Source: a virus
Virus record (IMG/VR): IMGVR_UViG_3300022745_000021
Span: 40,960 to 104,959 of that record
Reading direction: 5' to 3' (one strand)
Length of the DNA: 64,000 nucleotides
Below, in pieces: positions 1 through 64,000 of this stretch. Positions within the stretch are counted from its first letter, which is position 1. Each line of letters begins with the position of its first letter. A model generated the notes under the pieces. It was given only the letters and a program-made list of their open reading frames with translations. It made no database searches and was not told the origin of the DNA. Both the position numbers and the translations under genes were made by a program.

Positions 1-603
1 CGAGCTTGCATCGGACACGCGGGTATCGTGCGATGGGTGGCAGCCGGCCGGACCGGGCAGCGCGGCGTCGATGCGGGAAAGAATGTCCTTGAACGTCGAG
101 TAGGTCGCCCGAGAGCGCACCTCACCCGCCTCGACCCGCGCCACGAACCGACGCGCTGCCGCGATAAGATCGGCGGTGGCTTGCGCGTCGGGTTCGGGCA
201 CGGGGACTGGCGATGCAACAGGCAGCGCGGAGCCGGTGGGCTTGGCCCGCTGCTTGGCGCGGATCGCGTCGAGCTTGCCCCAGACGCGGGTCAGTTCGTG
301 GCTGGCGCAGGTGCGCATGTCGTAGGAGCGCGCGTTGCACAGCGCCGCCAGCGTGACCATGACGCCGCCGATCTCCTGCCCCGGCTCGCCGACCTCGCGG
401 GCGAACACGTAATCGACCAGCGCGTGAGCGCGTTCCTTGGTCCAGCCGGGGGTGGTCTGCGCCAGTTCCAGCGCTTCCTCGATAAACCGGTCGGCGCGCT
501 CGGTGACATCGCTGGCGATGGCGATGCCGAAACAGGCGATCGTCCAGTCCTGCACGGCGCGCTGGAACACGCCCAGTTCGAGGCGCATGGGATCGAAGGT
601 CAT
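1..603 (-). CDS. MazG-like all-alpha NTP pyrophosphohydrolase (3' end outside window)
   Basis: The visible 201 residues start at an ATG and run off the left edge without a stop. Residues 30-60 hold an acidic helix with E-E-A-L-E-L followed by a second helix ending in Q-E-I-G-G-V. This is the E-E-x-x-E ... E-x-x-G-x layout of all-alpha NTP pyrophosphatases (MazG/dUTPase type), which hydrolyse non-canonical or excess dNTPs. A Pro-rich linker and a further helical part follow. The family assignment rests on motif spacing only; the exact substrate is unknown. Confidence 0.6.
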   Translation of the reverse strand, partial: MTFDPMRLELGVFQRAVQDWTIACFGIAIASDVTERADRFIEEALELAQTTPGWTKERAHALVDYVFAREVGEPGQEIGGVMVTLAALCNARSYDMRTCASHELTRVWGKLDAIRAKQRAKPTGSALPVASPVPVPEPDAQATADLIAAARRFVARVEAGEVRSRATYSTFKDILSRIDAALPGPAGCHPSHDTRVSDASS

Positions 604-620
604 TACGTCGGTGTCAGGGG

Positions 621-877
621 TCACTTCTTGCCTTTCCGCCGGGCCTTGCCGGCTGCTTTGTTGGCCTTGCGGCTCTGGAGTTTGCGTTTGGCGCGGTGGC
701 CGTAGCGCGCGGCTTCGCGGTCCTTGGATTGGACCCTTCCCGCGCCCCAGTCGTAGATCGCCTGCTCCGGGTCGGGGTAACGGACATCCTCCGCGCACTC
801 GATCACGTAGGGCGTCCAGCCGTCGCGGCAGGGCCAGCTGTCGAACAGCAGGTTGGGCACCGTGGGGCTGCTCTGCA

Positions 878-878
<1 letters not shown>
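621..878 (-). CDS. hypothetical protein, basic C-terminus
   Basis: An 85-residue protein whose ATG shares one base with the stop of the DUF1643 gene (TGATG), so the two are probably translationally coupled. The first half is Trp/Asp-rich; the last 30 residues are almost entirely Lys, Arg and Ala (several R-K and K-A-A-G-K runs), typical of a nucleic-acid-binding tail. A longer open frame exists upstream but is the shadow of the neighbouring gene. No family is recognised. Confidence 0.75.
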
Positions 879-1438
<560 letters not shown>

Positions 1439-1565
1439 TGTGTCTGGTCTCCTCTAGCTACCTACATGTGTTCTACATCGCGCCGCCTACACGCGCAACA
1501 TAATTTTACGTCAAACGGTTGCACGGATATTTGCAACTCGTTGCACCGCGATTATCTCTCGGGGC

Positions 1566-1985
1566 ATGAAAACGCTCTTGCTTCTCGCCGCTCTGGCCCC
1601 GGTTGTTGCCGGCGCTGGCACACCCGCCCCGCGCACCGCGTCCGATCCGTTCATCCGCTACGCCCGGCACGCGCTCGATACCCGCCTCAAGGACTATCCC
1701 CGCGCCCGGTTCCGCGACGCCCATGTCACCGTCTACGGGGATACCCACCGCCGGGTGCTGTGCGGGCGGATCAACGCCCCCAATTCCTACGGGGCGATGA
1801 CCGGCTGGCACGATTTCGTGGTGGGGACCAACGACATCGGCGATCCCTACCTGTACGAAGGCACCGACGACGTGACCGTGGCGATCATTGCCCAGCGCTG
1901 CACCGACGGCGTTCAGGCAGAGGAGCAGGACGTGTCTGGGTTGATCGCGGCCAGTGCTCCCGGCGCGGGCGCCGGGGTCTCATAG
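1566..1985 (+). CDS. exported cargo protein, the only plus-strand gene
   Basis: A 139-residue protein with a clear signal peptide (M-K-T, then a Leu/Ala core to about residue 18). The mature part has an L-C-G-R-I-N-A-P-N-S-Y-G core near residues 66-77, a pattern I associate with small secreted proteins of sphingomonad-type bacteria. It reads opposite to everything else here and has only a weak GGGG ribosome site. It overlaps the 3' end of the convergent gene by 73 bp. It looks like a host-derived cargo (moron) gene; its function is unknown. Confidence 0.7.
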   Translation: MKTLLLLAALAPVVAGAGTPAPRTASDPFIRYARHALDTRLKDYPRARFRDAHVTVYGDTHRRVLCGRINAPNSYGAMTGWHDFVVGTNDIGDPYLYEGTDDVTVAIIAQRCTDGVQAEEQDVSGLIAASAPGAGAGVS

Positions 1986-2524
1986 TAGGGCGCGATCCCG
2001 CGATAGCGAAAGGCTTCGAGCGCCACGTCGTCGAGCTTGATGCCGAGATGCAGGTCAAGGTCGGCCTCTGCCTCGGCGATCAGGCTTGCCGCCAGCGCCG
2101 CCGGGTCGAGGAGGTCCTTGTCGGTGCCGTACTCGTGCAGCGCCCGGATCGCGAACACGATCAGCCCATCATCGCGGTCCAGCTGGCGCGTGCCGTGCGG
2201 GACGTACGGGTCGAGGTAGTAGACCGTGCCCTCGGCAAGCGGCAACGGTTCCTGCCCTTCCACCTCCAACCAGTGGCTGCCCTCGGCGTAGAGGATCAGG
2301 CCGCCGATGCGCACGTCCGACGCAAAGTCCCGGTCGGTGTGCGTGCCTACCCCGCCGCGCCAGCCGGACAGGCAGCCGCACACCATGATCCCTTCCCCGT
2401 CCTCGTCGCCGAAGCCCCAGTCCGCCTCGTGGCCGAGCACCACCTTGAGCGCGGACCGACGCAGGGCCTCGGGGATCGGCGCGACGCCGGGGTGAATCGA
2501 CGCGGCGGACGCAGCCCGGTGCAT
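1913..2524 (-). CDS. putative 2-oxoglutarate/Fe(II) oxygenase- or cupin-like protein
   Basis: A 203-residue protein with a G-T-H-T-D-R-D-F segment near residue 60, a beta-rich middle, and V-P-H-G-T around residue 108. The H-x-D ... H spacing fits the metal ligands of the double-stranded beta-helix fold (2OG-Fe(II) oxygenases or cupins). The start shares one base with the upstream stop (TGATG). Its last 24 codons lie opposite the convergent plus-strand gene. Substrate unknown; the fold call is moderate. Confidence 0.7.
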   Translation of the reverse strand: MHRAASAASIHPGVAPIPEALRRSALKVVLGHEADWGFGDEDGEGIMVCGCLSGWRGGVGTHTDRDFASDVRIGGLILYAEGSHWLEVEGQEPLPLAEGTVYYLDPYVPHGTRQLDRDDGLIVFAIRALHEYGTDKDLLDPAALAASLIAEAEADLDLHLGIKLDDVALEAFRYRGIAPYYETPAPAPGALAAINPDTSCSSA

Positions 2525-3231
2525 CAGTAGTCCCCCTTCCCGCGCGACACGTTGTCCTCGTCAAGCTCGATCTTGGTGCCACAGGCGACATAGGCGCGCA
2601 GGCGCTGTTCGACGCCGTACACCCGGCCGATGTAGGACTTGGACTCGGGCGTGATCGTGTTGTCGCCGACGTAGGCCCCGGCGAGCGTGCCGTCCTCGCG
2701 GATCAACAGCCGGTGCTTGCAGCGGTACTTGTCACGCTCGGCGTAGACGTTGTCCTCGTCGAGGTAGACCCACGTCGAGCCGTGGTCGTTATGCTCGACG
2801 ATCACGGTGATGATCTCGCCCCATGCGTCGCTGTCGTGGGTTTCGAGCATGTACTCGGCGATCTTCGAGAGCTTGACCTCCTTGGGGGCCAGCGAGAGCA
2901 GTTCATCCATGTCCTGCGCCAGCCTGCCGGCGACGACTTCGCTGACACGCGCCTCGATCTGCGCTTTCAGCATTTGCGTGACGACGTGGCCGTAGCTCGG
3001 CAGATCAATGCGATCGACCTTGAGCGCGTCTTGGACCGCCGCCTCGATCATCTTACCAACGTCGGAATAGGTGCGCAGTGCACGGTCGATGGTCTCGATG
3101 ACCAGCTTCTCGACACGGGTGTTCACTTCCTTCTCGACGAACTCGGGGGTCATCTTGGCCGCGACCGCGTTGGCGATCAGGCCGGTGAAGGCGTCGGGGG
3201 CGGTTTCGGTGAGGGTATCGGTGTCAGCCAT
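2524..3231 (-). CDS. hypothetical protein, helical N-terminus
   Basis: A 235-residue acidic protein. Residues 1-120 are mostly amphipathic helix with many Val, Glu and Lys; the rest looks beta-rich. ATG start preceded by GGAG. It overlaps the 122-residue gene upstream by 8 bases and the oxygenase-like gene below by one. I do not recognise a family; it resembles conserved phage proteins of unknown function. Confidence 0.75.
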   Translation of the reverse strand: MADTDTLTETAPDAFTGLIANAVAAKMTPEFVEKEVNTRVEKLVIETIDRALRTYSDVGKMIEAAVQDALKVDRIDLPSYGHVVTQMLKAQIEARVSEVVAGRLAQDMDELLSLAPKEVKLSKIAEYMLETHDSDAWGEIITVIVEHNDHGSTWVYLDEDNVYAERDKYRCKHRLLIREDGTLAGAYVGDNTITPESKSYIGRVYGVEQRLRAYVACGTKIELDEDNVSRGKGDY

Positions 3232-3592
3232 TGCGGGTCTCCCAAGGCGAGCGGAAGGTGGGGGCGGCGGGGATGTTGTCGCGGTCGAGCACGTAGGAGG
3301 TGCGCTCGTCGGGGATACCTCCCCCGCGCTTCACGGTGACGTGCACCCTGCCCTCCCGATCGTCCGAGAAGCGGATGCTGTCCCGGAAGCTGCGCAGCAC
3401 GGCGTTGTAGATCATCGTGTCGGTGACCCAGAACATCCACCACTTGCGGCGGCCGATGGTCTCGTGCACCAGTTCGGGCACGGTGTCGGTCTCGATCAGG
3501 TTGATCTGGTCGAGCAGCATGGGAAGCTCGGCGAGGAAGCGGTCGCGCACGCCGCCTTCCTTGGGGATTTTCGCCATGTCGTGGATCGTCAC
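3224..3592 (-). CDS. hypothetical protein, start codon uncertain
   Basis: A 122-residue form from a GTG at 3592, or longer. The GTG has no ribosome binding site. A strong AGGAG lies at 3664-3660, seven bases before an in-frame ATC at 3652, and the 20 codons between them read as ordinary protein (I-T-T-E-T-N-P-E-T...). An in-frame TAA at 3673 rules out a start further upstream. Either ATC is used or a point change destroyed an ATG. The protein is basic with W-W-M-F-W near residue 53; no family recognised. Confidence 0.65.
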   Translation of the reverse strand: MTIHDMAKIPKEGGVRDRFLAELPMLLDQINLIETDTVPELVHETIGRRKWWMFWVTDTMIYNAVLRSFRDSIRFSDDREGRVHVTVKRGGGIPDERTSYVLDRDNIPAAPTFRSPWETRNG

Positions 3593-3683
3593 GCACGGGT
3601 ACGTGCGGGGGCCTGATCCCTGACTGGTCTCGGGGTTGGTCTCGGTAGTGATGGGGCTTCTCCTCGTTGGTTACTTCCCAAGT

Positions 3684-3711
3684 GTTATACCACAAATGGG
3701 GTACATGTGTA
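3684..3711 (-). promoter_or_regulatory. putative promoter with RTACC-N8-GGTRY dyad
   Basis: On the minus strand a TATAAC -10 hexamer follows a complete dyad (3687-3704). The -35 (TACACA) is weak and coincides with a TACATGTGTA palindrome. It lies about 20 bases upstream of the AGGAG of the gene below. Confidence 0.45.
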
Positions 3712-4194
3712 GCTATTTCGGTTGCAACTCTCGAAGTCGGCGACCCCGTCCCGGGCGAAACCGCCGAACAACTCGAAGCGCAGCTGGCCGTTGCCATCCC
3801 GACTTGGCCCCTTGATGTGCAGCGCCATCACCGTCTCGAACGTCCGGGGGTAGCCGCCGCGATCGAGGTGCCGGCATATCGCGTTACCCGCGCCCCTCCC
3901 CTGTGCCACGAAGAACGCCGCGTCGATCGTGCCCGCCTCGGTGCGGTGGCCGTCGGTGTACGTCTCGTCCACGTCGATATTGCCGATCCACTCCAGCGGG
4001 ATTTCGAGGAGCTTGGGCGGCGGGGCTTGCTTCGCTTCGAGCGCGCAGGTGACGATCCGATAGGGCAGCAACCGCATTGCCCGCACACAGGTGTTCCCCG
4101 GGGCCGCGATCACCACCCGCCGGGGGCCGAGCGCATGGATAAACCCGCCGCGCAGCGCGCGCAGCATCAGCATGTCATCGTCGTGGGTCAGCAT
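3685..4194 (-). CDS. hypothetical protein
   Basis: 169 residues, starting at an ATG that overlaps the 3' end of the upstream gene by 7 bases. It opens with an acidic M-L-T-H-D-D-D stretch followed by a hydrophobic beta-rich core (A-L-R-G-G-F-I-H-A-L). The stop lies inside the promoter of the next gene. No recognised domain. Confidence 0.7.
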   Translation of the reverse strand: MLTHDDDMLMLRALRGGFIHALGPRRVVIAAPGNTCVRAMRLLPYRIVTCALEAKQAPPPKLLEIPLEWIGNIDVDETYTDGHRTEAGTIDAAFFVAQGRGAGNAICRHLDRGGYPRTFETVMALHIKGPSRDGNGQLRFELFGGFARDGVADFESCNRNSYTCTPFVV

Positions 4195-4616
4195 AGGATG
4201 TCGGTCTCCGTGACAAGGTGTTGGACGGGAACGAAGCCCGTGAGGCTTGGTTGCGCCTTGGCGTGCTCTTTCACGGTGCGCAGTGCTTCGGCTCGGGTGC
4301 AATCCCGGCCGACGCCGTGGACGAGGACGTGATCGACCGACGACAGGCTCTTGCGCCGCTCGAACAGCACCGACACCACGTGCACATGGAGCGTGGACGG
4401 CGCGGGGTCAGGCGCGGGCACGGGACCGGGGGCATCGTCTGCGTAGGGCGCGACCGGCCCCAGCACCACGAACCCGAAGTCGGCAAGCTCGGTGGTCGGG
4501 CACGTGTCCAGATGCCCGGCGAACTCCCACCAGCCGCGCCGGTACGACGCCACCTGCCGCGCGCCCTGCCCGTCGATGTCCTCGACCCAGTAGAAGCCGT
4601 CGGCGTAGTCCTTCAT
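4188..4616 (-). CDS. hypothetical protein
   Basis: 142 residues beginning M-K-D-Y-A-D-G-F-Y-W. The first 60 residues are aromatic-rich (W-W-E-F-A-G-H). A Pro-rich linker (about 70-85) separates them from a beta/alpha C-terminal half. It overlaps both neighbours by 4-7 bases, so it is co-translated with them. No family recognised. Confidence 0.7.
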   Translation of the reverse strand: MKDYADGFYWVEDIDGQGARQVASYRRGWWEFAGHLDTCPTTELADFGFVVLGPVAPYADDAPGPVPAPDPAPSTLHVHVVSVLFERRKSLSSVDHVLVHGVGRDCTRAEALRTVKEHAKAQPSLTGFVPVQHLVTETDILC

Positions 4617-5008
4617 GCCCGGGCGATCTCCTCTACCGTCGCCCGCCGGACGCGCACGTAGTCGAAATCCATGTCGTCGTCGGACGAGAACCCGTCGCCC
4701 CGGTGGTACACGGCGGTGACGCCCTCCATGACCCACCAGCCCTCGCCGGGGCAGTCGATCAGCCCGCCCACGGCGTAGTCGAGGAAACTGCCGTACGCCT
4801 GTTCGTAGCTGGCCGCGCCGGTGACGCCCTCGGCGCCGTTCAGCACGGTCGCGCTCTCGATGCTGTGCTTGCCAACGCCCCAATGCGGATCGGTCTGGTC
4901 GGCGTACTCCTCGGCCACCACCTCGAAGATGACATCCTCGGGCGAGTTGAAGTCAAACTTCTCCGGTTCTTCGTCGCGGGCTGGATCGGCTGCGATCAGG
5001 TCGGTCAC
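4613..5008 (-). CDS. hypothetical acidic protein
   Basis: 131 residues from a GTG that overlaps the upstream stop (GTGA). Strongly acidic throughout (E-E-P-E-K-F-D-F, S-S-D-D-D-M-D-F-D-Y). A long extension in the same frame upstream is the shadow of the membrane-protein gene and was dropped. No recognised domain. Confidence 0.7.
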   Translation of the reverse strand: MTDLIAADPARDEEPEKFDFNSPEDVIFEVVAEEYADQTDPHWGVGKHSIESATVLNGAEGVTGAASYEQAYGSFLDYAVGGLIDCPGEGWWVMEGVTAVYHRGDGFSSDDDMDFDYVRVRRATVEEIARA

Positions 5009-5469
5009 CGGCCGTCCTCCAGCAGGAAGCAGGCACCGTGCGGGATGCCGTAGGGGTAGCTGTCGAGCAGGACCATTATGTTCTTGTCGGTGCTGCCATA
5101 CAGGTAGATTTCCCACGCGCGCTTGGGGTCGTCCCAGCGGATGTAGTGCAGGCCCTTCTCGATGGCATCCACCTGAGACACCTGCTTGAGCACACTGCGG
5201 CGTTGCAACCAGTTGCACTCGCCCTTGAGCGCGGTCACCTCGGCGTCGAGCTTGTGCCACAGGTACGACATCACGAGGAAGCCGCCGCCGGTCACCATGA
5301 ACGCCGTCGCCAGCGGCAGCGCGGCAGGATGCAGGTCCCCCCGGGCGACGCCCATCATGCCGAACACGCCCATGCCGATGGTGATCGCCGCGCAGAGGTT
5401 GGCGACCTCCCGCCAGAAGCGGGACACGCGCGGGGGATGGTCGGTGGGGGACGATGTCGCCGATGCCAT
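5005..5469 (-). CDS. two-pass membrane protein
   Basis: 154 residues. Two hydrophobic segments (about residues 22-44 and 48-70) are joined by a short loop, which predicts a helical hairpin in the inner membrane with a soluble C-terminal domain. The C-N-W-L-Q-R segment is encoded by a TTGCAAC/GTTGCA palindrome at about 5203-5218. ATG with GAGGAGACC, under a dyad promoter at 5511-5538. First gene of a short operon. Confidence 0.75.
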   Translation of the reverse strand: MASATSSPTDHPPRVSRFWREVANLCAAITIGMGVFGMMGVARGDLHPAALPLATAFMVTGGGFLVMSYLWHKLDAEVTALKGECNWLQRRSVLKQVSQVDAIEKGLHYIRWDDPKRAWEIYLYGSTDKNIMVLLDSYPYGIPHGACFLLEDGR

Positions 5470-5510
5470 GGTGGGTGGTCTCCTCGCGGTTCGTTTGCTA
5501 CCTAGATGTG

Positions 5511-5538
5511 TTCATACCACAACAGGGGTACGTGTCAA
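5511..5538 (-). promoter_or_regulatory. dyad promoter (TTGACA-16-TATGAA)
   Basis: Minus-strand TTGACA (5538-5533) and TATGAA (5516-5511) enclose ATACC-N8-GGTAC at 5514-5531. It lies upstream of the two-pass membrane protein. A CTAGATGTGT half palindrome follows the -10. Confidence 0.7.
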
Positions 5539-5645
5539 GCCCAGCGTCAGGTTGGTGGTGTCGTAGGTCATGGCGTGACATCCCATGTCGGACCGCCCGG
5601 GCAGGTGCAGGTGCATTCGTTACCCGGTCCGCCGTCGCGCTGACA

Positions 5646-5936
5646 TCACTCCCCATCGCGCGCCTCCATAAGTGCAGCGCGGACGGCGGCAATTTGTGCG
5701 CTGGCGAACAGTTCACCCGGCAGGCTGTTTGGATCGGGATGGACGTACCCGACGACTATCCCCGCCGCCTCCTCCAGCCCGGCGAGACGGCCCGCTGCGA
5801 AGGCGGTTTCGCGGTGGGTGGCGATAGATTGAGCCTCAGCAGTGAAGGCTAGACCAGCGCGTACTCTGTCAGCCATTTCATCGTCGAGTTCCAGCAGGTC
5901 GATCAGTAGGGCAATGTCGTCGTCATTCACGGTCAT
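5646..5936 (-). CDS. hypothetical protein with possible UGA read-through extension
   Basis: 96 residues, acidic and helical (D-D-D-I-A-L-L-I-D-L-L-E-L). The ATG overlaps the stop of the 45-residue gene (ATGA). After the UGA stop the frame stays open for 25 more codons that contain E-C-T-C-T-C-P-G-G, a zinc-knuckle-like cluster, so read-through or a separate unusual start is possible. No family recognised. Confidence 0.65.
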   Translation of the reverse strand: MTVNDDDIALLIDLLELDDEMADRVRAGLAFTAEAQSIATHRETAFAAGRLAGLEEAAGIVVGYVHPDPNSLPGELFASAQIAAVRAALMEARDGE

Positions 5937-6070
5937 GGCCTGTCTCCCTTACGGTATTTCATCCTGAGGGCGGCAACTGCGTCCACCATATCGCGCTTAA
6001 ACACGCACTCCGGCGTGACCTTGAGCCAGCACCACCACGCGGCAACTGATAGCCACCAACGAATGCTCAT
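5933..6070 (-). CDS. small hypothetical protein, Trp-rich
   Basis: 45 residues starting M-S-I-R-W-W-L. The N-terminal 16 residues are hydrophobic with five Trp and could be a membrane-associated helix; the C-terminus is basic. Its ATG overlaps the stop upstream and its TGA overlaps the ATG downstream (both ATGA), so it sits exactly in the operon's coupling pattern. That pattern is the main reason for calling it. Confidence 0.65.
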   Translation of the reverse strand: MSIRWWLSVAAWWCWLKVTPECVFKRDMVDAVAALRMKYRKGDRP

Positions 6071-6738
6071 GGCTTGGCTCCGATGGCTGCGATAATCTTG
6101 TGGAGATGCGTGCCGACGCCGAACACGAAACGGATAGCCTCGTCGGAATCACAACCGTCTGAAACCCAAGCGGCGTACTGGTCTGACATTTCCGCCTCAA
6201 GTTCGGTCAGCGCCTCCACAGCCTCCCGCTCCCCCGTCGCTGCGGGCATGGCGGATAGGGCTGCGGCATTGAGATAGCGTTCGGCAGTTGGCCACTGATC
6301 CTCGTCGAGAACCCGCGCGAGATATTCGCCGAGTTCGCGCAAAGGCTCCGGCGCTTTGCTGACAACGGCATTCATGTGGGCCATCCACTCGACTGCCGCA
6401 GCCTCACGGTCTGGCGCGGGCATGGCGGATAGGGCTGCGTCGGCGATCCACAAATCCCAATCGCTCAAGTCCTCCGGGAACCCGTTCGCATAGTAGTCCG
6501 GCGTACGCTTGTGGTCCGCAAGACTGATCGCCCTTGCCACGCGCTCCCGCACGTCGTCGGCCACAGCCTCACGGTCTGGCGCGCGGAGTGCGGCGAGGTC
6601 AACAATCCAGCCATTGCCGCCGCAGCGAGTGCATTCGGTATGACAGGCGCCTTCATCCAGCCCGTCCGGATAACCCCCTTCGCCTTCGCACTGCGGGCAG
6701 ACTTTCACGGCGCGCTCATCCGCCAGTGTTCCGTTCAT
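6067..6738 (-). CDS. protein with DnaJ-type CxxCxGxG zinc motif
   Basis: 223 residues. Residues 13-46 carry C-P-Q-C-E-G-E-G and C-T-R-C-G-G-N-G, two DnaJ-like C-x-x-C-x-G-x-G repeats that should bind one zinc. The rest is helical with a repeated A-A-L-S-A-M-P-A segment. The start follows GGAA and overlaps the Lar-like gene by 4 bases. DnaJ itself is ruled out because there is no J domain. Function unknown. Confidence 0.7.
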   Translation of the reverse strand: MNGTLADERAVKVCPQCEGEGGYPDGLDEGACHTECTRCGGNGWIVDLAALRAPDREAVADDVRERVARAISLADHKRTPDYYANGFPEDLSDWDLWIADAALSAMPAPDREAAAVEWMAHMNAVVSKAPEPLRELGEYLARVLDEDQWPTAERYLNAAALSAMPAATGEREAVEALTELEAEMSDQYAAWVSDGCDSDEAIRFVFGVGTHLHKIIAAIGAKP

Positions 6739-6962
6739 GGTGCTTCCTTTCGGGTGTTCCAGACTGATGCGGCTTTGGCGCGGCCTCGGGCATCGTCGGG
6801 ATACCAGCAGCCGCGTTCGACCGCGCAATCCTCGTCGCTGCACTGGACCTTGCAGGCCATTCCGATATGGACGCGGTTCCGTGCCAACATGCCGGCGCTT
6901 CCGCAGAACGGGCACGGCAGCAGTTCCGCCGCTCTCACCGCTTCGGGTGTTGGGTTGCTCAC
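6735..6962 (-). CDS. Lar-like zinc ribbon protein (restriction alleviation family)
   Basis: 75 residues with L-L-P-C-P-F-C-G-S near residue 15, a C-x4-C pair around 41-46 and a C-terminal W-N-T-R. This is the layout of the Lar family, small phage zinc ribbons some of which relieve type I restriction. GTG start overlapping the upstream stop by 4 bases. Lar activity itself is inferred from motif only. Confidence 0.7.
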   Translation of the reverse strand: MSNPTPEAVRAAELLPCPFCGSAGMLARNRVHIGMACKVQCSDEDCAVERGCWYPDDARGRAKAASVWNTRKEAP

Positions 6963-7720
6963 TGCTCGGGGTTCCTTTCGAGATAGGTGCGGGCGGCTTC
7001 CTCTGTCGCGTGTTCGGTGAAAACAACGCGATCATCGCTTTCCAGCGCGTCCATTTCCTCGGTCGTGCGAACATGAACAGCGCACCAGATCGACGGCAGT
7101 GAGCGCGCGCATTCAACTTCAAGGATGTGATGGCCCGGTTCAGGGTCGTAACGGTCAATCACATCATAAACGTCGAAATCGCAGCTTTCCGTGTAGCTTG
7201 GGTGATAGAACCAAGTTGGCTGCTGCGCTTTCGCCAGTGCCGCCCTCGCCTCTGCCAGTTCGCGGGTGAGGCGGTCGATGGTGTCGCGGTTGGCTTCGAG
7301 CGGGTCATCGTCCTCGGTCTGGTTGTCCCGCCGCTGGCTGACAAGCTCGTCGTACATCGCAGCGAACTTCTGCGTCATCGCGATCTCGGCGGTCAGCTGC
7401 GCGTCACGGGCAGCGATAATCCGCTCTAGCTCCGCGATCTTGGCGGCCTGCACCGGGTCAGGCATGGTCTGCCACGTGCCGGCGTGGTTGATGTAGAACC
7501 ACTCGTTGGTCTTGGGGTTCACCGCGAACAGGTTCGTCCCCTTGGGCAGTGCCGGGTGGGTCGGCAGGGGGGCCGTCCAGTTCTCATCCTTGGCCGCCCG
7601 CGCGGAGCAGTGGTTTGGCCCGAGAATTTCGTTCTCTCGGGGCGTGCCACCGCACCAGCGGCACACGCTATTGGAATGCCCTAGGCTGGCGGACCGGTAT
7701 TCGTGGGGGCAATTCGTCAC
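6959..7720 (-). CDS. hypothetical protein, zinc-like N-terminus and coiled coil
   Basis: 253 residues from a GTG in a GTGA overlap. C-P-H at residue 4 and C-R-W-C-G-G around 20 may bind metal. Residues 90-170 form a predicted coiled coil (E-L-E-R-I-I-A-A-R-D-A-Q-L). The C-terminal domain is acidic and mixed alpha/beta. No family recognised. Part of the 8.3-5.6 kb operon. Confidence 0.7.
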   Translation of the reverse strand: MTNCPHEYRSASLGHSNSVCRWCGGTPRENEILGPNHCSARAAKDENWTAPLPTHPALPKGTNLFAVNPKTNEWFYINHAGTWQTMPDPVQAAKIAELERIIAARDAQLTAEIAMTQKFAAMYDELVSQRRDNQTEDDDPLEANRDTIDRLTRELAEARAALAKAQQPTWFYHPSYTESCDFDVYDVIDRYDPEPGHHILEVECARSLPSIWCAVHVRTTEEMDALESDDRVVFTEHATEEAARTYLERNPEQ

Positions 7721-8322
7721 GCGTGTTCTCCCTCGTTGGTTGCAACTGGTTGCACCGGGACACGTACCCGGATGCGGGGCTTGGGGAGCACGTCGGCTTC
7801 CTCGGCTTCCTGCGCCAGCGACATGCGTTGAAGCTCCCCGCGCCGCTCGTTGATGATCCGTTGCAGGGACGCCAGCCCTTGCGCGTCGCTTTCCCAGATG
7901 ATTTCCTCGACGCTGATCCGCTCGATGACGTTGCGGGCCTTGGTGGTCTTCGGGGCGCGTTCGACCAGCGGGTAGGCGCTGACGGGTTCAGGCTCGGCTT
8001 CCTCGGCGGCCAGCGCCAGCATGTGCGCCTTGGCCTTCTCCTGTTCGGCCACCGCGTCGATCACGATCGGCTCGCCACCGCCCACGGGGTACAGCAGCGT
8101 CATCGTGCCGGTCATGTCCGGCTGGCTCGCCATGTCCACGCCGAACAGCTTGACGTCGGCCGCCGGGGGCTTGCCCGGGGCGTGCTGGTTGAGCCATGCG
8201 ATCAGGCTCGGCTTGTCGGTGGGGACCTCGATCTTCTCCCAGCCCTTCATGCCGTCGTTGGCGGCCTTAGCGTCGGCCTCGGTGCCGGTCCACACGTGTC
8301 CCTTGGAGCGATAGAGCCGCAT
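7717..8322 (-). CDS. hypothetical protein with C-terminal R-x-R tail
   Basis: 201 residues. A globular N-terminus is followed by an Ala/Glu-rich helical region. The end is P-K-P-R-I-R-V-R-V-P-V-Q-P-V-A-T, which combines the R-[VI]-R-x-R motif seen in many proteins of this phage with the Q-P-V-A-T encoded by a TTGCAAC palindrome. ATG shares one base with the stop of the 32-residue gene upstream. Confidence 0.7.
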   Translation of the reverse strand: MRLYRSKGHVWTGTEADAKAANDGMKGWEKIEVPTDKPSLIAWLNQHAPGKPPAADVKLFGVDMASQPDMTGTMTLLYPVGGGEPIVIDAVAEQEKAKAHMLALAAEEAEPEPVSAYPLVERAPKTTKARNVIERISVEEIIWESDAQGLASLQRIINERRGELQRMSLAQEAEEADVLPKPRIRVRVPVQPVATNEGEHA

Positions 8323-8420
8323 CAGAACATGTCCTCCAGCCCCTTGGCCGCGTCACGGCCGAGCTTGTACCCGAACCCGCGCAGGATGGCGCGCAGGAGG
8401 ATGGACAGGATATTTCCCAT
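8322..8420 (-). CDS. 32-residue hydrophobic/basic small protein
   Basis: M-G-N-I-L-S-I-L-L-R-A-I-L then a basic/acidic tail ending E-D-M-F. The N-terminal 15 residues form an amphipathic or membrane-associated helix. It has a full GAGGAGACC site eight bases before the ATG, its own promoter and 5' hairpin, and a TGATG overlap with the next gene, so it is very likely translated despite its size. Confidence 0.65.
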   Translation of the reverse strand: MGNILSILLRAILRGFGYKLGRDAAKGLEDMF

Positions 8421-8456
8421 GGTGGTTGGTCTCCTCGTTCTTGTAGCGTAGGGGCT

Positions 8457-8468
8457 GGCCTGCCTGCC
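8457..8468 (-). ncRNA. 5'-leader hairpin with AGGCAG loop
   Basis: On the minus strand GGC-AGGCAG-GCC, with outer GGGC/GCCC pairing across a bulge. It precedes the 32-residue gene. One member of the hairpin family described in the findings. Confidence 0.55.
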
Positions 8469-8481
8469 GCCCTACACGTGT

Positions 8482-8510
8482 TGCTTAGACCAACGGGGCC
8501 TACACGTCAA
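8482..8510 (-). promoter_or_regulatory. putative promoter with CTACACGTGT box
   Basis: TTGACG on the minus strand at 8510-8505, with a poor -10 (TCTAAG or TAAGCA) at 15-17 bp. A CCTACACGTGTT palindrome lies just downstream of the -10 (8471-8482). Confidence 0.5.
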
Positions 8511-8576
8511 GCGTTTTGAGGTGCAACTGGGTTGCAACTGGTTGCAGTCGCCGGAAGCGCTACCCCCCCTGCCCGC

Positions 8577-9104
8577 CTACCCGGCCTTGTCCGCGTTGGC
8601 GCTGGCCCATAACCGCGCCGCGCCCATGCCCGCCCGAATGCAGCGCAGGGCGAACGTCCCGGGGGCAGCACCCTTGGCGTTGACGAACCCGGCGAACGTC
8701 CGCTGCCAGCCTTGGTCGAAGAACTTCTGGTAGGTCTCGCGCGGCCAGTCAGGGTGCCCCGCAAAGAATACATCCGCCCGTCGCTGGCGGTAGGTCGCGC
8801 CGACGTCGGGGTCCGCCTCGGATAGTACCTGTTTGATCCGGGGCATGTTGTCGCGGCTGCGCTCCGGTGTCATACCGATCGCCAGTTGCGGGGCGCGCTT
8901 GGGGGGCGGCGGGGGCGTAGGCGCCGGCAGGTTTTCCAGCGCATCCCAGATCACGCCGTGGATGACTTCGCGCAGCTGGTCACGCGCCTTGGGTACGCGC
9001 CGCCGGGTGTCGGTCATCAATCGCTGCCACAGATCGCGGCGGCCGGTGACGTCTTGGGCAACCCGGGCGTGTATCGCCGCCGCCGCCGCACGTGGATCGG
9101 TCAT
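8577..9104 (-). CDS. hypothetical protein
   Basis: 175 residues. The N-terminal helix is Ala-rich; a proline run (P-A-P-T-P-P-P-P-P-P) at about 70-80 links it to a basic aromatic domain (H-P-D-W-P-R-E-T-Y-Q-K-F-F). ATGA overlap with the upstream gene. The aromatic segment recalls phage regulators or gp44-like proteins, but not enough to name it. Confidence 0.65.
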   Translation of the reverse strand: MTDPRAAAAAIHARVAQDVTGRRDLWQRLMTDTRRRVPKARDQLREVIHGVIWDALENLPAPTPPPPPKRAPQLAIGMTPERSRDNMPRIKQVLSEADPDVGATYRQRRADVFFAGHPDWPRETYQKFFDQGWQRTFAGFVNAKGAAPGTFALRCIRAGMGAARLWASANADKAG

Positions 9105-9379
9105 GTGTCTTCGCTTGCCCCCTCGATCACGCGCCAAAGCTCCCAGATCGCGGTCTTGCGGTAGCATTGTTCGGCGGCAAGCTCGATACCGTACGCCGCC
9201 TTGAACGCGTCGCGCATCCGGGCGTGATCGTCGGCGTAGATCATGCCGTCACCGAGATCGCCCAGCGTGTCGCCCATGTCGATCGGCACGGACGCAGGCA
9301 GCGCGTACACCCGGCGGACCAGCGCCAGCAGACGCAGTTCCTCGGGGGAGTAATCGGGGCCGGATACAGGGACACTCAC
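9101..9379 (-). CDS. hypothetical protein
   Basis: 92 residues from a GTG in a GTGA overlap with the small zinc protein upstream. Mostly helical, with L-L-A-L-V-R-R-V-Y near residue 16. No recognised domain. Confidence 0.65.
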   Translation of the reverse strand: MSVPVSGPDYSPEELRLLALVRRVYALPASVPIDMGDTLGDLGDGMIYADDHARMRDAFKAAYGIELAAEQCYRKTAIWELWRVIEGASEDT

Positions 9380-9495
9380 GGCGTCAGCCCCCGCTTCTGG
9401 TCGAGCCGACCGCAGCACGTGCACTTGTCAGACAGGTGGTCCCAGAACACCCAGTGGTGCCGGCCTAGGAACAGGCAGCGAAATAGCTGGATCAT
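9376..9495 (-). CDS. 39-residue zinc-binding protein, DUF1660-like
   Basis: M-I-Q-L-F-R-C-L-F-L-G-R-H-H-W then C-T-C-C-G-R. The early C/H-H pair and late C-x-x-C match the pattern of small prophage proteins of the DUF1660 type, which fold around one zinc. The ATG overlaps the stop upstream (ATGA) and the stop overlaps the GTG downstream (GTGA), so it sits in the coupling chain. Family call tentative. Confidence 0.65.
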   Translation of the reverse strand: MIQLFRCLFLGRHHWVFWDHLSDKCTCCGRLDQKRGLTP

Positions 9496-9833
9496 GCGTC
9501 CGTCTTTCCGCCGACCTCACTCGGCATAAACGTATGCGCCACCCGGGATGCTCTGTGCAGCAAATCGTACAGCCTTGGGTCGAAGTACCGCAGCGTCGGG
9601 GGCATATGGTGCACCGCGTCCATGATCGCCCCCCGCAATGCTGCCACAAGCTGTTCGGGGTCAACCGGGGTGTCCGGTCGTTTGCGCGGCTCGCGATCCA
9701 GCGCACCCGCCGCGATCTCCGCTAGGAACTTGGCGTTGTTGGCCTCCCGCTCGGCAAGCTCGGTAGCCATGCGGGATTGGGCAAGCCCCACCTGACTGTC
9801 CAGCAAATCGGCGTATGGGTGACGATCCGTCAC
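9492..9833 (-). CDS. hypothetical protein
   Basis: 113 residues from a GTG (GTGA overlap). Helical, with an acidic/alanine-rich N-terminal half (E-R-E-A-N-N-A-K-F-L-A-E-I) and an aromatic C-terminal half. No recognised family. Confidence 0.65.
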   Translation of the reverse strand: MTDRHPYADLLDSQVGLAQSRMATELAEREANNAKFLAEIAAGALDREPRKRPDTPVDPEQLVAALRGAIMDAVHHMPPTLRYFDPRLYDLLHRASRVAHTFMPSEVGGKTDA

Positions 9834-10129
9834 GCGTCATCCTCCGGTGTCTTGGCGCGCACCACCAGCAAAGCGTTGTTGGCGAACACATCGACGTATT
9901 CCAGCCACAGCCCTTGCTCGGCAAGGTAGACGTGATTGGCCTCCATCACCGCGCCCGGGAGCGTGAACGGGGTGACTTCCTCGGTCCACTTCTCGCCGAC
10001 CACCATCAGCGCCGGGCGGGTGCCCTGTGACCCCTCCAACTTGCCGATCTGCACGTCCAGCGCCGGGCCGACGTTCTTGAGGGCGACGCGCGCTTTCTGT
10101 TCGGGGGTAAGCGGTAGCTTGGTAACCAT
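9830..10129 (-). CDS. hypothetical protein
   Basis: 99 residues beginning M-V-T-K-L-P-L-T-P-E-Q-K-A-R. Beta-rich C-terminal half. The ATG follows CGGAGATACC and lies about 30 bases downstream of a dyad promoter. First gene of the chain running down to 8.6 kb. Confidence 0.7.
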   Translation of the reverse strand: MVTKLPLTPEQKARVALKNVGPALDVQIGKLEGSQGTRPALMVVGEKWTEEVTPFTLPGAVMEANHVYLAEQGLWLEYVDVFANNALLVVRAKTPEDDA

Positions 10130-10158
10130 GGTGCGGGTATCTCCGTTGTCTGTCCCTG

Positions 10159-10186
10159 ACCATACCACGCACGCGGTATTACGCAA
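10159..10186 (-). promoter_or_regulatory. dyad promoter (TTGCGT-16-TATGGT)
   Basis: Minus-strand TTGCGT and TATGGT enclose ATACC-N8-GGTAT at 10162-10179. No AGGCAG hairpin follows this copy. Confidence 0.65.
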
Positions 10187-10205
10187 GCGAAAAAGCGCGC
10201 CCTAG

Positions 10206-10221
10206 TTGCAACTGGTTGCAA
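10206..10221. repeat. TTGCAACTGGTTGCAA palindrome
   Basis: Intergenic copy of the dispersed TTGCAAC-NN-GTTGCAA palindrome, located between a stop codon and the next promoter. Confidence 0.7.
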
Positions 10222-10223
10222 AC

Positions 10224-10493
10224 TTACTCCCCACGCGCCACGCTGGTGGCCTGCCCCGCCGCGAAGATGCCTTCCCAGAACCGCCACTGGTCATCGCTGC
10301 CGACAAGCTCGACCTCGGGGCCGTGCCCATGGGCCGCCCGCCACAGATCGCCGATCCAGCGGCGCACCTTGAGGCGTTCCGGCGGCAACGGGGTAGGGAT
10401 CAGCAGTTGATCCAGCGGCAGGCCGGGGGTCGGCTTCGTGCGGGTGACGTCGGCAGCGCTGCCGCGCGGATGTTCATTGGTGGTAGCGGGCAT
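10224..10493 (-). CDS. hypothetical protein
   Basis: 89 residues from an ATG preceded by GAGGAGACC. Pro-rich first half, then a tryptophan-rich half (R-R-W-I-G-D-L-W, Q-W-R-F-W-E-G). Stands alone between promoters. No recognised family. Confidence 0.65.
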   Translation of the reverse strand: MPATTNEHPRGSAADVTRTKPTPGLPLDQLLIPTPLPPERLKVRRWIGDLWRAAHGHGPEVELVGSDDQWRFWEGIFAAGQATSVARGE

Positions 10494-10578
10494 AGTTATG
10501 GGTCTCCTCGGATGTGGGACTACCTTAGCAGGGCGGGGCAGCCCTCGCCACCCCTGCCCTGCCCCGGTGTCGGTCGGA

Positions 10579-10983
10579 TCACGCCGCCTTGGCGAGCTTG
10601 GCGGCTGCCGTGGTGATGCAGCCAAAGCCGAGCAGCCGCACCTCGGCGGTCGCGGCATCGACGACGACGTAGCGGTTGCTGGTGTGGCACACGACGTAGA
10701 CGGTCCGGCCGACGGTGGTGCGCACCTTGCCCAGCACGGCCGAACGCGGCACGCCGTAGCGCTCGCAGGTATTCTGGATGGTTTCCTCGACCTTGGCCGC
10801 CATGTCCACCGGGGCCATCACCCCGTTGGGGTACGCCTTGTCGAACCTGGCGCGCAGCACGATCGGGTTGGCGTCGTAGTCGCGGGCCACCTCGGTGATG
10901 GACTGGTCGAGGTCCTTGCCGTTGCGGACGTCCATGGTGACGTCGAGCAGCAGGTCGTTCCAGTTGATCGGGGTCTGGGTCAT
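10579..10983 (-). CDS. hypothetical protein
   Basis: 134 residues beginning M-T-Q-T-P-I-N-W-N-D. The first half is helical (V-A-R-D-Y-D-A-N), the second half is beta-rich (T-V-Y-V-V-C-H-T-S-N-R-Y-V-V-V). Monocistronic: own dyad promoter, 5' hairpin and GAGGAGACC. No family recognised. Confidence 0.7.
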   Translation of the reverse strand: MTQTPINWNDLLLDVTMDVRNGKDLDQSITEVARDYDANPIVLRARFDKAYPNGVMAPVDMAAKVEETIQNTCERYGVPRSAVLGKVRTTVGRTVYVVCHTSNRYVVVDAATAEVRLLGFGCITTAAAKLAKAA

Positions 10984-11002
10984 CGTTGGTCTCCTCGGTA
11001 AT

Positions 11003-11026
11003 CGGTCTGGCCTGCCTGCCGTTCCG
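11003..11026 (-). ncRNA. 5'-leader hairpin with AGGCAG loop
   Basis: Core GGC-AGGCAG-GCC (11009-11020) plus an outer CGG/CCG pair. It starts at about the predicted transcription start and ends a few bases before the GAGGAG site. Confidence 0.55.
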
Positions 11027-11033
11027 ATGCCCC

Positions 11034-11061
11034 CTTGTACCACGCTGGCGGTGCACGTCAA
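11034..11061 (-). promoter_or_regulatory. dyad promoter (TTGACG-16-TACAAG)
   Basis: Minus-strand hexamers enclose GTACC-N8-GGTGC (11037-11054; one arm has a mismatch). It drives the 134-residue gene. Confidence 0.65.
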
Positions 11062-11069
11062 CAGAAAAG

Positions 11070-11085
11070 TGCAACCGGGTTGCAA
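11070..11085 (-). repeat. TTGCAAC/GTTGCA palindrome next to a T-run
   Basis: On the minus strand TTGCAACCCGGTTGCA is followed by CTTTT, directly upstream of the -35. It may act as a terminator for the gene upstream as well as a repeat copy. Confidence 0.6.
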
Positions 11086-11086
11086 A

Positions 11087-11266
11087 TTATTCGTCGCCCC
11101 CGGGCGTCGCGGCGAGTGCAGCCTGCGCGTCCTCGAAGGTGTCAGCGTGGCCCAGCACGTCGAAGACATCCTTGCGGCGGTTGCCCGGGTTCGGCCGGTG
11201 CGTGCCATAGTCGTACCCGTCCGCGCCGTCGCGGCGATTGGTGGCGGTGATGAACGTGCGAAGCAT
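11087..11266 (-). CDS. small hypothetical protein
   Basis: 59 residues from an ATG with a weak GGAG. Basic N-terminal half (T-A-T-N-R-R-D-G) and an acidic tail ending G-G-D-E. A terminator separates it from the gene upstream, so its own promoter is unclear. No family. Confidence 0.55.
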   Translation of the reverse strand: MLRTFITATNRRDGADGYDYGTHRPNPGNRRKDVFDVLGHADTFEDAQAALAATPGGDE

Positions 11267-11297
11267 GGGGGTCACTCCCGTTGCAACTGGTTGCAGC

Positions 11298-11321
11298 AAA
11301 AAGGGGAGAGGATCGCTCCCC
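11298..11321 (-). terminator. rho-independent terminator
   Basis: Minus-strand GGGGAG / CTCCCC stem with a 7-base loop followed by TTTTT, just after the 100-residue gene. Confidence 0.8.
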
Positions 11322-11343
11322 TCCCCCGGTTGGATCGGCTGGA

Positions 11344-11646
11344 TCAGGCGACGGCCAGCGCGTGGACCTGTTCTGCGGTCAGCGTGGGGGCCAGCTTCTT
11401 TTCCTCGCGGGCCAGCTTCACGAACGGCTGGAGGTACTTGTAGACGTTGTTCTTTGCCTTGAACTCGGACTTGGTCTTGCCGATCAGCGCCAGCACCTCG
11501 TCGCGCGTCATGTCAGCGGCGTCGAGCATCGCCAGCAGAATGTCCCAGCCCCGGCCGTTGTCCTTGTAGGTCTCGGCGTGGGCGACGACGACGGCGAACA
11601 GGTCGGCGGCGGGGACGATCGCGGGAACAGTGGCTTCGATGGTCAT
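11344..11646 (-). CDS. hypothetical helical protein
   Basis: 100 residues, all helical, with an Ala/Val-rich N-terminus and a basic centre (K-T-K-S-E-F-K-A-K-N-N). Monocistronic: dyad promoter at 11705, 5' hairpin, GAGGAGACC, and a terminator right after the stop. No family recognised. Confidence 0.7.
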   Translation of the reverse strand: MTIEATVPAIVPAADLFAVVVAHAETYKDNGRGWDILLAMLDAADMTRDEVLALIGKTKSEFKAKNNVYKYLQPFVKLAREEKKLAPTLTAEQVHALAVA

Positions 11647-11669
11647 GGTAGGTCTCCTCTATCAGCGGG

Positions 11670-11690
11670 GCGGTGGCCTGCCTGCCAACC
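11670..11690 (-). ncRNA. 5'-leader hairpin with AGGCAG loop
   Basis: TGGC-AGGCAG-GCCA core, extended by CGG/CCG pairs across a bulged base. It replaces the G-C closing pair of the other copies with a compensating T-A pair. Confidence 0.6.
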
Positions 11691-11704
11691 GCTCTTGATG
11701 TCTG

Positions 11705-11732
11705 ATAGTACCACGCTGGCGGTACACGTCAA
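11705..11732 (-). promoter_or_regulatory. dyad promoter (TTGACG-16-TACTAT)
   Basis: Enclosed dyad GTACC-N8-GGTAC at 11708-11725. Best -10 of the family. Confidence 0.7.
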
Positions 11733-11815
11733 CCGAAAAAAGCACGGGCGCACCAATTATTTTCCCGGGGTCCGAAATTCAGGCGCGCGACGGCATGTCA
11801 GTTTTTCGCACCACA

Positions 11816-11876
11816 CTGGCGGTATGATGCAGCCACGTCCACGGTATGGGTGGGCGGTATGGGTCACGGTATGGGC
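11816..11876 (-). repeat. cluster of GGTAT half-sites
   Basis: Four GGTAT half-sites (11821, 11843, 11856, 11868). The first forms a GCACC-N8-GGTAT dyad with an upstream partner. They sit in the 254-base gap (11647-11900) that otherwise holds only the promoter and leader of the 100-residue gene. Possibly a secondary promoter or operator array. Confidence 0.45.
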
Positions 11877-11900
11877 GTAGTTGCAACCGGGTTGCAATAC

Positions 11901-12254
11901 CTACCCTAGGTCGATCACCCGACGCATACGGGTGTCACGGGTGTGCACCCTCGGTCCACGTTCCCACTCATCCCGTCGGCAGTTCCACAGCAACTCGTCA
12001 TTGCCGTCTGGTCGCTTGACTGCGACAGCGAAGCGATAGTGGTTCAGTGCGTATACGGTCCCCTGCACAAGGTGCGAGTTGGTTGACAGGATGCGTCCCG
12101 GCCTCTCCGGGTGTGGGTAGTCCGCGAAGTACCCGCATATCACGGGTACACGGCTATGGACGATCTCTCCGTCCTTGAAGGGGTGGGTGTTCTCCGCGCC
12201 CTCCTGCTGTGGATCGTCTCCCGCGCGTTCGGTGAAGTCGAGTTGCCGTGCCAT
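11901..12254 (-). CDS. hypothetical protein with basic C-terminal tail
   Basis: 117 residues, beta-rich core. It ends T-R-D-T-R-M-R-R-V-I-D-L-G, a tail very like those of the 171-residue gene upstream and of the 213-residue gene at 56.8 kb. ATG with the upstream stop two bases away. No recognised domain. Confidence 0.65.
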   Translation of the reverse strand: MARQLDFTERAGDDPQQEGAENTHPFKDGEIVHSRVPVICGYFADYPHPERPGRILSTNSHLVQGTVYALNHYRFAVAVKRPDGNDELLWNCRRDEWERGPRVHTRDTRMRRVIDLG

Positions 12255-12255
12255 G

Positions 12256-12462
12256 TCAGTCCGTATCCAGCTTCCGTCTGATCCTGCGTCCTATGGTGTT
12301 ACGTGTGCTCGGTGTCCTCTGCGCCTCACTGGTTTGGCTTTCCCCCGCGCCCTGCACGTCGTTGGTCACTGCGTCAGCTTCCCCGCGCGTTTGTCGGCCC
12401 GCATGATCCCGGTAGGCGATCACGACGTTCAGCAGCGCGTTGAGCAGTCGGAATACCATCAT
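12256..12462 (-). CDS. small hypothetical protein
   Basis: 68 residues. Hydrophobic N-terminus (M-M-V-F-R-L-L-N-A-L-L-N-V-V-I-A) could be one membrane helix. The remainder is polar, ending in R-R-I-R-R-K-L-D-T-D. GGGGAG lies eight bases before the first of two ATGs. No family. Confidence 0.6.
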   Translation of the reverse strand: MMVFRLLNALLNVVIAYRDHAGRQTRGEADAVTNDVQGAGESQTSEAQRTPSTRNTIGRRIRRKLDTD

Positions 12463-12480
12463 GGGTGATCTCCCCGCGCG

Positions 12481-12996
12481 TCAGTCAAGGTCGATGATCC
12501 TCTTGGTGCGCTTGCGGGTGTTCTCCCGCGCGTTGCGTTCGGTCTCGATCTCCGCTTTGGTCTCTCCCCGGCGCCGTTCGTAGGCGAGCAGCATCGTGCG
12601 CAAGTGCAGGTCTGCCTTCGGCCCCAGCGTCACGTGCACGTCCAGCGTCATCATGTCGCGCTCGGTTGCGATCAGTCCCTGCGCCTCTGCGTTGCGGATG
12701 GCCCACGCGCTGTCGCGGTCACGATCGGTCATACCAAACGCCACCACCACCTTGCCGTCGAGGTAGGCGTCCAGTAGGAGGTCGGCGATGTCTATCCTGT
12801 CGCGTGATCTCCCCGGTCGGCGTTCCTCGCGCAGTTGCTTGGCGGCTGCCAGCAGGCGGTGGCCTAGCTCGTTCTCCTCGCGCTGCATTGCAGCCAGTTG
12901 CAACATTTGGTCATCGGACAAGCTCGTGGAGGGCACGCCCAACGCGGCCAACCGGTCCAGTTCTGCGCGTAGGCGGCTGCGGCCTTCGGGCGACAT
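12481..12996 (-). CDS. hypothetical helical protein
   Basis: 171 residues, Arg/Glu-rich helices throughout, ending N-T-R-K-R-T-K-R-I-I-D-L-D. The ATG shares one base with the upstream stop. The C-terminal tail repeats that of the 117-residue gene. No recognised domain. Confidence 0.65.
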   Translation of the reverse strand: MSPEGRSRLRAELDRLAALGVPSTSLSDDQMLQLAAMQREENELGHRLLAAAKQLREERRPGRSRDRIDIADLLLDAYLDGKVVVAFGMTDRDRDSAWAIRNAEAQGLIATERDMMTLDVHVTLGPKADLHLRTMLLAYERRRGETKAEIETERNARENTRKRTKRIIDLD

Positions 12997-13202
12997 CAGT
13001 CTTCGTCCTCGTCTTCGGCGTTCCCCGCGCCCGGCGACACGACGGTGCAGGTGTAAACCGGCACGCGCTCGATCGTGCATTCCAGCGCGACGCCGCAACC
13101 CTCGCACACGGTCACGCTCTTGTGGTGGTCGTGGTAGCATTCCGGGCACGTGTACCGGTTGTCCCACGGGGTGTTGGTGAGTTGGTCTCCGACTGCCATC
13201 AT
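12996..13202 (-). CDS. zinc-ribbon small protein
   Basis: 68 residues. C-P-E-C near residue 20 and C-E-G-C near 36 form a four-cysteine zinc ribbon with adjacent histidines; acidic tail E-D-E-D-E-D. Two consecutive ATGs; the first overlaps the upstream stop by 4 bases and is chosen. Function unknown. Confidence 0.65.
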   Translation of the reverse strand: MMAVGDQLTNTPWDNRYTCPECYHDHHKSVTVCEGCGVALECTIERVPVYTCTVVSPGAGNAEDEDED

Positions 13203-13513
13203 GCGTCTCCCTGCGCGGGCAGATAGTGCCGCCTGCGCATTTCCCTGCCGTACTCGATACCGGTGGCGATCCACCACGACGCCGGCATGTCGCCAAGGTA
13301 GGGGATCATTTCACTGCGGTCGTCGCTGACCCACGTGTCCCCCGCGCCCGGCTTGAGGCTGGTCGGGCGGTACTGGTTCGCCTTGCGCTCGGCAGCGTCG
13401 GTGGGGAAAAGGCCGTTGTCGAACGAGTAGTAGTGGTAGCCCTCCCCGCGCACCAGTTCGACGCACGGCTCCACGCGCTGGATGCGCTCGTTGATCTGTT
13501 TCAGCGTCGCCAT
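13199..13513 (-). CDS. hypothetical protein
   Basis: 104 residues, rich in aromatic residues (G-Y-H-Y-Y-S-F, S-W-W-I-A-T). ATG directly after the upstream gene's stop. No recognised domain. Confidence 0.65.
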   Translation of the reverse strand: MATLKQINERIQRVEPCVELVRGEGYHYYSFDNGLFPTDAAERKANQYRPTSLKPGAGDTWVSDDRSEMIPYLGDMPASWWIATGIEYGREMRRRHYLPAQGDA

Positions 13514-13516
13514 GCG

Positions 13517-13810
13517 TCAGCCCTCCGTTACGCGGTAGCTGGCAATACCCTCGCGATCGGAGCGCGTCGAGTAGACCAGCATGAAGCGGTCGTTCGGGTC
13601 TTCGGCCGATGCGGCGACGCCGTTGGCGTAATCGCCGATCTTCATGGCCTGCCCCGCGTTCGCCGCGCGGATCGACAGGTAGACCTCACCCATCACGGGG
13701 ATGAACGCAACCTCGGGCTGGTCGGCGCCGACGAAAGCAGCGGCATCGTTGATCGCACGCTGCACGACGGTCATCACCCGGGCGGCACGGAAAAGGCTTT
13801 CGGTCTGCAT
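13517..13810 (-). CDS. hypothetical protein
   Basis: 97 residues, ATG preceded by GAGGAGACC. Alternating helix and strand with F-I-P-V-M-G-E-V-Y near residue 35. First gene of a short operon behind its own leader hairpin. No family recognised. Confidence 0.65.
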   Translation of the reverse strand: MQTESLFRAARVMTVVQRAINDAAAFVGADQPEVAFIPVMGEVYLSIRAANAGQAMKIGDYANGVAASAEDPNDRFMLVYSTRSDREGIASYRVTEG

Positions 13811-13832
13811 CGTTGGTCTCCTCGGTCCCGGT

Positions 13833-13852
13833 CGGCCTGCCTGCCTGCCCGG
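13833..13852 (-). ncRNA. 5'-leader hairpin, expanded-loop variant
   Basis: The AGGCAG unit is expanded to AGGCAGGCAG, flanked by GGC/GCC and CCGG/CCGG pairing. A natural insertion variant of the leader hairpin. Confidence 0.45.
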
Positions 13853-13859
13853 TGAAATC

Positions 13860-13887
13860 ACCTTAGAACATGTGGGTTGCAACGCAA
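13860..13887 (-). promoter_or_regulatory. putative promoter, dyad lost
   Basis: TTGCGT -35 on the minus strand with a weak TAAGGT -10. The spacer holds a CAACC/ACATGT sequence instead of the dyad. Confidence 0.4.
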
Positions 13888-13931
13888 GCGAAATCTGCCG
13901 GCGTTGCAACCCGGTTGCAAATTGTTGCCCG

Positions 13932-14141
13932 TCACGCGTGGGCGTGTGACCAGCGGTAGCTGGCCTCCAACCCGGACGGCTTGCCCTCGATCATCCAGCG
14001 CCCGTCGGTGTCGGGGTGCAGGCGGTCGTTGGCCTGTGCCATGGCGCGCAAGCTGTTCGGCGCTTCCACCTCGCAGGACCGGGTTGCCCCCGCGCCCTGC
14101 GGCTGGAACGTGAAACGGTAGCGCTTGGTGGTCCCGTTCAT
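13932..14141 (-). CDS. small hypothetical protein
   Basis: 69 residues, basic N-terminus (M-N-G-T-T-K-R-Y-R-F) and a helical middle. ATGA overlap with the gene upstream. No recognised family. Confidence 0.65.
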   Translation of the reverse strand: MNGTTKRYRFTFQPQGAGATRSCEVEAPNSLRAMAQANDRLHPDTDGRWMIEGKPSGLEASYRWSHAHA

Positions 14142-14647
14142 GCCACCGCCTCCAGACCTTCGCGGCTGGCGAACCACGCCGGGACCGTAGCACGGGCGAC
14201 GGCGTCATCCTCGGGCCAGCCCTCGACGAACGAGATCAGCGAGCGCGGCACCCAAACGCGCTTCCCGTAGCGAGCGCGCTGCGGCAGCACGTCCACGAAC
14301 AGCGCCTTGGCGCTTTCCTTCTGGATCGCCACCTCGACCACCACCGGCGCCGGGTCCTCGCGCTCGGGCTTGGCCGGGGCCGCCTCGGCGCGCACGGCAT
14401 CAACCGTGAAGTCGTCCAGCTTGGCGGCGGCCTGCTTGCGGTACTTGACCGCGAGCTTCTGCGCGGCGGCGAACTGGCGATCGGACCAGCCGAAGCGCTG
14501 ACCCTTCTCGATCAGATCGCGGGCGAAGCCGGCGTCGTAGCCGGAAAAGCCCTTGCCGTCGTCGGAGCGCGCGCCGTCGCAGTCGCCGCGAACGGCCAGC
14601 AGCGCGCGGAACGTGAGGGTGTCGGTCAGGGTGATCGTGGTGCTCAT
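14138..14647 (-). CDS. hypothetical protein
   Basis: 169 residues. Residues 35-70 (G-W-S-D-R-Q-F-A-A-A-Q-K-L) look like a small DNA-binding helical module. A Pro/Ala/Glu linker follows (85-100), then a beta-rich C-terminal domain. Own dyad promoter, leader hairpin and GAGGAGACC. No family recognised. Confidence 0.7.
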   Translation of the reverse strand: MSTTITLTDTLTFRALLAVRGDCDGARSDDGKGFSGYDAGFARDLIEKGQRFGWSDRQFAAAQKLAVKYRKQAAAKLDDFTVDAVRAEAAPAKPEREDPAPVVVEVAIQKESAKALFVDVLPQRARYGKRVWVPRSLISFVEGWPEDDAVARATVPAWFASREGLEAVA

Positions 14648-14667
14648 GGTCGGTCTCCTCGGGTGGT

Positions 14668-14683
14668 CGGGCCTGCCTGCCCG
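14668..14683 (-). ncRNA. 5'-leader hairpin with AGGCAG loop
   Basis: CGGGC-AGGCAG-GCCCG, five perfect pairs, between the predicted transcription start and the GAGGAG site. Confidence 0.6.
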
Positions 14684-14694
14684 GCCGATGTCTC

Positions 14695-14722
14695 TACGTA
14701 CCATGCGGGCGGTACATGTCAA
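14695..14722 (-). promoter_or_regulatory. dyad promoter (TTGACA-16-TACGTA)
   Basis: GTACC-N8-GGTAC at 14698-14715 between consensus TTGACA and TACGTA. Confidence 0.7.
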
Positions 14723-14741
14723 GCGTGATCGACGAGAAAAG

Positions 14742-14757
14742 TGCAACCGGGTTGCAA
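14742..14757 (-). repeat. TTGCAAC/GTTGCA palindrome next to a T-run
   Basis: Minus strand TTGCAACCCGGTTGCACTTTT, directly after the gene that ends at 14762. Repeat copy and possible terminator. Confidence 0.6.
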
Positions 14758-14761
14758 AATG

Positions 14762-14977
14762 TTAGGCCCTGCCCTCCTGCATGGCGCGCACCACGTCGAG
14801 CTTGCCGTAGTGCGCCAGCGCCAGTCGCGCCGTGTGGCTGGTAGCCCTGCCGTGGATCGGTTCGCGGCCATTGACCCACGGGCCATCGGGAAGCAGCCGC
14901 ACGCGGTAGGAGAACATCCCCCGTCCGCGCATCGGCGTCGTCTCGAACTCCATGCCGTTGACGGCGATGCGGGCCAT
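14762..14977 (-). CDS. small hypothetical protein
   Basis: 71 residues, basic and beta-rich (M-A-R-I-A-V-N-G-M-E-F), starting four bases after the upstream stop. No recognised family. Confidence 0.65.
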   Translation of the reverse strand: MARIAVNGMEFETTPMRGRGMFSYRVRLLPDGPWVNGREPIHGRATSHTARLALAHYGKLDVVRAMQEGRA

Positions 14978-14980
14978 GGA

Positions 14981-15433
14981 TCAGGCTCCCCCGTGATCGC
15001 AGCCGGGGCGCAGGTTGCCGTCATCGTCGTAGTCGGGATCATCGTCCCCGTCGTCATCCTCGTCGCCGAGCACGCGGGTCGGAAAGTCCGGCTGGCCGGG
15101 CACCTCGATCTCGACCAGTTCGCAGGCGGCGGTGACGGCCGACATCATGGCGTCGTCTTCCCCGTCGAGGGCGTCCTCCCATGCCGGCGTGTTCGTCGCC
15201 TCGTCGATCAGGTCGATGACGACGCTGCGGACGCGCTCGGGGATGGCCCCCGGCCCGCCGTCCAGCACGCGCTGCCCGTAGGCGATGGCATCATGGATCG
15301 CGGTCACCGCTTCCTCGCACTCGGGCGCGTCGGTGTAGTAGTCCCCGGTCGCCTTGGCGATCAGGTTTTCGAGTGCGTCACGCAGCTTGAGGTTCTCCTC
15401 GGCGAGGTCGGGCTGGGTGTTGGTGTCGGTCAT
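14981..15433 (-). CDS. hypothetical acidic protein
   Basis: 150 residues. Helical body, then a very acidic C-terminal tail (D-E-D-D-D-G-D-D-D-P-D-Y-D-D-D-G) of the type found in DNA mimics and SSB-like tails. Start ATG lies five bases after the upstream stop. No family recognised. Confidence 0.65.
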   Translation of the reverse strand: MTDTNTQPDLAEENLKLRDALENLIAKATGDYYTDAPECEEAVTAIHDAIAYGQRVLDGGPGAIPERVRSVVIDLIDEATNTPAWEDALDGEDDAMMSAVTAACELVEIEVPGQPDFPTRVLGDEDDDGDDDPDYDDDGNLRPGCDHGGA

Positions 15434-15437
15434 GGTC

Positions 15438-15857
15438 TTACGCCTCCACGTAGTCGGCTTCAAAGCCGGTGGTCAGGTTGATGCGGGCGGGGAGCTTGTA
15501 GTGGTCACGCGCCTTGGTCGTGATCCAGAAGCGGTTGCAGGTCTTGTAGGGGTTGTAGGTGTGGTCCTTGACCACGTAGCCCATCTGAACGAGCGCGTTG
15601 AACGCCAGCTGGCCCATTTCCTCCAGCGTCTCGATCGTGTCGATCACGCGCTTGGTGAGGAGGAACGTGCGGACCTCGTCGTACATCGGGCGCGACTGGC
15701 GCACGCGGCGGCCCTTGGCGTCGATCTCGTAGGTTTCCTCGGCCGGCTGGCTGATCGCCTTGGCGAGGATGGCGGTCGCCTTGCGGTTGGCGTCGCGCTC
15801 ACGGGCGGCGGCGCGGTTGGCGAGCACACGGGCGGAAACGGTCGTCTCGAAGGTCAT
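15438..15857 (-). CDS. hypothetical basic protein
   Basis: 139 residues. A basic helical N-terminus (R-A-A-A-R-E-R-D-A-N-R-K) leads to a C-terminal half that could be a winged helix (E-M-G-Q-L-A-F-N-A-L-V-Q-M-G). Own dyad promoter, leader hairpin and GAGGAGACC. Possibly DNA binding; not assigned. Confidence 0.7.
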   Translation of the reverse strand: MTFETTVSARVLANRAAARERDANRKATAILAKAISQPAEETYEIDAKGRRVRQSRPMYDEVRTFLLTKRVIDTIETLEEMGQLAFNALVQMGYVVKDHTYNPYKTCNRFWITTKARDHYKLPARINLTTGFEADYVEA

Positions 15858-15873
15858 CGTCGGTCTCCTCGTT

Positions 15874-15898
15874 GGGGTGGGCCTGCCTGCCCGTCCCC
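15874..15898 (-). ncRNA. 5'-leader hairpin with AGGCAG loop
   Basis: GGGC-AGGCAG-GCCC core with an outer GGGG/CCCC pairing, the longest stem of the family. Confidence 0.6.
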
Positions 15899-15909
15899 GT
15901 TGATGTCCC

Positions 15910-15937
15910 TACGTACCATGCTGGCGGTACACGTCAA
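15910..15937 (-). promoter_or_regulatory. dyad promoter (TTGACG-16-TACGTA)
   Basis: GTACC-N8-GGTAC at 15913-15930. Confidence 0.7.
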
Positions 15938-15939
15938 GC

Positions 15940-15975
15940 AAAAAAGTGAGTGGGCGGGGATTTTTTCGCCCACTC
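15940..15975 (-). terminator. rho-independent terminator
   Basis: Nine-pair stem GAGTGGGCG/CGCCCACTC with a 10-base loop and TTTTTT, right after the 148-residue gene and immediately before the next promoter. Confidence 0.85.
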
Positions 15976-15982
15976 GTGTTGG

Positions 15983-16429
15983 TCAGGCCGCCTTGCGGGT
16001 GTCGGTGGTGGCGGACAGGTTCTCGCCGTAGTGGTCGTCCACGGCATCGCGGACCGCCTGCACCTCGCGCTCGGTCGGCGCGCGGGAGAACATGAACTCA
16101 AGGTCCAGTTCCATCCCCTGCCAGTCGAGGATCAGGTTGTTGGTGCCCGAGCCGTCGCCCTCGTGGTCGTAGTAGATTTCCGCGTTGCGCGTGGGATCAT
16201 GCGCGTCGATCAGCGCGAACGTCCGGTTGCCCAGTTCGACCAGCGCGTGGTCGGCCGGCTCCCAGACCTTGACGACGGTGGCGTGCAGCGGGGCCAGCAC
16301 CACGTCGCGCTTGAACATGGCGCGGCCGATCGGACCGGACATCAGTTCGGTCACCGATGCGTAGAGCGAGCGGGTCGCGGCGTTGCGGGCGCGGTTCTCG
16401 GCGATAGCGGCTTGGACGTCGTAAGTCAT
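15983..16429 (-). CDS. hypothetical protein
   Basis: 148 residues. Helical N-terminus, beta-rich centre (A-T-V-V-K-V-W-E-P-A-D-H), helical C-terminus. Monocistronic with promoter, leader hairpin, GAGGAGACC and terminator. No recognised family. Confidence 0.7.
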   Translation of the reverse strand: MTYDVQAAIAENRARNAATRSLYASVTELMSGPIGRAMFKRDVVLAPLHATVVKVWEPADHALVELGNRTFALIDAHDPTRNAEIYYDHEGDGSGTNNLILDWQGMELDLEFMFSRAPTEREVQAVRDAVDDHYGENLSATTDTRKAA

Positions 16430-16446
16430 GGTCGGTCTCCTCGGTT

Positions 16447-16466
16447 GCAGGGCCTGCCTGCCCTGC
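16447..16466 (-). ncRNA. 5'-leader hairpin with AGGCAG loop
   Basis: GCAGGGC-AGGCAG-GCCCTGC, seven perfect pairs. The 5' base falls at the predicted transcription start. Confidence 0.65.
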
Positions 16467-16472
16467 CCCATC

Positions 16473-16500
16473 ACCATACCGTTATGGCGGTACGATGCAA
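16473..16500 (-). promoter_or_regulatory. dyad promoter (TTGCAT-16-TATGGT)
   Basis: ATACC-N8-GGTAC at 16476-16493. Confidence 0.7.
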
Positions 16501-16528
16501 GCGAAAAGTACAGCCCGTTGCAAACCGA

Positions 16529-16786
16529 TCAGAGCGCGAGCGGCATCACCCGGTTGGTCGGCTCATAGGTGCCAGTCCGGTCCAGCGCCGTGATCCCGCC
16601 CAGCCTGATCTTGTCCGCCGCGTCACGCCACTCGAACGGCACGGCCGACAAGGGCAGGCGCCGGCCATCCTCGATCAGCAGCAGTTCGCCGCGCATGTGC
16701 AGCGCGCGCACGAACACATCGGCGGGCACGCAGACTTCGGCGATCTCGTCGAGGTTCATGCGAGAGAACGTAGGGGTGCGTGTCAT
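16529..16786 (-). CDS. small hypothetical protein
   Basis: 85 residues, beta-rich, with L-H-M-R-G-E-L-L-L-I-E-D near residue 28. ATGA overlap upstream. No family recognised. Confidence 0.65.
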   Translation of the reverse strand: MTRTPTFSRMNLDEIAEVCVPADVFVRALHMRGELLLIEDGRRLPLSAVPFEWRDAADKIRLGGITALDRTGTYEPTNRVMPLAL

Positions 16787-17034
16787 AAGGCTTCGTCTCC
16801 ATGGCGCGGCTCGGACCAGTCCTCGAACCGGCCGTACTCGAACGTGTCGCGTGCCACCTTGCCGATGTCGTCCTTGCGCGCGATGGCGATGCACTGGCTC
16901 GGGTAGCGTTCGGGTTCGGGGAGCGACGACGCCGCCGCCCACCCGTGTTGCGTCCCGACGACGTGGTAATCGCCGGTGTCCAAGTCAATGACCAGCTTGG
17001 CGTAAATCGGCGCATCGAGCACAAGCGCGGTCAC
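16783..17034 (-). CDS. small hypothetical protein
   Basis: 83 residues from a GTG in a GTGA overlap. Beta-rich start (V-I-D-L-D-T-G-D-Y-H-V-V-G) and an acidic C-terminus. No recognised family. Confidence 0.65.
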   Translation of the reverse strand: MTALVLDAPIYAKLVIDLDTGDYHVVGTQHGWAAASSLPEPERYPSQCIAIARKDDIGKVARDTFEYGRFEDWSEPRHGDEAL

Positions 17035-17249
17035 GGGGTGTTCCCCAGCCGGGCCACCCGGCTCGTCCCTGCAACGCGTTGCACCCGGGTGCGCGGGCGT
17101 TCGGTCAGGAACACCGCGTCGCACTTGCGCACGTCCCCCGGGCCGGGGCCGAACCGGACCGTCGTCCAGCCGCCCTTGACCCGGGGGGAGACCACGACGC
17201 CATCGCCGTACTGGCTGTGCGTCACGCGCTTTCCATAGGAGAGCTTCAC
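17031..17249 (-). CDS. small hypothetical protein, SH3-like
   Basis: 72 residues from a GTG. The core V-T-H-S-Q-Y-G-D-G-V-V-V and W-T-T-V-R-F resembles small SH3-like barrels of the PcrA/UvrD C-terminal type (a G-x-G-x-V turn). The tail R-P-R-T-R-V-Q-R-V-A carries the R-x-R-type motif. Assignment by pattern only. Confidence 0.65.
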   Translation of the reverse strand: MKLSYGKRVTHSQYGDGVVVSPRVKGGWTTVRFGPGPGDVRKCDAVFLTERPRTRVQRVAGTSRVARLGNTP

Positions 17250-17253
17250 GTGT

Positions 17254-17895
17254 TCAGCCCTCCCGAAGCGGGTCGTTGGGTTTCAGGATCGCGGCCTTGG
17301 CGTCATACGCGTCGGGGTTGGCCTCAAAGTCGTCGCCGGTCTCGAACTCGGGGATCACGTTGCGCGGATCGGACCAGCTGTGGTCGGTCCCGGTCACCCG
17401 GCCCCGGTCGCTGTCGCGGTTGTAGCGCCAGCCGCCCGCGTCCGTCACGGGGTCGTCGAAGCGTGCGCTCTCGTAGTGTGGATGGTCGTGAAGTTCGAGG
17501 CAGGTGACTTCCTTGCCCCCCTGCGTCCTATACGTGTTCCCCACGACAAAAGGCTTGGTCACACGCTGGAAGTGACGGTGCACCGGCGTAGGCGTAGCGG
17601 GGGCGGCTGCCTCGGTCGAGGCGGGGGCCTCGAACAGCCCGGGCCAGAACGTCTTCGGGTCGATCCACATTTCCTCGCGGGACAGGTTCTCGTGTTCCTC
17701 GATCGCCTCGATCACGTCTTCGATCACGGTGTCCGCGTCCAGCGCCGGGTTCTCGTCTTCGTCGGCGTGCGCCTCGTTGTAGTAGGCGATCAGTTCGCCG
17801 CGCAGGTGCTCCTCGTCCGGGTGGATCGAGAAGCGCGGACCAGACGACGTTTCGATGTGGCAGACGATCAGCTTGGGGGTGTTGTTATCGGTCAT
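17254..17895 (-). CDS. hypothetical acidic protein
   Basis: 213 residues. Acidic helical first half (E-D-V-I-E-A-I-E-E-H-E), Pro/Ala linker near 95, and a second half starting F-V-V-G-N-T-Y-R-T that looks like a small beta barrel. ATG five bases after the upstream stop. Not assigned. Confidence 0.7.
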   Translation of the reverse strand: MTDNNTPKLIVCHIETSSGPRFSIHPDEEHLRGELIAYYNEAHADEDENPALDADTVIEDVIEAIEEHENLSREEMWIDPKTFWPGLFEAPASTEAAAPATPTPVHRHFQRVTKPFVVGNTYRTQGGKEVTCLELHDHPHYESARFDDPVTDAGGWRYNRDSDRGRVTGTDHSWSDPRNVIPEFETGDDFEANPDAYDAKAAILKPNDPLREG

Positions 17896-17899
17896 GGGA

Positions 17900-18520
17900 T
17901 CAATCCTCCAGTGCAGTGACGTGAACGCTCGCGCTCTCGTCGTCGTTGACGGTAAATTCGGTAACCAGCGGCTGGCCGTAGTCACTGCCGGACAGGCACT
18001 CGTTGGCTTCGCGGACACGCTCGGCCAGCTGCCGGCCGATCTCGGCGGCGTGGTCTTCATCGCGTGCCCCACGCACGATCAGGTTGAGCGTCATGTCAAC
18101 CGACACCGTGAAGTCGCCGGACGCGGGGTCCGGGTCAACGTCGGTGACCAGTCGGGAGAGCTTGAAAACGCCCATGCAGCGCTTACCCATCAGGGTCGGC
18201 GTGCCGTTGAGCGGCGGATAGATGACGGTGTCGGTGTCCTCGGTCAGAAACTTGCCATGGCGGCGACGGATCGAGCGCACGCGGTAGCGCGGGCAGCCCT
18301 CCAGCACGTCCTCACCGATGGCCTCGACGGTGCCGTCAACCCACGCGGCGTACTCGCCGGTGCGGGTGGTGCCGCCGATCTTGCCGTTCGGCATAACGCC
18401 CATAGCGAAGTCGAAGCAACGCACGGTGTCGCCCACGGCGATCGGCTGGTCGAGCATGTCCTTGTCGGCCGACAGGTCGGACAGGGGGATGGCGGGGGTG
18501 ATCTCGGTGAAGGTGGTCAC
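17900..18520 (-). CDS. hypothetical protein, SH3-like N-terminus
   Basis: 206 residues from a GTG preceded by GAGGAGACC. The N-terminal 100 residues are beta-rich (I-A-V-G-D-T-V-R-C-F-D-F; A-A-W-V-D-G-T-V-E-A), like SH3/KOW-type domains. The rest is alpha/beta and acidic. First gene of an operon with a dyad promoter and a perfect leader hairpin. Confidence 0.7.
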   Translation of the reverse strand: MTTFTEITPAIPLSDLSADKDMLDQPIAVGDTVRCFDFAMGVMPNGKIGGTTRTGEYAAWVDGTVEAIGEDVLEGCPRYRVRSIRRRHGKFLTEDTDTVIYPPLNGTPTLMGKRCMGVFKLSRLVTDVDPDPASGDFTVSVDMTLNLIVRGARDEDHAAEIGRQLAERVREANECLSGSDYGQPLVTEFTVNDDESASVHVTALED

Positions 18521-18536
18521 GGTCTTGGTCTCCTCG

Positions 18537-18554
18537 GGCGGCCTGCCTGCCGCC
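18537..18554 (-). ncRNA. 5'-leader hairpin with AGGCAG loop
   Basis: GGCGGC-AGGCAG-GCCGCC, six perfect pairs. Confidence 0.65.
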
Positions 18555-18562
18555 GATGTCTC

Positions 18563-18590
18563 TACATACCATGCAGGGGGTACGTGTCAA
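18563..18590 (-). promoter_or_regulatory. dyad promoter (TTGACA-16-TATGTA)
   Basis: ATACC-N8-GGTAC at 18566-18583 with a consensus TTGACA. Confidence 0.75.
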
Positions 18591-18844
18591 GCGTCAAGTG
18601 CAGCCGGTTGCAACTTGGCGAACACTTTTCCGCGCTTGCGGGGGCGGACCGTGAAGCCCTCCCCCGTGCGGTGCGATCCGCGCTGCGCCAGTTCGGGCAC
18701 CGGCTGGAGCGGTGCCCAGCCCCAGCCGTGCCGGTCCTCGGCCAGTCGGAACGCGTGGCCGATCCGGGCCTCCGCGCCGTAGCACAGCCGGGCGTTGTCG
18801 AGCGCAGCCGCACGTGAGGCGAACCGGGCGGCGGTCAGGGTCAC
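18587..18844 (-). CDS. small hypothetical protein
   Basis: 85 residues from a GTG in a GTGA overlap. Basic, with W-G-W-A-P-L-Q-P-V near the middle and a K-R-G-K-V-F-A-K-L-Q-P tail encoded partly by a TTGCAACCGGCTGCA sequence. Its stop lies in the promoter of the next gene. No family. Confidence 0.6.
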   Translation of the reverse strand: MTLTAARFASRAAALDNARLCYGAEARIGHAFRLAEDRHGWGWAPLQPVPELAQRGSHRTGEGFTVRPRKRGKVFAKLQPAALDA

Positions 18845-19221
18845 CAGTCGCGGCCCCGGTCGCGGCATTCGGCCTCACGGCCGGGGATGCGAGCACGTTC
18901 GCGCGGGTCGCAGTAATCGAGCGGGCGCGGGCCGAAGATCGTCCGGTGCAACGGGTGCAGCGGATGTGTGATCGGCATCGCCGGGTGCACCGCGACCGGT
19001 GCCGGACGAGCAGGGGCCGCACGCACGATCACCGGCGCCGGGCGGGTGATGACGACAGGACGGGAGACGACCGGCGCGGAGACGTGCGGCGTCGCGACGT
19101 GTGGCGCAGATATGTGCGGTGCGGAAAAATGCGGCACCGACACGTGCGCGGTGAAGCTGGCGTGAGCGGCAGTGCCGGTCAGTGCCAAGGCGGCGGTCAG
19201 GAGGGCGAGGCATTGGCGCAT
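18841..19221 (-). CDS. exported His/Pro-repeat protein
   Basis: 126 residues: a signal peptide (cut after about A-H-A at residue 20), then imperfect repeats of the form P-H-[IV]-S-A (about residues 25-50), Pro/Val-rich and Pro/Ala-rich stretches, and a C-terminal domain with two Cys (D-Y-C-D and A-E-C-R). It should act in the periplasm or outside. Metal binding by the histidines is possible but not shown. Confidence 0.65.
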   Translation of the reverse strand: MRQCLALLTAALALTGTAAHASFTAHVSVPHFSAPHISAPHVATPHVSAPVVSRPVVITRPAPVIVRAAPARPAPVAVHPAMPITHPLHPLHRTIFGPRPLDYCDPRERARIPGREAECRDRGRDW

Positions 19222-19248
19222 TGAATGGGTCTCCTAGCAACACGTGTA

Positions 19249-19277
19249 GGTGTACGAAAACAGGGGAGCCGTGTCAA
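19249..19277 (-). promoter_or_regulatory. promoter with CTACACGTGT box (TTGACA-17-TACACC)
   Basis: Drives the exported His/Pro protein. An ACACCTACACGTGTT palindrome overlaps and follows the -10 (19239-19253). Confidence 0.55.
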
Positions 19278-19305
19278 GCTCACCTGCCCGTCTGGTGGCG
19301 CTGGA

Positions 19306-19893
19306 TCAGTCCAGCTTGTTGTAATACTGGCCCTTGCCATCCCATGCGTGCGCCCACGCGTGGCTGGACACCTTGGGACGGTTGTCGGCACCGCACCGCA
19401 CCTTGAACGGCGTGCCCTTGACGGCGGTCTCGTCGGCTACCTCGTAACCGTAGAAGCCGGGTTCCGACGACGCGGCGCGCTCGGGGTCGAGCTTGCTGCC
19501 CAGCGGCTGGAGCGTCAGTCCGTTCGGCGTGGTGGCGACCACCTTGTAGAAGGAGTTGAGGCTCATGGAATATCCCCAATTGGACACGAGGATGTCACCG
19601 ACTTTGTAGGTGTGCGGCGCGGCGCGCTCGGCCTTGCGAGCGGCTTTGCGATCGGCGTCCTGCCGGTAGGCTTCAACGGTGCCGGCGATGCGCGCGGCGC
19701 GCTTCTCGGCGGTCAGGTAGACCTCCCAGTAGATCGGCTTGGCCTTCTTGCCATGGAACGCCTTGACGACGGGGCGGCCGGTGGTCTCGTGGTCGTAGGT
19801 GTAGAAGACAAGGCCGAGTTCGGTGGCCTCGACCTGTTCGAGGTTCGGCTTGTCGGTGGGGATGTAGAACTCGCGGTTCAGGGTCATGTGCAT
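19306..19893 (-). CDS. hypothetical protein
   Basis: 195 residues. Mixed N-terminal domain, basic helix (K-A-A-R-K-A-E-R-A-A) near 95, and a second beta-rich domain from Y-K-V-G-D-I-L-V-S-N-W-G. First of two in-frame ATGs chosen for its GAGGAG spacing. Own promoter and leader hairpin. No family recognised. Confidence 0.7.
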   Translation of the reverse strand: MHMTLNREFYIPTDKPNLEQVEATELGLVFYTYDHETTGRPVVKAFHGKKAKPIYWEVYLTAEKRAARIAGTVEAYRQDADRKAARKAERAAPHTYKVGDILVSNWGYSMSLNSFYKVVATTPNGLTLQPLGSKLDPERAASSEPGFYGYEVADETAVKGTPFKVRCGADNRPKVSSHAWAHAWDGKGQYYNKLD

Positions 19894-19917
19894 CGAATGT
19901 CTCCTCGGTGGTCGGTC

Positions 19918-19931
19918 CGGCCTGCCTGCCG
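19918..19931 (-). ncRNA. 5'-leader hairpin with AGGCAG loop
   Basis: CGGC-AGGCAG-GCCG. Upstream of the 195-residue gene. Confidence 0.6.
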
Positions 19932-19943
19932 TTCCGATGTCTC

Positions 19944-19971
19944 TTAGTACCACGCTGGCGGTACGTTGCAA
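19944..19971 (-). promoter_or_regulatory. dyad promoter (TTGCAA-16-TACTAA)
   Basis: GTACC-N8-GGTAC at 19947-19964. Confidence 0.7.
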
Positions 19972-19980
19972 GCGAAAAAG

Positions 19981-19996
19981 TGCAACCGGGTTGCAA
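19981..19996 (-). repeat. TTGCAAC/GTTGCA palindrome next to a T-run
   Basis: Minus strand TTGCAACCCGGTTGCACTTTT between the 209-residue gene and the next promoter. Confidence 0.6.
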
Positions 19997-20000
19997 AATG

Positions 20001-20630
20001 TCAGGCGTGCTGCCTGCCCGGTTCGGCGACGAAGAACTCGGCGATCTGTTCTGGCGAGAACCCCCAGCCCTGCCCGGCTTGGCCCTTGCCCTCGCGGGAC
20101 AGCACGATGGCCCCGCTGGTGACCTGTCCGTGGCGCGCGTTGGTGACGTGGAACTTGTCGCGCGGCTTGAAGGTGACGAGCCGCCCGGTGCCGCCGGGCC
20201 GGAAGGCAACCGGCTTGGTGCACATCAGCACCGTCCATTGTAGGATGGGCTGGCCCGGGTCGATCGGGACCATGCTGTGCTCGAACAGCACGTTGTCGAT
20301 GATCTTGATCGCCTGCGCGACCGATAGCGCGATCTCCCGGCCCTCGGTGCGACACGACACCACGCCCACGGGCCTGCCCAGTCCGCCGTCGAAGCTGGCG
20401 GCGTACAGCTTCTCGAACTTCTCGGCGGCGGCCGGCGAGACGGTGTAGCCCTTTGAGCGGTGGACCCAGCGCCCCCCTACGGCCTCGGCAAGCCATGACG
20501 CGCGGCCCTTCATGCCCTCGCGGCTGTCGAGCGGCTGGATCACCTTCTTGCCCTTGGCGTAGCGCGCGTCGGTGATCCGGTAGGCGAGGTTGGCGGCGCC
20601 GTCGATGGCGATGCGGGTCTCGGCGGTCAT
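20001..20630 (-). CDS. hypothetical protein
   Basis: 209 residues, alpha/beta, with a basic segment G-K-K-V-I-Q-P and R-W-V-H-R-S-K-G-Y in the first third. ATGA overlap upstream. I do not recognise it. Confidence 0.7.
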   Translation of the reverse strand: MTAETRIAIDGAANLAYRITDARYAKGKKVIQPLDSREGMKGRASWLAEAVGGRWVHRSKGYTVSPAAAEKFEKLYAASFDGGLGRPVGVVSCRTEGREIALSVAQAIKIIDNVLFEHSMVPIDPGQPILQWTVLMCTKPVAFRPGGTGRLVTFKPRDKFHVTNARHGQVTSGAIVLSREGKGQAGQGWGFSPEQIAEFFVAEPGRQHA

Positions 20631-20914
20631 GCTACGATCTCCCCGGCCGGGTGGGTGTAGACCGCGCTGCCGGTCTGGAGCACGCGGCGCTCCTGATCGA
20701 GCGCGGTGATCTCGGCGGCGATGCCGGCGGCGCGGTCCTGCGCGTCGAACAGCGCGATCAGGGCGCGGGCCTGCGCGATGCGGCCCCGGGCGTTGTGGTA
20801 GAGGCGTTCGCGGCGCACTTCCTCGCCGACGGCGAGCATCAGGTCGATGTCGAGCAAGCCGATCGCGTGGGTGATGGCGTCGATGCGGGCTTCGGTGACG
20901 GTCTGGAACGACAT
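20627..20914 (-). CDS. hypothetical helical protein
   Basis: 95 residues, entirely helical, with heptad-like spacing (A-I-G-L-L-D-I-D-L-M; A-Q-A-R-A-L-I-A-L-F), so probably a coiled-coil dimer. Promoter, variant leader hairpin and GAGGAGACC upstream. No family. Confidence 0.7.
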   Translation of the reverse strand: MSFQTVTEARIDAITHAIGLLDIDLMLAVGEEVRRERLYHNARGRIAQARALIALFDAQDRAAGIAAEITALDQERRVLQTGSAVYTHPAGEIVA

Positions 20915-20938
20915 GGTATGGTCTCCTCGTATCGGGCC

Positions 20939-20952
20939 GGGACTGCCTTCCC
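20939..20952 (-). ncRNA. 5'-leader hairpin, covariant stem
   Basis: GGGA-AGGCAG-TCCC. The closing pair is A-T instead of C-G with both sides changed, while the loop is unchanged: direct covariation support. Confidence 0.65.
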
Positions 20953-20964
20953 TGCCGATGACCT

Positions 20965-20992
20965 TTCATACCACGCCGGGGGTACGGTGCAA
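20965..20992 (-). promoter_or_regulatory. dyad promoter (TTGCAC-16-TATGAA)
   Basis: ATACC-N8-GGTAC at 20968-20985. Confidence 0.7.
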
Positions 20993-21011
20993 GCGAAAAG
21001 TGCGGGCGGCC

Positions 21012-21254
21012 CTAGAGCAGGCCCTCTTTTTTCGCGAGCCAGCCTTGGATCGAGACCGTCCCCGCGCGCTTGCCCCGGTAGTCGGGGTGGTCGCTCACGC
21101 CCTCCTCGTGGAAGTCGGCTTGGCTCTTGGGGAACCACATCGGCGTCACGACGCGGGCGAGCTTGAGCAGGTAGCTCCGGTCGCTTTCCTTGACGACGAT
21201 CGCGGCGGCCTCGTACGGGGGCGTTTCGCGGCGAGCGGTGTAGCCTAGGGCCAT
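21012..21254 (-). CDS. small hypothetical protein
   Basis: 80 residues. M-A-L-G-Y-T-A-R-R-E-T-P at the start, W-F-P-K-S-Q in the centre (residues near 40 often seen in small phage DNA-binding or inhibitor proteins), W-L-A-K-K-E-G at the end. Ribosome site weak. No family. Confidence 0.65.
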   Translation of the reverse strand: MALGYTARRETPPYEAAAIVVKESDRSYLLKLARVVTPMWFPKSQADFHEEGVSDHPDYRGKRAGTVSIQGWLAKKEGLL

Positions 21255-21264
21255 GGGTATACTC

Positions 21265-21480
21265 CTACTTGCGCTTGCCCCGCGCCCGGCGGCGCTGGCG
21301 CTTGGTCTGGGGCACGGTGCTGGTGAAGCGTTCGACGTTGCGGTCCGCGATCGGCGTGTTCCAGCCGGTGTCCGGCCTGCCCCGACGGGGATAGCCGAGC
21401 AGATCATCGAACGGACTGTCCATCGGGACGCCATACGACGTGGCGGTGAGACCAATGGCGTAGGCGAGTGCGGGGAACAT
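21265..21480 (-). CDS. small hypothetical protein, very basic tail
   Basis: 71 residues; the last 12 are K-R-Q-R-R-R-A-R-G-K-R-K. ATG at 21480; a GTG nine codons upstream overlapping the previous gene is an alternative. Probably nucleic-acid binding by its tail; not assigned. Confidence 0.6.
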   Translation of the reverse strand: MFPALAYAIGLTATSYGVPMDSPFDDLLGYPRRGRPDTGWNTPIADRNVERFTSTVPQTKRQRRRARGKRK

Positions 21481-21488
21481 ACGGCGCG

Positions 21489-21860
21489 TCAGTGCACGTC
21501 CTGACACATGATTGTCCGGGCACGGTGTCGCACATTGCTGAACGCATCGTCTAGTTGTTCGCGGGTCAGCCCCGACGACGACACGAAAACAACCGGGCGG
21601 GGCGGCGGGGTGATCCGCTTCTCGCATACCCATGCCAGCGCCAGCAGGGCGACGGCGACCGGCAGCAGCAGCGCGGCGAGCAGCCAGTCGTGATGCCCGA
21701 AGGCAAAGCCGGCGACGGCGCCGGTGACGAGCGTCAGCCCGCAAGCGACGCTGGTCAGTGCGGCGTAGCCCCGGTGGTAGTACTCGCCGGTGTGCTTGTC
21801 CTGCGCGTAGCCATTGACATAGGCGCGGGCTATAGGGATCAGGTAGTGTAGCGGCAACAT
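21489..21860 (-). CDS. membrane protein
   Basis: 123 residues. Two hydrophobic helices at about residues 33-55 and 57-78 joined by G-H-H-D-W, giving a membrane hairpin, then a soluble tail with a C-Q-D-V-H end. GGAGACACCC before the ATG. Holin-like topology is possible, but it lies far from the lysis genes. Confidence 0.65.
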   Translation of the reverse strand: MLPLHYLIPIARAYVNGYAQDKHTGEYYHRGYAALTSVACGLTLVTGAVAGFAFGHHDWLLAALLLPVAVALLALAWVCEKRITPPPRPVVFVSSSGLTREQLDDAFSNVRHRARTIMCQDVH

Positions 21861-21890
21861 GTGGGTGTCTCCTCGTCTCTGCCAAGAACA

Positions 21891-21920
21891 CATGTAGCCT
21901 ACACATTAGCGGGCGTCAAG
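21891..21920 (-). promoter_or_regulatory. promoter with ACATGTGT box (TTGACG-18-TACATG)
   Basis: Located between the TerL C-terminal gene and the membrane-protein gene. An AACACATGTAG palindrome covers the -10. Confidence 0.5.
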
Positions 21921-21969
21921 CGGCTTGGTTCCAGCCCGTGCTACGATTTTCCCGGCTCGCGCTTTACCG

Positions 21970-21985
21970 TTGCAACTGGTTGCAC
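21970..21985. repeat. TTGCAACTGGTTGCA palindrome
   Basis: Immediately after the stop of the TerL C-terminal fragment. Confidence 0.65.
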
Positions 21986-22249
21986 CTATTCCGGCCTCGG
22001 CCCGGGGTCGCGGCGCTCCCCGCCCTGCCGGATCGTCTGTCCCGCCTCGGTCTGCGTGATGTGCGCCGCCCGGACGATGCGCGACTGGCGGATTGCGAAG
22101 ATCGTGCCGCACACCGCGTCGGCGACGTCCTTCGAGTTGTGGACGAACACGCCTGCGGCCAGCGCGAAGTTTTCAGTCCCCGGCACCGTCAGGTCGAACA
22201 CCGGAACGGGCTGCGAGGTAGTTATCCGCGTCACGCGAGTGCATTTCAT
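21986..22249 (-). CDS. terL: terminase large subunit, C-terminal fragment with C-intein half
   Basis: 87 residues. Residues 1-38 are a C-terminal split-intein half: block F (P-V-P-V-F-D-L-T-V-P-G-T-E-N-F-A) and block G (G-V-F-V-H-N), with the conserved penultimate His and terminal Asn. Ser39 is the +1 nucleophile and opens the C-extein S-K-D-V-A-D-A-V-C-G, the last nuclease motif of phage TerL proteins (the D-x-x-D-A acidic residues). The ATG overlaps the endonuclease stop (ATGA) and follows GGGGGGAGACC. The 49-residue extein should be joined to residues 1-617 of the N-terminal gene by trans-splicing. Confidence 0.9.
   Translation of the reverse strand: MKCTRVTRITTSQPVPVFDLTVPGTENFALAAGVFVHNSKDVADAVCGTIFAIRQSRIVRAAHITQTEAGQTIRQGGERRDPGPRPE
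22136..22249 (-). other. split intein, C-terminal half
   Basis: Codons 1-38 of the TerL C-terminal gene, ending in His-Asn before the Ser codon at 22135-22133. Blocks F and G are present, and nothing else is attached. Confidence 0.88.
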
Positions 22250-23055
22250 GGTAGGTCTCCCCCCTTGGCAGGAGCGTGTTTGCGTCGGCCGGGGTACGGA
22301 ACAGCCGCCTCCTCCCATACCCGTCGTGCGTGCTCGGCGGCTTCGGCCTCGTCATCGAAGTACCCCTTCGTCACCTTGCGGAAGATCACGCGCCATCGCC
22401 CTTGCGGCGCGAACCACGACACGCCGGTCCACTCGGACGACTTGACCGCTCGCCTCGTACACGTGTTGAAGTTGGGGATGACGAAGTCTTCGGGCAAGGG
22501 GTCGTCGGGGAAGTTAAGCTCCCGGCCCTGACCCGGGTAACGCGCCCGCGCCACGCGGTCGTAGACCTTGGCCGCGATGGTGATGTCTCGGTATTGCCCG
22601 TAGTGGACCGTGCCCACTGTCACGCGCCAGAACCCGGCTTCCTTGGCGGGCTTTACCCCGCGATAGCCGTGCGGCGGCGCGTCTCCCATGTAGCCACGGA
22701 TTGCCACGCGTGTCCTCCCGCAGTTGACGGCGTCCGGCAGGTGGCGAAGGTTTCGCCGCCGGCAGTCAAGTCGGTCGTGGTTTTCATGGTCAATATGCAT
22801 ACCCGGCGGTGCCCTGCCCGCGATCAGGCTGTGCAGCGATCGGTTTTCCGTGCGCTTGCAGCTGACCCGGCTGTGCCCCTGTCGGTGCCGGATGCTGTAC
22901 GCGTAGCCGTTGTTCAGGTGTAGCGCCAGCCCGTCCACCAAGGGCACGTCGGCATAGTCGATCTTGGCCCACACCCACGTGCCCTTGGGTCCGCGCACCG
23001 GAACCTCGACGTAGTCGGGCAAAAACCGAAAGGGCGGCCAGTCGATGTAGGTCAC
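22246..23055 (-). CDS. free-standing HNH homing endonuclease with AP2 domains
   Basis: 269 residues from a GTG with AGGAG eight bases upstream. Residues 85-125 carry the HNH core (H-I-D-H-E-N-H-D-R-L-D ... R-R-R-N-L-R). Around 145-200 there is an AP2-type DNA-binding segment (G-Y-R-G-V ... F-W-R-V-T-V), and a second, weaker one near 225-255 (T-G-V-S-W ... R-W-R-V-I-F). This HNH-AP2 layout is that of phage homing endonucleases. It lies exactly between the two halves of the split intein in TerL, so it is the likely mobility factor of that element. Confidence 0.88.
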   Translation of the reverse strand: MTYIDWPPFRFLPDYVEVPVRGPKGTWVWAKIDYADVPLVDGLALHLNNGYAYSIRHRQGHSRVSCKRTENRSLHSLIAGRAPPGMHIDHENHDRLDCRRRNLRHLPDAVNCGRTRVAIRGYMGDAPPHGYRGVKPAKEAGFWRVTVGTVHYGQYRDITIAAKVYDRVARARYPGQGRELNFPDDPLPEDFVIPNFNTCTRRAVKSSEWTGVSWFAPQGRWRVIFRKVTKGYFDDEAEAAEHARRVWEEAAVPYPGRRKHAPAKGGDLP

Positions 23056-23075
23056 GGGTTGTTCTCCTCACCGAC

Positions 23076-23104
23076 TATATCGTACCACCCCCCTAGTTAG
23101 TCAA
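23076..23104 (-). promoter_or_regulatory. possible promoter of the endonuclease gene
   Basis: TTGACT (minus strand, overlapping the last codons of the TerL N-terminal gene) and GATATA at 17 bp, with a GTGGTAC half-site in the spacer. Confidence 0.4.
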
Positions 23105-25238
23105 GCCCTTGAATATCATCCGTTTCGCCCAAATGCTGCGCTTCCTTGTACGTGCCGTCCGTCAGCAGGAAGCGGTGGTCAGGCGTGCAACGGATTACCG
23201 CGCCGTTTTCCAGTTCGACCTCGACCAGATCGCAGGTGCGCATGGTCTCGCGCGGCTTGCAGCCGGTTGCAATCCGGGCCTCACCGTCAAACGTCACGAT
23301 CTCCACGTCGGCGCCGGTCGCTGCCAGTTCGTCGAACCGCACGTCCCTGCCATCAGCGAGGCGAACTAGCGTATCGCCCGTGAAGCAGCCGTTCGGCGGG
23401 TGATCGACCTTCTGTTTCTCGGTGTTCAGTTCCAGCTGGGTCAGTTCGACCTTGAGTTGTTCGCTGTCGAGCAGCGCCAGCCGGTCCTCGTACATCGACC
23501 GGCGAAATTCCTCGTACGGCTCGGTGGTGCGGTCCATGGACAGCGCCCACGACTTGATCCCGGTCTTGTTGATCGCCTGCCTGCTTTCCGCGCTCTGGAA
23601 GCCGTCGTAGGTGATCGCGTACAGGTTGAAGCCATAGTAGGTGGACAGCAGCATGACCCACCGGCGGACCTCGGCGATGTCCAGTTCGCGCTGCGGACTT
23701 GGCTTGATCGCGCAGGCCATGACGTTGGTGATGACCGGCGCGCGCTCGATCACCCCGTCGCGCAGCACGTTCTGCAAACCCTCCAGACGCGACACGGCGA
23801 CGCCGCAACAGTCGCCGGTGAGCGACAAGTCGATATGCGCGAAGTGGGGGCGCTGCTTGATGCTGGCGGGCAGGCTCTCCAGATATTGCCCCTGCCACTG
23901 CGGCATCCCCCGCGTCGCCAGTTCGGCGTAAGTGTCGGTGCAGTAGGGCCGCGTCTTGCGCTCGGTGCGGCGCTGGATCGCCTCGATGATCTTGTGGCGC
24001 TGGCCGATGAACGGGCTGATCGCGTCGGTGGCGACGCCGACGATGTCGCGCAGCGCGCCCTCGGGATCGACGATGAAGCGTTCGCGGTACTCGATCGGCA
24101 GCGTCTCGATCTTGGCGCGCTCGGGGTAGTCGATCCCCGGCATCATGCCATTCTCGATCACCTTGGTCCGGTACTCGTCCGTGCCCACGACGATCTGGAA
24201 CTTCTCGCCCGAGAAGCGGTCCTGCGGCACCACCTCGTACTGTTTGCGGCGCAGGCACAGGATGCCTTGCAGGTTGTGCTTCTTGACCTCGTCCATGCGC
24301 TGGTCGAGGAAGTCGGACTTGTAGCGGGTGGACGACAGGATGCACAGCACCCCCAAGGTGTAGCCCCGCGTCGTGAACGAACGGCCCTGACGACGGGCGA
24401 TGTTGTCGTAGACCTCGCGGGCCTGATCGAACTTGCCCCCGCCGCCGCGCGAACCCACGGCCTGCTTGGAGTTTTCGATGATCCGCATGAAGTTGACTTC
24501 GTCGAGCATCGACCCGGCGATGGCCTGACCAAGGATCGCCTCGATGTTGGCGAGCGCGGGCACGATGGTGACGCCCGAGTTGAAGATCAGTTCGGTCTCG
24601 CGCTGCTTGTCCCACGTCAGCCACCGCTGCACGAACGGCATCGACGTGAACATTTGCCGGAACGGGCGGTAGATGACGCGCCGGGTGATCGCCTGACTGA
24701 CGCTCTGGAACATGAACACGATCGGCGTGATCGCGGCGAGGTTGTACATCAGCTGCGGGGTGTTGAAGCACTCGAACAGGTAGGCTTGGTGCGCGATGGT
24801 GACGTAGCTCAAGGTCGTCTTGCCGGTGCCGGTCGCGCCGCCGAGCAACGCCTGCCGGACCGGTGCGGCGCCGGTGAAGACGTCGGGGTTCATCATGCGG
24901 ATGTCACGGCGCAGCGCGGGCCAGATTTCCTGAATGTTGCCAAGGAACTCGGGGCTTTCGCAGAACTCGTCGATGGTGACGGGCACGCGTTTCATGAAGG
25001 CGAGGTGGCGCAGCTTGTGCAGGTTGTCGCGTTCGCTGGCTTCCTCCAGCGCGTGGGCGTAGATTTTCGCCATGCGGCTGTGCGGACCGTGCAGGCCCTC
25101 GGCCTCGGACTGCAACCGCTCGGCCTCGTTGAGCAGGACATGGCGGACGCGTTCCCGGCGCTCGTTGCGCACGTCCTCGATCCGCGAGCGCAGGCGCGGG
25201 GCGACTTGGCTGTCGGGGTAGCGGGCAGCGTCGGTCAT
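23097..25238 (-). CDS. terL: terminase large subunit, N-terminal fragment with N-intein half
   Basis: 713 residues. Residues 1-617 are TerL: Walker A G-G-A-T-G-T-G-K-T at 133-141, Walker B S-M-L-D-E-V near 240, then the RNase H-like nuclease (H-I-D-L-S-L-T-G-D; I-T-Y-D-G-F-Q-S) ending in K-V-D-H-P-P-N-G. Cys618 starts an intein: block A C-F-T-G-D-T-L-V-R-L, then block B T-P-D-H-R-F-L-L-T-D-G. The protein stops 96 residues into the intein. The missing end of TerL lies in the gene at 21986-22249. TerL is the ATP-driven packaging motor and DNA-cleaving enzyme. The ATGA overlap with the gene upstream fits a TerS-TerL pair. Confidence 0.93.
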   Translation of the reverse strand: MTDAARYPDSQVAPRLRSRIEDVRNERRERVRHVLLNEAERLQSEAEGLHGPHSRMAKIYAHALEEASERDNLHKLRHLAFMKRVPVTIDEFCESPEFLGNIQEIWPALRRDIRMMNPDVFTGAAPVRQALLGGATGTGKTTLSYVTIAHQAYLFECFNTPQLMYNLAAITPIVFMFQSVSQAITRRVIYRPFRQMFTSMPFVQRWLTWDKQRETELIFNSGVTIVPALANIEAILGQAIAGSMLDEVNFMRIIENSKQAVGSRGGGGKFDQAREVYDNIARRQGRSFTTRGYTLGVLCILSSTRYKSDFLDQRMDEVKKHNLQGILCLRRKQYEVVPQDRFSGEKFQIVVGTDEYRTKVIENGMMPGIDYPERAKIETLPIEYRERFIVDPEGALRDIVGVATDAISPFIGQRHKIIEAIQRRTERKTRPYCTDTYAELATRGMPQWQGQYLESLPASIKQRPHFAHIDLSLTGDCCGVAVSRLEGLQNVLRDGVIERAPVITNVMACAIKPSPQRELDIAEVRRWVMLLSTYYGFNLYAITYDGFQSAESRQAINKTGIKSWALSMDRTTEPYEEFRRSMYEDRLALLDSEQLKVELTQLELNTEKQKVDHPPNGCFTGDTLVRLADGRDVRFDELAATGADVEIVTFDGEARIATGCKPRETMRTCDLVEVELENGAVIRCTPDHRFLLTDGTYKEAQHLGETDDIQGLD
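23100..23387 (-). other. split intein, N-terminal half
   Basis: 96 codons from Cys (23387-23385) to the TAA. Splicing blocks A and B are intact, there is no endonuclease domain, and a short acidic tail (G-E-T-D-D-I-Q-G-L-D) may pair with the basic C-half (M-K-C-T-R-V-T-R). Confidence 0.88.
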
Positions 25239-26143
25239 GCGCGCGTCCTCACCCGTGCCGGCGGCAAGCCGGGGCCATCGTCGATCCGGGTATCCCAGCC
25301 GCCCGCGCTGTCCTCGGTGTCCGCGAAATCGTCGCCGTCGGGGTCAAGCGTGTCACCCGGCTCCGGTTCGGCCGGGATGCCGCCGGTGTCGCCCAGCGAC
25401 CGTGCCGCCGGGTCCTGCCAGCCGCCCCCTGCCCCGTCACCGCCCGGGCCGCCGCCGGGATCGCCGGGGATGTCGATGGCGTCCTCGTCGCCGATGTCGT
25501 CGATCGGGCCGTGCGCGGCGTCCACCAGCGCGTCGATGACGCCGTTGATCGCCCCGGACAGCGCGCGGACGGCGGTCACGCTCTCGTCCTCGTTGCTGGC
25601 TTGCAGCGACACGCCCCGGAAGCCGCCGACCTTCTCGATGAACTCGAACTCGTTGCGCATGACGGTCATAAGGCTGTCGCGGGCGCGGTGCTTGTCCACC
25701 TCGGACGAGCCGCCGCGCTGGAGCGCGAAGAACGCGCTTTCGCGGAGCGAGCGGAACATTTGCACGTGCTCGGCGATGACCCCCATCCCGTCGAAGCGGG
25801 TGACGGCGGCCTCGCGCATTTCCTTGCGCGCCTCGGTCAGCAGGGCGCGGGTCCACGTCAGGCCGAACTGGAAGGTCTTGGCGATGTCCTCGTCGCGCAC
25901 CCCGGCCATCGCCATGCGCAGCATTTGCTGTTTGGCGTAGACGCGTGCGGACGAACCACCCTCGACCGCCTTGATCTGGCGGTAGCGCACGGCGGGTTCG
26001 GCCGAGAGGCTATCGCCGTAGATGAACGTCCCCTCGGCGGTGGGTGCCGGTTCAGGCTGCGCGGCAGCGACGTTGTCGTCCACGGCGATCACCCGCCGGG
26101 TGCGGGGCCGGGCCGGCGGGAGGGGTCGAGGTGCCTGCGCCAT
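25235..26143 (-). CDS. terS: putative terminase small subunit
   Basis: 302 residues directly upstream of TerL with a 4-base overlap. Residues 70-100 (M-A-M-A-G-V-R-D-E-D-I-A-K-T-F) fit a helix-turn-helix. A helical body follows to about 200, then a Gly/Asp/Pro-rich disordered tail ending P-P-A-R-V-R-T-R-A. TerS proteins recognise the packaging site and have this DNA-binding plus helical design. The call rests on position and the HTH; sequence identity to known TerS is not evident. Confidence 0.6.
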   Translation of the reverse strand: MAQAPRPLPPARPRTRRVIAVDDNVAAAQPEPAPTAEGTFIYGDSLSAEPAVRYRQIKAVEGGSSARVYAKQQMLRMAMAGVRDEDIAKTFQFGLTWTRALLTEARKEMREAAVTRFDGMGVIAEHVQMFRSLRESAFFALQRGGSSEVDKHRARDSLMTVMRNEFEFIEKVGGFRGVSLQASNEDESVTAVRALSGAINGVIDALVDAAHGPIDDIGDEDAIDIPGDPGGGPGGDGAGGGWQDPAARSLGDTGGIPAEPEPGDTLDPDGDDFADTEDSAGGWDTRIDDGPGLPPARVRTRA

Positions 26144-26305
26144 GGGTCAATCCCATGCGAACGGGGGAAGATAGATCACGGGCGCGCTCCCTCATACCCC
26201 TTGACGGGGATTGGCTGGACCCTACACATGTAGGGAGGCCGTTAGGGAAGTGCAACGCCGTAACTCGCTGCAACCAGTTGCAACCGGCGGGAACGCGCCG
26301 GAAAA

Positions 26306-26647
26306 TCAGGCGAGGATTTTGCCCGGCGCGGTCTGGCCCGACGTGCGCACGGTCGTGCCCCGGGCGCGCAGTTCGTCGGCGACGCGCTGGATCGTGGAGA
26401 TACCCACGCCGTACTTGTCGCGCAGCTTGGCGTACGACAGCCCGCCCTTGGTCAGGTCAGCGGCGATGGCCGCGCGGGTGTCGTCGGGGACGGTCGGCTG
26501 GCCGTACTTGGCCGCGCGTTCCTTCCAGAAGGCATCGGCGATCTGCGAGGCGAGGGCATGGGCGTCTTCGGGCGAGTGCACGCCGAGCAGGCCGTTATAG
26601 ACCGCGTCCCATACTTCCTGTCGGATGATCGTCTGCTTTGCCACCAT
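26306..26647 (-). CDS. HTH DNA-binding protein
   Basis: 113 residues. The C-terminal half has a classic recombinase/Hin-like HTH (L-S-Y-A-K-L-R-D-K-Y-G-V-G-I-S-T-I-Q-R-V), preceded by a helical domain. It could be a transcription regulator of the many dyad promoters or a second terminase-type protein. ATG at 26647, a GTG one codon later is an alternative. The 161-base gap below it holds only repeats and a possible 10-codon leader. Confidence 0.65.
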   Translation of the reverse strand: MVAKQTIIRQEVWDAVYNGLLGVHSPEDAHALASQIADAFWKERAAKYGQPTVPDDTRAAIAADLTKGGLSYAKLRDKYGVGISTIQRVADELRARGTTVRTSGQTAPGKILA

Positions 26648-26671
26648 GCCCTCGTCTGATACCGGGGGCTT

Positions 26672-26700
26672 GGTATGTGCCGTTGACGTGGTACTGTCAA
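26672..26700 (-). promoter_or_regulatory. possible promoter of the HTH gene
   Basis: Consensus TTGACA with GTACCACG next to it, and a weak CATACC -10 at 17 bp. If the HTH protein binds RTACC half-sites this could be autoregulated. Confidence 0.4.
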
Positions 26701-26804
26701 GGGGCAAAATGGGGTAAGGCATGGTAGCGCATAGGGTCGGGGGTGAGGTGGGCTGGGTCGCAGGTGCCCCCCTCACCCCCTTCGTGGGTACGCCGGGACG
26801 GGGG

Positions 26805-26957
26805 TCAGGCATACGCACGATCTCGCTTGAACTCGCGGGCCTCGCAGCGGGCCATGTCACGGGCCTTGGCGTTCGCGCGGCGCTCGCGGGTGCGAACCCG
26901 GGCGGCCTGCGCTTCACCGTCGATGACGAGGACGACGTTCTGGAAAGTCTTGCTCAT
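26805..26957 (-). CDS. 50-residue basic protein
   Basis: M-S-K-T-F-Q-N-V-V-L-V-I-D-G-E then a highly basic half with A-A-R-V-R-T-R-E-R-R. Own dyad promoter, leader hairpin and AAGGAGACC, so expression is well supported despite the size. Probably nucleic-acid or RNA-polymerase binding; not assigned. Confidence 0.65.
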   Translation of the reverse strand: MSKTFQNVVLVIDGEAQAARVRTRERRANAKARDMARCEAREFKRDRAYA

Positions 26958-26977
26958 GGGTGGTCTCCTTGTTTGCC

Positions 26978-26991
26978 GGGCCTGCCTGCCC
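26978..26991 (-). ncRNA. 5'-leader hairpin with AGGCAG loop
   Basis: GGGC-AGGCAG-GCCC upstream of the 50-residue gene. Confidence 0.6.
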
Positions 26992-27000
26992 TGCCCCATG

Positions 27001-27028
27001 ACCATACCGGTTTGGCGGTACGGTGCAA
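27001..27028 (-). promoter_or_regulatory. dyad promoter (TTGCAC-16-TATGGT)
   Basis: ATACC-N8-GGTAC at 27004-27021. Confidence 0.7.
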
Positions 27029-27031
27029 GCG

Positions 27032-27067
27032 AAAAAACAGCCCGGGAGAAAATATCTCGCCGGGCTG
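27032..27067 (-). terminator. rho-independent terminator
   Basis: Eight-pair stem CAGCCCGG/CCGGGCTG with TTTTTT on the minus strand, after the membrane protein and before the next promoter. It ends the ParB/PAPS operon. Confidence 0.85.
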
Positions 27068-27103
27068 CCGTCGCTCTATGTCGTGTCTGTCTAGGGGCGG
27101 GGA

Positions 27104-27349
27104 TCAGCCCGGGCCGTCGCGGGCGTAGACAGTCACGATACGCTCCTTGGAGGGAACAAGGCGGGTGCGGCGCAGGCGTTGCTCTGCCCATTGGCCGGGG
27201 AAGCTCGCCCACTCCCAGACAGCGTTGCCGCACATGCCGATCCCGGCGCAGATCAGCAACCCGGCGGCGGCGATCAGTGACACCGCCCCGCCCAGCGCCC
27301 AGAGCACCAGATGGAGCGGCAGACACAAGGCGCGGACCAGCCCGATCAT
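27104..27349 (-). CDS. small membrane protein
   Basis: 81 residues. A long hydrophobic stretch (residues 5-45, with G-G-A-V-S-L-I-A-A-A-G-L-L) could span the membrane twice; basic C-terminus. ATGA overlap with the ParB-like gene. Last gene of its operon. Function unknown. Confidence 0.7.
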   Translation of the reverse strand: MIGLVRALCLPLHLVLWALGGAVSLIAAAGLLICAGIGMCGNAVWEWASFPGQWAEQRLRRTRLVPSKERIVTVYARDGPG

Positions 27350-28086
27350 GCAGGGGCTTCCGCGTTGGTGTCAGGGTGCGCGTCAGGGCGGACATCGGCC
27401 AGCGTGTTGGCCTTGCCGTTGCCCACGGCGGGACGCCATGCCTGACTGTAGGCGTGGTTCTCGATGTCGAGCTTGACGAACACGTTGTCCATCATCAGCC
27501 GCTCGATCTCGTGGCGGTCCGCGCCGATGCCCGCGCAGACTTCCTCGATCGGCACGCCGTGGTCTTCGACCAGCCCCTTGATAAGCGTGTGCATAAGGCT
27601 GGCTTGGTGCGACCCCTTGGCGCGGTTGATGCGCACGGTGAGCATCATGCGCTCGGCGACCGAGAGCTTGAGCACGGCGGCGGGCACCCGGCCCCCCGAC
27701 ATCGCCGCCACGTCCTTGTCGATCTTGGTCATCGTCGAGCGGTGGAAGCCGTCGATGATCTCGTAGTAGGTCGTGGGCGCGCAGTCGCAGGGACCGGCCG
27801 GCGACGCCGGTTCGTTGTGCACCGCGCAGTCGGAGGCGTGCTCCACTTCCTCGCTGACCAGCACCGGCTGTATCCAGCCGTTGGTGAGCAGGCTGTGCTT
27901 GATGAGCTTGAACTCGGGACCGAGCACGTGGTTGGGGTTCCACGAGTTGGAGCGCAGGTCGTCGGTGTGTATCCAGCGGATGTTGTTGATCGGCAGGTCA
28001 TCGAACGCGACGACGTGGATGCCGGCGTCGGCCGGGGTCAGCGCCTCGGCGGCCAGCTTGGGCCGGGCGGTTTTCGTGCTAGTCAC
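27346..28086 (-). CDS. ParB/sulfiredoxin-like protein (IbrB-like)
   Basis: 246 residues from a GTG. The ParB-like fold is shown by I-K-H-S-L-L-T-N-G-W-I-Q-P-V-L-V followed by E-I-I-D-G-F-H-R-S-T (the conserved D-G-x-H-R loop). A Cys-rich insertion (C-D-C) lies just before it. In bacteria an IbrB-type ParB protein pairs with an IbrA-type PAPS-reductase protein. Here such a pair sits in one operon with two more ParB-like genes. Biochemical role unknown. Confidence 0.8.
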   Translation of the reverse strand: MTSTKTARPKLAAEALTPADAGIHVVAFDDLPINNIRWIHTDDLRSNSWNPNHVLGPEFKLIKHSLLTNGWIQPVLVSEEVEHASDCAVHNEPASPAGPCDCAPTTYYEIIDGFHRSTMTKIDKDVAAMSGGRVPAAVLKLSVAERMMLTVRINRAKGSHQASLMHTLIKGLVEDHGVPIEEVCAGIGADRHEIERLMMDNVFVKLDIENHAYSQAWRPAVGNGKANTLADVRPDAHPDTNAEAPA

Positions 28087-28639
28087 GCATCTTCTCCTCG
28101 TCACTATCGGGGAAATCATCACCCACAAGTGTCGTGTAGGTGAAACGCCGCTCCATCGTGTGACCCTCACAGAAGTGCACCATGGTGCGGCGGTTATCGA
28201 CGGCGATGCTCTGCCCCGGGGCGAGCAGCACGCGGGTCGCGTAGTCGGGTGCCTGCGCGAGGACATGAGCCAAAGCCTCGTGCGCGCGCTGTGTCAGTGG
28301 CAAGGCGTTGGTGTGGCCCCGGAACAGCGTCTCGCCGGTCTCCGGGCAGGGTTCGGCCATGGCGAACAGCACCTGCCCTTCCCCATGCTCCCGAAAGGTC
28401 ACGAACTGGCGGTAGAACAGCACCTCGACCAGTTCGTCGGGCATGTCGCGCACCAGACTGACAATGTCGATCACGTCGATACTGACGTTGTCGAAAAGGC
28501 CGACGTTGTGCCACGTCACCATGTCGGCAGGCGCCGGGCGGTCAGTATCGCAGGCGAACACCACGCCGGGGGCGGGCTTGAAGAAATCCATGCGGTCGCA
28601 TTGCAACCCGCTGCAACGGGTGACGGTAGCGGTACTCAT
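28079..28639 (-). CDS. hypothetical protein in ParB/PAPS operon
   Basis: 186 residues. Acidic, with helices around D-V-I-D-I-V-S-L-V-R-D-M and a central metal-binding-like H-F-C-E-G-H. C-S-G-L-Q-C near the N-terminus comes from a TTGCAACCCGCTGCAA sequence. It overlaps the PAPS-family gene by 4 bases and the first ParB gene by 8. No family recognised. Confidence 0.7.
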   Translation of the reverse strand: MSTATVTRCSGLQCDRMDFFKPAPGVVFACDTDRPAPADMVTWHNVGLFDNVSIDVIDIVSLVRDMPDELVEVLFYRQFVTFREHGEGQVLFAMAEPCPETGETLFRGHTNALPLTQRAHEALAHVLAQAPDYATRVLLAPGQSIAVDNRRTMVHFCEGHTMERRFTYTTLVGDDFPDSDEEKMRD

Positions 28640-29805
28640 GGGCGTGGCTCCTCGAAGGCGATCATCGCCCGGGTCGGGTTGTGCTTCTTGGGGATGCCCC
28701 GGCGGTAGTTGCCGTTGACGAGGTTCTGCCAGACCCAAAGCAGCGGCATGTTGTAGCAGGGCGCTGCCCCCTTGCCGCGCAGGCGCTGTCCGTCGCGGCA
28801 GGTGCGGGCCTTGTGGATCGCCTTCATCGCCAGCGCTTGCGCCACCGGGTCGGCGATATTCTCACGCACGTATTGGGTCATGCCGCCCCAGCCGCGCGCG
28901 TAGCGGGCGACGGTGCCTTCGATGTCGATGTCCTGCGCGTACCGCTCGTGGGTCAGCATTTCAGGCCACATCGTGGTGATCTGCGTGAACAGGGTCGGGT
29001 AGCTCTGGCGAAGGCCCTCCAACTTCCCCGACGTTACAAGGTCGAGTGGGGGTGTTCCGGCCCGCAAGGCGCTACCCGAATGCATATTGATGTCGTAGGC
29101 CAGCGTGTAGGGCACGCCCTCCTCGTAGAAGAAGCGGAACACGTCCTTGACCGACCAGTCGTAGATCGGCCGGGCCAAGTCCACGCCCTTCATGCCCTCG
29201 GTGTGCTTGAACACCCAGCACGTCTCGGGCTGGCCCTTCATCAGGACCATGCGGATCATTTCGTTCTCGGTGAAGCGGTGCGAGTTGATAAGCACCGCCC
29301 GGCCCTTGGGCTTCATGCAGGCGACGATCGCGCGGCGCTCATGCTCGCGCACGAACGGTTCGTTCTTCCCCAGCCCCGGCACCGTCAGCACCGCGTGTTC
29401 GGGCGGCAGGCGGCCCCACTTGTCCTTGCGGGTCTTGTCCCACAGGATCACGTTCTTGCGCTCGCCTATGACTACCATCGGCTCGACCTGCGGCGCGGCG
29501 ATCCAGCACCCCTCGAAGCGCGGATCGGCGAAGTAGGTCTCGACGGTGCGGATCACCTCGTCTTCGATGAACTCCATGTCCACGAACGAGAAGCGCACCG
29601 GCCGGGCCGTCATCCCCATCTTGTCGTAGGTGCGGCGCAGAAGCTCCAGCGTGAGACCGCTGTCCTTGCCGCCCGAGTACGTGACGATGATGTCGTCGTA
29701 GCTGCGGACAAGGTACTCCATCCGGGCGTAGGCGGCTTCGAGCACGGTGTAGGGCAGGAACTCGGTCTTGCCCGCGTACGTGACCTGTTCGTAGCTCTCG
29801 CTCAT
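28636..29805 (-). CDS. phosphoadenosine phosphosulfate reductase family protein (IbrA-like)
   Basis: 389 residues. The PP-loop S-G-G-K-D-S is at 44-49, followed by a Rossmann-like domain and a C-terminal helical part with C-R-D-G-Q and a W-V-W-Q-N-L end. The PP-loop family activates substrates with ATP: PAPS reductase, DndC in DNA phosphorothioation, IbrA. No ferredoxin or DndDE partners are present. Start TAATG overlap with ParB-like gene 2. The substrate cannot be named. Confidence 0.85.
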   Translation of the reverse strand: MSESYEQVTYAGKTEFLPYTVLEAAYARMEYLVRSYDDIIVTYSGGKDSGLTLELLRRTYDKMGMTARPVRFSFVDMEFIEDEVIRTVETYFADPRFEGCWIAAPQVEPMVVIGERKNVILWDKTRKDKWGRLPPEHAVLTVPGLGKNEPFVREHERRAIVACMKPKGRAVLINSHRFTENEMIRMVLMKGQPETCWVFKHTEGMKGVDLARPIYDWSVKDVFRFFYEEGVPYTLAYDINMHSGSALRAGTPPLDLVTSGKLEGLRQSYPTLFTQITTMWPEMLTHERYAQDIDIEGTVARYARGWGGMTQYVRENIADPVAQALAMKAIHKARTCRDGQRLRGKGAAPCYNMPLLWVWQNLVNGNYRRGIPKKHNPTRAMIAFEEPRP

Positions 29806-30443
29806 TACAGCGCCCCCCCGAACTCGGCCATGAACGCGGTGATGCGCTCGGCCACGGTGATTGCGTCGGGGTAGCGCGCGGCCAGCCAGTCCATGCGGTC
29901 GAGGAACTGGAACAGGCGCGGCTGGTCGGTGAACTGGAGCGTGGTGGTCGGGGACTTGTCGATGGCAAACTTGGCCCCTGCCCCACTGCCCGAACCGCCG
30001 CCGCCTTGCGCGGCGCCTTCCTGTTCCTGCCGGAAGCGCATGAACGCGACGTCGTCCTCGGTGAAGCCAACGGCCTCATACTGCGCACGGTCGAGCGCGA
30101 TGCGGTCGAACTCGTTCAGCACCTCGCGCTCGTCCATCGGGGACAGCTGCTGGATGCGGTTGTGCGCGATGGCGTAGGCGCGGCGCTTCTCGGCGCTCTC
30201 GAACTTGATCGGCAGCACCGGCACCTGCGCGATGCCCATGCGCTTGGCCGCGTAGAGCCGCCCGTGGCCTTCAATGACGATCAGCGTGTCGGCGCAAACC
30301 CCGATCGGGTCGTTGAACCCGAAGTCGCGGATCGACGCCTCGATCTGGCGCAGCTGCTCGTCGGAGTGGGTGTTGACGTTGCCCTCGTCGGGGATAAGCG
30401 TGGCGACGTCCGCAAGGACGATGGTGCCGGGGGTCAGTGCCAT
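29805..30443 (-). CDS. ParB-like protein 2
   Basis: 212 residues. ParB core: S-I-R-D-F-G-F-N-D-P-I-G-V, then V-I-E-G-H-G-R-L-Y-A-A-K-R-M-G (the E-G-H-x-R loop) and V-P-V-L-P-I. Gly/Ser linker near 140. It overlaps the third ParB gene by 10 bases. This form (E-G-H-G-R-L) is that of phage ParB/methyltransferase-associated proteins and not of partition ParB. Role unknown. Confidence 0.85.
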   Translation of the reverse strand: MALTPGTIVLADVATLIPDEGNVNTHSDEQLRQIEASIRDFGFNDPIGVCADTLIVIEGHGRLYAAKRMGIAQVPVLPIKFESAEKRRAYAIAHNRIQQLSPMDEREVLNEFDRIALDRAQYEAVGFTEDDVAFMRFRQEQEGAAQGGGGSGSGAGAKFAIDKSPTTTLQFTDQPRLFQFLDRMDWLAARYPDAITVAERITAFMAEFGGAL

Positions 30444-31138
30444 GACAGGTTCTCCACGTTCTCGGCGCTCGCCGGGTTGGCGCGAAGGCCGGTGGGCGTG
30501 AGGTTGCCGGCGACGGCGTCGGCCAGCACCGCCTCAAAGGTATCCCCGGACCCCTCGCCGTAGGTCGCCTGCGCCTTGACCATGAACGCCTTGAAGCGGT
30601 CGCGCTCGGCCTCGGTCGCCCAGACGATCTCGAACTCGGCGGGGGCGGCGTTGGTGTGGCGGGTCTCGGTGGTGGTGCCGTTGGTCGGCACCGGGGCATC
30701 GACCATCTGGAACAGCGTCGCGGCCGATGCGCTGTCGAAGCCCATGTCGGCGAAGTTGGCGTGGGCACCCTCGACGATCTCGCGCAGCTGCGCGGCGAGC
30801 GCGGCGAAGTCGAACGTCGAGTTGAGCGCGATCTTGTTGTGGGCGATGCGGTACAGGTCGATCATGTCCTGCGTCAGGTCGGCAGACAGCACGATCACCG
30901 GCACCGTGTCCATGCCCAGCTGCATCGCGGCCATCAGGCGGCCATGCCCCTCGACGATCACCCCGTCCTCGGTGATGCCGATCGGATCGTTGAACCCGAA
31001 CGCGGTGATCGACGCCTTGATCGCCTCGATCTGGCTTTGCGGGTGGGTCTTGCTGTTGTGCGCATAGGCCCGAAGCTCGCTGACAGCGCGGGTGTCTTGG
31101 CGAATGCGCAGAACGGGTGTGGGGCTGGCTTTGCTCAC
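30434..31138 (-). CDS. ParB-like protein 3
   Basis: 234 residues from a GTG. N-terminus has V-L-R-I-R-Q-D-T-R (the shared arginine motif). ParB core: S-I-T-A-F-G-F-N-D-P-I-G-I and V-E-G-H-G-R-L-M-A-A-M. Closely related to ParB-like protein 2, so the two arose by duplication. First gene of the operon, 25 bases downstream of a TTGACG promoter. Confidence 0.85.
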   Translation of the reverse strand: MSKASPTPVLRIRQDTRAVSELRAYAHNSKTHPQSQIEAIKASITAFGFNDPIGITEDGVIVEGHGRLMAAMQLGMDTVPVIVLSADLTQDMIDLYRIAHNKIALNSTFDFAALAAQLREIVEGAHANFADMGFDSASAATLFQMVDAPVPTNGTTTETRHTNAAPAEFEIVWATEAERDRFKAFMVKAQATYGEGSGDTFEAVLADAVAGNLTPTGLRANPASAENVENLSWH

Positions 31139-31162
31139 AGGGCGGGTTCCTTCGTTATTTGC

Positions 31163-31191
31163 TACCTACATATGTTGCCTGCACGCGTCAA
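31163..31191 (-). promoter_or_regulatory. promoter with CTACATATGT box (TTGACG-17-TAGGTA)
   Basis: Upstream of the ParB/PAPS operon; the -35 overlaps the end of phoH. An ACATATGTAGG palindrome spans the -10. Confidence 0.55.
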
Positions 31192-32006
31192 CCGGCTTGC
31201 GGCGAATTGCGCGCCGGGTTGCGTTCCGGGGTGCGCGCCGAGTTGCCAAGGAAGGCGGGCACGTGGGCTTCGGTGTAGGTTTTCCAGCCCTTGACCCAGC
31301 GCGCCGTCAGCGCCGAGCGGACGATGTCGCGCTCCGTCAGGCGGACCACGGCGACGTCTTCCATGCGCGCGGCGTTGGCGATGGCGATCACCGCTTGCAG
31401 CCCGTTGCAAAGTTCGAGGTCGGTCTGCTCGATGTCGCCGTCGATCACGACCTTGGTGTTCTCGCCGATGCGGGTGGTGAACAGCTTCATCTGTTCGACC
31501 GTGGTGTTCTGCGCCTCGTCGAGGATCACGAACGCGTCCTCGAACGTCAGGCCGCGCATGTAGGTGAACGGCTCGACCCGCAGCGTCTTGGCGCCGATCA
31601 TCGCCTTGATCGCGGCGTCCCCCAGCCGCTTGCGCAGCACCGCGACGATCGGTTCGGCCCACGGCGCGAGCTTCTGGTCGATGTTGCCGGGCAGGAAGCC
31701 GTGCTTCTCGCCGCCCGCTTCGACCGCCGGGCGTACGAGGATGATCTGCTTGATCTGGCCCGCCTTGAACATTTGCGCGGCGAGGCTGGCGGCAAGGAAC
31801 GTCTTGCCAGTGCCCGCCGGTCCCAAGGCGATCGTCATGGTGTTGGTCTTGAGGCTGGCGAGGTAGCGTTCCTGTCCGGGGGTCTTGGGTTTGACGGGGG
31901 CTTGGGTGGTCTGGAAGGTCTCGGCTTGGGTCTCCTGCCGGGCGCGGCGCTTCTCGGCTTTAGTCGGCCGGGCGCTCTGACGTGGGGTCGGACGGGGAGC
32001 ATTCAT
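31188..32006 (-). CDS. phoH: PhoH-like ATPase
   Basis: 272 residues. Walker A G-P-A-G-T-G-K-T at 62-69, Walker B V-I-L-D-E-A-Q-N near 175, and G-D-I-E-Q-T-D after it, as in PhoH/PhoL. Basic, Arg-rich N-terminal extension of about 40 residues. PhoH proteins are widespread in phages and thought to be RNA helicase-like ATPases, often linked to phosphate stress. Its 5' end overlaps the HNH gene by 47 bases. Confidence 0.9.
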   Translation of the reverse strand: MNAPRPTPRQSARPTKAEKRRARQETQAETFQTTQAPVKPKTPGQERYLASLKTNTMTIALGPAGTGKTFLAASLAAQMFKAGQIKQIILVRPAVEAGGEKHGFLPGNIDQKLAPWAEPIVAVLRKRLGDAAIKAMIGAKTLRVEPFTYMRGLTFEDAFVILDEAQNTTVEQMKLFTTRIGENTKVVIDGDIEQTDLELCNGLQAVIAIANAARMEDVAVVRLTERDIVRSALTARWVKGWKTYTEAHVPAFLGNSARTPERNPARNSPQAG

Positions 32007-32400
32007 CGTCGTGTCCTTTCAGGGAGGCGCGCTGCTCTGCCGTCGTCTTGCGAACGTGACAGGGGATGCACAAAATCTGGATGTTTTCCGGTAGCCAGTA
32101 CCGGATGTCGCGCGGCGCATCGCGCAGGCGGCGCACGTGATCGACGTGCCACGCATCGTCGAGACGGTCGGCCTTCTTGCCGCACGACGCGCACTTCCCC
32201 TTGTCCCGGCGGAACAGGAAAATGCGCGCACACTTGGGATCGGATGCGACCAGATAGAGGTCGAGGCAGCGCGCGTGCCAGCGGCGCGGGCGGCCATTCT
32301 TGCCGGGGATAGTCGGTTCGCCGCACATACGACACAGGCCAGCCGGCGCGTTGCCAAACGGCAATTCAGGCGGTCGGCGGTGGTCGGTCGTGTCGGCCAT
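31960..32400 (-). CDS. HNH endonuclease
   Basis: 146 residues. Two C-x-x-C pairs (C-R-M-C, C-A-S-C) and an HNH core W-H-V-D-H-V-R-R-L ... N-I-Q-I-L-C-I-P-C-H, i.e. a zinc-bound His-Me finger nuclease. GGAGGGACCG precedes the ATG. It could be a homing nuclease or, like many phage HNH proteins, a DNA-processing factor. Confidence 0.85.
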   Translation of the reverse strand: MADTTDHRRPPELPFGNAPAGLCRMCGEPTIPGKNGRPRRWHARCLDLYLVASDPKCARIFLFRRDKGKCASCGKKADRLDDAWHVDHVRRLRDAPRDIRYWLPENIQILCIPCHVRKTTAEQRASLKGHDDECSPSDPTSERPAD

Positions 32401-32455
32401 CGGTCCCTCCGGGGTCACCCCCTAGATAGGGATCGTCCCCCTAGACGTGTAGGGG

Positions 32456-33634
32456 TCAGTCAAGCATTTCGGGTGTGATCGTATGCGAGCCGAACTCGCC
32501 GTAGGCACGGTGGTAGATCACCGTGTCGATCCGGCGTTCGCTCCACCAGCCGCCGCGTGCCGCGTGGGCATCGCGCGCCGCCATGGTCGGGTGCTGGCGC
32601 AGTTCGCAGCCGGGGTAGTCCTTGATCTCGCGGTGGTGGCGGTGGCCGGTGTGGATGTAGACCTTGGCGCAGCGCCCCCATGCTTCGCGGAACTGCGCGG
32701 CGAACAGCGCGGGCAGGCTCTCGTTCTTGCGCAAGTGGCCGTGGTGGAAGCCCAGCAGCGTGTTGCCCCACTCGATCGCGTAGAACGGCAGGTCGCTATC
32801 GTGGACGGTGACGCGCGGCTCGTTCTCGTAGAGGCAGGCGAACAGCTTGCGGAGCCACAGCGACGAGACGATGTCGTGGTTGCCCTCGGCGATCAGCAGG
32901 ATGACGTGGCGGTGCTTGGTCAGCGCCTGCGCGACGAGGCCCCGGATCAGGCGGATGGCGATCTCGACGACCTTGCCGAAGCGGCTGTCGGCATCGAGCA
33001 CGTGCCCGTGGGTCGGGGTGATGGCGGCGAGGCCATCGTAGTGCATGAAGTCGCCTTGGATGTTGACGAGGCCGGTGTCGGCCGCCGGGCTGCCCGCCAC
33101 CATCGCGGCCATGGCCTTGCGGGCGGTGTCCTCGGCGATGCCGGTGTCCCAGTCGGCCCCGCCTTCGCGGTGCCACGCCATCATGCCCAGATGGTAGTCG
33201 GTGAAGGTGTAGAGCGCCAGCAGGTCCTTCTTGACCTTGGCGCTGAACGGCACCGGCGCAGCGTGCTTGATCTGCTCGGACATCGCCGCGACCGCGTGTT
33301 CGAGCGCGCGCAGCACGTGCGCCGCGTCGGGGTTCTGGCGCTCCCATGTACGCTCGACGACGCCGTCCCGGTCCCGCGCCACGGTGACCTTGCCCATGGC
33401 GTAGCCCGGGGCGACGCCGTGGTTGAAGTGGCCGGGCGCGAAGCCCGACAAGGACGCCTTGGTCTTGAGCGCGCGGAGCGAGCGGGCGACCACGTCGTTG
33501 GACAAGCCCAGCGCGGCGTTGGCGGCGGTGGCATTGCCGTGCTTGGCGATGGCGTCGAGAAATTCGCGCTGCCGGGGCGAGGCGAGATCGTACAAGCGTT
33601 GCTGGTACTCGGCGGATTGGTCGATGTCGGCCAT
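32456..33634 (-). CDS. metallophosphoesterase with N-terminal HTH
   Basis: 392 residues. Residues 10-60 form a winged-helix/HTH (A-T-A-A-N-A-A-L-G-L-S-N). The rest has the calcineurin-like phosphoesterase motifs in order: T-D-Y-H-L-G, Q-G-D-F-M-H, E-G-N-H-D, H-H-G-H and T-G-H-R-H-H. This enzyme class hydrolyses phosphodiesters with two metals. The HTH makes a DNA substrate likely. GGAGGGACTT precedes the ATG; alternative start seven codons upstream rejected. Confidence 0.85.
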   Translation of the reverse strand: MADIDQSAEYQQRLYDLASPRQREFLDAIAKHGNATAANAALGLSNDVVARSLRALKTKASLSGFAPGHFNHGVAPGYAMGKVTVARDRDGVVERTWERQNPDAAHVLRALEHAVAAMSEQIKHAAPVPFSAKVKKDLLALYTFTDYHLGMMAWHREGGADWDTGIAEDTARKAMAAMVAGSPAADTGLVNIQGDFMHYDGLAAITPTHGHVLDADSRFGKVVEIAIRLIRGLVAQALTKHRHVILLIAEGNHDIVSSLWLRKLFACLYENEPRVTVHDSDLPFYAIEWGNTLLGFHHGHLRKNESLPALFAAQFREAWGRCAKVYIHTGHRHHREIKDYPGCELRQHPTMAARDAHAARGGWWSERRIDTVIYHRAYGEFGSHTITPEMLD

Positions 33635-33671
33635 AAGTCCCTCCGGGGGTTGCACCCGGTAGATAGGGACT

Positions 33672-33700
33672 TATGGCTACATGTGTAGGGTTGGTGTCAA
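33672..33700 (-). promoter_or_regulatory. possible promoter with CTACACATGTAG box
   Basis: Consensus TTGACA with a perfect CTACACATGTAG in the spacer and a weak -10 (CATAAG or GCCATA). Upstream of the metallophosphoesterase gene. Confidence 0.5.
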
Positions 33701-33713
33701 CTACGCCCCGCAA

Positions 33714-34106
33714 CTACGCCTTGTCGGCGCGGTCCTGCGCGGCCTTGTCCGAGTAGACCAACCCGGCGTAGCGCTTGGCGAGCTTGGCCTTGTTGGCACC
33801 GAGCGTAGTCTCGCGGCTGATGCCGAGCGCGGTGCGGATGCCCTGCATGAAGAACTCCAGATCGCCCAGTTCCTCGATCACGTTCGTCATGTCGAGCGGC
33901 TTCTGGTAGACGACGTGCGCCTTGATCGCGTCGAGCAATTCGCCCGCCTCGCCGGCAACGCCCGTCCCCATGTGCCACAGGTTGGCCTGTTCCGCCGTCA
34001 GGGCGGCGCGCACGTCCTCGCCGGGCTTGTTCAGCGTTGCGACAAATTCATGGTAGGGCAGGCTCGCGAGCTTGGCGTCGGTGATGTCAGGATTGGTGTC
34101 GGACAT
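33714..34106 (-). CDS. MazG-like nucleotide pyrophosphohydrolase
   Basis: 130 residues. A-G-E-A-G-E-L-L-D-A-I-K near 55 and V-I-E-E-L-G-D-L-E-F-F at 75 give the E-x-x-E-x12-28-E-x-x-D signature of MazG. It lies just after NrdA, fitting a house-cleaning role in the dNTP pool or lowering of (p)ppGpp. Confidence 0.85.
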   Translation of the reverse strand: MSDTNPDITDAKLASLPYHEFVATLNKPGEDVRAALTAEQANLWHMGTGVAGEAGELLDAIKAHVVYQKPLDMTNVIEELGDLEFFMQGIRTALGISRETTLGANKAKLAKRYAGLVYSDKAAQDRADKA

Positions 34107-34132
34107 GGGGTAGGCTCTCCGGTTGGTTGGGG

Positions 34133-35980
34133 TTACTGGCAGGCTTCGCAGGTTTCGTACTTGGCATCGCCCTCGGGGACGAACACCGACGGCTTGTCGA
34201 GGGTGTTGTCGGCGTCCACCGCGCCCGCGATTGCAGCGCGTTGCACCGACTTCGAGCGCAGGTAGTACAGGCTCTTGCTCCCGCCTTCCCACGCCAAGAA
34301 GTGCAGCAGGAACATTTCCCACTTGTCCACGTCGCCGGGCACGAACAGGTTCACGCTCTGCGCCTGCGAGATATACTCGGCGCGCGCATTCGACATGCGC
34401 ACCAGCGCGAACTGGTCGATCTCGAAGCTGGTCTTGAACACGTCCTTCTCGTCGGCAGCTAGAAATTCCAGATGCTGCACCGAGCCGCCGTGTTCGAGGA
34501 TCGAGGTCCACGTCGCCTCGTTGTCGGCGCCGTAGCGCGCCAGCGTCTCGGCAAGGTAGGGGTTCTTGACGACGAAGCTGCCCGACAGCGTCTTGTGCGT
34601 GTAGACGTTGGCGGGGATCGGCTCGACGCCCGCGCTGGTCCCCCCGGCGATGATCGAAATGCTCGCGGTCGGGGCGATCGCCATGGTGTTGGAGAAGTAT
34701 TCGGCCTCCTCCATCGGGAACGCCTCGGGGTCGAGGTCATGCGCGTCCTGCCAGTCGGCGCACGGGCCGCGCTGCGCGGCGAGCTTGCGGCTGGCCTTGG
34801 TCGCCTCGGCGTTGATGTGAGCGAAGATCACCTCGTTCCACTGGTCGGCGGACGAGCTATCGAACGGCACCAGCAGGCTCTGGAGCAGCGAGTGCAGCCC
34901 CATCACCCCCAGCCCCACCGAACGCTCGTTGAGCGCGGCATAGACCGCCCGCGACATCCCCGCCGGGGCCTTGTCGGCAAAGTCGGTGAGCACGTTGGCG
35001 AGGAAGCGCATGACGTCTTCGATGAAGCGCTCGTCGCGGCCCCACTCGAAGAACTTCTCGGCGTTGAGCGAGGACAGGCAGCACACGGCGGTGCGGTCGA
35101 TGCCGTGGTGGTCGGGGCCGGTCGGTAGGGTGATTTCCGAGCACAGGTTGCTCGTCGTCACCATGAGGCCCAGTCGCTTGTGGTGCTTGGGGATCGCCCG
35201 GTTCACCGTGTCGGAGAACACGATGTAGGGTTCGCCGGTGGCAAGCCGCGTGTCGATGATCTTCTCGAACAGCGTGCGCGCGTGCACGGTCTTGCGCACC
35301 GAGCCATCCTTGGGGGAGCGCAGGTCCCACGTGGTGTCGGCGCGCACCGCCTCCATGAACGCGTCGGGGATCAGCACGCCGTGGTGCAGGTTCAGGCTCT
35401 TGCGGTTGAAGTCGCCCGACGGCTTGCGGATTTCGAGGAACTCCTCGATCTCGGGATGGGCGACGTCGAGGTAGACCGCCGCCGAGCCGCGCCGCAGGCT
35501 GCCTTGGCTGATCGCCAGCGTCAGGCTGTCCATGACGCGCACGAACGGGATGATGCCCGACGTCTTGCCATTGAGGCCCACCGGCTCGCCGATGCCGCGC
35601 ACCTTGCCCCAGTAGGTGCCGATGCCGCCGCCGTTCGAGGACAGCTTGAGGTTTTCCGAGTAGATCGCGTCGATACCGTCGAGACTGTCGGGCACCTGAT
35701 TGAGGTAGCACGAAATGGGAAGGCCCCTGCCCGTTCCGCCGTTGGACAGCACCGGCGTCGCCGGCATGAACCACAGCTGCGAAATGTAATCGTACAGCCG
35801 CTGCGCGTGCGGGCCGTCATCGGCGAACGCGCAGGCAACCCGGGCGAACATCATCTGGTAGTTCTCGCCGGGCAGCAGGTAGCGATCGTCGAGCGTCGCC
35901 TTGCCGAAGTCGGTGAGGAGCGCGTCGCGGTCGCGGTCGATGGCGATGGCGAAACGGGGTCCGAAATAGGTTTCCAACAT
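34133..35980 (-). CDS. nrdA: ribonucleoside-diphosphate reductase, large subunit
   Basis: 615 residues, full class I NrdA core without an ATP-cone domain. Key residues: P-I-S-C-Y near 90, the N-x-C-x-E triad in T-S-N-L-C-S-E-I, C-C-L-S-S-L-N, P-T-A-S-I-S and a C-terminal E-T-C-E-A-C-Q redox pair. It makes dNDPs with NrdB. Absence of the ATP cone suggests no dATP feedback. Start AAC-ATG follows GGGAG. Confidence 0.95.
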   Translation of the reverse strand: MLETYFGPRFAIAIDRDRDALLTDFGKATLDDRYLLPGENYQMMFARVACAFADDGPHAQRLYDYISQLWFMPATPVLSNGGTGRGLPISCYLNQVPDSLDGIDAIYSENLKLSSNGGGIGTYWGKVRGIGEPVGLNGKTSGIIPFVRVMDSLTLAISQGSLRRGSAAVYLDVAHPEIEEFLEIRKPSGDFNRKSLNLHHGVLIPDAFMEAVRADTTWDLRSPKDGSVRKTVHARTLFEKIIDTRLATGEPYIVFSDTVNRAIPKHHKRLGLMVTTSNLCSEITLPTGPDHHGIDRTAVCCLSSLNAEKFFEWGRDERFIEDVMRFLANVLTDFADKAPAGMSRAVYAALNERSVGLGVMGLHSLLQSLLVPFDSSSADQWNEVIFAHINAEATKASRKLAAQRGPCADWQDAHDLDPEAFPMEEAEYFSNTMAIAPTASISIIAGGTSAGVEPIPANVYTHKTLSGSFVVKNPYLAETLARYGADNEATWTSILEHGGSVQHLEFLAADEKDVFKTSFEIDQFALVRMSNARAEYISQAQSVNLFVPGDVDKWEMFLLHFLAWEGGSKSLYYLRSKSVQRAAIAGAVDADNTLDKPSVFVPEGDAKYETCEACQ

Positions 35981-35983
35981 GTG

Positions 35984-37063
35984 TTACGCTCCCACCTTGC
36001 AACGCGTTGCACTGGCAGCGCTGGCGGCCTGCAATCGGTCAAATTTCGCCCACACGCCGTCGGCGCCGGACCACGTCCCCCGGCTTGCGCCCTTGGAGTA
36101 TTCGGTCGCGCGGGTCTCGAAGAAGTTGGCGTGCTCGACGCCGTTGAGGAGCGGCGACAGCCACGGCAGCGGGTGCGCACTCTGCCCCGGGTGATAGCCG
36201 TAGAGGTTGGCGTCGAGCCGCAGCTGCGCCAGCCGCCAGTCGGCGAGGTAGCGGATGTACGCCTTGAGGTCGTCGGCCGTCATGCCCTCGACCGGCCCGG
36301 CCTCGAACGCGAGGTCGATGAACGCGTCCTCCAGCCTGACCGTGTTGCGGCAGCATTCGACGATGTCGTCGCGCACCGCCGGGGTCATCGCCCCGGTCTC
36401 GCGGCACCACTCATGGAACAGGCGGATGATGCCCTCGCAGTGCAGGCTCTCGTCGCGCACCGACCACGTGACGATCTGCCCCATGCCCTTCATCTTGTTG
36501 AAGCGCGGGAAGCCCATCAGCATCGCGAACGAACCGAACAGCTGCAAGCCCTCGGTGAAGCCGCCGAACATCGCCAGCGTGCGCGCCACGTCCTGCACGG
36601 TGTCCACCCCGAAGGTGCCCATGTAGTCGTGCTTGGCGCGCATGGCGTCCAGCTGCATGAACACCCCGTACTCGCTTTCCGCCATGCCGATCGTGTCGAG
36701 CAGGTGCGAGTAGGCCGCGACGTGGACGGTCTCCATGTTGGAGAACGCCGCCAGCATCATCTTGACCTCGGTGGGCTGGAAGATGCGCCCGTACTTGTCG
36801 TGGTAGCAGTTCTGCACGTCGATGTCGGCCTGCGTGAAGAACCGGAAAATCTGCGTGAGCAGGTTGCGCTCGGCGTCGGTGATCGTGCCGTCCACCCATT
36901 GCTTGCAGTCTTCGCCGAGCGGCACTTCCTCGGGCATCCAGTGGATTTGCTGCTGGCGCTGCCAGAACATATGCGCCCACGAGTAGCGAAAGGGCTTGTA
37001 GGCGGTGCTCGCGGTGAGCAATCCGGGGGTCGGGGCGGCGAGATTTGGGGCGTTTTCGATCAT
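35984..37063 (-). CDS. nrdB: ribonucleoside-diphosphate reductase, small subunit
   Basis: 359 residues. Di-iron ligands in M-E-T-V-H and D-E-S-L-H, and a Tyr seven residues after the first Glu (E-T-V-H-V-A-A-Y), matching the radical Tyr122 position of class Ia enzymes. Forms an operon with nrdA four bases downstream. Promoter at 37070-37098 with a CTACACGTGT box. Confidence 0.95.
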   Translation of the reverse strand: MIENAPNLAAPTPGLLTASTAYKPFRYSWAHMFWQRQQQIHWMPEEVPLGEDCKQWVDGTITDAERNLLTQIFRFFTQADIDVQNCYHDKYGRIFQPTEVKMMLAAFSNMETVHVAAYSHLLDTIGMAESEYGVFMQLDAMRAKHDYMGTFGVDTVQDVARTLAMFGGFTEGLQLFGSFAMLMGFPRFNKMKGMGQIVTWSVRDESLHCEGIIRLFHEWCRETGAMTPAVRDDIVECCRNTVRLEDAFIDLAFEAGPVEGMTADDLKAYIRYLADWRLAQLRLDANLYGYHPGQSAHPLPWLSPLLNGVEHANFFETRATEYSKGASRGTWSGADGVWAKFDRLQAASAASATRCKVGA

Positions 37064-37069
37064 ATTGGT

Positions 37070-37098
37070 AACCTACACGTGTTGCCCTTGGGGGTCAA
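37070..37098 (-). promoter_or_regulatory. promoter with CTACACGTGT box (TTGACC-17-TAGGTT)
   Basis: Promoter of nrdBA. CCTACACGTGTT overlaps the -10, so a binding protein would block it. Confidence 0.6.
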
Positions 37099-37190
37099 GC
37101 GAAATGGGTGTCCCTGCACCGGGTTGCAATGGGTGTTCCGCACGTGATCCGCACGTGATCCGCACGCGATCCGCGCTGACGCAGGACAGC

Positions 37191-37226
37191 AAAAAGCCCG
37201 GAAGGGATTGCTCCCAACCGGGCTTT
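37191..37226 (-). terminator. rho-independent terminator
   Basis: AAGCCCGG/CCGGGCTT with an inner GGGA/TCCC extension and TTTTT on the minus strand, shortly after the 447-residue gene. Confidence 0.85.
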
Positions 37227-37251
37227 CCGGGGCCGTGAGGCCGCAGCGCCG

Positions 37252-38595
37252 TTAGGCGACCTGCGCTTCCTCGGCACCCTCGGGGCCGTGCTCCCCTTGG
37301 GTCAGGTTCTCGCCCGCCTGCCCGACGATCTCGCCGTCCGCCGCAGTGGCAGTGAGCGTGACGCCAAAGCGGACCGCGACGACTTCGAGCATCGTCTGGA
37401 GGTCAACCGCCGTGCCCTCGGTCATCAGCGACCAGTCGTCGCAGATGTACTTGAACGCGTCCGACAGGTCCTCGGTTCCGGCCAGCGACTTGGCGTGCTG
37501 GAGGGCACGCTCGGCCGACGCCGCCGCATCGCTCTGGAGGCGGAAGTTGAACTGCGAGACGGCAACCTTTTCGTTGCTCCCCGCCGTCTGGCGCCGGGCC
37601 ACCTCGTAGGACGAACGGATGTGCGAGGTCAGTTCGTCGCGGGTGTGTTCCTTGGCGTAATCGACCAGCGCGTCGAAGTCCTCGGCCAGCTTGTCGGGGC
37701 TGACGTTGCCGACCCGGACGATCTGGATGGCCTTCGACCAGCCGATTTCGCGCAGGCGCTGTTCGTTGATGCCGGCGGCCTGCACCTGATCGAACACCGA
37801 GATCAGGTAGCGAGCCTTGCGGTAGTCGATCGCCAGTTCCGCCTTGGCATAGTCGGCGAACCCGCGCTTGCCGTCGTAGCCGAGCCGCTTGTAGACGCCG
37901 CTCTCCGCGACGTAGGCCAGCACGCCGCCGAGCGTGTAGTAGGTCTCGTCGATGCGGTTGGCGAGGCTCTTGGCCGCGATCAGCGCCGCGTCGGCCTCGG
38001 CCATTTCGTCCTCGCTGACCGATGCCAGCGCCGCCCGGACCATCGCCGAACGCATGCTGCCGGTGTGCTCGATCACCGCGAGATCGGTGCCGGTCGTGCC
38101 CTCGGCCGTGTCGTCGGAAGTGCCCTCGGCCGGGACCTCGGTCGTGTTCGCGGCGGCAGGCTTGATGGCCTTGCCCGCGTCCTTGGTGCCAGCTTCCTTG
38201 GCCGCCTTGGCAGCCGCCGCCTTGGTGGCCTTCGCGCCCTTGGCCGCGCCCTTGCCCTTGGCCGGGGCCTTGGCTTCGGTTTCCTCGGTCACCAGCGGAA
38301 GCTCGTCGCCCGGCTGTTCATCGACGCCCTCGCGGCCCTCGACAGCGGGGTCGATCTGGTTGGCTTCGTCGGGCTGGATCACCTCGACTTCCTCGGGGAA
38401 CAGCGTGTCGGTCTCGGTGACGTCGGTACGGGCGTTGCCCGCTTCGTCGAGCATATCGATCACGAGGCCGCCGTCGGGGTTGATCGCGCGGATGCGCACG
38501 GTGTCGCCCGCCGTCAGCAGCGGATCATCGACCTGATCGGTGTAGCCCTTGAAGCGGACCACCTGCCCGACGTTCAGTTCCTTCAGTTCAGCCAT
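37252..38595 (-). CDS. hypothetical protein, beta barrel plus Ala/Lys linker plus helical domain
   Basis: 447 residues. Residues 1-75 are beta-rich (G-Q-V-V-R-F-K-G-Y, A-G-D-T-V-R-I-R-A-I). Residues 100-165 are Ala/Lys/Glu low complexity. Then a helical domain from G-S-M-R-S-A-M-V with Y-T-L-G-G-V-L-A-Y-V and I-D-Y-R-K-A-R-Y-L, reminiscent of helical DNA-binding domains of plasmid/phage replication proteins. Own promoter and terminator. Not assigned. Confidence 0.75.
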   Translation of the reverse strand: MAELKELNVGQVVRFKGYTDQVDDPLLTAGDTVRIRAINPDGGLVIDMLDEAGNARTDVTETDTLFPEEVEVIQPDEANQIDPAVEGREGVDEQPGDELPLVTEETEAKAPAKGKGAAKGAKATKAAAAKAAKEAGTKDAGKAIKPAAANTTEVPAEGTSDDTAEGTTGTDLAVIEHTGSMRSAMVRAALASVSEDEMAEADAALIAAKSLANRIDETYYTLGGVLAYVAESGVYKRLGYDGKRGFADYAKAELAIDYRKARYLISVFDQVQAAGINEQRLREIGWSKAIQIVRVGNVSPDKLAEDFDALVDYAKEHTRDELTSHIRSSYEVARRQTAGSNEKVAVSQFNFRLQSDAAASAERALQHAKSLAGTEDLSDAFKYICDDWSLMTEGTAVDLQTMLEVVAVRFGVTLTATAADGEIVGQAGENLTQGEHGPEGAEEAQVA

Positions 38596-38675
38596 GGTAT
38601 TTGTCTCCTCTGTGATGTGCTGCCAACACGGTAGCGGGGTTTGGTCCGGTAGGGTTTCTCCCCGCCGATGCATCC

Positions 38676-38703
38676 CTTCTACAATGCGCGGGCTACAAGT
38701 CAA
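38676..38703 (-). promoter_or_regulatory. promoter (TTGACT-16-TAGAAG)
   Basis: The -35 overlaps the stop of the RuvC-like gene. No dyad; a TTGCAAC/GTTGCA palindrome lies just upstream. Confidence 0.55.
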
Positions 38704-39383
38704 GCCATTTGCAACCCGGTTGCACTTTTTTCGGGCGGGTTTTCGGGCGGGTTCGGTCTGGCGCGCTCGCGCACCTTGGGCAGCGGCAGCGGCGCGACGT
38801 ACTCGATCTTGGCGAGACCCGCCGCGTGATCCTTGGTCGGCGGGGTGATCTGCCCGGTGAGCATGCCGGCGACGACGGCAAGGCTGGCGCTGTCCGCCAT
38901 GTCGTCCTGCGGGAGTTCAATGCCGAAGCGCTTGAACAGTTCGAGCGCGCCCGTGCCCTTCCCCTTCGACGCCCCGCTCCCGGTGATCGCCTTGAGCCAG
39001 CAGCCCTTGGCGGCAATCGCCATCGGCACGCCGATCTGGCCGAGCGTCAGCTTGATGATGCCGCCCAGTTCGCCGAGCGAGTGCGCATGACTGTTGGCCG
39101 AGCCGAACGAATACCCCTCGATCACGATCAGCTGCGCCTGATAGCGCAGGACCTCGGTCACGATCTGGTCGCGCAGCCATGCCAGCCGCGCCAATCCGCG
39201 CAGCGATCCCGGCGCGAACCGCTTGGTCACCGCCTGCCCCGCGATGAAAATCGTCAGCGCCGTGGACGTCAGCGACAGGTCGAGACCCATCACGCAGGTC
39301 GCCACCGGCAACGCATGGTCCTGCAAGTGCGTCTGCACCTTGGGTTCGACCGGCTTGGGCGGGTGGCGCGGGGATGTCGGCAT
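38700..39383 (-). CDS. RuvC-like Holliday junction resolvase
   Basis: 227 residues. RNase H-fold catalytic acids are visible: M-G-L-D-L-S-L-T-S-T near 34, V-I-E-G-Y-S-F-G-S near 90, and D-D-M-A-D-S-A-S near 165. A basic loop G-S-G-A-S-K-G-K-G lies before the last. Pro/Glu-rich basic tail. AAAGGAATTTCCC precedes the ATG. Expected role: resolving recombination junctions before packaging. Confidence 0.85.
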   Translation of the reverse strand: MPTSPRHPPKPVEPKVQTHLQDHALPVATCVMGLDLSLTSTALTIFIAGQAVTKRFAPGSLRGLARLAWLRDQIVTEVLRYQAQLIVIEGYSFGSANSHAHSLGELGGIIKLTLGQIGVPMAIAAKGCWLKAITGSGASKGKGTGALELFKRFGIELPQDDMADSASLAVVAGMLTGQITPPTKDHAAGLAKIEYVAPLPLPKVRERARPNPPENPPEKSATGLQMA

Positions 39384-39427
39384 GGGAAATTCCTTTAGGT
39401 GTTCGGGGGGCCGGTGTTCGGCGGGGT

Positions 39428-40450
39428 TCAGGGGACTTGGAAGCACGGCACCAGCGCCGGGCATTTCTTGGCGCGGGGGCGGTCGATAGCCGAGCAGCTG
39501 GTGAGGCGCGGCGGGGGCGTGCCCTCGGCGATGGCGTCGCGCAGGCGCACGGCGCGCTCCAAGGATCGTTCCAGCACGCCAACCCACCGGGCGGTGGTGA
39601 CGTCCACGTCGAACACCTTGTAGGGCGATCCCCAGCGGAACTCCTTCTTGGCGTAGACGAGGAGCACCTTGTCGTGGACGAGCAGCCCGGCCTTTTGCGC
39701 GAGGTAGCGATAGAGCAGCGCTTGGTTGATGTGCTCGGTCAGCGGCTCGGTGAGGCCGTCCCACTGGTCCGCCGTCATGGACTTGATCTCGACCGGGAAG
39801 AACCAGCGCGCGATGAACAGGCCCAAGTCGGGGTTGCCCACGATCTTGTTGTCGTGATCGAACCACGGCTGTTCGTGGTAGCGGTTGAGCGGCAGCTGGC
39901 ACGTCGGGCACAGCTTGTCCTGCTTCGGCCGGGCGCCGATGTGCACGCTCGCCTCGCACGCGCACTTCCACTGCCCGTAGACCTTGAAGCCGGTTGCATC
40001 CCCGTCGGTGATGTTGTCGCGGATGTGTGCTTCGGCGGCGCGGCCATATTTCCACATCAGCCGGTGCCCGCCGGTGACCGCCTCGAAGTCGATGCGGCCC
40101 TGCACCGCGTTCAGCACATAGTGCCGCTCGCACACGTCCGAGCAGAGCGTGCTGACGTGGGCATAGCCGGGCCGCCCGACGCGGCTGGCCTCGACGCGGC
40201 GATCCTTGTTGTCGAGCAGCGTCTTCAAGCGGTCGCCGGTGAGATCGGGCATCGCCGGACGGATCGCGCCGGTATAGACCGCCGGGGCCATCGGATCGTC
40301 GTCGGTGTTGCCCCCCTGCCCGGTGCGCCCGGCCATGATGCGGATGCCGCCGGTGGGGGCGATTGCAACTGGTTGCACCTCGCCGGTGCCCTGCCCCGCC
40401 GCGACGCCGGCCAGCTTGCGCGCGGCGATCCGCGCCAACAGCCCGGTCAC
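39428..40450 (-). CDS. PD-(D/E)XK nuclease, Cas4/RecB-like
   Basis: 340 residues from a GTG (GTGA overlap). Nuclease core in order: G-R-A-A-E-A-H near 140, G-N-P-D-L-G-L-F near 205, V-E-I-K-S near 220 and Q-A-L-L-Y-R-Y-L-A (the motif IV Q-x3-Y). Cysteines (C-A-C, C-P-T-C, and K-K-C-P-A-L-V-P-C) may bind zinc or a cluster. Likely a recombination/repair exonuclease. Confidence 0.85.
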   Translation of the reverse strand: MTGLLARIAARKLAGVAAGQGTGEVQPVAIAPTGGIRIMAGRTGQGGNTDDDPMAPAVYTGAIRPAMPDLTGDRLKTLLDNKDRRVEASRVGRPGYAHVSTLCSDVCERHYVLNAVQGRIDFEAVTGGHRLMWKYGRAAEAHIRDNITDGDATGFKVYGQWKCACEASVHIGARPKQDKLCPTCQLPLNRYHEQPWFDHDNKIVGNPDLGLFIARWFFPVEIKSMTADQWDGLTEPLTEHINQALLYRYLAQKAGLLVHDKVLLVYAKKEFRWGSPYKVFDVDVTTARWVGVLERSLERAVRLRDAIAEGTPPPRLTSCSAIDRPRAKKCPALVPCFQVP

Positions 40451-40860
40451 ACGTCCTCCCGGTACTGCGCCAGCGCGGCGATGATGTCCGCGCCCGCCCA
40501 GCCGGGGAACACCAGACAGGTCTTGGGGTCGTGGCTCTGGTCGTCCACGACGATCTCCATGTAGGGGATTTCGGTGCTGCCCGCCGTGACGCTGGCCTCG
40601 ACCTTCTCGATCATGTCGCGGGTGAGTGAATAGCTCCGGTTCTTGGTGGTCTTGCACTCCAGCCGGAACAACCCGACGCCGCGCACATCGCCCTTCTCGC
40701 GCCCTGCCCCCGATCCGCGCACCGCCCTGACCTTGCTGGCGGGCGTTGCTGCCCGGCCCAGCGCCTTGACCGCGCGCGCCTCGTGGGCGCGGCCCTTGCG
40801 CTGGTTGTCGTTGGTGGTGTTACCCCCCAGACGCTTCGGGTTGCGGATCACGGGCGGCAT
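40447..40860 (-). CDS. PD-(D/E)XK nuclease, Holliday junction resolvase-like
   Basis: 137 residues. N-Q-R-K-G-R-A-H-E near 18, G-S-G-A-G-R-E-K-G-D-V-R-G near 50, and F-R-L-E-C-K-T-T-K near 68 give the E ... D ... E-x-K layout of phage and archaeal Hjc-like resolvases. GTGA overlap with the gene downstream. Two different resolvase-like proteins in one phage is noteworthy. Confidence 0.8.
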   Translation of the reverse strand: MPPVIRNPKRLGGNTTNDNQRKGRAHEARAVKALGRAATPASKVRAVRGSGAGREKGDVRGVGLFRLECKTTKNRSYSLTRDMIEKVEASVTAGSTEIPYMEIVVDDQSHDPKTCLVFPGWAGADIIAALAQYREDV

Positions 40861-40864
40861 GGGT

Positions 40865-41065
40865 TCAGCGTACTTCCGTGACCGTGACGACAGCGGACGT
40901 GCGCACGTAGGACACGTCGTCAGGTCCGCTATCCGAGATCGAGACGACGTGCGCGTCCGCGTCGTAGATTGTGCCCATGGATTGCCCCCCGTCGATGCGC
41001 GACAGGACCACCCGCTTGCCAATCAGTCCGTGCAACCACGTTGCAAACGCTGCGTCTCGGCCCAT
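40865..41065 (-). CDS. small hypothetical protein, Sm/LSM-like pattern
   Basis: 66 residues, nearly all beta strand: G-K-R-V-V-L-S-R-I-D-G-G-Q-S-M-G-T-I. The repeat of short strands with glycine turns resembles LSM/OB-type small barrels, but there is no diagnostic motif. Stands between the two recombination genes. Confidence 0.65.
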   Translation of the reverse strand: MGRDAAFATWLHGLIGKRVVLSRIDGGQSMGTIYDADAHVVSISDSGPDDVSYVRTSAVVTVTEVR

Positions 41066-41068
41066 CAG

Positions 41069-42373
41069 TTACAACCTCCAGTTCTTGGTATCCATGCCCA
41101 TGATCCCCCGGGCGTGGCAGATCACTTGGTGCTTGAGCGCGTCATAATAGTCGAGATCGCTATACAAGTAGGCGACCATTTCTGCAAGCGATTTGAACTT
41201 CTCGTCGAGGTTCCACAGGCGGTACGGCGGCTTGCGGCCATCGTCGCCCGAGCCGGTGCACAGGCCGCGTTTCTTCGCCTCGCCCAGCACCGCCTCGGCC
41301 TCGTCGTAGGCGCGCTCGCCCAGCGGGTGGAACGGGTTGCGGATGAACGTGGTCTCGGCTTCCTTGAGGCCGTTGCCCAGCTTGTTCTTCATGCGCTTGA
41401 AGGTCATCAGGTTGTGGCTGGCCCCGCCGATGTCGAGACCGGTCGGCGAGTGGCTGTTCTTGCCGGTGACCACCTCCTCCTTGGCGAGGATGTCGTAGTG
41501 GTAGCTGGCGAGGTACGGCGTTGCCTTGCCGCCGGGCAGGACGCGCGGATCGCCGTACTGCACCATGCCCATGCGCCACTGGTTGACCAGTAGCACGGTG
41601 ACCCAGTGATCGCGTTTGCGCTCGTCGAGGATCGCTTGCTGGAGCTTGCGGCAGAAGCGGCTGACCAGCTGCGCGTACTTGCCCATGACGCTGTCCTCGG
41701 TCGATGCTTCGATCTCTTTGAGCGGGATCAGGCCGGCGATGCTGTCCACCATGACGATCGAGGTTTCACGGGCGCGCACGACGCTGTCCACGAGGTCGCA
41801 GGCGTCCTCGCCGGTGGTCGGCTGGATCAGCAGCAGGTTCTCGTTGTCCATGCCGCCCTTCGCCCCCCAGATCGGGTCGTAGGTGCCTTCGATGTCCACC
41901 TTGGAGGCGACCATGTCAGGGAGCGCCTTCTGGAAGTTGGCGGTGATCGCATCGCCCGTCGCCGACTTGCCGCAGTGCTGCCAGCCGGTGAGCATGGTGA
42001 CGAGACCCATCGGCACCCCGCCGAGCATGGCAAGGTCGAGCATGAAGCTGCCGGTGGTGCAGTGCCGGAAGGTCGGCCGGGCCGATGCGCGCATGATCGT
42101 GTGCGTGCCGAACCGCTTCTGGCTGGCCTTGAGCAGCTGCGCGATCTCGCTGTCCTTGTCGTCGAGCGGCGATGGCGGCGCGTCGGCGGCAAGGTCGAGG
42201 TCCAGCCCGGTCAGGTCACCGTCGAGGGTATCGGCCAGATCGTCCCCCGTGGGGCCTACACGTGTTCCTTCTGCAACGGGTTGCACTTTCGCGGCGGGTG
42301 CAGGACGGGCACGCTGGCGGACGCGGGTGGCAGGGAGCGCGGTGGCGGGCGTGGTCTCGGTGGTGTCGGCCAT
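41069..42373 (-). CDS. RecA/UvsX-type recombinase
   Basis: 434 residues. Residues 1-75 are a disordered, Arg/Pro-rich tail (T-R-V-R-Q-R-A-R-P) with K-V-Q-P-V-A encoded by a palindrome. Walker A G-W-Q-H-C-G-K-S at 130-137, Walker B I-V-M-V-D-S-I-A-G, and L-L-V-N-Q-W-R before the C-terminal part. It catalyses strand exchange on ssDNA. The long N-terminal tail is unusual. Confidence 0.9.
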   Translation of the reverse strand: MADTTETTPATALPATRVRQRARPAPAAKVQPVAEGTRVGPTGDDLADTLDGDLTGLDLDLAADAPPSPLDDKDSEIAQLLKASQKRFGTHTIMRASARPTFRHCTTGSFMLDLAMLGGVPMGLVTMLTGWQHCGKSATGDAITANFQKALPDMVASKVDIEGTYDPIWGAKGGMDNENLLLIQPTTGEDACDLVDSVVRARETSIVMVDSIAGLIPLKEIEASTEDSVMGKYAQLVSRFCRKLQQAILDERKRDHWVTVLLVNQWRMGMVQYGDPRVLPGGKATPYLASYHYDILAKEEVVTGKNSHSPTGLDIGGASHNLMTFKRMKNKLGNGLKEAETTFIRNPFHPLGERAYDEAEAVLGEAKKRGLCTGSGDDGRKPPYRLWNLDEKFKSLAEMVAYLYSDLDYYDALKHQVICHARGIMGMDTKNWRL

Positions 42374-42412
42374 GGGGCAGTGCTTTCGTCAGGGGGAAGT
42401 GACCTAGATAGG

Positions 42413-42799
42413 TCAGGCAGGCGGCGCTTGCCAGTTGGGGGTGGTGTTGCGGGCGACCTCGCGTTCGAGCCAACGCTCGACGGTGTCGCTCATCATCGCG
42501 TAGACGCGGGCGATCTCGGTTTCCTCGGGCAGGCACGGCAGGGTAAGCTCGACGTCCACGCGCACCGAGTTGAAGTCGCCCATGTTGATGGTCTCGCCCG
42601 CCGCGAGCTTGAGCCGGGCGGGATCGGTCGGAAACGCGGGCACAAGGATGGTCTCGTTCACCACGGTCTCGCTCTCCGAGCCGTAGCGGGTCCGCTTCAC
42701 CCGCAGGTAACCTTCGACGTGGCCGGCATCGGCGCTGGCGTCGAGGCTGCGCACGCGCTGGCGAATGCGCGGGGTCGGGGTGGCGGCGGTCTGGGTCAT
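42413..42799 (-). CDS. hypothetical protein
   Basis: 128 residues. N-terminus P-T-P-R-I-R-Q-R-V-R-S-L (shared arginine motif), then a beta-rich domain with L-P-C-L-P-E-E-T-E. ATGA overlap upstream. In the recombination operon; probably an accessory factor. No family. Confidence 0.7.
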   Translation of the reverse strand: MTQTAATPTPRIRQRVRSLDASADAGHVEGYLRVKRTRYGSESETVVNETILVPAFPTDPARLKLAAGETINMGDFNSVRVDVELTLPCLPEETEIARVYAMMSDTVERWLEREVARNTTPNWQAPPA

Positions 42800-43260
42800 G
42801 GGGTCTCCTCTGTCATGGCCGCGAACAGCCGGTGGCGGGTTTCGGTGTGGTCGGCCCGGTAGGTCGAGGCCACGGTGTCGATGTGGTCGGCGAACACGCC
42901 GAGCAGGCGGTGCACCTGCGCCGGGGTGTACGTGTACGGCGCATGCGGATCGTCGCGCGCGGGCGCGGGCCACATGCCCTTGCCGATCACGTGGGCGACG
43001 TAGCCGCGTGCCCGGCCGAGCATCAGCGACAGGTCCTCGACCGAGTAGAACGCGTGAGCGTCCAAGGTCTGGTCGAGCGAGGCGCGGGCGTGGTTGACCA
43101 CACTGACGCCGGTGCGTTCCCGGTAGAGCGCGCGCTGGCGCTGCTTTTCGGCGAGCGCAACCGACGGGTCCTTGTAGCGTTCCTTGCGGCGCTCACGGTG
43201 CTTTTCGAGAACCTTGGGGTCCTTCCAGTAGTCCTTGCGCGCCAATGCAGCAGCCCTCAT
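42796..43260 (-). CDS. putative DNA-binding protein (HTH)
   Basis: 154 residues. The first 45 are a very basic helix (K-H-R-E-R-R-K-E-R-Y-K-D). The C-terminal half has S-V-E-D-L-S-L-M-L-G-R-A-R-G-Y-V, a helix-turn-helix pattern near MerR/HTH_17, and a Y-T-P-A-Q-V-H second helix. ATG 43260 is chosen for its GGAGG spacing; a TTG nine bases upstream overlaps the helicase stop. Confidence 0.65.
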   Translation of the reverse strand: MRAAALARKDYWKDPKVLEKHRERRKERYKDPSVALAEKQRQRALYRERTGVSVVNHARASLDQTLDAHAFYSVEDLSLMLGRARGYVAHVIGKGMWPAPARDDPHAPYTYTPAQVHRLLGVFADHIDTVASTYRADHTETRHRLFAAMTEETP

Positions 43261-43265
43261 GACGA

Positions 43266-44891
43266 TCAACCCTCCATCGCCATAATCGTGGCCCCGCTCT
43301 CGCGATAGTCCTTGCAGCGGCGTGCAAACAATTTCCGCGACATATTACAGCTATCGTCGAACGGCGTGCGCCAGTAGGGGTCCGGTTTTTCCGGTAATGG
43401 GCGGCGGATACGCCCAATCAACTGGGTAGCTTTACCTCGCGGCAGCAAGTCCATGCCGGCGTCCCAGCGCGGCTCGTCGATGCCCTCGACGATCATACCG
43501 TAGGTTGCGAACACGAGTTGGCAGCGTGTCTTGGCGTGGGTCAAGTCCTCGTCGGAAATGTCCGTCTTCTTTACTTGGGTAACCACCCGCCCCCGGTCGT
43601 CGCGCAGCGGCCCCATCACCGGGCGCGGCTTGCCGTCAACCCACGCGACGCGACTGGCGAGGATATGCGCGGTCCACGAGACGATCTCGCCGGTCGCCTC
43701 GTCGATGTCGCGCTCGATGTACTCGGCTACCACGAACGTCTGGGGCACGACGGGGCAGTACCTGCCGCCATGGCGCTGCCCGGTGAACTGGCCCATCGCT
43801 TCCTTGGGTATGCCCAGCTGGTGGCAGGCTTCCATCACCGCCTGCACGTGTTCGACGTACTCGGAAACGTAGAGGCCGTTACGCCCGGCGCGGTAGTCCT
43901 GCCGGATCATGTCGGCCAGCCAGCGGTTGCGGCGCTTGTCCTCGGCCATCGCCTTGAGCTTGGCGGTGGACGACTTGGCGCGATTGGGGGTGCGCGCGGC
44001 ATAGCGCACCGGGCGGATGGCGACGTCGAGCGCGGCGGCGTTGGAGCGCACCGCGATCCGGCCCAGATGGCAGAAGAAGATGGTCTCGCCGTTGTCGGTG
44101 CGCTCGACGGTCGCCGACAGACCCAGCCAGTGGTACGACGGAAACCGGAACGCGACCGGCGCGAAGAACTCGGTGCCGATCTTGTGCACCTCGTCGTAGA
44201 TGACGTGGCCGAAGTGCCGGTAGAACGCGCGCGGGTACTCGCGCTGCGCCACCGAGTGCAGCATACCGACGACGAAGTCCTTGCCCTCGTACTCGCAGCG
44301 ATCGGACTGGACCACGCCGATGCGCGACGGGTCCACGCCGAGCTTGTCGCCGATCTCGTCGTACCACTGGAGCATCAGCCGTTCAAGGTGGAGCAGGATC
44401 AGGGTCGGGCGGCGGATGACCTCACCCGCTTCGCGCAGGCTCACCACGGTCTTTCCGGACCCTGTTGCTGCCTTGGCGATGCCGCCGCGCTGCGTGGCGT
44501 GCAGGCGGCACAGGCCGTCGAAAAACTCGCGCTGCGCAGCGGGATCGAGCACGCGCGGATGGTTGAAGTCGGGGAGGCGCGGCACGGTGATCTCGTGCGC
44601 GCCGTGGGTGGTCTTGTCGAGCAGGTCGAGGCCCCTGCCCCGGAACGCCGTCAGCCCCCAAGCGCGCGGCACGCCGAGATATTCCCGCGCGGACCAGTCA
44701 TGGTAGAGCGCGATTTCCTTCGGCTGCCCGGGATCGGAGAACCGGGGCTTGAAGGTCAGGCGAGCCTTGAGTTGGTCGCGGTGGTGCCGCGCACCGATGA
44801 CCTCGTAGGGCACATAAAGCCACCCCGATAGGATCACCGGACGCGCGGAACCATTTACCGCTACGGGAGTTGCAACGTGTTGCACGGTCAA
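43266..44891 (-). CDS. SF2 DNA/RNA helicase (UvsW-like)
   Basis: 541 residues from TTG 44891; GTG 44885 is an alternative. Motif I A-T-G-S-G-K-T near 145, motif II Y-D-E-V-H, motif III S-A-T-V-E, and motif VI Q-L-I-G-R-I-R-R near 500. N-terminal beta domain of about 100 residues. A good ribosome site (GAGGAAAG) precedes an in-frame ATG at 44909 whose third codon is TAG; this is described in the findings. Likely role: branch migration and origin control, as for UvsW. Confidence 0.88.
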   Translation of the reverse strand: MTVQHVATPVAVNGSARPVILSGWLYVPYEVIGARHHRDQLKARLTFKPRFSDPGQPKEIALYHDWSAREYLGVPRAWGLTAFRGRGLDLLDKTTHGAHEITVPRLPDFNHPRVLDPAAQREFFDGLCRLHATQRGGIAKAATGSGKTVVSLREAGEVIRRPTLILLHLERLMLQWYDEIGDKLGVDPSRIGVVQSDRCEYEGKDFVVGMLHSVAQREYPRAFYRHFGHVIYDEVHKIGTEFFAPVAFRFPSYHWLGLSATVERTDNGETIFFCHLGRIAVRSNAAALDVAIRPVRYAARTPNRAKSSTAKLKAMAEDKRRNRWLADMIRQDYRAGRNGLYVSEYVEHVQAVMEACHQLGIPKEAMGQFTGQRHGGRYCPVVPQTFVVAEYIERDIDEATGEIVSWTAHILASRVAWVDGKPRPVMGPLRDDRGRVVTQVKKTDISDEDLTHAKTRCQLVFATYGMIVEGIDEPRWDAGMDLLPRGKATQLIGRIRRPLPEKPDPYWRTPFDDSCNMSRKLFARRCKDYRESGATIMAMEG

Positions 44892-44918
44892 GCTACTAGC
44901 CTAAGCCATTGACTTTCC

Positions 44919-45965
44919 TCAAAATGGAATATCGTCGTCAAGGTCGTCGGCGAAACCGTTGCCGGTGGAGCCACCCTCGCCGCCCGTGCCGCCTTCACCC
45001 GCGCCGGACGCGCCGGACGCTGCGCTGCGGATGGTGCTGCCGCCGAAGCCGCCCGTGCCGGTGCCCGAGTTGCCGTCGTCGAACTGGTTGCGGGAATAAC
45101 CGGACGAGCCGGGCAGGCCCGAACCGCCGCCAGCCGCGCCGAGATTGAAGCGCAGGCGGATCGCCTCGGCCGACGGCTTGGGGAAGGCGCGGGCGTAGTC
45201 GATCGGGTAGCAGTCCTCGTTCTCGACCTTGACCAGCTTGTTGTCCTTCTCGGTGTAGATCGCCGGGTGCGAGAACGTCTCCATGATGTCCTTTTCCGAG
45301 CAGCGCTCGACGAACACCGGCAGGCCAGTGCGCAGGCTCTGGTCGCCATTACCGCGCTTGAACACGACGTGGACACCGCGCAGCGGCGCATCGACGTGAC
45401 CCGCCTTGACCTGCTGTGCGCGGATCGTGCTCATCATTTCCATGGCATCGCCCTTCAAGGAGACGAGGCGGCGCTGGTAGGCGTGCTGGGTGCCGTTCTT
45501 GTCGGTCCACGGACGCAGCACGTCGATGGTCAGGTAGGTGTTGTAGGACGGCGACAGGCCGACCTCCTGTTCGAGCGGATCGACCTCCCACTGGCGCGGG
45601 CTGGTGACGTACTGTTCGATCGGCCTGCCATTCTTCGGGTTCACCCGCTTGAAGCGGTCGTTGAACGTCAGGTCGTGCTCATACAGGCCCGGACCGAAGT
45701 CGTTGTCGAGGATGATCGCATCGACCTCGTCGCCCTTGGGCAGGAACAGGCGGTAGGGCACGCCGTACTCGGCCTGACGCTCCTCGCGGCGCTGCGCGAC
45801 GTATTCCTGATGCTTCTGGTGACCTTCGATGGCGGCGGCGCCGGTGGTCATCCAGTCGGCGGTTGCGCCGGGGTTCTGCTGCGCGGGGCTGGCATTGCCG
45901 GCGTTCGGGTTCGGGTTACGCGACCGGGCGCGTACCGACGGCTGGGTCGTGGAGGTGATTGCCAT
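44919..45965 (-). CDS. ssb: single-stranded DNA-binding protein
   Basis: 348 residues. Ends in D-D-L-D-D-D-I-P-F, the canonical acidic SSB tip that recruits partners, after a Gly/Ser/Asn-rich linker (240-330). A beta-rich core (about 70-240) with aromatic/basic strands fits an OB fold of the phage type. N-terminal P-S-V-R-A-R-S-R-N-P. GGAGTAATCCTC precedes the ATG. Core-fold call is by tail and composition. Confidence 0.8.
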   Translation of the reverse strand: MAITSTTQPSVRARSRNPNPNAGNASPAQQNPGATADWMTTGAAAIEGHQKHQEYVAQRREERQAEYGVPYRLFLPKGDEVDAIILDNDFGPGLYEHDLTFNDRFKRVNPKNGRPIEQYVTSPRQWEVDPLEQEVGLSPSYNTYLTIDVLRPWTDKNGTQHAYQRRLVSLKGDAMEMMSTIRAQQVKAGHVDAPLRGVHVVFKRGNGDQSLRTGLPVFVERCSEKDIMETFSHPAIYTEKDNKLVKVENEDCYPIDYARAFPKPSAEAIRLRFNLGAAGGGSGLPGSSGYSRNQFDDGNSGTGTGGFGGSTIRSAASGASGAGEGGTGGEGGSTGNGFADDLDDDIPF

Positions 45966-45970
45966 GAGGA

Positions 45971-46375
45971 TTACTCCTTGTCTCTAGGGCCATTTCGGCG
46001 TTCTTCGATTAGCCTTTCGGCTTCCAATTCCGGCACGTGCCGGTTGTGTCCGTCGAGGCCGCCGGGGCGGCTACCCAGACACTCACCTACACGTTGTAGG
46101 ATACGTGCTAACTGTGGAGCAACAGTAAGCGCAAACCCGGCAGTAATCAAGCTAAAAGGGCTGATTTTGCTACCTACATTCCAAAAAAATGCGCCCTTGC
46201 CCTCCCATGCGACAAGGATTTTACCCGCGCCCTCGGGGCCTTGATCCATATCGAGCACCCGGCTCGACACGAACGCCAGCGGCGTTCCCCCCGCGTCGGG
46301 GATCACGGCAGAGCCGGTGCGTTGCAGCCGGTTGCAAAGTTCCTCGATCATCATGTCGTCGTCGGGGATGTCCAC
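45971..46375 (-). CDS. hypothetical protein, one possible membrane helix
   Basis: 134 residues from a GTG directly after the primase stop. An acidic N-terminus, a C-N-R-L-Q-R segment encoded by a palindrome, a hydrophobic stretch near 75-92 (F-S-L-I-T-A-G-F-A-L-T-V-A-P), and a charged tail. CTACACGTTGTAG lies in the coding sequence. No family. Confidence 0.65.
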   Translation of the reverse strand: MDIPDDDMMIEELCNRLQRTGSAVIPDAGGTPLAFVSSRVLDMDQGPEGAGKILVAWEGKGAFFWNVGSKISPFSLITAGFALTVAPQLARILQRVGECLGSRPGGLDGHNRHVPELEAERLIEERRNGPRDKE

Positions 46376-47458
46376 TCACATTGCTCCTCGTCCAGCCAAC
46401 TGCAACCGCTTGGCCTGCCTGCGGTCCGGTCGCCACATCCGGGTTTCAGCGATCATCGTCAGGACCATGTCCCGCGTGAGATTATCCACGTCGGGCTGGA
46501 CGCCCTCGGGGAAGTCGGGGAAGTCGGGAACCAGCAGCGGAACGTGGCCGTAGAGCTTGCCGATGGCACTCTCCTCGATCTTGCGCTCCTCGGCCTCGGG
46601 GTCGAACACCCCGAACGTCGCGCCGTCGCCGGCCTCGTCGGGGTCGAACAGCAGGACGGTGGTGTCCCCGGCCAGCCGCACGATCGCCGCCTTCTCGTCG
46701 GTCATCGCCGAGCCAAGGATGGCGCCGACGTCGTGGGTCTCCTCCATGCCGATCTCGTGCATGCGGGCATAGGCGATCAACCCCTCGACGAGCAGCTTGG
46801 GCACGCCCGGCCGCCAGCGCTCCGCGCCCAGCACCAGATGCCGCTTGGGCAGCCCGCCATAGTCGAGCACCTTGGGTTCGTGGCCCGGGATCACCGTGCG
46901 CCCGGAAAACCCGTAGAGCAGACCATCGGTGTGCCGGACCGGGAACACGACGCGCCGCTTCTCGGGGTCGAACACCAGTCCGAGCTTATCGCAGGTCGCC
47001 CGCGACACCCCGCGCTGGACCATGAACCGGGCGGCCTCGCGGTGCGCCTCGATCTTGTCGAACAGCCCGTGCCACATGTCCTCGTCGAGCGGTTCGATCT
47101 CGTCCTCGGGCAGGTAGACCGGATCGTCGAAGGCGCGGTAGACGCGGCTGCCGCGCTCGTTGTCCTCGGCCTCGGTGAACAGGTCCGAGTAATCGCGCTG
47201 CCGGAACTTCTGGAGCAGGCGGATCAGCTTGCCCACCGACCCCTTCTGGTGGCAGGCCCAGCACTGGAAAATGCTGGTGCCGGTGTCGTTGACGACGATG
47301 CCGAACGACGAGCGCCGGTCGGTGCCGCGCTCGTGGGTCCACGGGGCCAGCGGGCAGGAAGCATTCAGCCACGTGGCATGCTTGATCCGGTCCCGGCGGG
47401 TTTCGATGCCGCCGATGCCGAGCTTTGCCATGACCTGCCGAAGGGCTTCCTCCCGCAT
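46376..47458 (-). CDS. DNA primase (zinc finger and Toprim)
   Basis: 360 residues. An N-terminal zinc finger (C-P-L-A-P-W-T-H ... F-Q-C-W-A-C-H-Q-K-G) and a Toprim domain (L-L-V-E-G-L-I-A-Y near 225; L-L-F-D-P-D-E-A-G-D near 290). It lacks the DnaB-like helicase part of T7 gp4, and the separate helicase gene at 51.7 kb fills that role. Primes lagging-strand synthesis. Confidence 0.88.
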   Translation of the reverse strand: MREEALRQVMAKLGIGGIETRRDRIKHATWLNASCPLAPWTHERGTDRRSSFGIVVNDTGTSIFQCWACHQKGSVGKLIRLLQKFRQRDYSDLFTEAEDNERGSRVYRAFDDPVYLPEDEIEPLDEDMWHGLFDKIEAHREAARFMVQRGVSRATCDKLGLVFDPEKRRVVFPVRHTDGLLYGFSGRTVIPGHEPKVLDYGGLPKRHLVLGAERWRPGVPKLLVEGLIAYARMHEIGMEETHDVGAILGSAMTDEKAAIVRLAGDTTVLLFDPDEAGDGATFGVFDPEAEERKIEESAIGKLYGHVPLLVPDFPDFPEGVQPDVDNLTRDMVLTMIAETRMWRPDRRQAKRLQLAGRGAM

Positions 47459-47471
47459 TGCCGATCACCCC

Positions 47472-48050
47472 TTACGTGCGCTTGCGCACCTTGAACTCGG
47501 GTTCCTTGGTAACGGTCGAGAGCACCTTGTCCAGCAGCGGCTTGCCGCCGAAGTTGGTGACCGCCTCGCGGCTGATCTTGCACAGGCCGATCGCGTCCTT
47601 GGGGCCGATCTCGGCGAACAGCTTCACCGGATCGACTTCCTCGGCGACGGCGGACATTTCGCCGACGTCGTAGATGGTCTCGCCGAGCTTGATCGCGAAG
47701 TTGGCGACCTTGTGCTGCTTGACGAACTTCGCCAGCGCGCGTTCCGCCTTGGTCTCGGCCGACTTCGCCTTGGCGGCGATGTCCTTGAGGCGCAGGAACT
47801 CCTGCACGTCGGCGATGGCCTTGGTCTTGGCTTCCTCGGGCGTGAGGTTGCTGGCCTCGACCAGCACCTCGACCTCGGCGATCACGGTGGGGACGAGCGT
47901 GGTGTTGCTGGTGGCCGGGGGAGCCACGTCGGCCGCCGACACTTCCGGCTGCGACGCCGGGGCGGGACGGTTGCGGGCGCGCACCCGGGGGGCCGGGGCG
48001 CTGGTGGTCTCGGGTGCGGAAGCCTTCGCGGCGACTGCGGTGATGGTCAT
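47472..48050 (-). CDS. hypothetical protein with R-x-R motifs
   Basis: 192 residues. The first 60 are disordered with A-P-R-V-R-A-R-N-R-P-A-P. The rest is helical (K-A-K-S-A-E-T-K-A-E-R-A-L-A) and acidic. It ends E-F-K-V-R-K-R-T. Located between primase and polymerase, GAGGAGACC and own promoter. No family recognised. Confidence 0.7.
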   Translation of the reverse strand: MTITAVAAKASAPETTSAPAPRVRARNRPAPASQPEVSAADVAPPATSNTTLVPTVIAEVEVLVEASNLTPEEAKTKAIADVQEFLRLKDIAAKAKSAETKAERALAKFVKQHKVANFAIKLGETIYDVGEMSAVAEEVDPVKLFAEIGPKDAIGLCKISREAVTNFGGKPLLDKVLSTVTKEPEFKVRKRT

Positions 48051-48081
48051 TGTCTGGGTCTCCTCTTTTGCTGCCGGCACC

Positions 48082-48110
48082 CTTGTACCGTTATCGTGGT
48101 TCTACGTCAA
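48082..48110 (-). promoter_or_regulatory. promoter (TTGACG-17-TACAAG), degenerate dyad
   Basis: GTACC-N8-GGTTC at 48085-48102, one arm degenerate. Upstream of the 192-residue gene. Confidence 0.55.
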
Positions 48111-48613
48111 GCGGGTTTTTCGTACTCGCCGCAACCCTTGCCGATCTGGCCCTTGTCGTCGCGGGCAGTGAACTCCTGCCACGGCACCCAGCCCTGCGGG
48201 CAGGCAAAGCCCCAGTCGCGCTCGAACACGCCCGACATGAACAGCGTGATCGCGGGCTGGTTGTCGATCAGTTCGACCCGGTGCAGCGCGGTCGCCGGGC
48301 GGCTGATGACGTCGCCGGCATAGCGGCGGAAGCTGCCCTCGGGGGTGTGCTCGATGTAGCCGCCTTCGAGCACGATGCTGGTGTTCGCCCACGGGTGATC
48401 GTGGAACGCGCGGTCGTCGTCGGACGCGCGGAACTCGTGCAGGTAGACGTTCTGGAGCACGTTGCGCGGGATCACCCACCAGCGGCGCAGATAGTCAGCC
48501 CCGATGACGAAGTCGGGTTCGCGCGACGCCATAAGCTCGCGTGCCCATGCCGCCATGCCGGCGAGATCGAGGCGGTGGTCGGTGGCGGGGGCGGTAATTG
48601 GTTGGTTGTCCAT
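48107..48613 (-). CDS. cupin-like protein
   Basis: 168 residues. H-D-H-P-W-A-N near residue 70 and A-L-H-R-V-E near 110 give the two-motif cupin pattern (H-x-H ... H). Metal-dependent, activity unknown. AAAGGAACACGT precedes the ATG. Confidence 0.8.
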   Translation of the reverse strand: MDNQPITAPATDHRLDLAGMAAWARELMASREPDFVIGADYLRRWWVIPRNVLQNVYLHEFRASDDDRAFHDHPWANTSIVLEGGYIEHTPEGSFRRYAGDVISRPATALHRVELIDNQPAITLFMSGVFERDWGFACPQGWVPWQEFTARDDKGQIGKGCGEYEKPA

Positions 48614-48665
48614 ACGTGTTCCTTTCCGGTCTGTCTTGCCCCTACACGTGTTGCTCGGGGCGGGG

Positions 48666-48680
48666 TTGCAACGCGTTGCA
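48666..48680. repeat. TTGCAACGCGTTGCA palindrome
   Basis: Between the polymerase stop and the cupin start; variant centre CG. Confidence 0.6.
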
Positions 48681-48706
48681 GGGTTCGGGTGGTTACTCGG
48701 GGGTGG

Positions 48707-51700
48707 TTACGCGGTGAGCCTGACGTGCACCGACGCCAGCGCGTCCTCGGGCGACATGCTCGGGGTGAGCACCCACTGCGGATCACCCTCGACGAACGCC
48801 TTGAGGATCGCGTCCTCGTCGCTGTGCTGATACCACGTCGGCATCACCGAGTTGATGTCCTCGCGCTCGGCCATTTCGCCAAGGCTGGCCGGCGAGATTT
48901 CGGCGTCGGAGCCGAACGGCAGCGGCGCGGTGATCCCGAACCACTCCTCCAGCGGCGGGTTCTGCATGAACCAGCACAGGACCGGAAGCACGGCCTCCTC
49001 GTAGCCTTCCTCGATCTCCAGCACGACCTGATCGTGGACGGTGAGCACGACGCGGGCGATGTCGGGGTGGACATGCGCTTGGAAGCGGTAGGCCCCGATC
49101 AGGCACAAGTCCGACCCCACACGCTGGATCGGCGCGTTGATCGCCTGCCGCTCGGTTTCCGAAACGGTCGAGCGGTTGTCCGACTTGATGCTTGGCAGGT
49201 GGCGGGCCGCGCCAAGCAAGCCGCGCACCATGCAGTCACGGTGTACGATTTCGCGCATGACGGCATGCCACGGCTCAAGCCGGTAGCGATCGAAGTAGCG
49301 GTTGCGGATCGTCACCGCTTCCTCGCTGGTGAAGTCCACCCCGTAGTTGGTCTTGGCGTAGGTGCGGAAGGTCTCGGCCATCGCGCCGTAAACGAACCCG
49401 AACGAAACTGCCTTGGCGCGGAAGCGTTGCAGTGCGTGCAGCGACTTCAAGGTCAGCGCCGCGCGCTTCTCGGGGCTGGTCTGGTCGAACAGCTGCTTGG
49501 CGCCGGGCAGGTCGAGCACATCGCGCAGGAACACCGCGTCGGTCTTCCACGTCGCGAACTCCTCGGCGGATAGCCCCAACGACACAGCTGCCGTCGCGGC
49601 GTGAATGTCGCCATTCGCCCGGTAAATGTCGATCATGTTGGCTTCGTTTGCCATCCACGCGACCAGCCGAAGCTCGATCTGGCTCATGTCCGATGCGCCG
49701 AACACCTTGCGCGGCCCGGGGCGCATGATGCGCTGGTACGGCTTCGCCCAGCGGCCCCGCTTGGGGAAGTTCTGACCGTTCGGCTCGCGGCTGGCGGTGC
49801 GCCCGGTGTTGGTCCCGGTCAGCGTGAAGCTCGGGTGGATTTTGCTCTGGTCCGACAGGTACTGCCAGAAGCCGGTGCCGTGCTCCTGTTTGCCGACGTA
49901 GGTCGAAGACATTTTCTTCGCCTTCATGAAGTCGGTCAGGTCGAGCACGAAGTTGCCGGCCTTGGCGTCGGTGACGAAGTACGGCAGGTGGTCCTTGGTC
50001 GAGACGGAGGCCACGCGCTGGTGCGCGGGCAGCCGCGCAGTCGAGGGCGTGAACACGCTCGGCTTGAGGCCGAAGCCGTCCTTGGAGAACAGCACGTCGC
50101 GGGTGAACTCGTCGCGGGTGAACGACAGCGCCTTGGACAACGCCTCCTGTTGCTTCTTGGTGCCCACCTTCCCGGCTGCCGTCGCGGCGGCCATGTGCTT
50201 GCGGCGGACAGGCGCGGGCACGCGGCGGATCAGCGAGCGGTAGAGGTCGCGGGTATAGGTGTCCACTTCCTCGCCAAGCGCGGTCAGGCGCTCTTGGTCG
50301 ATGGTGACGCCGGCCGGTTCGGTGACCTGCGCGAACATCATCAGCGAGGGCATCTGTACCTTGTGCAGCAGCTTCCACTGCTTGGGATCGCGGCGCAGGA
50401 TGTCGCGCAGGCGCTGCGCCAGTCGGAACACCGCGTCCGGGTCGCCGCCTGCGTAGCTGCGCATGCCGTGGGTGGTGATCTTGCCCGTCTCGTCGAGGAT
50501 GTCCTCGGGCGGCACCTCGATCATGCGGTCCTTGTTGGTGGTCTGGTTGAACGCGTCGGCGTAGCCTGCCATTTCGGGCACCCACACCCGGGTGCACTCG
50601 TCGAGGTTCCGCTGGATCATGTTCTCGTCCGCTTGGAACGACATGATCTCGGTGTCCATGTACCAGCCGCGCGGTTGCAACCGGCTGCAACTGCCGTCGC
50701 CGCGCCGCACGTTGACCTTGGAGAGGATGTGGTGATCGTACTTGAGGTTGTGCCCCAGCTTCTTGATCGACCGGTCCTCCATGAGGTCGGCCAGCTGGCG
50801 GATGCCCTCCTCCATCTGCGAGAACGGCAGGCCCGGGAACACCTTCTCCCAGTAGCGCTCGTGGATCGGCAGCAGGTAGCTCTCGCCGGGCTTGACGCAC
50901 AGCTGCGCAAGGAAGCCGAACACCTCGTCGCTGTACCAGCGCAGGCCGGTGGTTTCCGTGTCGGCCGCCATCACCGTCGGGCGGTTCTCGATAAGCTCGT
51001 GCAGGTCGGGCACCCAGCGGTAGTTGGTTACCTGCTTGACCATACCCGACGACTGGAAGTCATTGGCGCGCAGCTTGGCGATCGTGCGCCAGTCCGCCTC
51101 GAACACCGGGCGATGCTCGGGGTTGCGCAGCACGAAGCCCGGCGCGAACATCGGCATCACCGGCACCGGGGCACCGCCCACGGTGACGCCCTTGGCCTGC
51201 TCGATCGCACCGCGCGACTTGGTGATCTGCACCGAGCGGCCCAGCAGCGCCCGGCTGGCAAGCTCGCCCGTGGTCACCACCAGCCGGGGCTGGCGCGCGG
51301 TGATGATCTCGCGCAGCGCCTCGACGTGGGCCTCGACGTGCGCCCACTTGCGCGCGGCGGACGTGAGCGCGATGTCGCCGATAGGCGGGGCCAGCCGGAC
51401 GAACGCGACGTCGGTAAGGTCGATCCCGGCGGCCCGGGCGGTCTCGCGCATCAGGTGCATCGCCTCGGCCGTCGCCGGCAGCCCGGCGTTCCATGCCTCC
51501 ATTGCCTTGCGGTTACTCTCGACCAGCGCGTCGCACACGACAAGCACCTTGGCCTCGGCGTTGCCCCACACGAGGTTGACGCGGTTGGGGGCCTTGGCCT
51601 GCGCCGCGACGCCGGTGATCGCGCCGACGCGCGCCGGGGTCTGGGGCGTGTCCGGGGTGTTCTGGGGGGCGGCGCTGACCGCGCGGGGGATGATCGGCAT
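48707..51700 (-). CDS. DNA polymerase I with N-terminal UDG-like domain
   Basis: 997 residues. Residues 35-215 look like a uracil-DNA-glycosylase-family domain (V-R-L-A-P-P-I-G-D; L-V-V-T-T-G-E-L-A-S; F-A-P-G-F-V-L-R-N-P). Then a 3'-5' exonuclease (A-D-T-E-T-T-G; G-H-N-L-K-Y-D; Y-A-G-G-D-P-D) and a family A polymerase: D-M-S-Q-I-E-L-R (motif A), R-x3-K-A-V-S-F-G-F-V-Y-G (motif B) and T-V-H-D-Q-V (motif C). C-S-R-L-Q-P near 355 comes from a TTGCAACCGGCTGCAA. Start ATG shares a base with the helicase stop region (TGATG). Confidence 0.93.
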   Translation of the reverse strand: MPIIPRAVSAAPQNTPDTPQTPARVGAITGVAAQAKAPNRVNLVWGNAEAKVLVVCDALVESNRKAMEAWNAGLPATAEAMHLMRETARAAGIDLTDVAFVRLAPPIGDIALTSAARKWAHVEAHVEALREIITARQPRLVVTTGELASRALLGRSVQITKSRGAIEQAKGVTVGGAPVPVMPMFAPGFVLRNPEHRPVFEADWRTIAKLRANDFQSSGMVKQVTNYRWVPDLHELIENRPTVMAADTETTGLRWYSDEVFGFLAQLCVKPGESYLLPIHERYWEKVFPGLPFSQMEEGIRQLADLMEDRSIKKLGHNLKYDHHILSKVNVRRGDGSCSRLQPRGWYMDTEIMSFQADENMIQRNLDECTRVWVPEMAGYADAFNQTTNKDRMIEVPPEDILDETGKITTHGMRSYAGGDPDAVFRLAQRLRDILRRDPKQWKLLHKVQMPSLMMFAQVTEPAGVTIDQERLTALGEEVDTYTRDLYRSLIRRVPAPVRRKHMAAATAAGKVGTKKQQEALSKALSFTRDEFTRDVLFSKDGFGLKPSVFTPSTARLPAHQRVASVSTKDHLPYFVTDAKAGNFVLDLTDFMKAKKMSSTYVGKQEHGTGFWQYLSDQSKIHPSFTLTGTNTGRTASREPNGQNFPKRGRWAKPYQRIMRPGPRKVFGASDMSQIELRLVAWMANEANMIDIYRANGDIHAATAAVSLGLSAEEFATWKTDAVFLRDVLDLPGAKQLFDQTSPEKRAALTLKSLHALQRFRAKAVSFGFVYGAMAETFRTYAKTNYGVDFTSEEAVTIRNRYFDRYRLEPWHAVMREIVHRDCMVRGLLGAARHLPSIKSDNRSTVSETERQAINAPIQRVGSDLCLIGAYRFQAHVHPDIARVVLTVHDQVVLEIEEGYEEAVLPVLCWFMQNPPLEEWFGITAPLPFGSDAEISPASLGEMAEREDINSVMPTWYQHSDEDAILKAFVEGDPQWVLTPSMSPEDALASVHVRLTA

Positions 51701-52989
51701 CAGATATTCCCCGTGAGGCGGGCCATCAGCTGTTCGTGCTCGTCCTCGCGGGGAAGCTCGCTGAAATCCATCGGGTTGAACAGGAAGTTGGTGTCGAAGT
51801 CGAACAGTTCACCGTCGCGGTTCTTGCCGCCGGTGTACTTGCGCTTGGTGCGCCGGAAGGTCGGGTCATCGACGTAGTCCACCGCGACGACGACGCTGGA
51901 GATTTGACCGATCACGTCACCGCCCGCGATCTGGTTCATGTCGAAGGCGACGCCCTCTTTCTTCTCGCGCGACAGCTGGAGCGACTGGATCACCGGCAGG
52001 TTGCGGTCCTGCGCGATGCCCTTGATCTCCTCGCCGACGTCGTAGATTTTCTCCCAGCGCGCGCCGTTGTTGCGCTGCTTCTTCTGCGAGCCGACGAGGT
52101 ACGACGCGTCGATGTAAAGCCCGTCGGGTCCGAACTCCTGCACCAGCCGGTCGATGTCGGCGGTGGTTTTCTTGAAGGACCCCGACATCAGGTGGAACGG
52201 CGGCAGGTTGCGGGCGCGCTCGACCCATTCGTGGAGGATTTCCTCGCCGTGCATGGTGATCCGGCCCCGGCGGATGTCGTCGGGGTTCATGCCGGACGCC
52301 AGCGCCAGCATACGCCGCGCCATCTGGTGGTCGGTCATTTCCATGGTGACCAGCACCACGGGGTGCCCGGCGAGCCACGCCGTGAGCGCCATGAACAGGA
52401 TCGTCCACGACTTGCCGACGTTGGGGCGGGCGACGACGGAAATCACGTCACCGGGCTGGCCGCCTGCGGTGGCCCGGTTCATGGTGTACCAGCCGAACGG
52501 GACGCCGGTAAGCTCCCCTGCCCCGTTCATGCGCAGCAAGAGCGCTTCTTCGAGCACGGTCGCCATGGCGTCGGCGAGCGGCACGGTGTCCCGGCGCCCG
52601 TCAAATTCCGACATCGCCCGGTACAGGTCGCGCACGATCTGGCGCACGCCCTCGACGTTGCGCGCGGTGATCGCGGTGTCGAGGTCGGTCATGCAGGCCG
52701 CCGCCGCCGAGTACACCGCCCGGTCGCGCAGGCGGTCGATCCAGTAGTCGAGCGGCCCCGTCGCGGTCGGCAGGTTGAAGCCGTTCTGGCGCATGATGTC
52801 CACCGACGGCAGCGAGCCGTGGCGCTGGTAGAAGCCCGACAGGAAGTCGTAGGCGGACTGCTCCTCGGGGAAGAACAGGCCCGGCGACAGCGAGCGCATG
52901 GTGGTGCGGCTGCCGGCGTCGATCACCGCGCGCAGCGCTTGCAGCGCCGTGGACGCGATCGAACTGGAGGCGGTCGGCTGGATCGTCAC
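51700..52989 (-). CDS. replicative DnaB-type helicase
   Basis: 429 residues from a GTG (GTGA overlap). A helical N-terminal domain, then the RecA-like motor: V-A-R-P-N-V-G-K-S (Walker A) near 208, V-L-V-T-M-E-M near 235, L-Y-I-D-A-S-Y and Q-L-S-R-E-K-K-E. The extra N-terminal 24 codons of the open frame are out of the coupling pattern and rejected. Confidence 0.92.
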   Translation of the reverse strand: MTIQPTASSSIASTALQALRAVIDAGSRTTMRSLSPGLFFPEEQSAYDFLSGFYQRHGSLPSVDIMRQNGFNLPTATGPLDYWIDRLRDRAVYSAAAACMTDLDTAITARNVEGVRQIVRDLYRAMSEFDGRRDTVPLADAMATVLEEALLLRMNGAGELTGVPFGWYTMNRATAGGQPGDVISVVARPNVGKSWTILFMALTAWLAGHPVVLVTMEMTDHQMARRMLALASGMNPDDIRRGRITMHGEEILHEWVERARNLPPFHLMSGSFKKTTADIDRLVQEFGPDGLYIDASYLVGSQKKQRNNGARWEKIYDVGEEIKGIAQDRNLPVIQSLQLSREKKEGVAFDMNQIAGGDVIGQISSVVVAVDYVDDPTFRRTKRKYTGGKNRDGELFDFDTNFLFNPMDFSELPREDEHEQLMARLTGNI

Positions 52990-53549
52990 TTGGCTGCGCC
53001 CTCGGTGATGCGCACCACGCGGTTGTGCTGTTCGAGGGTCTGCTCGATCAGGCCGTCCCACCAGCCCACCGGCTCGGCGGCGCGGCGGGTCACGGTGACG
53101 GCGCGGTTATCGGTCACCCGGTCTTCGATGAAGGCTTCGACCAGCGCGATCTCGTAGCTGCGCAGCGGGTTCTCGTGGCCGGTCTCGAAGTCGCGGATCA
53201 CGAGGTGGCGGATGGCGCGAAGCTCGGCTTCGTTCTCGGCGAGGAGCTTGGGCAGGCGGACCAGCGGCACGACGCGGGTGGTGAGGCCGACGAACAGCAT
53301 GGCCCGGGCGGTGAGCATGACGATCTCGGTGGCCTTGGGGGTCGCGCCCCGGAAGTCGAAGCCCAGCCCTTCATCGCGAATGCGCAGTGCGTGGTCGATG
53401 ATGAACTTCTTGAGCGCCGCGCCGGTCTCGCCCAGTTCTTCGAGGCTGCGGTTGTGGAACGACCGACCGATGCCAGCGTCGGCGAGCGCCTGAATGGCGT
53501 CCTCGCTGCGCTGTTCGCTGTGCGTGCCGACGTACCGCTGCTCGATCAC
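52986..53549 (-). CDS. DnaC-like helicase loader with degenerate P-loop (putative)
   Basis: 187 residues from a GTG. S-F-H-N-R-S-L-E-E-L and the following helix match the entry of DnaC-type loaders, and G-L-G-F-D-F-R-G-A-T-P-K-A-T-E stands where the G-x4-G-K-T loop should be. The P-loop Gly and Lys are not in order, so ATP binding is probably lost. It sits between initiator and helicase, exactly where loaders lie. Confidence 0.6.
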   Translation of the reverse strand: MIEQRYVGTHSEQRSEDAIQALADAGIGRSFHNRSLEELGETGAALKKFIIDHALRIRDEGLGFDFRGATPKATEIVMLTARAMLFVGLTTRVVPLVRLPKLLAENEAELRAIRHLVIRDFETGHENPLRSYEIALVEAFIEDRVTDNRAVTVTRRAAEPVGWWDGLIEQTLEQHNRVVRITEGAAK

Positions 53550-55174
53550 GAATTGGTTTCCCCGTTGTTGGTGGTGGCCTTGCCGAAGAAGGCGCGATCG
53601 GCGTCCGCCGCGCTCATTCCCGTCCGTGCCAGTAACTGCCTAGCAACACTTGTAGGCTTCTCCTCGCCGCGTGGCAACCCCCTTTCGGTTGCAACTGGTT
53701 GCAACGGCGCGGGGGCCACCGGGGCGGGACGGGTCCGCACCCGCGCCTTGGGTAGCCGGGCCGCTTCGCGCTCGGCGGCGGCGCGCACCTTGGCCTCGGC
53801 GACGATCTGGATCGCGTTGTCCTGACTGTAGCCCTTGGCGACCAGTTCCTCGACCTGCGACAGCGAAAGGTCATCCAGCGCCCGGGCACGGGCCTTGGTC
53901 ATGAACTCGTTGTGGAAGTGCTCGAAGAACGCGCCGAGAAACCCGATCTTGGGCAGCGTCGGCGGCGGGGTATGCAGGCCCGAGAGCTTGCCGGTCACCG
54001 GACGCCAGTTGGTCACGGCGAACGTGAGGAAGTCGCAGAACGCGCCGTTGACCTTGGGCCAGCGGGCAAACAGCGCCATGGCCTGTCCGCGCTCCTGCTT
54101 GCTCCACAGCGGCGGCCGGGTCTCGTCGCGGAAGGCGTCCGCCCATGCCACGCCCCAGACCAGTTCGAGGTCCGCGCCACGGATCACGCCGGCAATCGTG
54201 CTGGACTTCTGACCCGGCGGCAGCGGTGCGGCGCAGTTCACGCGGTTGATCGCGGATTGCAACCGGGTTGCAACTTTCTTGGCAGCGGCAGCGCGGTGCG
54301 CTTCGACGATTTCACGGACGGATGGTTCGTCGGATTTTTCAGCGCGAGCCTTGTTCAGCTGACTTTCGGCGAAAGGCATTTCGATCTGGCCTGCCCGTTC
54401 GTCTTCGGAAAACTCGTCCTCTGAAAATCCATCGTCGAACAAGGTGGCAGGCACGGCGGCAGCCGTGACCGGCGCGGCAGCGCCGTGGTGAGAAGTATCA
54501 GTGAAGGTACTAGTGTAGGTATCAGTATTATGTGGTCGCGTGGCGACCAAGGGTCGGTCGCGTGGCGACCAAGGGTCGGTCGTCTCCTGACCTAGGGTAG
54601 GTCGCGTGGCGACCACCCCTGCATTCAATCGCTTAGGGGTCGGAATGGTTGGCGGCACGGCGGTAATCTCCCACGGGGCGAGCACGAGTTCGACGTTCAC
54701 GGACAGCTTCAAGCCGATCATGCAGCCGGTTTTCTGGTCGTAGCGCAGCGTCTGGTTGACGATGCCAAGGTCCACGAGCTTGGCGAGGCACGCCTTCACG
54801 GTCGTGCGGCCGATGCCGATAGGTGGGGTGTTCCACTGCCCCTTGCCAGAGGTGCGCCCGTCCACGATCTCGCCGATCGTCGTGTCGATGTGGTCGAAGC
54901 CCCACTGTACGGTCATGTCCTGAATGCGCAGGAACACCGCCCGATCGTTCGGGTTCAGGAGCGCGCCCCATCGCCGCTCGATCGCCTGCGGGACCAAGAC
55001 TTTGATGGACACACCCCCGGGGTCCGGGGTAGCCGGGTATAGATCATCATCCGCCGGGGACATGCCTCGTCGCTTTGCCAGATGCCTTACACCGTCAAGC
55101 GGGCCTGCCACGGCCTTCTCGTCGGGACCACTGGAATCAGTGGTGCCAGTTTGGTACGATTTTACGTCTGCCAT
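53546..55174 (-). CDS. replication initiator (O-like) containing origin iterons
   Basis: 542 residues from ATG 55174 (GTG three codons earlier possible). Residues 70-150 are a winged-helix domain (S-I-K-V-L-V-P-Q-A-I-E; G-I-G-R-T-T-V-K-A-C-L-A-K). A low-complexity linker around 190-220 is encoded by the iterons at 54534-54614. The C-terminal part is helical and includes K-A-R-V-R-T-R-P-A-P ... L-Q-P-V-A-T. By analogy with lambda O it should bind the iterons in its own gene and recruit the loader and helicase next door. Confidence 0.8.
   Translation of the reverse strand: MADVKSYQTGTTDSSGPDEKAVAGPLDGVRHLAKRRGMSPADDDLYPATPDPGGVSIKVLVPQAIERRWGALLNPNDRAVFLRIQDMTVQWGFDHIDTTIGEIVDGRTSGKGQWNTPPIGIGRTTVKACLAKLVDLGIVNQTLRYDQKTGCMIGLKLSVNVELVLAPWEITAVPPTIPTPKRLNAGVVATRPTLGQETTDPWSPRDRPLVATRPHNTDTYTSTFTDTSHHGAAAPVTAAAVPATLFDDGFSEDEFSEDERAGQIEMPFAESQLNKARAEKSDEPSVREIVEAHRAAAAKKVATRLQSAINRVNCAAPLPPGQKSSTIAGVIRGADLELVWGVAWADAFRDETRPPLWSKQERGQAMALFARWPKVNGAFCDFLTFAVTNWRPVTGKLSGLHTPPPTLPKIGFLGAFFEHFHNEFMTKARARALDDLSLSQVEELVAKGYSQDNAIQIVAEAKVRAAAEREAARLPKARVRTRPAPVAPAPLQPVATERGLPRGEEKPTSVARQLLARTGMSAADADRAFFGKATTNNGETNS
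53689..53705. repeat. GGTTGCAACTGGTTGCAAC palindrome inside a gene
   Basis: In-gene copy encoding L-Q-P-V-A-T in the initiator. Confidence 0.65.
54257..54273. repeat. TTGCAACCGGGTTGCAAC palindrome inside a gene
   Basis: Second in-gene copy in the initiator, about 570 bp from the first. Confidence 0.65.
54488..54530. other. AT-rich stretch beside iterons
   Basis: Clearly lower in GC than its surroundings (codes T-D-T-Y-T-S-T-F-T-D-T). A candidate unwinding element next to the iterons. Confidence 0.5.
54534..54614. repeat. four origin-like iterons, 22-bp period
   Basis: The 15-base palindrome GGTCGCGTGGCGACC is found at 54534, 54556 and 54600. A degenerate copy (GGTCG...TGACC) lies at 54578, so all four start exactly 22 bases apart. 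Confidence 0.85.
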
Positions 55175-55185
55175 GTCCAGCACTT

Positions 55186-55194
55186 ATCAACAGG
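55186..55194 (+). promoter_or_regulatory. possible DnaA-box-like 9-mer
   Basis: TTATCAACA, one base from the consensus TTATCCACA, just upstream of the initiator start. A single 9-mer is weak evidence. Confidence 0.3.
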
Positions 55195-55240
55195 TTTATG
55201 CGCAGGCCGCCTTGACCTGCGCTTGGGATTTTCGAGGTGC

Positions 55241-55543
55241 CTACACGTGTTCGGGCGGCCCCAAAGCACGGTGCTGCGCACACGTGTGATCCCGGTCGGT
55301 GCGCCGGTGCTTGGGCATCAGCTGGCATATCCCTGACCGGTTCCACTTGGCGGTGCGTTCGCGCACGATCGCGTTGTGGAGCAGCTGCGCCTCGGAATAC
55401 TTGTCGCAGGTGAAGCCAAGGAAGCCCCTCACCCGCTCCTGCACAAGTTCAGGCGGCAGGGGCGCGTCCTCGCCCTCGGGAGCACAGGGTTTCCAGCACT
55501 GGCAGCTGGCGCACGTCCAGCCGGTCGGGTCAGCGCCGGCCAT
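55241..55543 (-). CDS. Cys-rich zinc-binding hypothetical protein
   Basis: 100 residues. W-T-C-A-S-C-Q-C-W then C-A-P near 20, C-D-K near 47, C-Q-L near 73, and H/C at the end. Enough cysteines for two zinc sites. TGATG overlap upstream. It precedes the initiator gene. No family. Confidence 0.65.
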   Translation of the reverse strand: MAGADPTGWTCASCQCWKPCAPEGEDAPLPPELVQERVRGFLGFTCDKYSEAQLLHNAIVRERTAKWNRSGICQLMPKHRRTDRDHTCAQHRALGPPEHV

Positions 55544-55896
55544 CAGAACTGGCCCTGCAAACGCAGCGCGTCGAGGTAGGCGATCTCGGCCTTAACCGCG
55601 TCGTCGTACTCGGCGAACAGCATCGGCCGGTCGTCCACGTAGTTGGCCGCGCCCACGAAGCCTTCCGGTTCCACCGTACCGACCGCCTCGATCCAGCGCC
55701 GGTAACTGACAGGGCCGCGCCCCGCGTCCTGCAACACGTCTATGAACCACGCCTGCACATCCTCGGCCCACTCGATCAGACTAGCGCGCTGGATGTCGGC
55801 CTTGCCGAACTGGCGCAGGTCCAGCCCCTGTCCCGGCTTGCGTTGCAGCCCCGAAACAGTCCCGTCAGGGGCCACGGAGATTACTTGGGTCGTCAT
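55543..55896 (-). CDS. hypothetical protein
   Basis: 117 residues from M-T-T-Q-V-I-S-V-A. Mixed fold with W-F-I-D-V-L-Q-D near 55 and an acidic C-terminus. AGAGGAAACG precedes the ATG; 28 upstream codons in the frame are rejected. First gene of the initiator operon. Not assigned. Confidence 0.65.
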   Translation of the reverse strand: MTTQVISVAPDGTVSGLQRKPGQGLDLRQFGKADIQRASLIEWAEDVQAWFIDVLQDAGRGPVSYRRWIEAVGTVEPEGFVGAANYVDDRPMLFAEYDDAVKAEIAYLDALRLQGQF

Positions 55897-55973
55897 GGGG
55901 TCGTTTCCTCTCGTCTTCGCGCTGACGCGCCCTGCCACGGGCAATGGGGGCAGGTTTCCCCGCCCCCGTCGGG

Positions 55974-56186
55974 TTACCACTTGAGCGTGTTGTGCTCGGT
56001 CTCGCCCTCGGTTTCGATCGAGTGGTACTCGGTCTTGAGGGTACGGGTGGCGCTGATCGAACCGTCCGACAGCGCCTTCTCGATCGCCTTTGTGGCATCA
56101 GTGCAGCCAACCCCGTTGAAGCCGACGGCCTCGACGGTGGGCAGCCCGAGCGGGCTGATCGTGATCTTGATGCTCTTGCCGTCCAT
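55974..56186 (-). CDS. DUF2997 protein
   Basis: 70 residues. I-K-I-T-I-S-P-L-G then V-E-A-V-G-F-N-G-V-G-C and A-T-K-A-I-E-K-A-L: the DUF2997 pattern (I-x-I-x-x-x-G, a conserved Gly-Cys and a helix). Found in bacteria beside DUF1257 and a Ycf46-like AAA ATPase, as here. GAGGAGACC precedes the ATG. Confidence 0.8.
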   Translation of the reverse strand: MDGKSIKITISPLGLPTVEAVGFNGVGCTDATKAIEKALSDGSISATRTLKTEYHSIETEGETEHNTLKW

Positions 56187-56218
56187 GTGTCTGGGTCTCC
56201 TCTGGCTGGCGGGTGGGG

Positions 56219-56665
56219 TTAGGCGACGCGCACTTCGAGTTGCACGTTGCCGTGCTCGTCGAAGTAGTCCCGCTCGATCATGTAGCCCTGCGCGGTGGCG
56301 GCGTTGATCGCGGCGAAGCGGGCGTACTGCTGCCCGAACTGGCCGATGGCCCACAGCGCGCGCTCCTCGGCCGTCTTGGGGACCGGGCAGCTGGCGCCGA
56401 CCGCGCGGGCAACGGTGCCGCCGTACTCGTCGGTGATGACGTTGTAGGTGCCGTCCGCCTGCTTGACGAGGCCGACGTCGTAGTTGGCGTTTTCGAGCTT
56501 GAGCACGAAATCGCACATCACTTCCTGCTGGCGGTAGTACATGCGCGGCTTGGTGTTCTCCGCGAGGGAAATCTTGACCCCCTTGCTCTGGAGTTCGGCG
56601 ACCGCGCGGCGGATCGCGCCGACGTCCTTGATGGCAAGTCCGCGAATAGTTGTAGTGTGGCTCAC
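56219..56665 (-). CDS. DUF1257 (Ycf35-like) protein
   Basis: 148 residues. Y-D-V-G-L-V and a Y-A-R-F-A-A-I-N-A-A-T motif near 110 (A-x-x-x-A-x-x-x-G), preceded by D-F-V-L-K-L-E-N-A-N, as in the DUF1257/Ycf35 family (a chloroplast and cyanobacterial family also found in phages). Own promoter at 56697-56725. Precise role unknown. Confidence 0.8.
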   Translation of the reverse strand: MSHTTTIRGLAIKDVGAIRRAVAELQSKGVKISLAENTKPRMYYRQQEVMCDFVLKLENANYDVGLVKQADGTYNVITDEYGGTVARAVGASCPVPKTAEERALWAIGQFGQQYARFAAINAATAQGYMIERDYFDEHGNVQLEVRVA

Positions 56666-56696
56666 TGTTTGTCTCCTCTTTGCTGCCTAGAAGTTT

Positions 56697-56725
56697 GGTA
56701 TAGCATAATTACGTTTCTACGTCAA
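56697..56725 (-). promoter_or_regulatory. promoter (TTGACG-17-TATACC)
   Basis: No dyad or hairpin; the closest to a plain sigma70 promoter here. Confidence 0.6.
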
Positions 56726-56760
56726 ACGGATGGGAAAACCCCGCCCTACGCCAAGTCCCC

Positions 56761-57402
56761 CTACGACAGGTCAAGGCTGCGCTTGCTGCGCACGCGGGTG
56801 ACTTCGACCGCCTGCCCCTCGGCGTTCTCGATCGTGCGCTTGTCGAGCACCGGGGCCGCCGCGATCTCGGGGGACAGGTCCTTGGGCGTAATCATCGCCC
56901 GCGCCGTCACCGGGTTGAACTGCTTTTCGTGCAGCGGGTTCACCCGCACGCCGAGCGCCTTGGCCTGCGCCAGCGAGAGCACGTCGAAGCGCCCCTCGAC
57001 ATAGCCGTTGCGCAGCGTCGCCCGGTTGAAGCCGGTCAGCGCTACCTCGTAGCGCCGCAGCGCCGCCGTCGCCCGGGCGCGCAGGAACACCGAGCCGACA
57101 TGGGGCAGGCCCGTGCCGACCTTGCGCATCGCGAACAGCTTGAGGATCATGCCCTCGGGGATCGCGTAGTCGCTCTTGGTGAAGAAGCCGGCGTTGGTGT
57201 CGCCGTTCTCGTGGGCGTTGATCCGCCCCCCTGCCCGCAGCGCCGAAACCCCGTGCAGCCCGGTCTTGGCGGCAGCGAACAGCTGCTGCTCGCCCATCGG
57301 GTTGGGGAACGCGTAGCTCGGGGTGTAGAACAGGTAGACCTTGGACTGCATGCCCGGGAAGTTCTCGCTCCCGCACATCGTCTCGATCATCGTGGTGGTC
57401 AT
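56761..57402 (-). CDS. hypothetical protein in Ycf46/Ycf35 module
   Basis: 213 residues from M-T-T-T-M-I-E-T-M. Globular, with L-F-Y-T-P-S-Y-A-F-P near 30 and a C-terminal tail E-V-T-R-V-R-S-K-R-S-L-D-L-S, very like the tails of the 117- and 171-residue genes. It lies between the AAA ATPase and DUF1257. No family. Confidence 0.7.
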   Translation of the reverse strand: MTTTMIETMCGSENFPGMQSKVYLFYTPSYAFPNPMGEQQLFAAAKTGLHGVSALRAGGRINAHENGDTNAGFFTKSDYAIPEGMILKLFAMRKVGTGLPHVGSVFLRARATAALRRYEVALTGFNRATLRNGYVEGRFDVLSLAQAKALGVRVNPLHEKQFNPVTARAMITPKDLSPEIAAAPVLDKRTIENAEGQAVEVTRVRSKRSLDLS

Positions 57403-57441
57403 CGTCTCGGTCTCCTCGTGACGGGGTTGGGGTGTTAACCC

Positions 57442-57469
57442 TGCATACCACAATCACGGTATAACGCAA
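57442..57469 (-). promoter_or_regulatory. dyad promoter (TTGCGT-16-TATGCA)
   Basis: ATACC-N8-GGTAT at 57445-57462, the only full dyad outside the accessory region. Confidence 0.65.
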
Positions 57470-57483
57470 CAGGCGGGGGCAGG

Positions 57484-57508
57484 TGCAACCAGTTGCAACC
57501 GGCTGCAA
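57484..57508. repeat. double TTGCAAC palindrome
   Basis: Two overlapping copies (TGCAACCAGTTGCAACCGGCTGCA) between the AAA ATPase gene and the next promoter. Confidence 0.65.
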
Positions 57509-57528
57509 GCCCTGCCCCCATACCCGGA

Positions 57529-59181
57529 CTAGCTGTCGAGTTCCAGCGCCCGGCCCGCGACGCCCACGGCTGCCCGGGTGCGCTGGCGCGGCCGGGGTTC
57601 AGCACGCGCCGCCTCGTCGATCGCGGTGCCGTTGGCAGGCCGCGCATTCTGTTCGGCCCAGCGCCGCATCGAGGCGAACTGGTCGGGGAACGCCTGCGAG
57701 AGCGGCGTCATCAACCGGAGTTGCCGCACGATCATCGCGCCGGTGAGCGTCTTGTCGGGCGCGTTGAACGCGGTGATCTTGGCGTCCTTGACGGCGGCTT
57801 CGAGTTCGGCCGGAACATACCCCTCGCTGGCCTCGATCGCCTCGTCGAGGTTCACGGTCGCCGGGTCCACCTTGCGTTTCTTGAGGTGGATGTTGAAGAT
57901 TTCCCGGCGCTCGGTGGCGTTGGGCACGCTGACCGAGAAAATCTCGTCGAGACGCCCGCGCCGGATCAGTTCGGTCGGCAGCTGCTCGACACGGTTGGCC
58001 GAGAACACGCAGAAGATCGGCGCGTCGTTCTCTTGCAGCCACGTCAGGATTTTGCCGAGCACGCGCTTGGTGACGCCGCTGTCGCCGCCGCCCTCGTGGC
58101 TGCCCCCGAGCGCCTTGTCTATTTCGTCGAGGAACAGCACGCACGGGGCCATGGCCTGCGCGGTGCGCAAGGCTTCGTCCACCCGCGCCTCGGACTGGCC
58201 GACCAGCGAGCCGAACACCCGCGACACGTCGAACTTGATAAGCGGCAGCGACAGGCTCCACGCGATGGCCTTGGAGACAAGGCTCTTGCCGGTGCCCGGC
58301 GGGCCGGCGAGGAGGATGCCCTTCAACGGGTCGATGCCGTAGTCCGCCGCGTCCTGCCCGAAGCACGCGCGGCGCTCGATCACCCACGCTTTCAGGTTTT
58401 CGAGGCCGCCGACTTCCTCCATGTTGCCCACCGGCATGACTTCGAGCACTTCCGTGCGCTTGACCGCCTCGACTTTGACCGCGAGAACTTCGGCGGTCAT
58501 CGTCTCGATCGGCAGCCGGGGCAGCAGCGCGCGGTTGGCGATCAGTGCCCGGCTGACTGCGCTTTCAAATTCGTGGCTGGTCATACCGCCGCCCGCCGAA
58601 ATGATCCGGTCGATGTCGTCGTCGAGGTAGTGGGGCCGCTTGGTGCGGTCGAGCGCTTCCAAGGTGCGGTGGTAGACGTCGCGCAGTTCCGCGAAGCTGG
58701 GAAGGTCGAAGTCGAGCACGGTGATGTCGTTCTGGAGTTCGGGCGGGAGCACGAACCCGGGGATGGTGAGGATCACCAGCCGCTTCTTGGTCTCGGGCAG
58801 CGAGCGCGCGAAGTCCTTGTAGACCTGCGTCAGCGGCGGGGCCTTGCCGATCCACGGGTGCGGGTACATCATCACGTAGACGCCGCGCCCGAAGCCCTCG
58901 ATCGCCTTGGCGGCGCCGAGCACGTCGGCATTGCCGTCGGCGTCCGGCTGGGTGCCGGGCTTGGTGCGGTCGAAGGTGTGCCAGCCGCCCGCGATCGTCC
59001 AGTAGCGGAACGTCGCGTCCTTCTCGGCGAGCGTGTAATCGTACAGCGTGTCGATGACCCGGTAGGGTTCGGCCGCGCGGATCATGGTCACGCCGACACC
59101 GGCCTTGTCGAGAATGCCGAAGCGCTGGCGGAAGGTGTCCGCGTTGAGGGTCGTGCGCTGTTCGCGCGTCATCGTCGTCAT
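57529..59181 (-). CDS. AAA+ ATPase, Ycf46-like
   Basis: 550 residues. AAA motor at about 290-460: G-P-P-G-T-G-K-S (Walker A), V-L-F-L-D-E-I-D-K (Walker B), R-R-G-R-L-D-E (Arg finger/second region). The N-terminal 280 residues have the alpha/beta design of Ycf46 (P-A/D-loop fold). C-terminus R-P-R-Q-R-T-R-A-A. GGAGACAACC precedes the ATG. Partner of DUF1257 and DUF2997 genes by co-occurrence; expected to remodel a still unknown target. Confidence 0.85.
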   Translation of the reverse strand: MTTMTREQRTTLNADTFRQRFGILDKAGVGVTMIRAAEPYRVIDTLYDYTLAEKDATFRYWTIAGGWHTFDRTKPGTQPDADGNADVLGAAKAIEGFGRGVYVMMYPHPWIGKAPPLTQVYKDFARSLPETKKRLVILTIPGFVLPPELQNDITVLDFDLPSFAELRDVYHRTLEALDRTKRPHYLDDDIDRIISAGGGMTSHEFESAVSRALIANRALLPRLPIETMTAEVLAVKVEAVKRTEVLEVMPVGNMEEVGGLENLKAWVIERRACFGQDAADYGIDPLKGILLAGPPGTGKSLVSKAIAWSLSLPLIKFDVSRVFGSLVGQSEARVDEALRTAQAMAPCVLFLDEIDKALGGSHEGGGDSGVTKRVLGKILTWLQENDAPIFCVFSANRVEQLPTELIRRGRLDEIFSVSVPNATERREIFNIHLKKRKVDPATVNLDEAIEASEGYVPAELEAAVKDAKITAFNAPDKTLTGAMIVRQLRLMTPLSQAFPDQFASMRRWAEQNARPANGTAIDEAARAEPRPRQRTRAAVGVAGRALELDS

Positions 59182-59221
59182 GGTGGGTTGTCTCCTCTGT
59201 CTGTTCACAACTGCCGACGCC

Positions 59222-59249
59222 TTCCTAGCACAATCGGGCCGAGGGTCAA
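59222..59249 (-). promoter_or_regulatory. promoter (TTGACC-16-TAGGAA)
   Basis: Drives the AAA gene. It lies in the 328-base gap 59182-59509, which also holds a repeat cluster and a terminator. Confidence 0.5.
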
Positions 59250-59279
59250 GCCATAGGTGTAGGCTACACGCCGTGCGTG

Positions 59280-59315
59280 TTGCAGCCGGTTGCAACTGGT
59301 TGCAACTGGTTGCAC
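59280..59315. repeat. triple TTGCAAC palindrome
   Basis: Four GTTGCA units in tandem at 10-base spacing (TTGCAGCCGGTTGCAACTGG then two more). The densest cluster of this repeat here. Confidence 0.75.
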
Positions 59316-59360
59316 GGGGGTTACCGGCGCGTTACAGTCTGGTTACCTCTCGGGCGCACC

Positions 59361-59396
59361 AAAGGAAACCCCCGCCGGTTTCCCGACGGGGGTTTC
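59361..59396. terminator. terminator hairpin, possibly bidirectional
   Basis: AAACCCCCG/CGGGGGTTT stem with a 12-base loop; short T-runs on both strands. It follows the lysis genes. Confidence 0.7.
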
Positions 59397-59509
59397 AATG
59401 TGGCAGTTGCGGCATCTGGCGCGAGGGAGGAAACCACCCCGCGACCGCGCTACCTTGATACCTACACCACGCAAACGGCGCAAGCGTTTTTTTGCCGCGA
59501 CTCGCGTTT

Positions 59510-59863
59510 TTAGGCGGATTTCTTGGCCGGGGTCGGTGAGTCAATCGCCGCGCCCGGTTTTCCCCGGTTTGCGCACCACTTGGCGGCGGCGCTTGCCGAA
59601 TTGTCGCGCTCGTGTGCCCAGTCGGCGAAGTCGTGGAGCCATGTGAGGAAGGCCCGGGTTGCGGTCGCCTCCATCGCGTCGCCCGGCGCAAGGATGCCCG
59701 CGCCGTCCGGCACACGCGGTTCAGTGGCGGGCGGGGTCGTCACCTCCAGCGGGCAGTCGAGCGGCTTGGTCAGTTCCGGCCTGCCCTGCGATCCGGCGCA
59801 GGCTGTCAGCACCGATGAGAGGGCGAGGAGCGCGAGGAGCGCCCGGCGTTTCAGGGTAAACAT
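59510..59863 (-). CDS. outer-membrane spanin lipoprotein (Rz1-like)
   Basis: 117 residues. Signal peptide with lipobox L-S-S-V-L-T-A-C (lipidated Cys22), then a Pro-rich stretch. Its start lies inside the Rz-like gene in another frame, the classic Rz/Rz1 arrangement. It should tether the outer membrane and fuse it with the inner one at lysis. Longer than lambda Rz1, with an extra helical tail. Confidence 0.8.
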   Translation of the reverse strand: MFTLKRRALLALLALSSVLTACAGSQGRPELTKPLDCPLEVTTPPATEPRVPDGAGILAPGDAMEATATRAFLTWLHDFADWAHERDNSASAAAKWCANRGKPGAAIDSPTPAKKSA

Positions 59864-60182
59864 GGCTGGTCACCTCATTGATGACGCGCGCGGCGTCCTT
59901 GGCGATGGCAACGCGGCTGGTGCAGCGCGCCGACTGGTTGGCGAACGAGGAAGCGTTCTGATCGTGCTCGGCGGCGCGCAGCGCCTTCTCCTGCGTCAGG
60001 CTGACGCGGGTGTCGGCCAGCTGGCGCTTGGCGTCGGCCAGTTCGGACACGAGGCCCGGCACGTGGAGGACGCCGACGTGGACCCCGTCGATGCGCACGG
60101 TCTGCACGGCAAGTCCGAGGAGCGCGGCAGCGGCGATGCCGGCGGCGATGCTGGTGGACAGCGGGGGCGAGAAGCCGAACAT
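59721..60182 (-). CDS. inner-membrane spanin (Rz-like)
   Basis: 153 residues. One N-terminal membrane helix (S-I-A-A-G-I-A-A-A-A-L-L-G-L), then a long coiled coil (residues 45-100: L-A-D-A-K-R-Q-L-A-D-T) with Cys near 86. TAATG overlap with the lysozyme stop, and Rz1 starts within it. Completes the spanin complex. Confidence 0.8.
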   Translation of the reverse strand: MFGFSPPLSTSIAAGIAAAALLGLAVQTVRIDGVHVGVLHVPGLVSELADAKRQLADTRVSLTQEKALRAAEHDQNASSFANQSARCTSRVAIAKDAARVINEVTSHVYPETPGAPRAPRPLIGADSLRRIAGQAGTDQAARLPAGGDDPARH

Positions 60183-61075
60183 TACGCCCCCTCCCCCTTG
60201 AGGTCGCTGGCCTTGAAGAACGCCGCGAGGAAGCTCGCCGCCGTCGCGGTCAGCACGAGGCCGACCATGACCGACTTGAGCAACCCGTCGTTGGCAAACG
60301 GGGCAAGCGTGGCGATCCCCGCCGAGACCGCCGTGCCCACGCCCGACAGGCCCGCCACCAGCGACGCCTTGAAGGTGCGGCTGGTCATCGGGTGGGCGAT
60401 CGGCGCGGCCGAGACCGGCGCCGGACCCATCGGCACGGTAACCGGGACCGGGGCAGGTGCGGGCATGGCGACCAGCGAGGGCGTGGGCGCGGGGAGCACG
60501 ATGCTTGGCGCGGGCAGGTTGACCGGCGGCGCCGGGGTCGGGATCATCGTGGTCTGGATCACCGTCACCGGCGCGGGGACCGGCGTGTGCCACAGGTCGA
60601 TTTCCTTGCGGCGGCGGTTGACGAGACCCTGCACGCGCACGCCGTCGTCGTAGACGAACCGTTCCAGCTGGCCCGGGACTTCATCGAGCCGCCCGGCATT
60701 GAGCAGCGCCACGATCTTCCACGTCGAGACGAGACCGCAGTTGAACACGAAGCTGACGAGCGCGGCGTACTGGTTGTCGTTGAGCGCGGCGATGGCTTCG
60801 GGTTTCACGCAGGCCGCGATCTTGCGGTAGGCGTCGGCGAGGTCCATGCGGAGCAGCTGGCGGCCGGTCGCCTCGTCGATGGTCTCGCCGCGCACGACGT
60901 CGAGCTTGGTAACGGTGCGGGTGTGGCCCCAGCCGATGGTCGGCACGCCGATGACGTCGCTGGTCGTCGCGTACTTGGTGCGCTTGGGCTGCTTGTCGTC
61001 ATAGGCAACGGCCCGGAATTGCTCGCCGCTGGTGATTTCATCCAGTCCGGCGTCGTTGATCTCACGCAGCTGCAT
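60182..61075 (-). CDS. GH24 lysozyme with C-terminal membrane tail (endolysin)
   Basis: 297 residues. The GH24 triad fits E18 (T-S-G-E), D27 (A-Y-D-D; 9 residues later, as in T4 lysozyme E11/D20) and T46 in P-T-I-G-W-G-H-T. After residue 170 there is a long Pro/Val/Ala linker, then two hydrophobic helices (about 237-260 and 266-290). The result looks like an endolysin anchored by, or fused to, a holin-like hairpin. No signal peptide is present. Confidence 0.85.
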   Translation of the reverse strand: MQLREINDAGLDEITSGEQFRAVAYDDKQPKRTKYATTSDVIGVPTIGWGHTRTVTKLDVVRGETIDEATGRQLLRMDLADAYRKIAACVKPEAIAALNDNQYAALVSFVFNCGLVSTWKIVALLNAGRLDEVPGQLERFVYDDGVRVQGLVNRRRKEIDLWHTPVPAPVTVIQTTMIPTPAPPVNLPAPSIVLPAPTPSLVAMPAPAPVPVTVPMGPAPVSAAPIAHPMTSRTFKASLVAGLSGVGTAVSAGIATLAPFANDGLLKSVMVGLVLTATAASFLAAFFKASDLKGEGA

Positions 61076-61772
61076 GGTCTGTCTCCTTAACGTGTTCCCC
61101 AGCGCTCGCGGCGGTGCGTTCTAGCAGCGCGTGGAGTTGGGCTTTGAGTTCGTCCTTCGACCCCTCGTTGAAAAATTCGGCGTCCACCGGCGCGTTCGGC
61201 CAGTGGAACTCGCTTTCGTGCAGCGGCTCCCAGCCGGCGGCGCGGGCGAACGAGGCGAGCAGGTAGGCGGCTATGCGTTGCAACGCGTTGCCATGCGCGC
61301 GCCAGCGGTCGAGGTAGAACGGCATGCGCTCGACTTCGGGGCGGCGCACCATCCACAGCTGGCCTTGCATGCGCTCGATCATCGCCCATTCGTTGGGGAA
61401 GCGCACGTCCTCGACGACGACGCCCCGGATCGGCTTCTTGGTGCGGGTGCGCCCGGCGATCAGCGCGATGATCTGTTCCTGCACCGCGTTGACCCAAATG
61501 TCCTCGCCGATCATTTCGCGGCCCCACTCGGTGCCGATCGTCATCATCGCGTAGCGGGGCGACTTGCCGCACAGGAACGCCGACGGCGCGGCGCGGTGGG
61601 CTTGCGGGCCGTAGAGGTCCTGCTTGGTCAGGCCCATCGCCTTGAGCGCGTCCTTCAACGGCTTTGCCATGGCGATGCGTACGAACCCCTCGGCTTCGAG
61701 CATTTCGGCAAGGGTGGTCTTGCCCGCGCCCGACGCGCCGACCAGACCGATGACGGGGAAGTTGGTGAACAT
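61062..61772 (-). CDS. deoxynucleoside monophosphate kinase 1
   Basis: 236 residues. P-loop G-A-S-G-A-G-K-T-T at 12-20, L-K-D-A-L lid region, G-T-E-W-G-R and V-V-V-E-D-V-R-F-P-N-E, the T4-gene-1-type dNMP kinase pattern. Makes dNDPs from host DNA breakdown. It overlaps the lysozyme start by 14 bases and is paralogous to the next gene. Confidence 0.85.
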   Translation of the reverse strand: MFTNFPVIGLVGASGAGKTTLAEMLEAEGFVRIAMAKPLKDALKAMGLTKQDLYGPQAHRAAPSAFLCGKSPRYAMMTIGTEWGREMIGEDIWVNAVQEQIIALIAGRTRTKKPIRGVVVEDVRFPNEWAMIERMQGQLWMVRRPEVERMPFYLDRWRAHGNALQRIAAYLLASFARAAGWEPLHESEFHWPNAPVDAEFFNEGSKDELKAQLHALLERTAASAGEHVKETDHAAA

Positions 61773-61783
61773 CGCGCGTTCTC

Positions 61784-62401
61784 CTACTTGGTGTGGACGT
61801 GCAAGGGCGGCGCGAGCAGCGCGTCAGTCAGTTCGAGCCACAGATGGTAATGCGTAGACGTGTTGCACAGCGCGAAGTCGGCGGGGATGTCGCGCCAGTG
61901 GTATTCGCTCTCGTGGATACGCGGGTGCCAGCCCAACATATGCGCCAGCTTGTCGAACACGGTGCGCCGGGGTGCCTCGCCGTTGTCCACGCTCCACACC
62001 CGGCCGCCGAGCGCGTGGATCATCGCGCCCTCGTTGGGAAAGCGCATGCCGTCGATCACCAGTTTGCACCCGGTTGCAAGTCGCGCCACGATCCGCTCGC
62101 GGACGGCGTTGACCAGCAGGTCGGGGTGGACCATGTTGCGCGCCCACTCGGTGCCGAGCTTTTGGGCGACTTCGCGGGGGGACATGCCGCCCAGCCGGTC
62201 CTGCGGCGTGGCGCGGTGGCGCTGACTGCCCGACAGGTCCGCCTCGGTGAAGCCGAGCACACGCAGCATATCCTTGAGTACGCACGACATCGGCAGGACG
62301 GCGTAGCCGTGGTCTTCGGCGAGCATGCGGGCAACGGTGCTCTTGCCAGCACCAGAGGCACCGATCAGGCCGATCAGCTGGGGGTAGTTGGCAAGCGTCA
62401 T
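61784..62401 (-). CDS. deoxynucleoside monophosphate kinase 2
   Basis: 205 residues. P-loop G-A-S-G-A-G-K-S-T, then L-K-D-M-L, G-T-E-W-A-R, V-I-D-G-M-R-F-P-N-E and H-E-S-E-Y-H-W: same order as kinase 1. A tandem duplication with divergence; the substrates may differ. ATGA overlap upstream. Confidence 0.85.
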   Translation of the reverse strand: MTLANYPQLIGLIGASGAGKSTVARMLAEDHGYAVLPMSCVLKDMLRVLGFTEADLSGSQRHRATPQDRLGGMSPREVAQKLGTEWARNMVHPDLLVNAVRERIVARLATGCKLVIDGMRFPNEGAMIHALGGRVWSVDNGEAPRRTVFDKLAHMLGWHPRIHESEYHWRDIPADFALCNTSTHYHLWLELTDALLAPPLHVHTK

Positions 62402-62757
62402 GCGGGTTCCTTCTGGAGTTCCCGGCAGGTGGGGCAGGTCGCGTTGAACAGCGCCTTCTGCATGCGCTCCAGTTCAGCTTCGAGCGCGCGGATGCGGTCT
62501 TGGTAGCGCGCTTCCTTGGCGTCCCACTCCTCGGCGTCGCGTTCGCGGTCCTCGCGCAGCCGTGCCAGTTCTTGGCTCATCATGTTGAAGCCAGCCTGCA
62601 ACGAGCGGTTGAGGTTGGCGTGGGCGTTGGTAACATCCTCGGCGGCCGGATCGGGCTTGGCGCGCAGCTTGGCGATCAGGACGTTGGCGGTCTGGGTGAC
62701 CACCGCGCCGGCAAATGCCCAAAGCGGCGCCGACTGCAAGATGCTGGAAAGGTCCAT
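62398..62757 (-). CDS. membrane-anchored coiled-coil protein
   Basis: 119 residues. One N-terminal membrane helix (W-A-F-A-G-A-V-V-T), then a coiled coil to about 105 (R-I-R-A-L-E-A-E-L-E-R-M) and a C-P-T-C pair. Looks like an inner-membrane spanin but is far from Rz1, so left unnamed. GGAGCGTGCC precedes the ATG; the ACATGT box region lies above it. Confidence 0.7.
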   Translation of the reverse strand: MDLSSILQSAPLWAFAGAVVTQTANVLIAKLRAKPDPAAEDVTNAHANLNRSLQAGFNMMSQELARLREDRERDAEEWDAKEARYQDRIRALEAELERMQKALFNATCPTCRELQKEPA

Positions 62758-62782
62758 GGCACGCTCCGGGGGTACATGTCTA

Positions 62783-62818
62783 TCGGGGTAGGCCCTACAT
62801 GTGTAGCTTACCCCGACA
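62783..62818. repeat. inverted repeat around CTACACATGTAG
   Basis: TCGGGGTA ... TACCCCGA arms enclose CTACATGTGTAG. It could be an operator or hairpin between two genes. Confidence 0.5.
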
Positions 62819-62829
62819 AAACAAGAGCG

Positions 62830-63357
62830 TCAGGCGGCTTCGGCACCCGCCGACGCCGCTTCCGGCACCCATAGGACGTCGGTGGTGGGAGCGCCGTCGG
62901 CGGTGGGGGCGTCGGGAGCGTCAAGCGCGGGGGCGTCGGCGGCCGGGCGCAGATCGGTAATAGGCGGCAGGCTCGGCGGGTTCATCGCCGCGCGCAGGTC
63001 CGCCAGCGACACCGAGAAGTCGAACACGATCGTCTCGCCCTGCACCGACAGCGTGAGGCTGCTGGTTTCAGCGTCGCCGCGACGCGTCACCACGTCCTGC
63101 GGGCGCAGCAACACGCGGTTGCCGTCGGCGCCGGTCAGCGCCAGCATGCCTTGGCCCGCCGTGGCGGCGAGCAGCGCTTCAAACGGGGTGTTGGTGAGCA
63201 GCACAATCGTGCCCTCGGGCGCGATGACGCGCACGAAGCTCTTGGCGTCGGGGAACGTGGTGTTGTGCAGGGTGTCGAACGCCTGCGCGGTGACGATGCT
63301 GGTGGCCGGAATATCGTAGCCGCTGCCATCGACCAGTTCGAGGTTGGTAAGGTTCAC
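62830..63357 (-). CDS. hypothetical protein
   Basis: 175 residues from a GTG preceded by GAGGAG. Alpha/beta body with V-N-L-T-N-L-E-L-V-D-G and I-A-P-E-G-T-I-V-L-L, then a Pro/Ala/Asp-rich tail. Own promoter at 63386-63414. No family. Confidence 0.7.
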   Translation of the reverse strand: MNLTNLELVDGSGYDIPATSIVTAQAFDTLHNTTFPDAKSFVRVIAPEGTIVLLTNTPFEALLAATAGQGMLALTGADGNRVLLRPQDVVTRRGDAETSSLTLSVQGETIVFDFSVSLADLRAAMNPPSLPPITDLRPAADAPALDAPDAPTADGAPTTDVLWVPEAASAGAEAA

Positions 63358-63385
63358 GTGGGTTGCTCCTCTTGTGGGAGCGATC

Positions 63386-63414
63386 ATCGTACACGTGTAG
63401 GTATCATGCGTCAA
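63386..63414 (-). promoter_or_regulatory. promoter with CTACACGTGT box (TTGACG-17-TACGAT)
   Basis: CCTACACGTGTA overlaps the spacer and -10. Confidence 0.6.
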
Positions 63415-63475
63415 GGGACGGGTTGCAACATCGCATAGTTGCAACCGGGTGCAACCCGTCCCCCTGCGCCGGGGC

Positions 63476-63844
63476 TTACTTGGTGGCCGGGGTGTCGCCA
63501 GCCGGCGGCGTCGGCGTGGCGCTCGGGACCACCGGCGCGGGCAGCGACGAGGCCAGCGCGGTGACCTGCGAGATCAGGGCGAGGCCGTCGTTGGTCAGGA
63601 TCAGCACCATCCGGTCGAGGCGCTGCGCCACGTCGAGGTCGGTCGCGGCGTCCTTGGCGGCCGACAGCGCGGCGATCTGCGCCCGCATCGCGGCATCGGT
63701 GCCGAGCGCGTCAGCGACCGGCTTGAGCGCGGCGTACTTGGCCTTGCGATCGGCTTCGGCCTGTTCGTAGTTGGCCTGCGCCTGCTTGGCCTGCAAGGCG
63801 GCGAGCGTGGCGGCGTCGGCATCGGTGAAGGTGGTAGCGGGCAT
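63476..63844 (-). CDS. hypothetical helical protein
   Basis: 122 residues. Ala/Gln-rich coiled coil (A-A-L-Q-A-K-Q-A-Q-A-N-Y-E-Q-A-E) and a Pro/Thr tail. AGGAGAACCGAC precedes the ATG. No family. Confidence 0.7.
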   Translation of the reverse strand: MPATTFTDADAATLAALQAKQAQANYEQAEADRKAKYAALKPVADALGTDAAMRAQIAALSAAKDAATDLDVAQRLDRMVLILTNDGLALISQVTALASSLPAPVVPSATPTPPAGDTPATK

Positions 63845-63885
63845 GTCGGTTCTCCTAGTGTCGTGGTGTGGGTCGGGGGGGGGAA

Positions 63886-64000
63886 CTACAGGGGAAATTC
63901 GTCGGCAGCCTCGCGCAGCGCTGCGTTGGCGCAGTGCCCTTTGCCGAAAACGTCATCGACGAGGCCGGACAGGACGACACACCAGCGGTAGCCGTTGGCC
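63886..64000 (-). CDS. hypothetical protein, C-terminal fragment
   Basis: The last 37 codons of a gene that begins outside the window. Y-R-W-C-V-V-L-S-G-L then D-E-F-P-L and a TAG. No family. Confidence 0.5.
   Translation of the reverse strand, partial: ANGYRWCVVLSGLVDDVFGKGHCANAALREAADEFPL

Follow-up and report, generated by a model that had tools for sequence, protein, structure and literature searches.

The replication operon and its iteron array

The window analysed here, a stretch of 64,000 nucleotides, comprises positions 40960-104959 of the 104,959-bp record of a bacterial virus (IMG/VR record IMGVR_UViG_3300022745_000021); the last 60 bases of the record recur near its own start, so that a complete, circular assembly is likely. 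On the minus strand of the window, genes for a replication initiator, a helicase loader, a replicative helicase and a family A DNA polymerase follow one another in a single operon, and the initiator gene contains an array of palindromic iterons adjoined by an AT-rich stretch (Table 1).

Table 1. Features of the replication operon and of the iteron array, in window positions
Feature	Positions	Strand	Remarks
Family A DNA polymerase (PolA)	48707..51700	minus	PF00476, E 1.1e-49
DnaB-type replicative helicase	51700..52989	minus	PF03796, E 8.9e-23; GTG at 52989 likely start, ORF open to 53061
Helicase loader	52986..53549	minus	DnaC/IstB fold without Walker A; Foldseek match to E. coli DnaC
Replication initiator gene, 542 aa	53546..55174	minus	Winged helix-turn-helix (wHTH), disordered linker, helical C-terminal part
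Linker coding region (residues ~169-280)	54335..54670	minus	Disordered, pLDDT below 50; holds iterons and AT-rich stretch
AT-rich stretch, proposed DNA unwinding element	54488..54533	none	28/45 A+T; AT excess at this place in 25/25 loci
Iteron, perfect palindrome GGTCGCGTGGCGACC	54534..54548	none	Adjoins AT-rich stretch
Iteron, identical copy	54556..54570	none	22 bp further
Degenerate iteron GGTCGTCTCCTGACC	54578..54592	none	Outer GGTC/GACC retained
Iteron, identical copy	54600..54614	none	First in gene direction
Winged-helix coding region (residues ~57-169), proposed iteron-binding domain	54668..55006	minus	pLDDT mostly 84-96

The initiator gene starts with the ATG at 55174, a GTG 9 bp further upstream also being possible. 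In the structure model, a winged helix (residues ~57-169) is followed by disorder up to residue ~280 and then by a helical part, that is, an O-like layout of N-terminal wHTH domain, disordered linker and C-terminal, putative interaction part. Mapped onto the protein by position, the iterons correspond to residues ~187-214 and the AT-rich stretch to residues ~214-229, both within the disorder, and the array starts at 0.37 of the length of the ORF. The window protein has no Pfam match at E<=0.01 and no PHROG match at E<=0.001, and its pairwise alignment with lambda O, taken alone, is very weak. Foldseek with the whole model returned weak wHTH neighbours from the PDB (the DnaD N-domain and MarR/SlyA, E above 0.05), none of them at E<=0.001. 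Among 21 relatives, however, 8 match phrog_678 ('replication initiation O-like'), 2 match HTH_36 and 2 match Phage_rep_O (PF04492), which the window protein itself does not match. In an iterative profile search of the collected loci, the window initiator joins 40-odd syntenic proteins, with E-values that apply to this small set, and its assignment to the family is based on such iterative profiles within the collected set.

The loader, modelled at a pLDDT of 89, finds its best Foldseek match in E. coli DnaC of the DnaBC structure (6qel; E 1e-6, TMq 0.71), and IstB is matched by 2 of 17 members of its family. The Walker A motif GxxGxGK[ST] is absent from the window loader; the homologues at loci L048 and L049 retain it as GPAGSGKT. 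Judging from these motifs, ATP binding may have been lost within one loader family. Residues 94-202 of the polymerase, ahead of the exonuclease domain, give a sub-threshold match to the uracil-DNA glycosylase superfamily. Near the operon, at 56219-56665, lies a gene for a DUF1257 protein; Rhizobium phage RHph_I4 carries DUF1257 and DUF2997 genes at the equivalent place.

The iterons are built of 6-bp arms (GGTCGC and GCGACC) around the 3-nt centre GTG and are spaced by 22, 22 and 22 bp. The tandem repeat reported by TRF at 54534-54615 (period 22, 3.7 copies) has the highest score of the window, and the pattern GGTCGC-N3-GCGACC is confined to the array when the whole 104,959-bp record is searched. 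An unbiased census of perfect palindromes with 6-bp arms in the record brought out two families, the iteron cluster and a dispersed palindrome described below, of which the iterons are the sole clustered one. As a test against chance, the synonymous codons of the ORF were shuffled, with protein and codon usage kept: the best-pair palindrome score of the array was reached in 1 of 1000 shuffles, and the four-register pairing of the iterons, 22 of 24, lies above all values from 300 shuffles, whose mean was 14.6 and whose highest was 18. An explanation of the array as a terminator was rejected.

The segment 54488-54532 contains 28 A+T in 45 positions (62%), as against 34% A+T for the genome (~66% GC), a content equalled or exceeded in 83 of 104,914 such segments of the record. 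When non-overlapping 45-mers are ranked by AT content, the one in joint third place overlaps this segment. Within this segment, three GTATCAGTG-like units follow one another with a 12-bp period (54495, 54507 and 54519). The repeat (54495-54527) reads GTATCAGTG, GTACTAGTG, GTATCAGTA, is translated as TDTYTSTFTDTS, and may serve the melting element as a strand-specific motif.

An earlier note on this DNA had described a 15-base palindrome with an exact 22-bp period (54534, 54556, a degenerate copy at 54578, and 54600) beside an AT-rich stretch, and both the coordinates and TRF agree, as does the rank of 54488-54532 among the 45-mers of the record. Its placement of the site in a linker read in frame as unstructured is borne out by the low pLDDT of that segment, and its identification of the host gene as an initiator by the winged-helix model and by the matches of the relatives to O-like and Phage_rep_O families; the loader and helicase genes that it placed after the initiator are recovered as a DnaC fold by Foldseek and as DnaB_C by Pfam.

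Conservation of the layout upstream of DnaB

Scans of IMG/VR with single proteins, the window initiator and the window helicase, returned nothing, scans with the initiators of Vibrio phage SIO-2 and of SM1 no further family members, and a scan with an initiator profile only Rhizobium phage L338C. A DnaB profile scan yielded 79 IMG/VR loci, to which 7 annotated phage loci were added. The Rhizobium phages L338C and RHph_I4 are annotated with the same gene order, and dozens of IMG/VR contigs share it. Across 5.5 kb upstream of DnaB, the spacing of near-identical palindrome pairs peaks at 21-24 bp, with 28 entries upstream compared with 2 downstream and 1 in shuffles. In a stricter test (2.4 kb upstream of DnaB, redundancy removed, per-locus null, z>=3, spacing 20-25 bp), paired palindromes were detected in 27 of 63 non-redundant upstream regions and in 1 of 70 downstream controls; spacing ranges other than 20-25 bp let 1-6 of the 63 upstream regions pass. 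Among the about 36 non-redundant loci that fail, some reflect the limits of detection, some may lack such an origin, and some carry repeats of another form where the array would be, such as those of Summit, SIO-2, L015, L032 and L067 described below.

The letters of the palindromes vary from phage to phage, and the period of 21-24 bp is kept. The arms are GGACAC/GTGTCC in Aeromonas phage HJ05, TGGTAG/CTACCA at locus L013, CGGACA/TGTCCG at L060 and GTCCGG/CCGGAC at L037, and the array palindrome of Pseudomonas phage PA_L9 is CCAAAATTTGG. Wherever the called initiator ORF contains the array, the array starts at 0.28-0.46 of its length. Clear arrays are present at 25 non-redundant loci, the window among them. 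At these loci, the 45 bp that follow the array in gene direction have a mean AT excess of +0.196 (SE 0.016), and the value is positive at each of the 25; the remaining bins between -270 and +270 stay within about 0.04. Since the search for arrays made no use of AT content, this excess constitutes independent support. Altogether, some two dozen viruses that are distantly related have the same layout, spelled in other letters.

Several loci depart from this layout. At L031 (1513-1570) and L044 (4037-4118), where the initiators are short (about 300-320 aa), an array with an AT-rich 3' side is non-coding and precedes the initiator ORF, so that the origin need not sit in the gene, a point in favour of the repeats being DNA elements. 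The palindromes found at L015 (4589), L017 (178) and L067 (4634) at the usual place in the operon lie 35 bp apart, and those at L032 (4615) 33 bp apart; in Stenotrophomonas phage Summit the repeats are direct ones of 23 bp that lack strong palindromes. SIO-2, which falls near the cut of the strict test, also has repeats at this place.

Comparison with known origins

Lambda ori, located in gene O, and the origins of Stx lambdoid phages share with the window array imperfect palindromic iterons, intragenic position, an AT-rich 3' side and a loader gene that comes next; both are published precedents for an intragenic origin, and in lambda the minimal unwinding unit consists of two iterons and the AT-rich region (PMC7466680). 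When lambda was taken through the same steps as a control, its iterons (annotated spacing 20-24 bp) were found ~0.39 into O, with an AT excess of +0.23 in the bin after the array and a smaller rise of +0.12 before it. The loader of the window phage has a DnaC fold, and the phage differs from lambda in bringing its own DnaB and PolA; moreover, the iteron sequences are unrelated, and the window protein does not reach Phage_rep_O. The likeness to lambda ori drawn in the earlier note is upheld by the AT-rich side, which is the same in both, and the lambda-like architecture that it proposed by the recurrence of the layout, in different sequences, upstream of DnaB in many phages.

By published description, phage SPP1, with its genes for initiator, loader and phage DnaB (gp38-gp39-gp40), is similar as well: its oriL lies within gene 38 and combines direct repeats, to which gp38 binds, with an adjoining AT-rich unwinding element (PMC6316719). 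SPP1 differs in possessing a second origin, oriR. The RepA_N initiators of staphylococcal plasmids and of Vibrio PLE are wHTH proteins that bind semi-palindromic direct repeats (PMC7145576), but the PLE iterons are non-coding and of another size, and no such DnaB/PolA operon is reported with them. The Rhizobium phages vB_RleS_L338C and RHph_I4 share the operon order and a homologous initiator (24-27% identity over parts). The linker of L338C has GGGACATTGTGTCCC at the equivalent place, but this phage differs in that one full palindrome was found and the paired-palindrome test failed.

A putative origin inside the initiator gene

Like lambda, the 105-kb virus appears to begin DNA replication within the gene that encodes its own initiator. 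We consider it very probable that the array is the theta-replication origin of the phage, organised in the manner of lambda ori and SPP1 oriL, and the comparative evidence, drawn from sequences, makes this a strong case. The kind of origin is a known one; the group of phages that carries it is large and little-studied.

Three other explanations, all less likely, have to be weighed against an origin. The array might be an operator through which the initiator or another regulator controls the replication operon by an intragenic roadblock, with no melting of an origin. Paired palindromes with 3-nt centres indeed resemble the operators of dimeric proteins, wHTH proteins are often repressors, and in two loci the array is upstream of the ORF. 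An operator nevertheless appears improbable, given that a promoter scan around the array (54200-55400) returned no promoter-like site, that in most loci the array begins well inside the gene, at the fractions given above, and that an operator has no need for an AT-rich stretch on a fixed side, yet this stretch is there in 25 of 25 loci. We regard as slightly less probable still that the segment binds the initiator as a secondary site, involved in pausing, switching or packaging in the manner of SPP1 oriR, with the main origin elsewhere. The absence of other such palindrome clusters from the genome speaks against a secondary site, as does the place in the initiator gene, which is the same as for lambda ori and SPP1 oriL; in its favour are the precedent of SPP1, where oriL and oriR are both bound by gp38 and late switching occurs at one of them (PMC6316719), and the GC skew, which has no inflection at the array, follows the single coding strand and so lends the array no support as an origin.

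The least credible of the three, to which we attach hardly any weight, is a coding or RNA feature, either a repeat that arose by slippage where the linker tolerates it or hairpins of the messenger RNA. In its favour, the linker is disordered and tolerant, and GGUCGC and GCGACC would pair in RNA. However, a period of 22 bp does not divide into whole codons, which puts successive copies in different reading frames and leaves no repeated peptide to account for the array; together with the failure of synonymous shuffles to yield the array, this removes a peptide repeat as the explanation. Furthermore, period and place are kept across phages as the letters change, and in two loci the arrays are non-coding. 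An Rfam search gave no match.

If the array is the origin, initiator dimers would bind the four palindromic iterons through the N-terminal winged helix, and the 22-bp period would stack them on one face of the DNA. The position and composition of the adjoining 46-bp AT-rich stretch suggest that it would be melted by this complex, and gene order and fold suggest that the DnaC-like loader would then bring the phage DnaB to the opened strand, and that the phage polymerase would extend. The letters of the origin would at the same time be read in frame as an unstructured linker that tolerates them. Because these letters lie inside the initiator gene, the initiator and its target are inherited together.

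Beyond the window phage, the balance tips modestly toward a broader proposal, namely, that phages with an operon of initiator, DnaC-like loader and DnaB, a large and diverse group, carry their origin as a self-contained cassette, in which a winged-helix domain is followed directly by its own sites and a melting element. The sequence of the sites would be free and the geometry (spacing of 21-24 bp, AT-rich 3' side, place in the gene) fixed, with the origin having left the gene in the branch with short initiators. To our knowledge, phage origins are rarely known outside a few models. Under this proposal, origins would become predictable in many unstudied phages by a rule that uses sequence only: paired palindromes with a spacing of 21-24 bp, followed by ~45 AT-rich bases, roughly one third of the way into the gene that precedes the loader and DnaB. 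Such phages would also form a natural series in which the specificity of protein for DNA changed many times while the architecture remained constant.

Dispersed palindrome and other repeats

The second palindrome family of the census, TGCAACNNGTTGCA, is separate from the iterons. It has 28 copies in the record, where ~0.003 are expected, and its positions in the window include 5204, 8533, 53690, 57484, 59291 and 59301; a control pattern of the same letters read backwards has 0. The palindrome also occurs at L005 (8072 and 14341), L006 and L007, with 47 copies in L338C and 16 in HJ05, and is absent (0 copies) from SIO-2 and from the records of L013 and L052. Of 17 copies in the annotated stretches examined, 12 are intergenic, although intergenic DNA makes up only 8-11% of those stretches; L005 and L006 are close relatives, so that not all copies are independent. 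Several copies stand ~12 nt before TTGACA, some lie in terminator-like stems, and inside the initiator gene TGCAACNNGTTGCA translates as QPVA in three phages. A phage protein probably binds this palindrome throughout the genome. Elsewhere in the window, at 37133-37174, an 11-bp tandem repeat, GTGATCCGCAC, is present in 3.8 copies.
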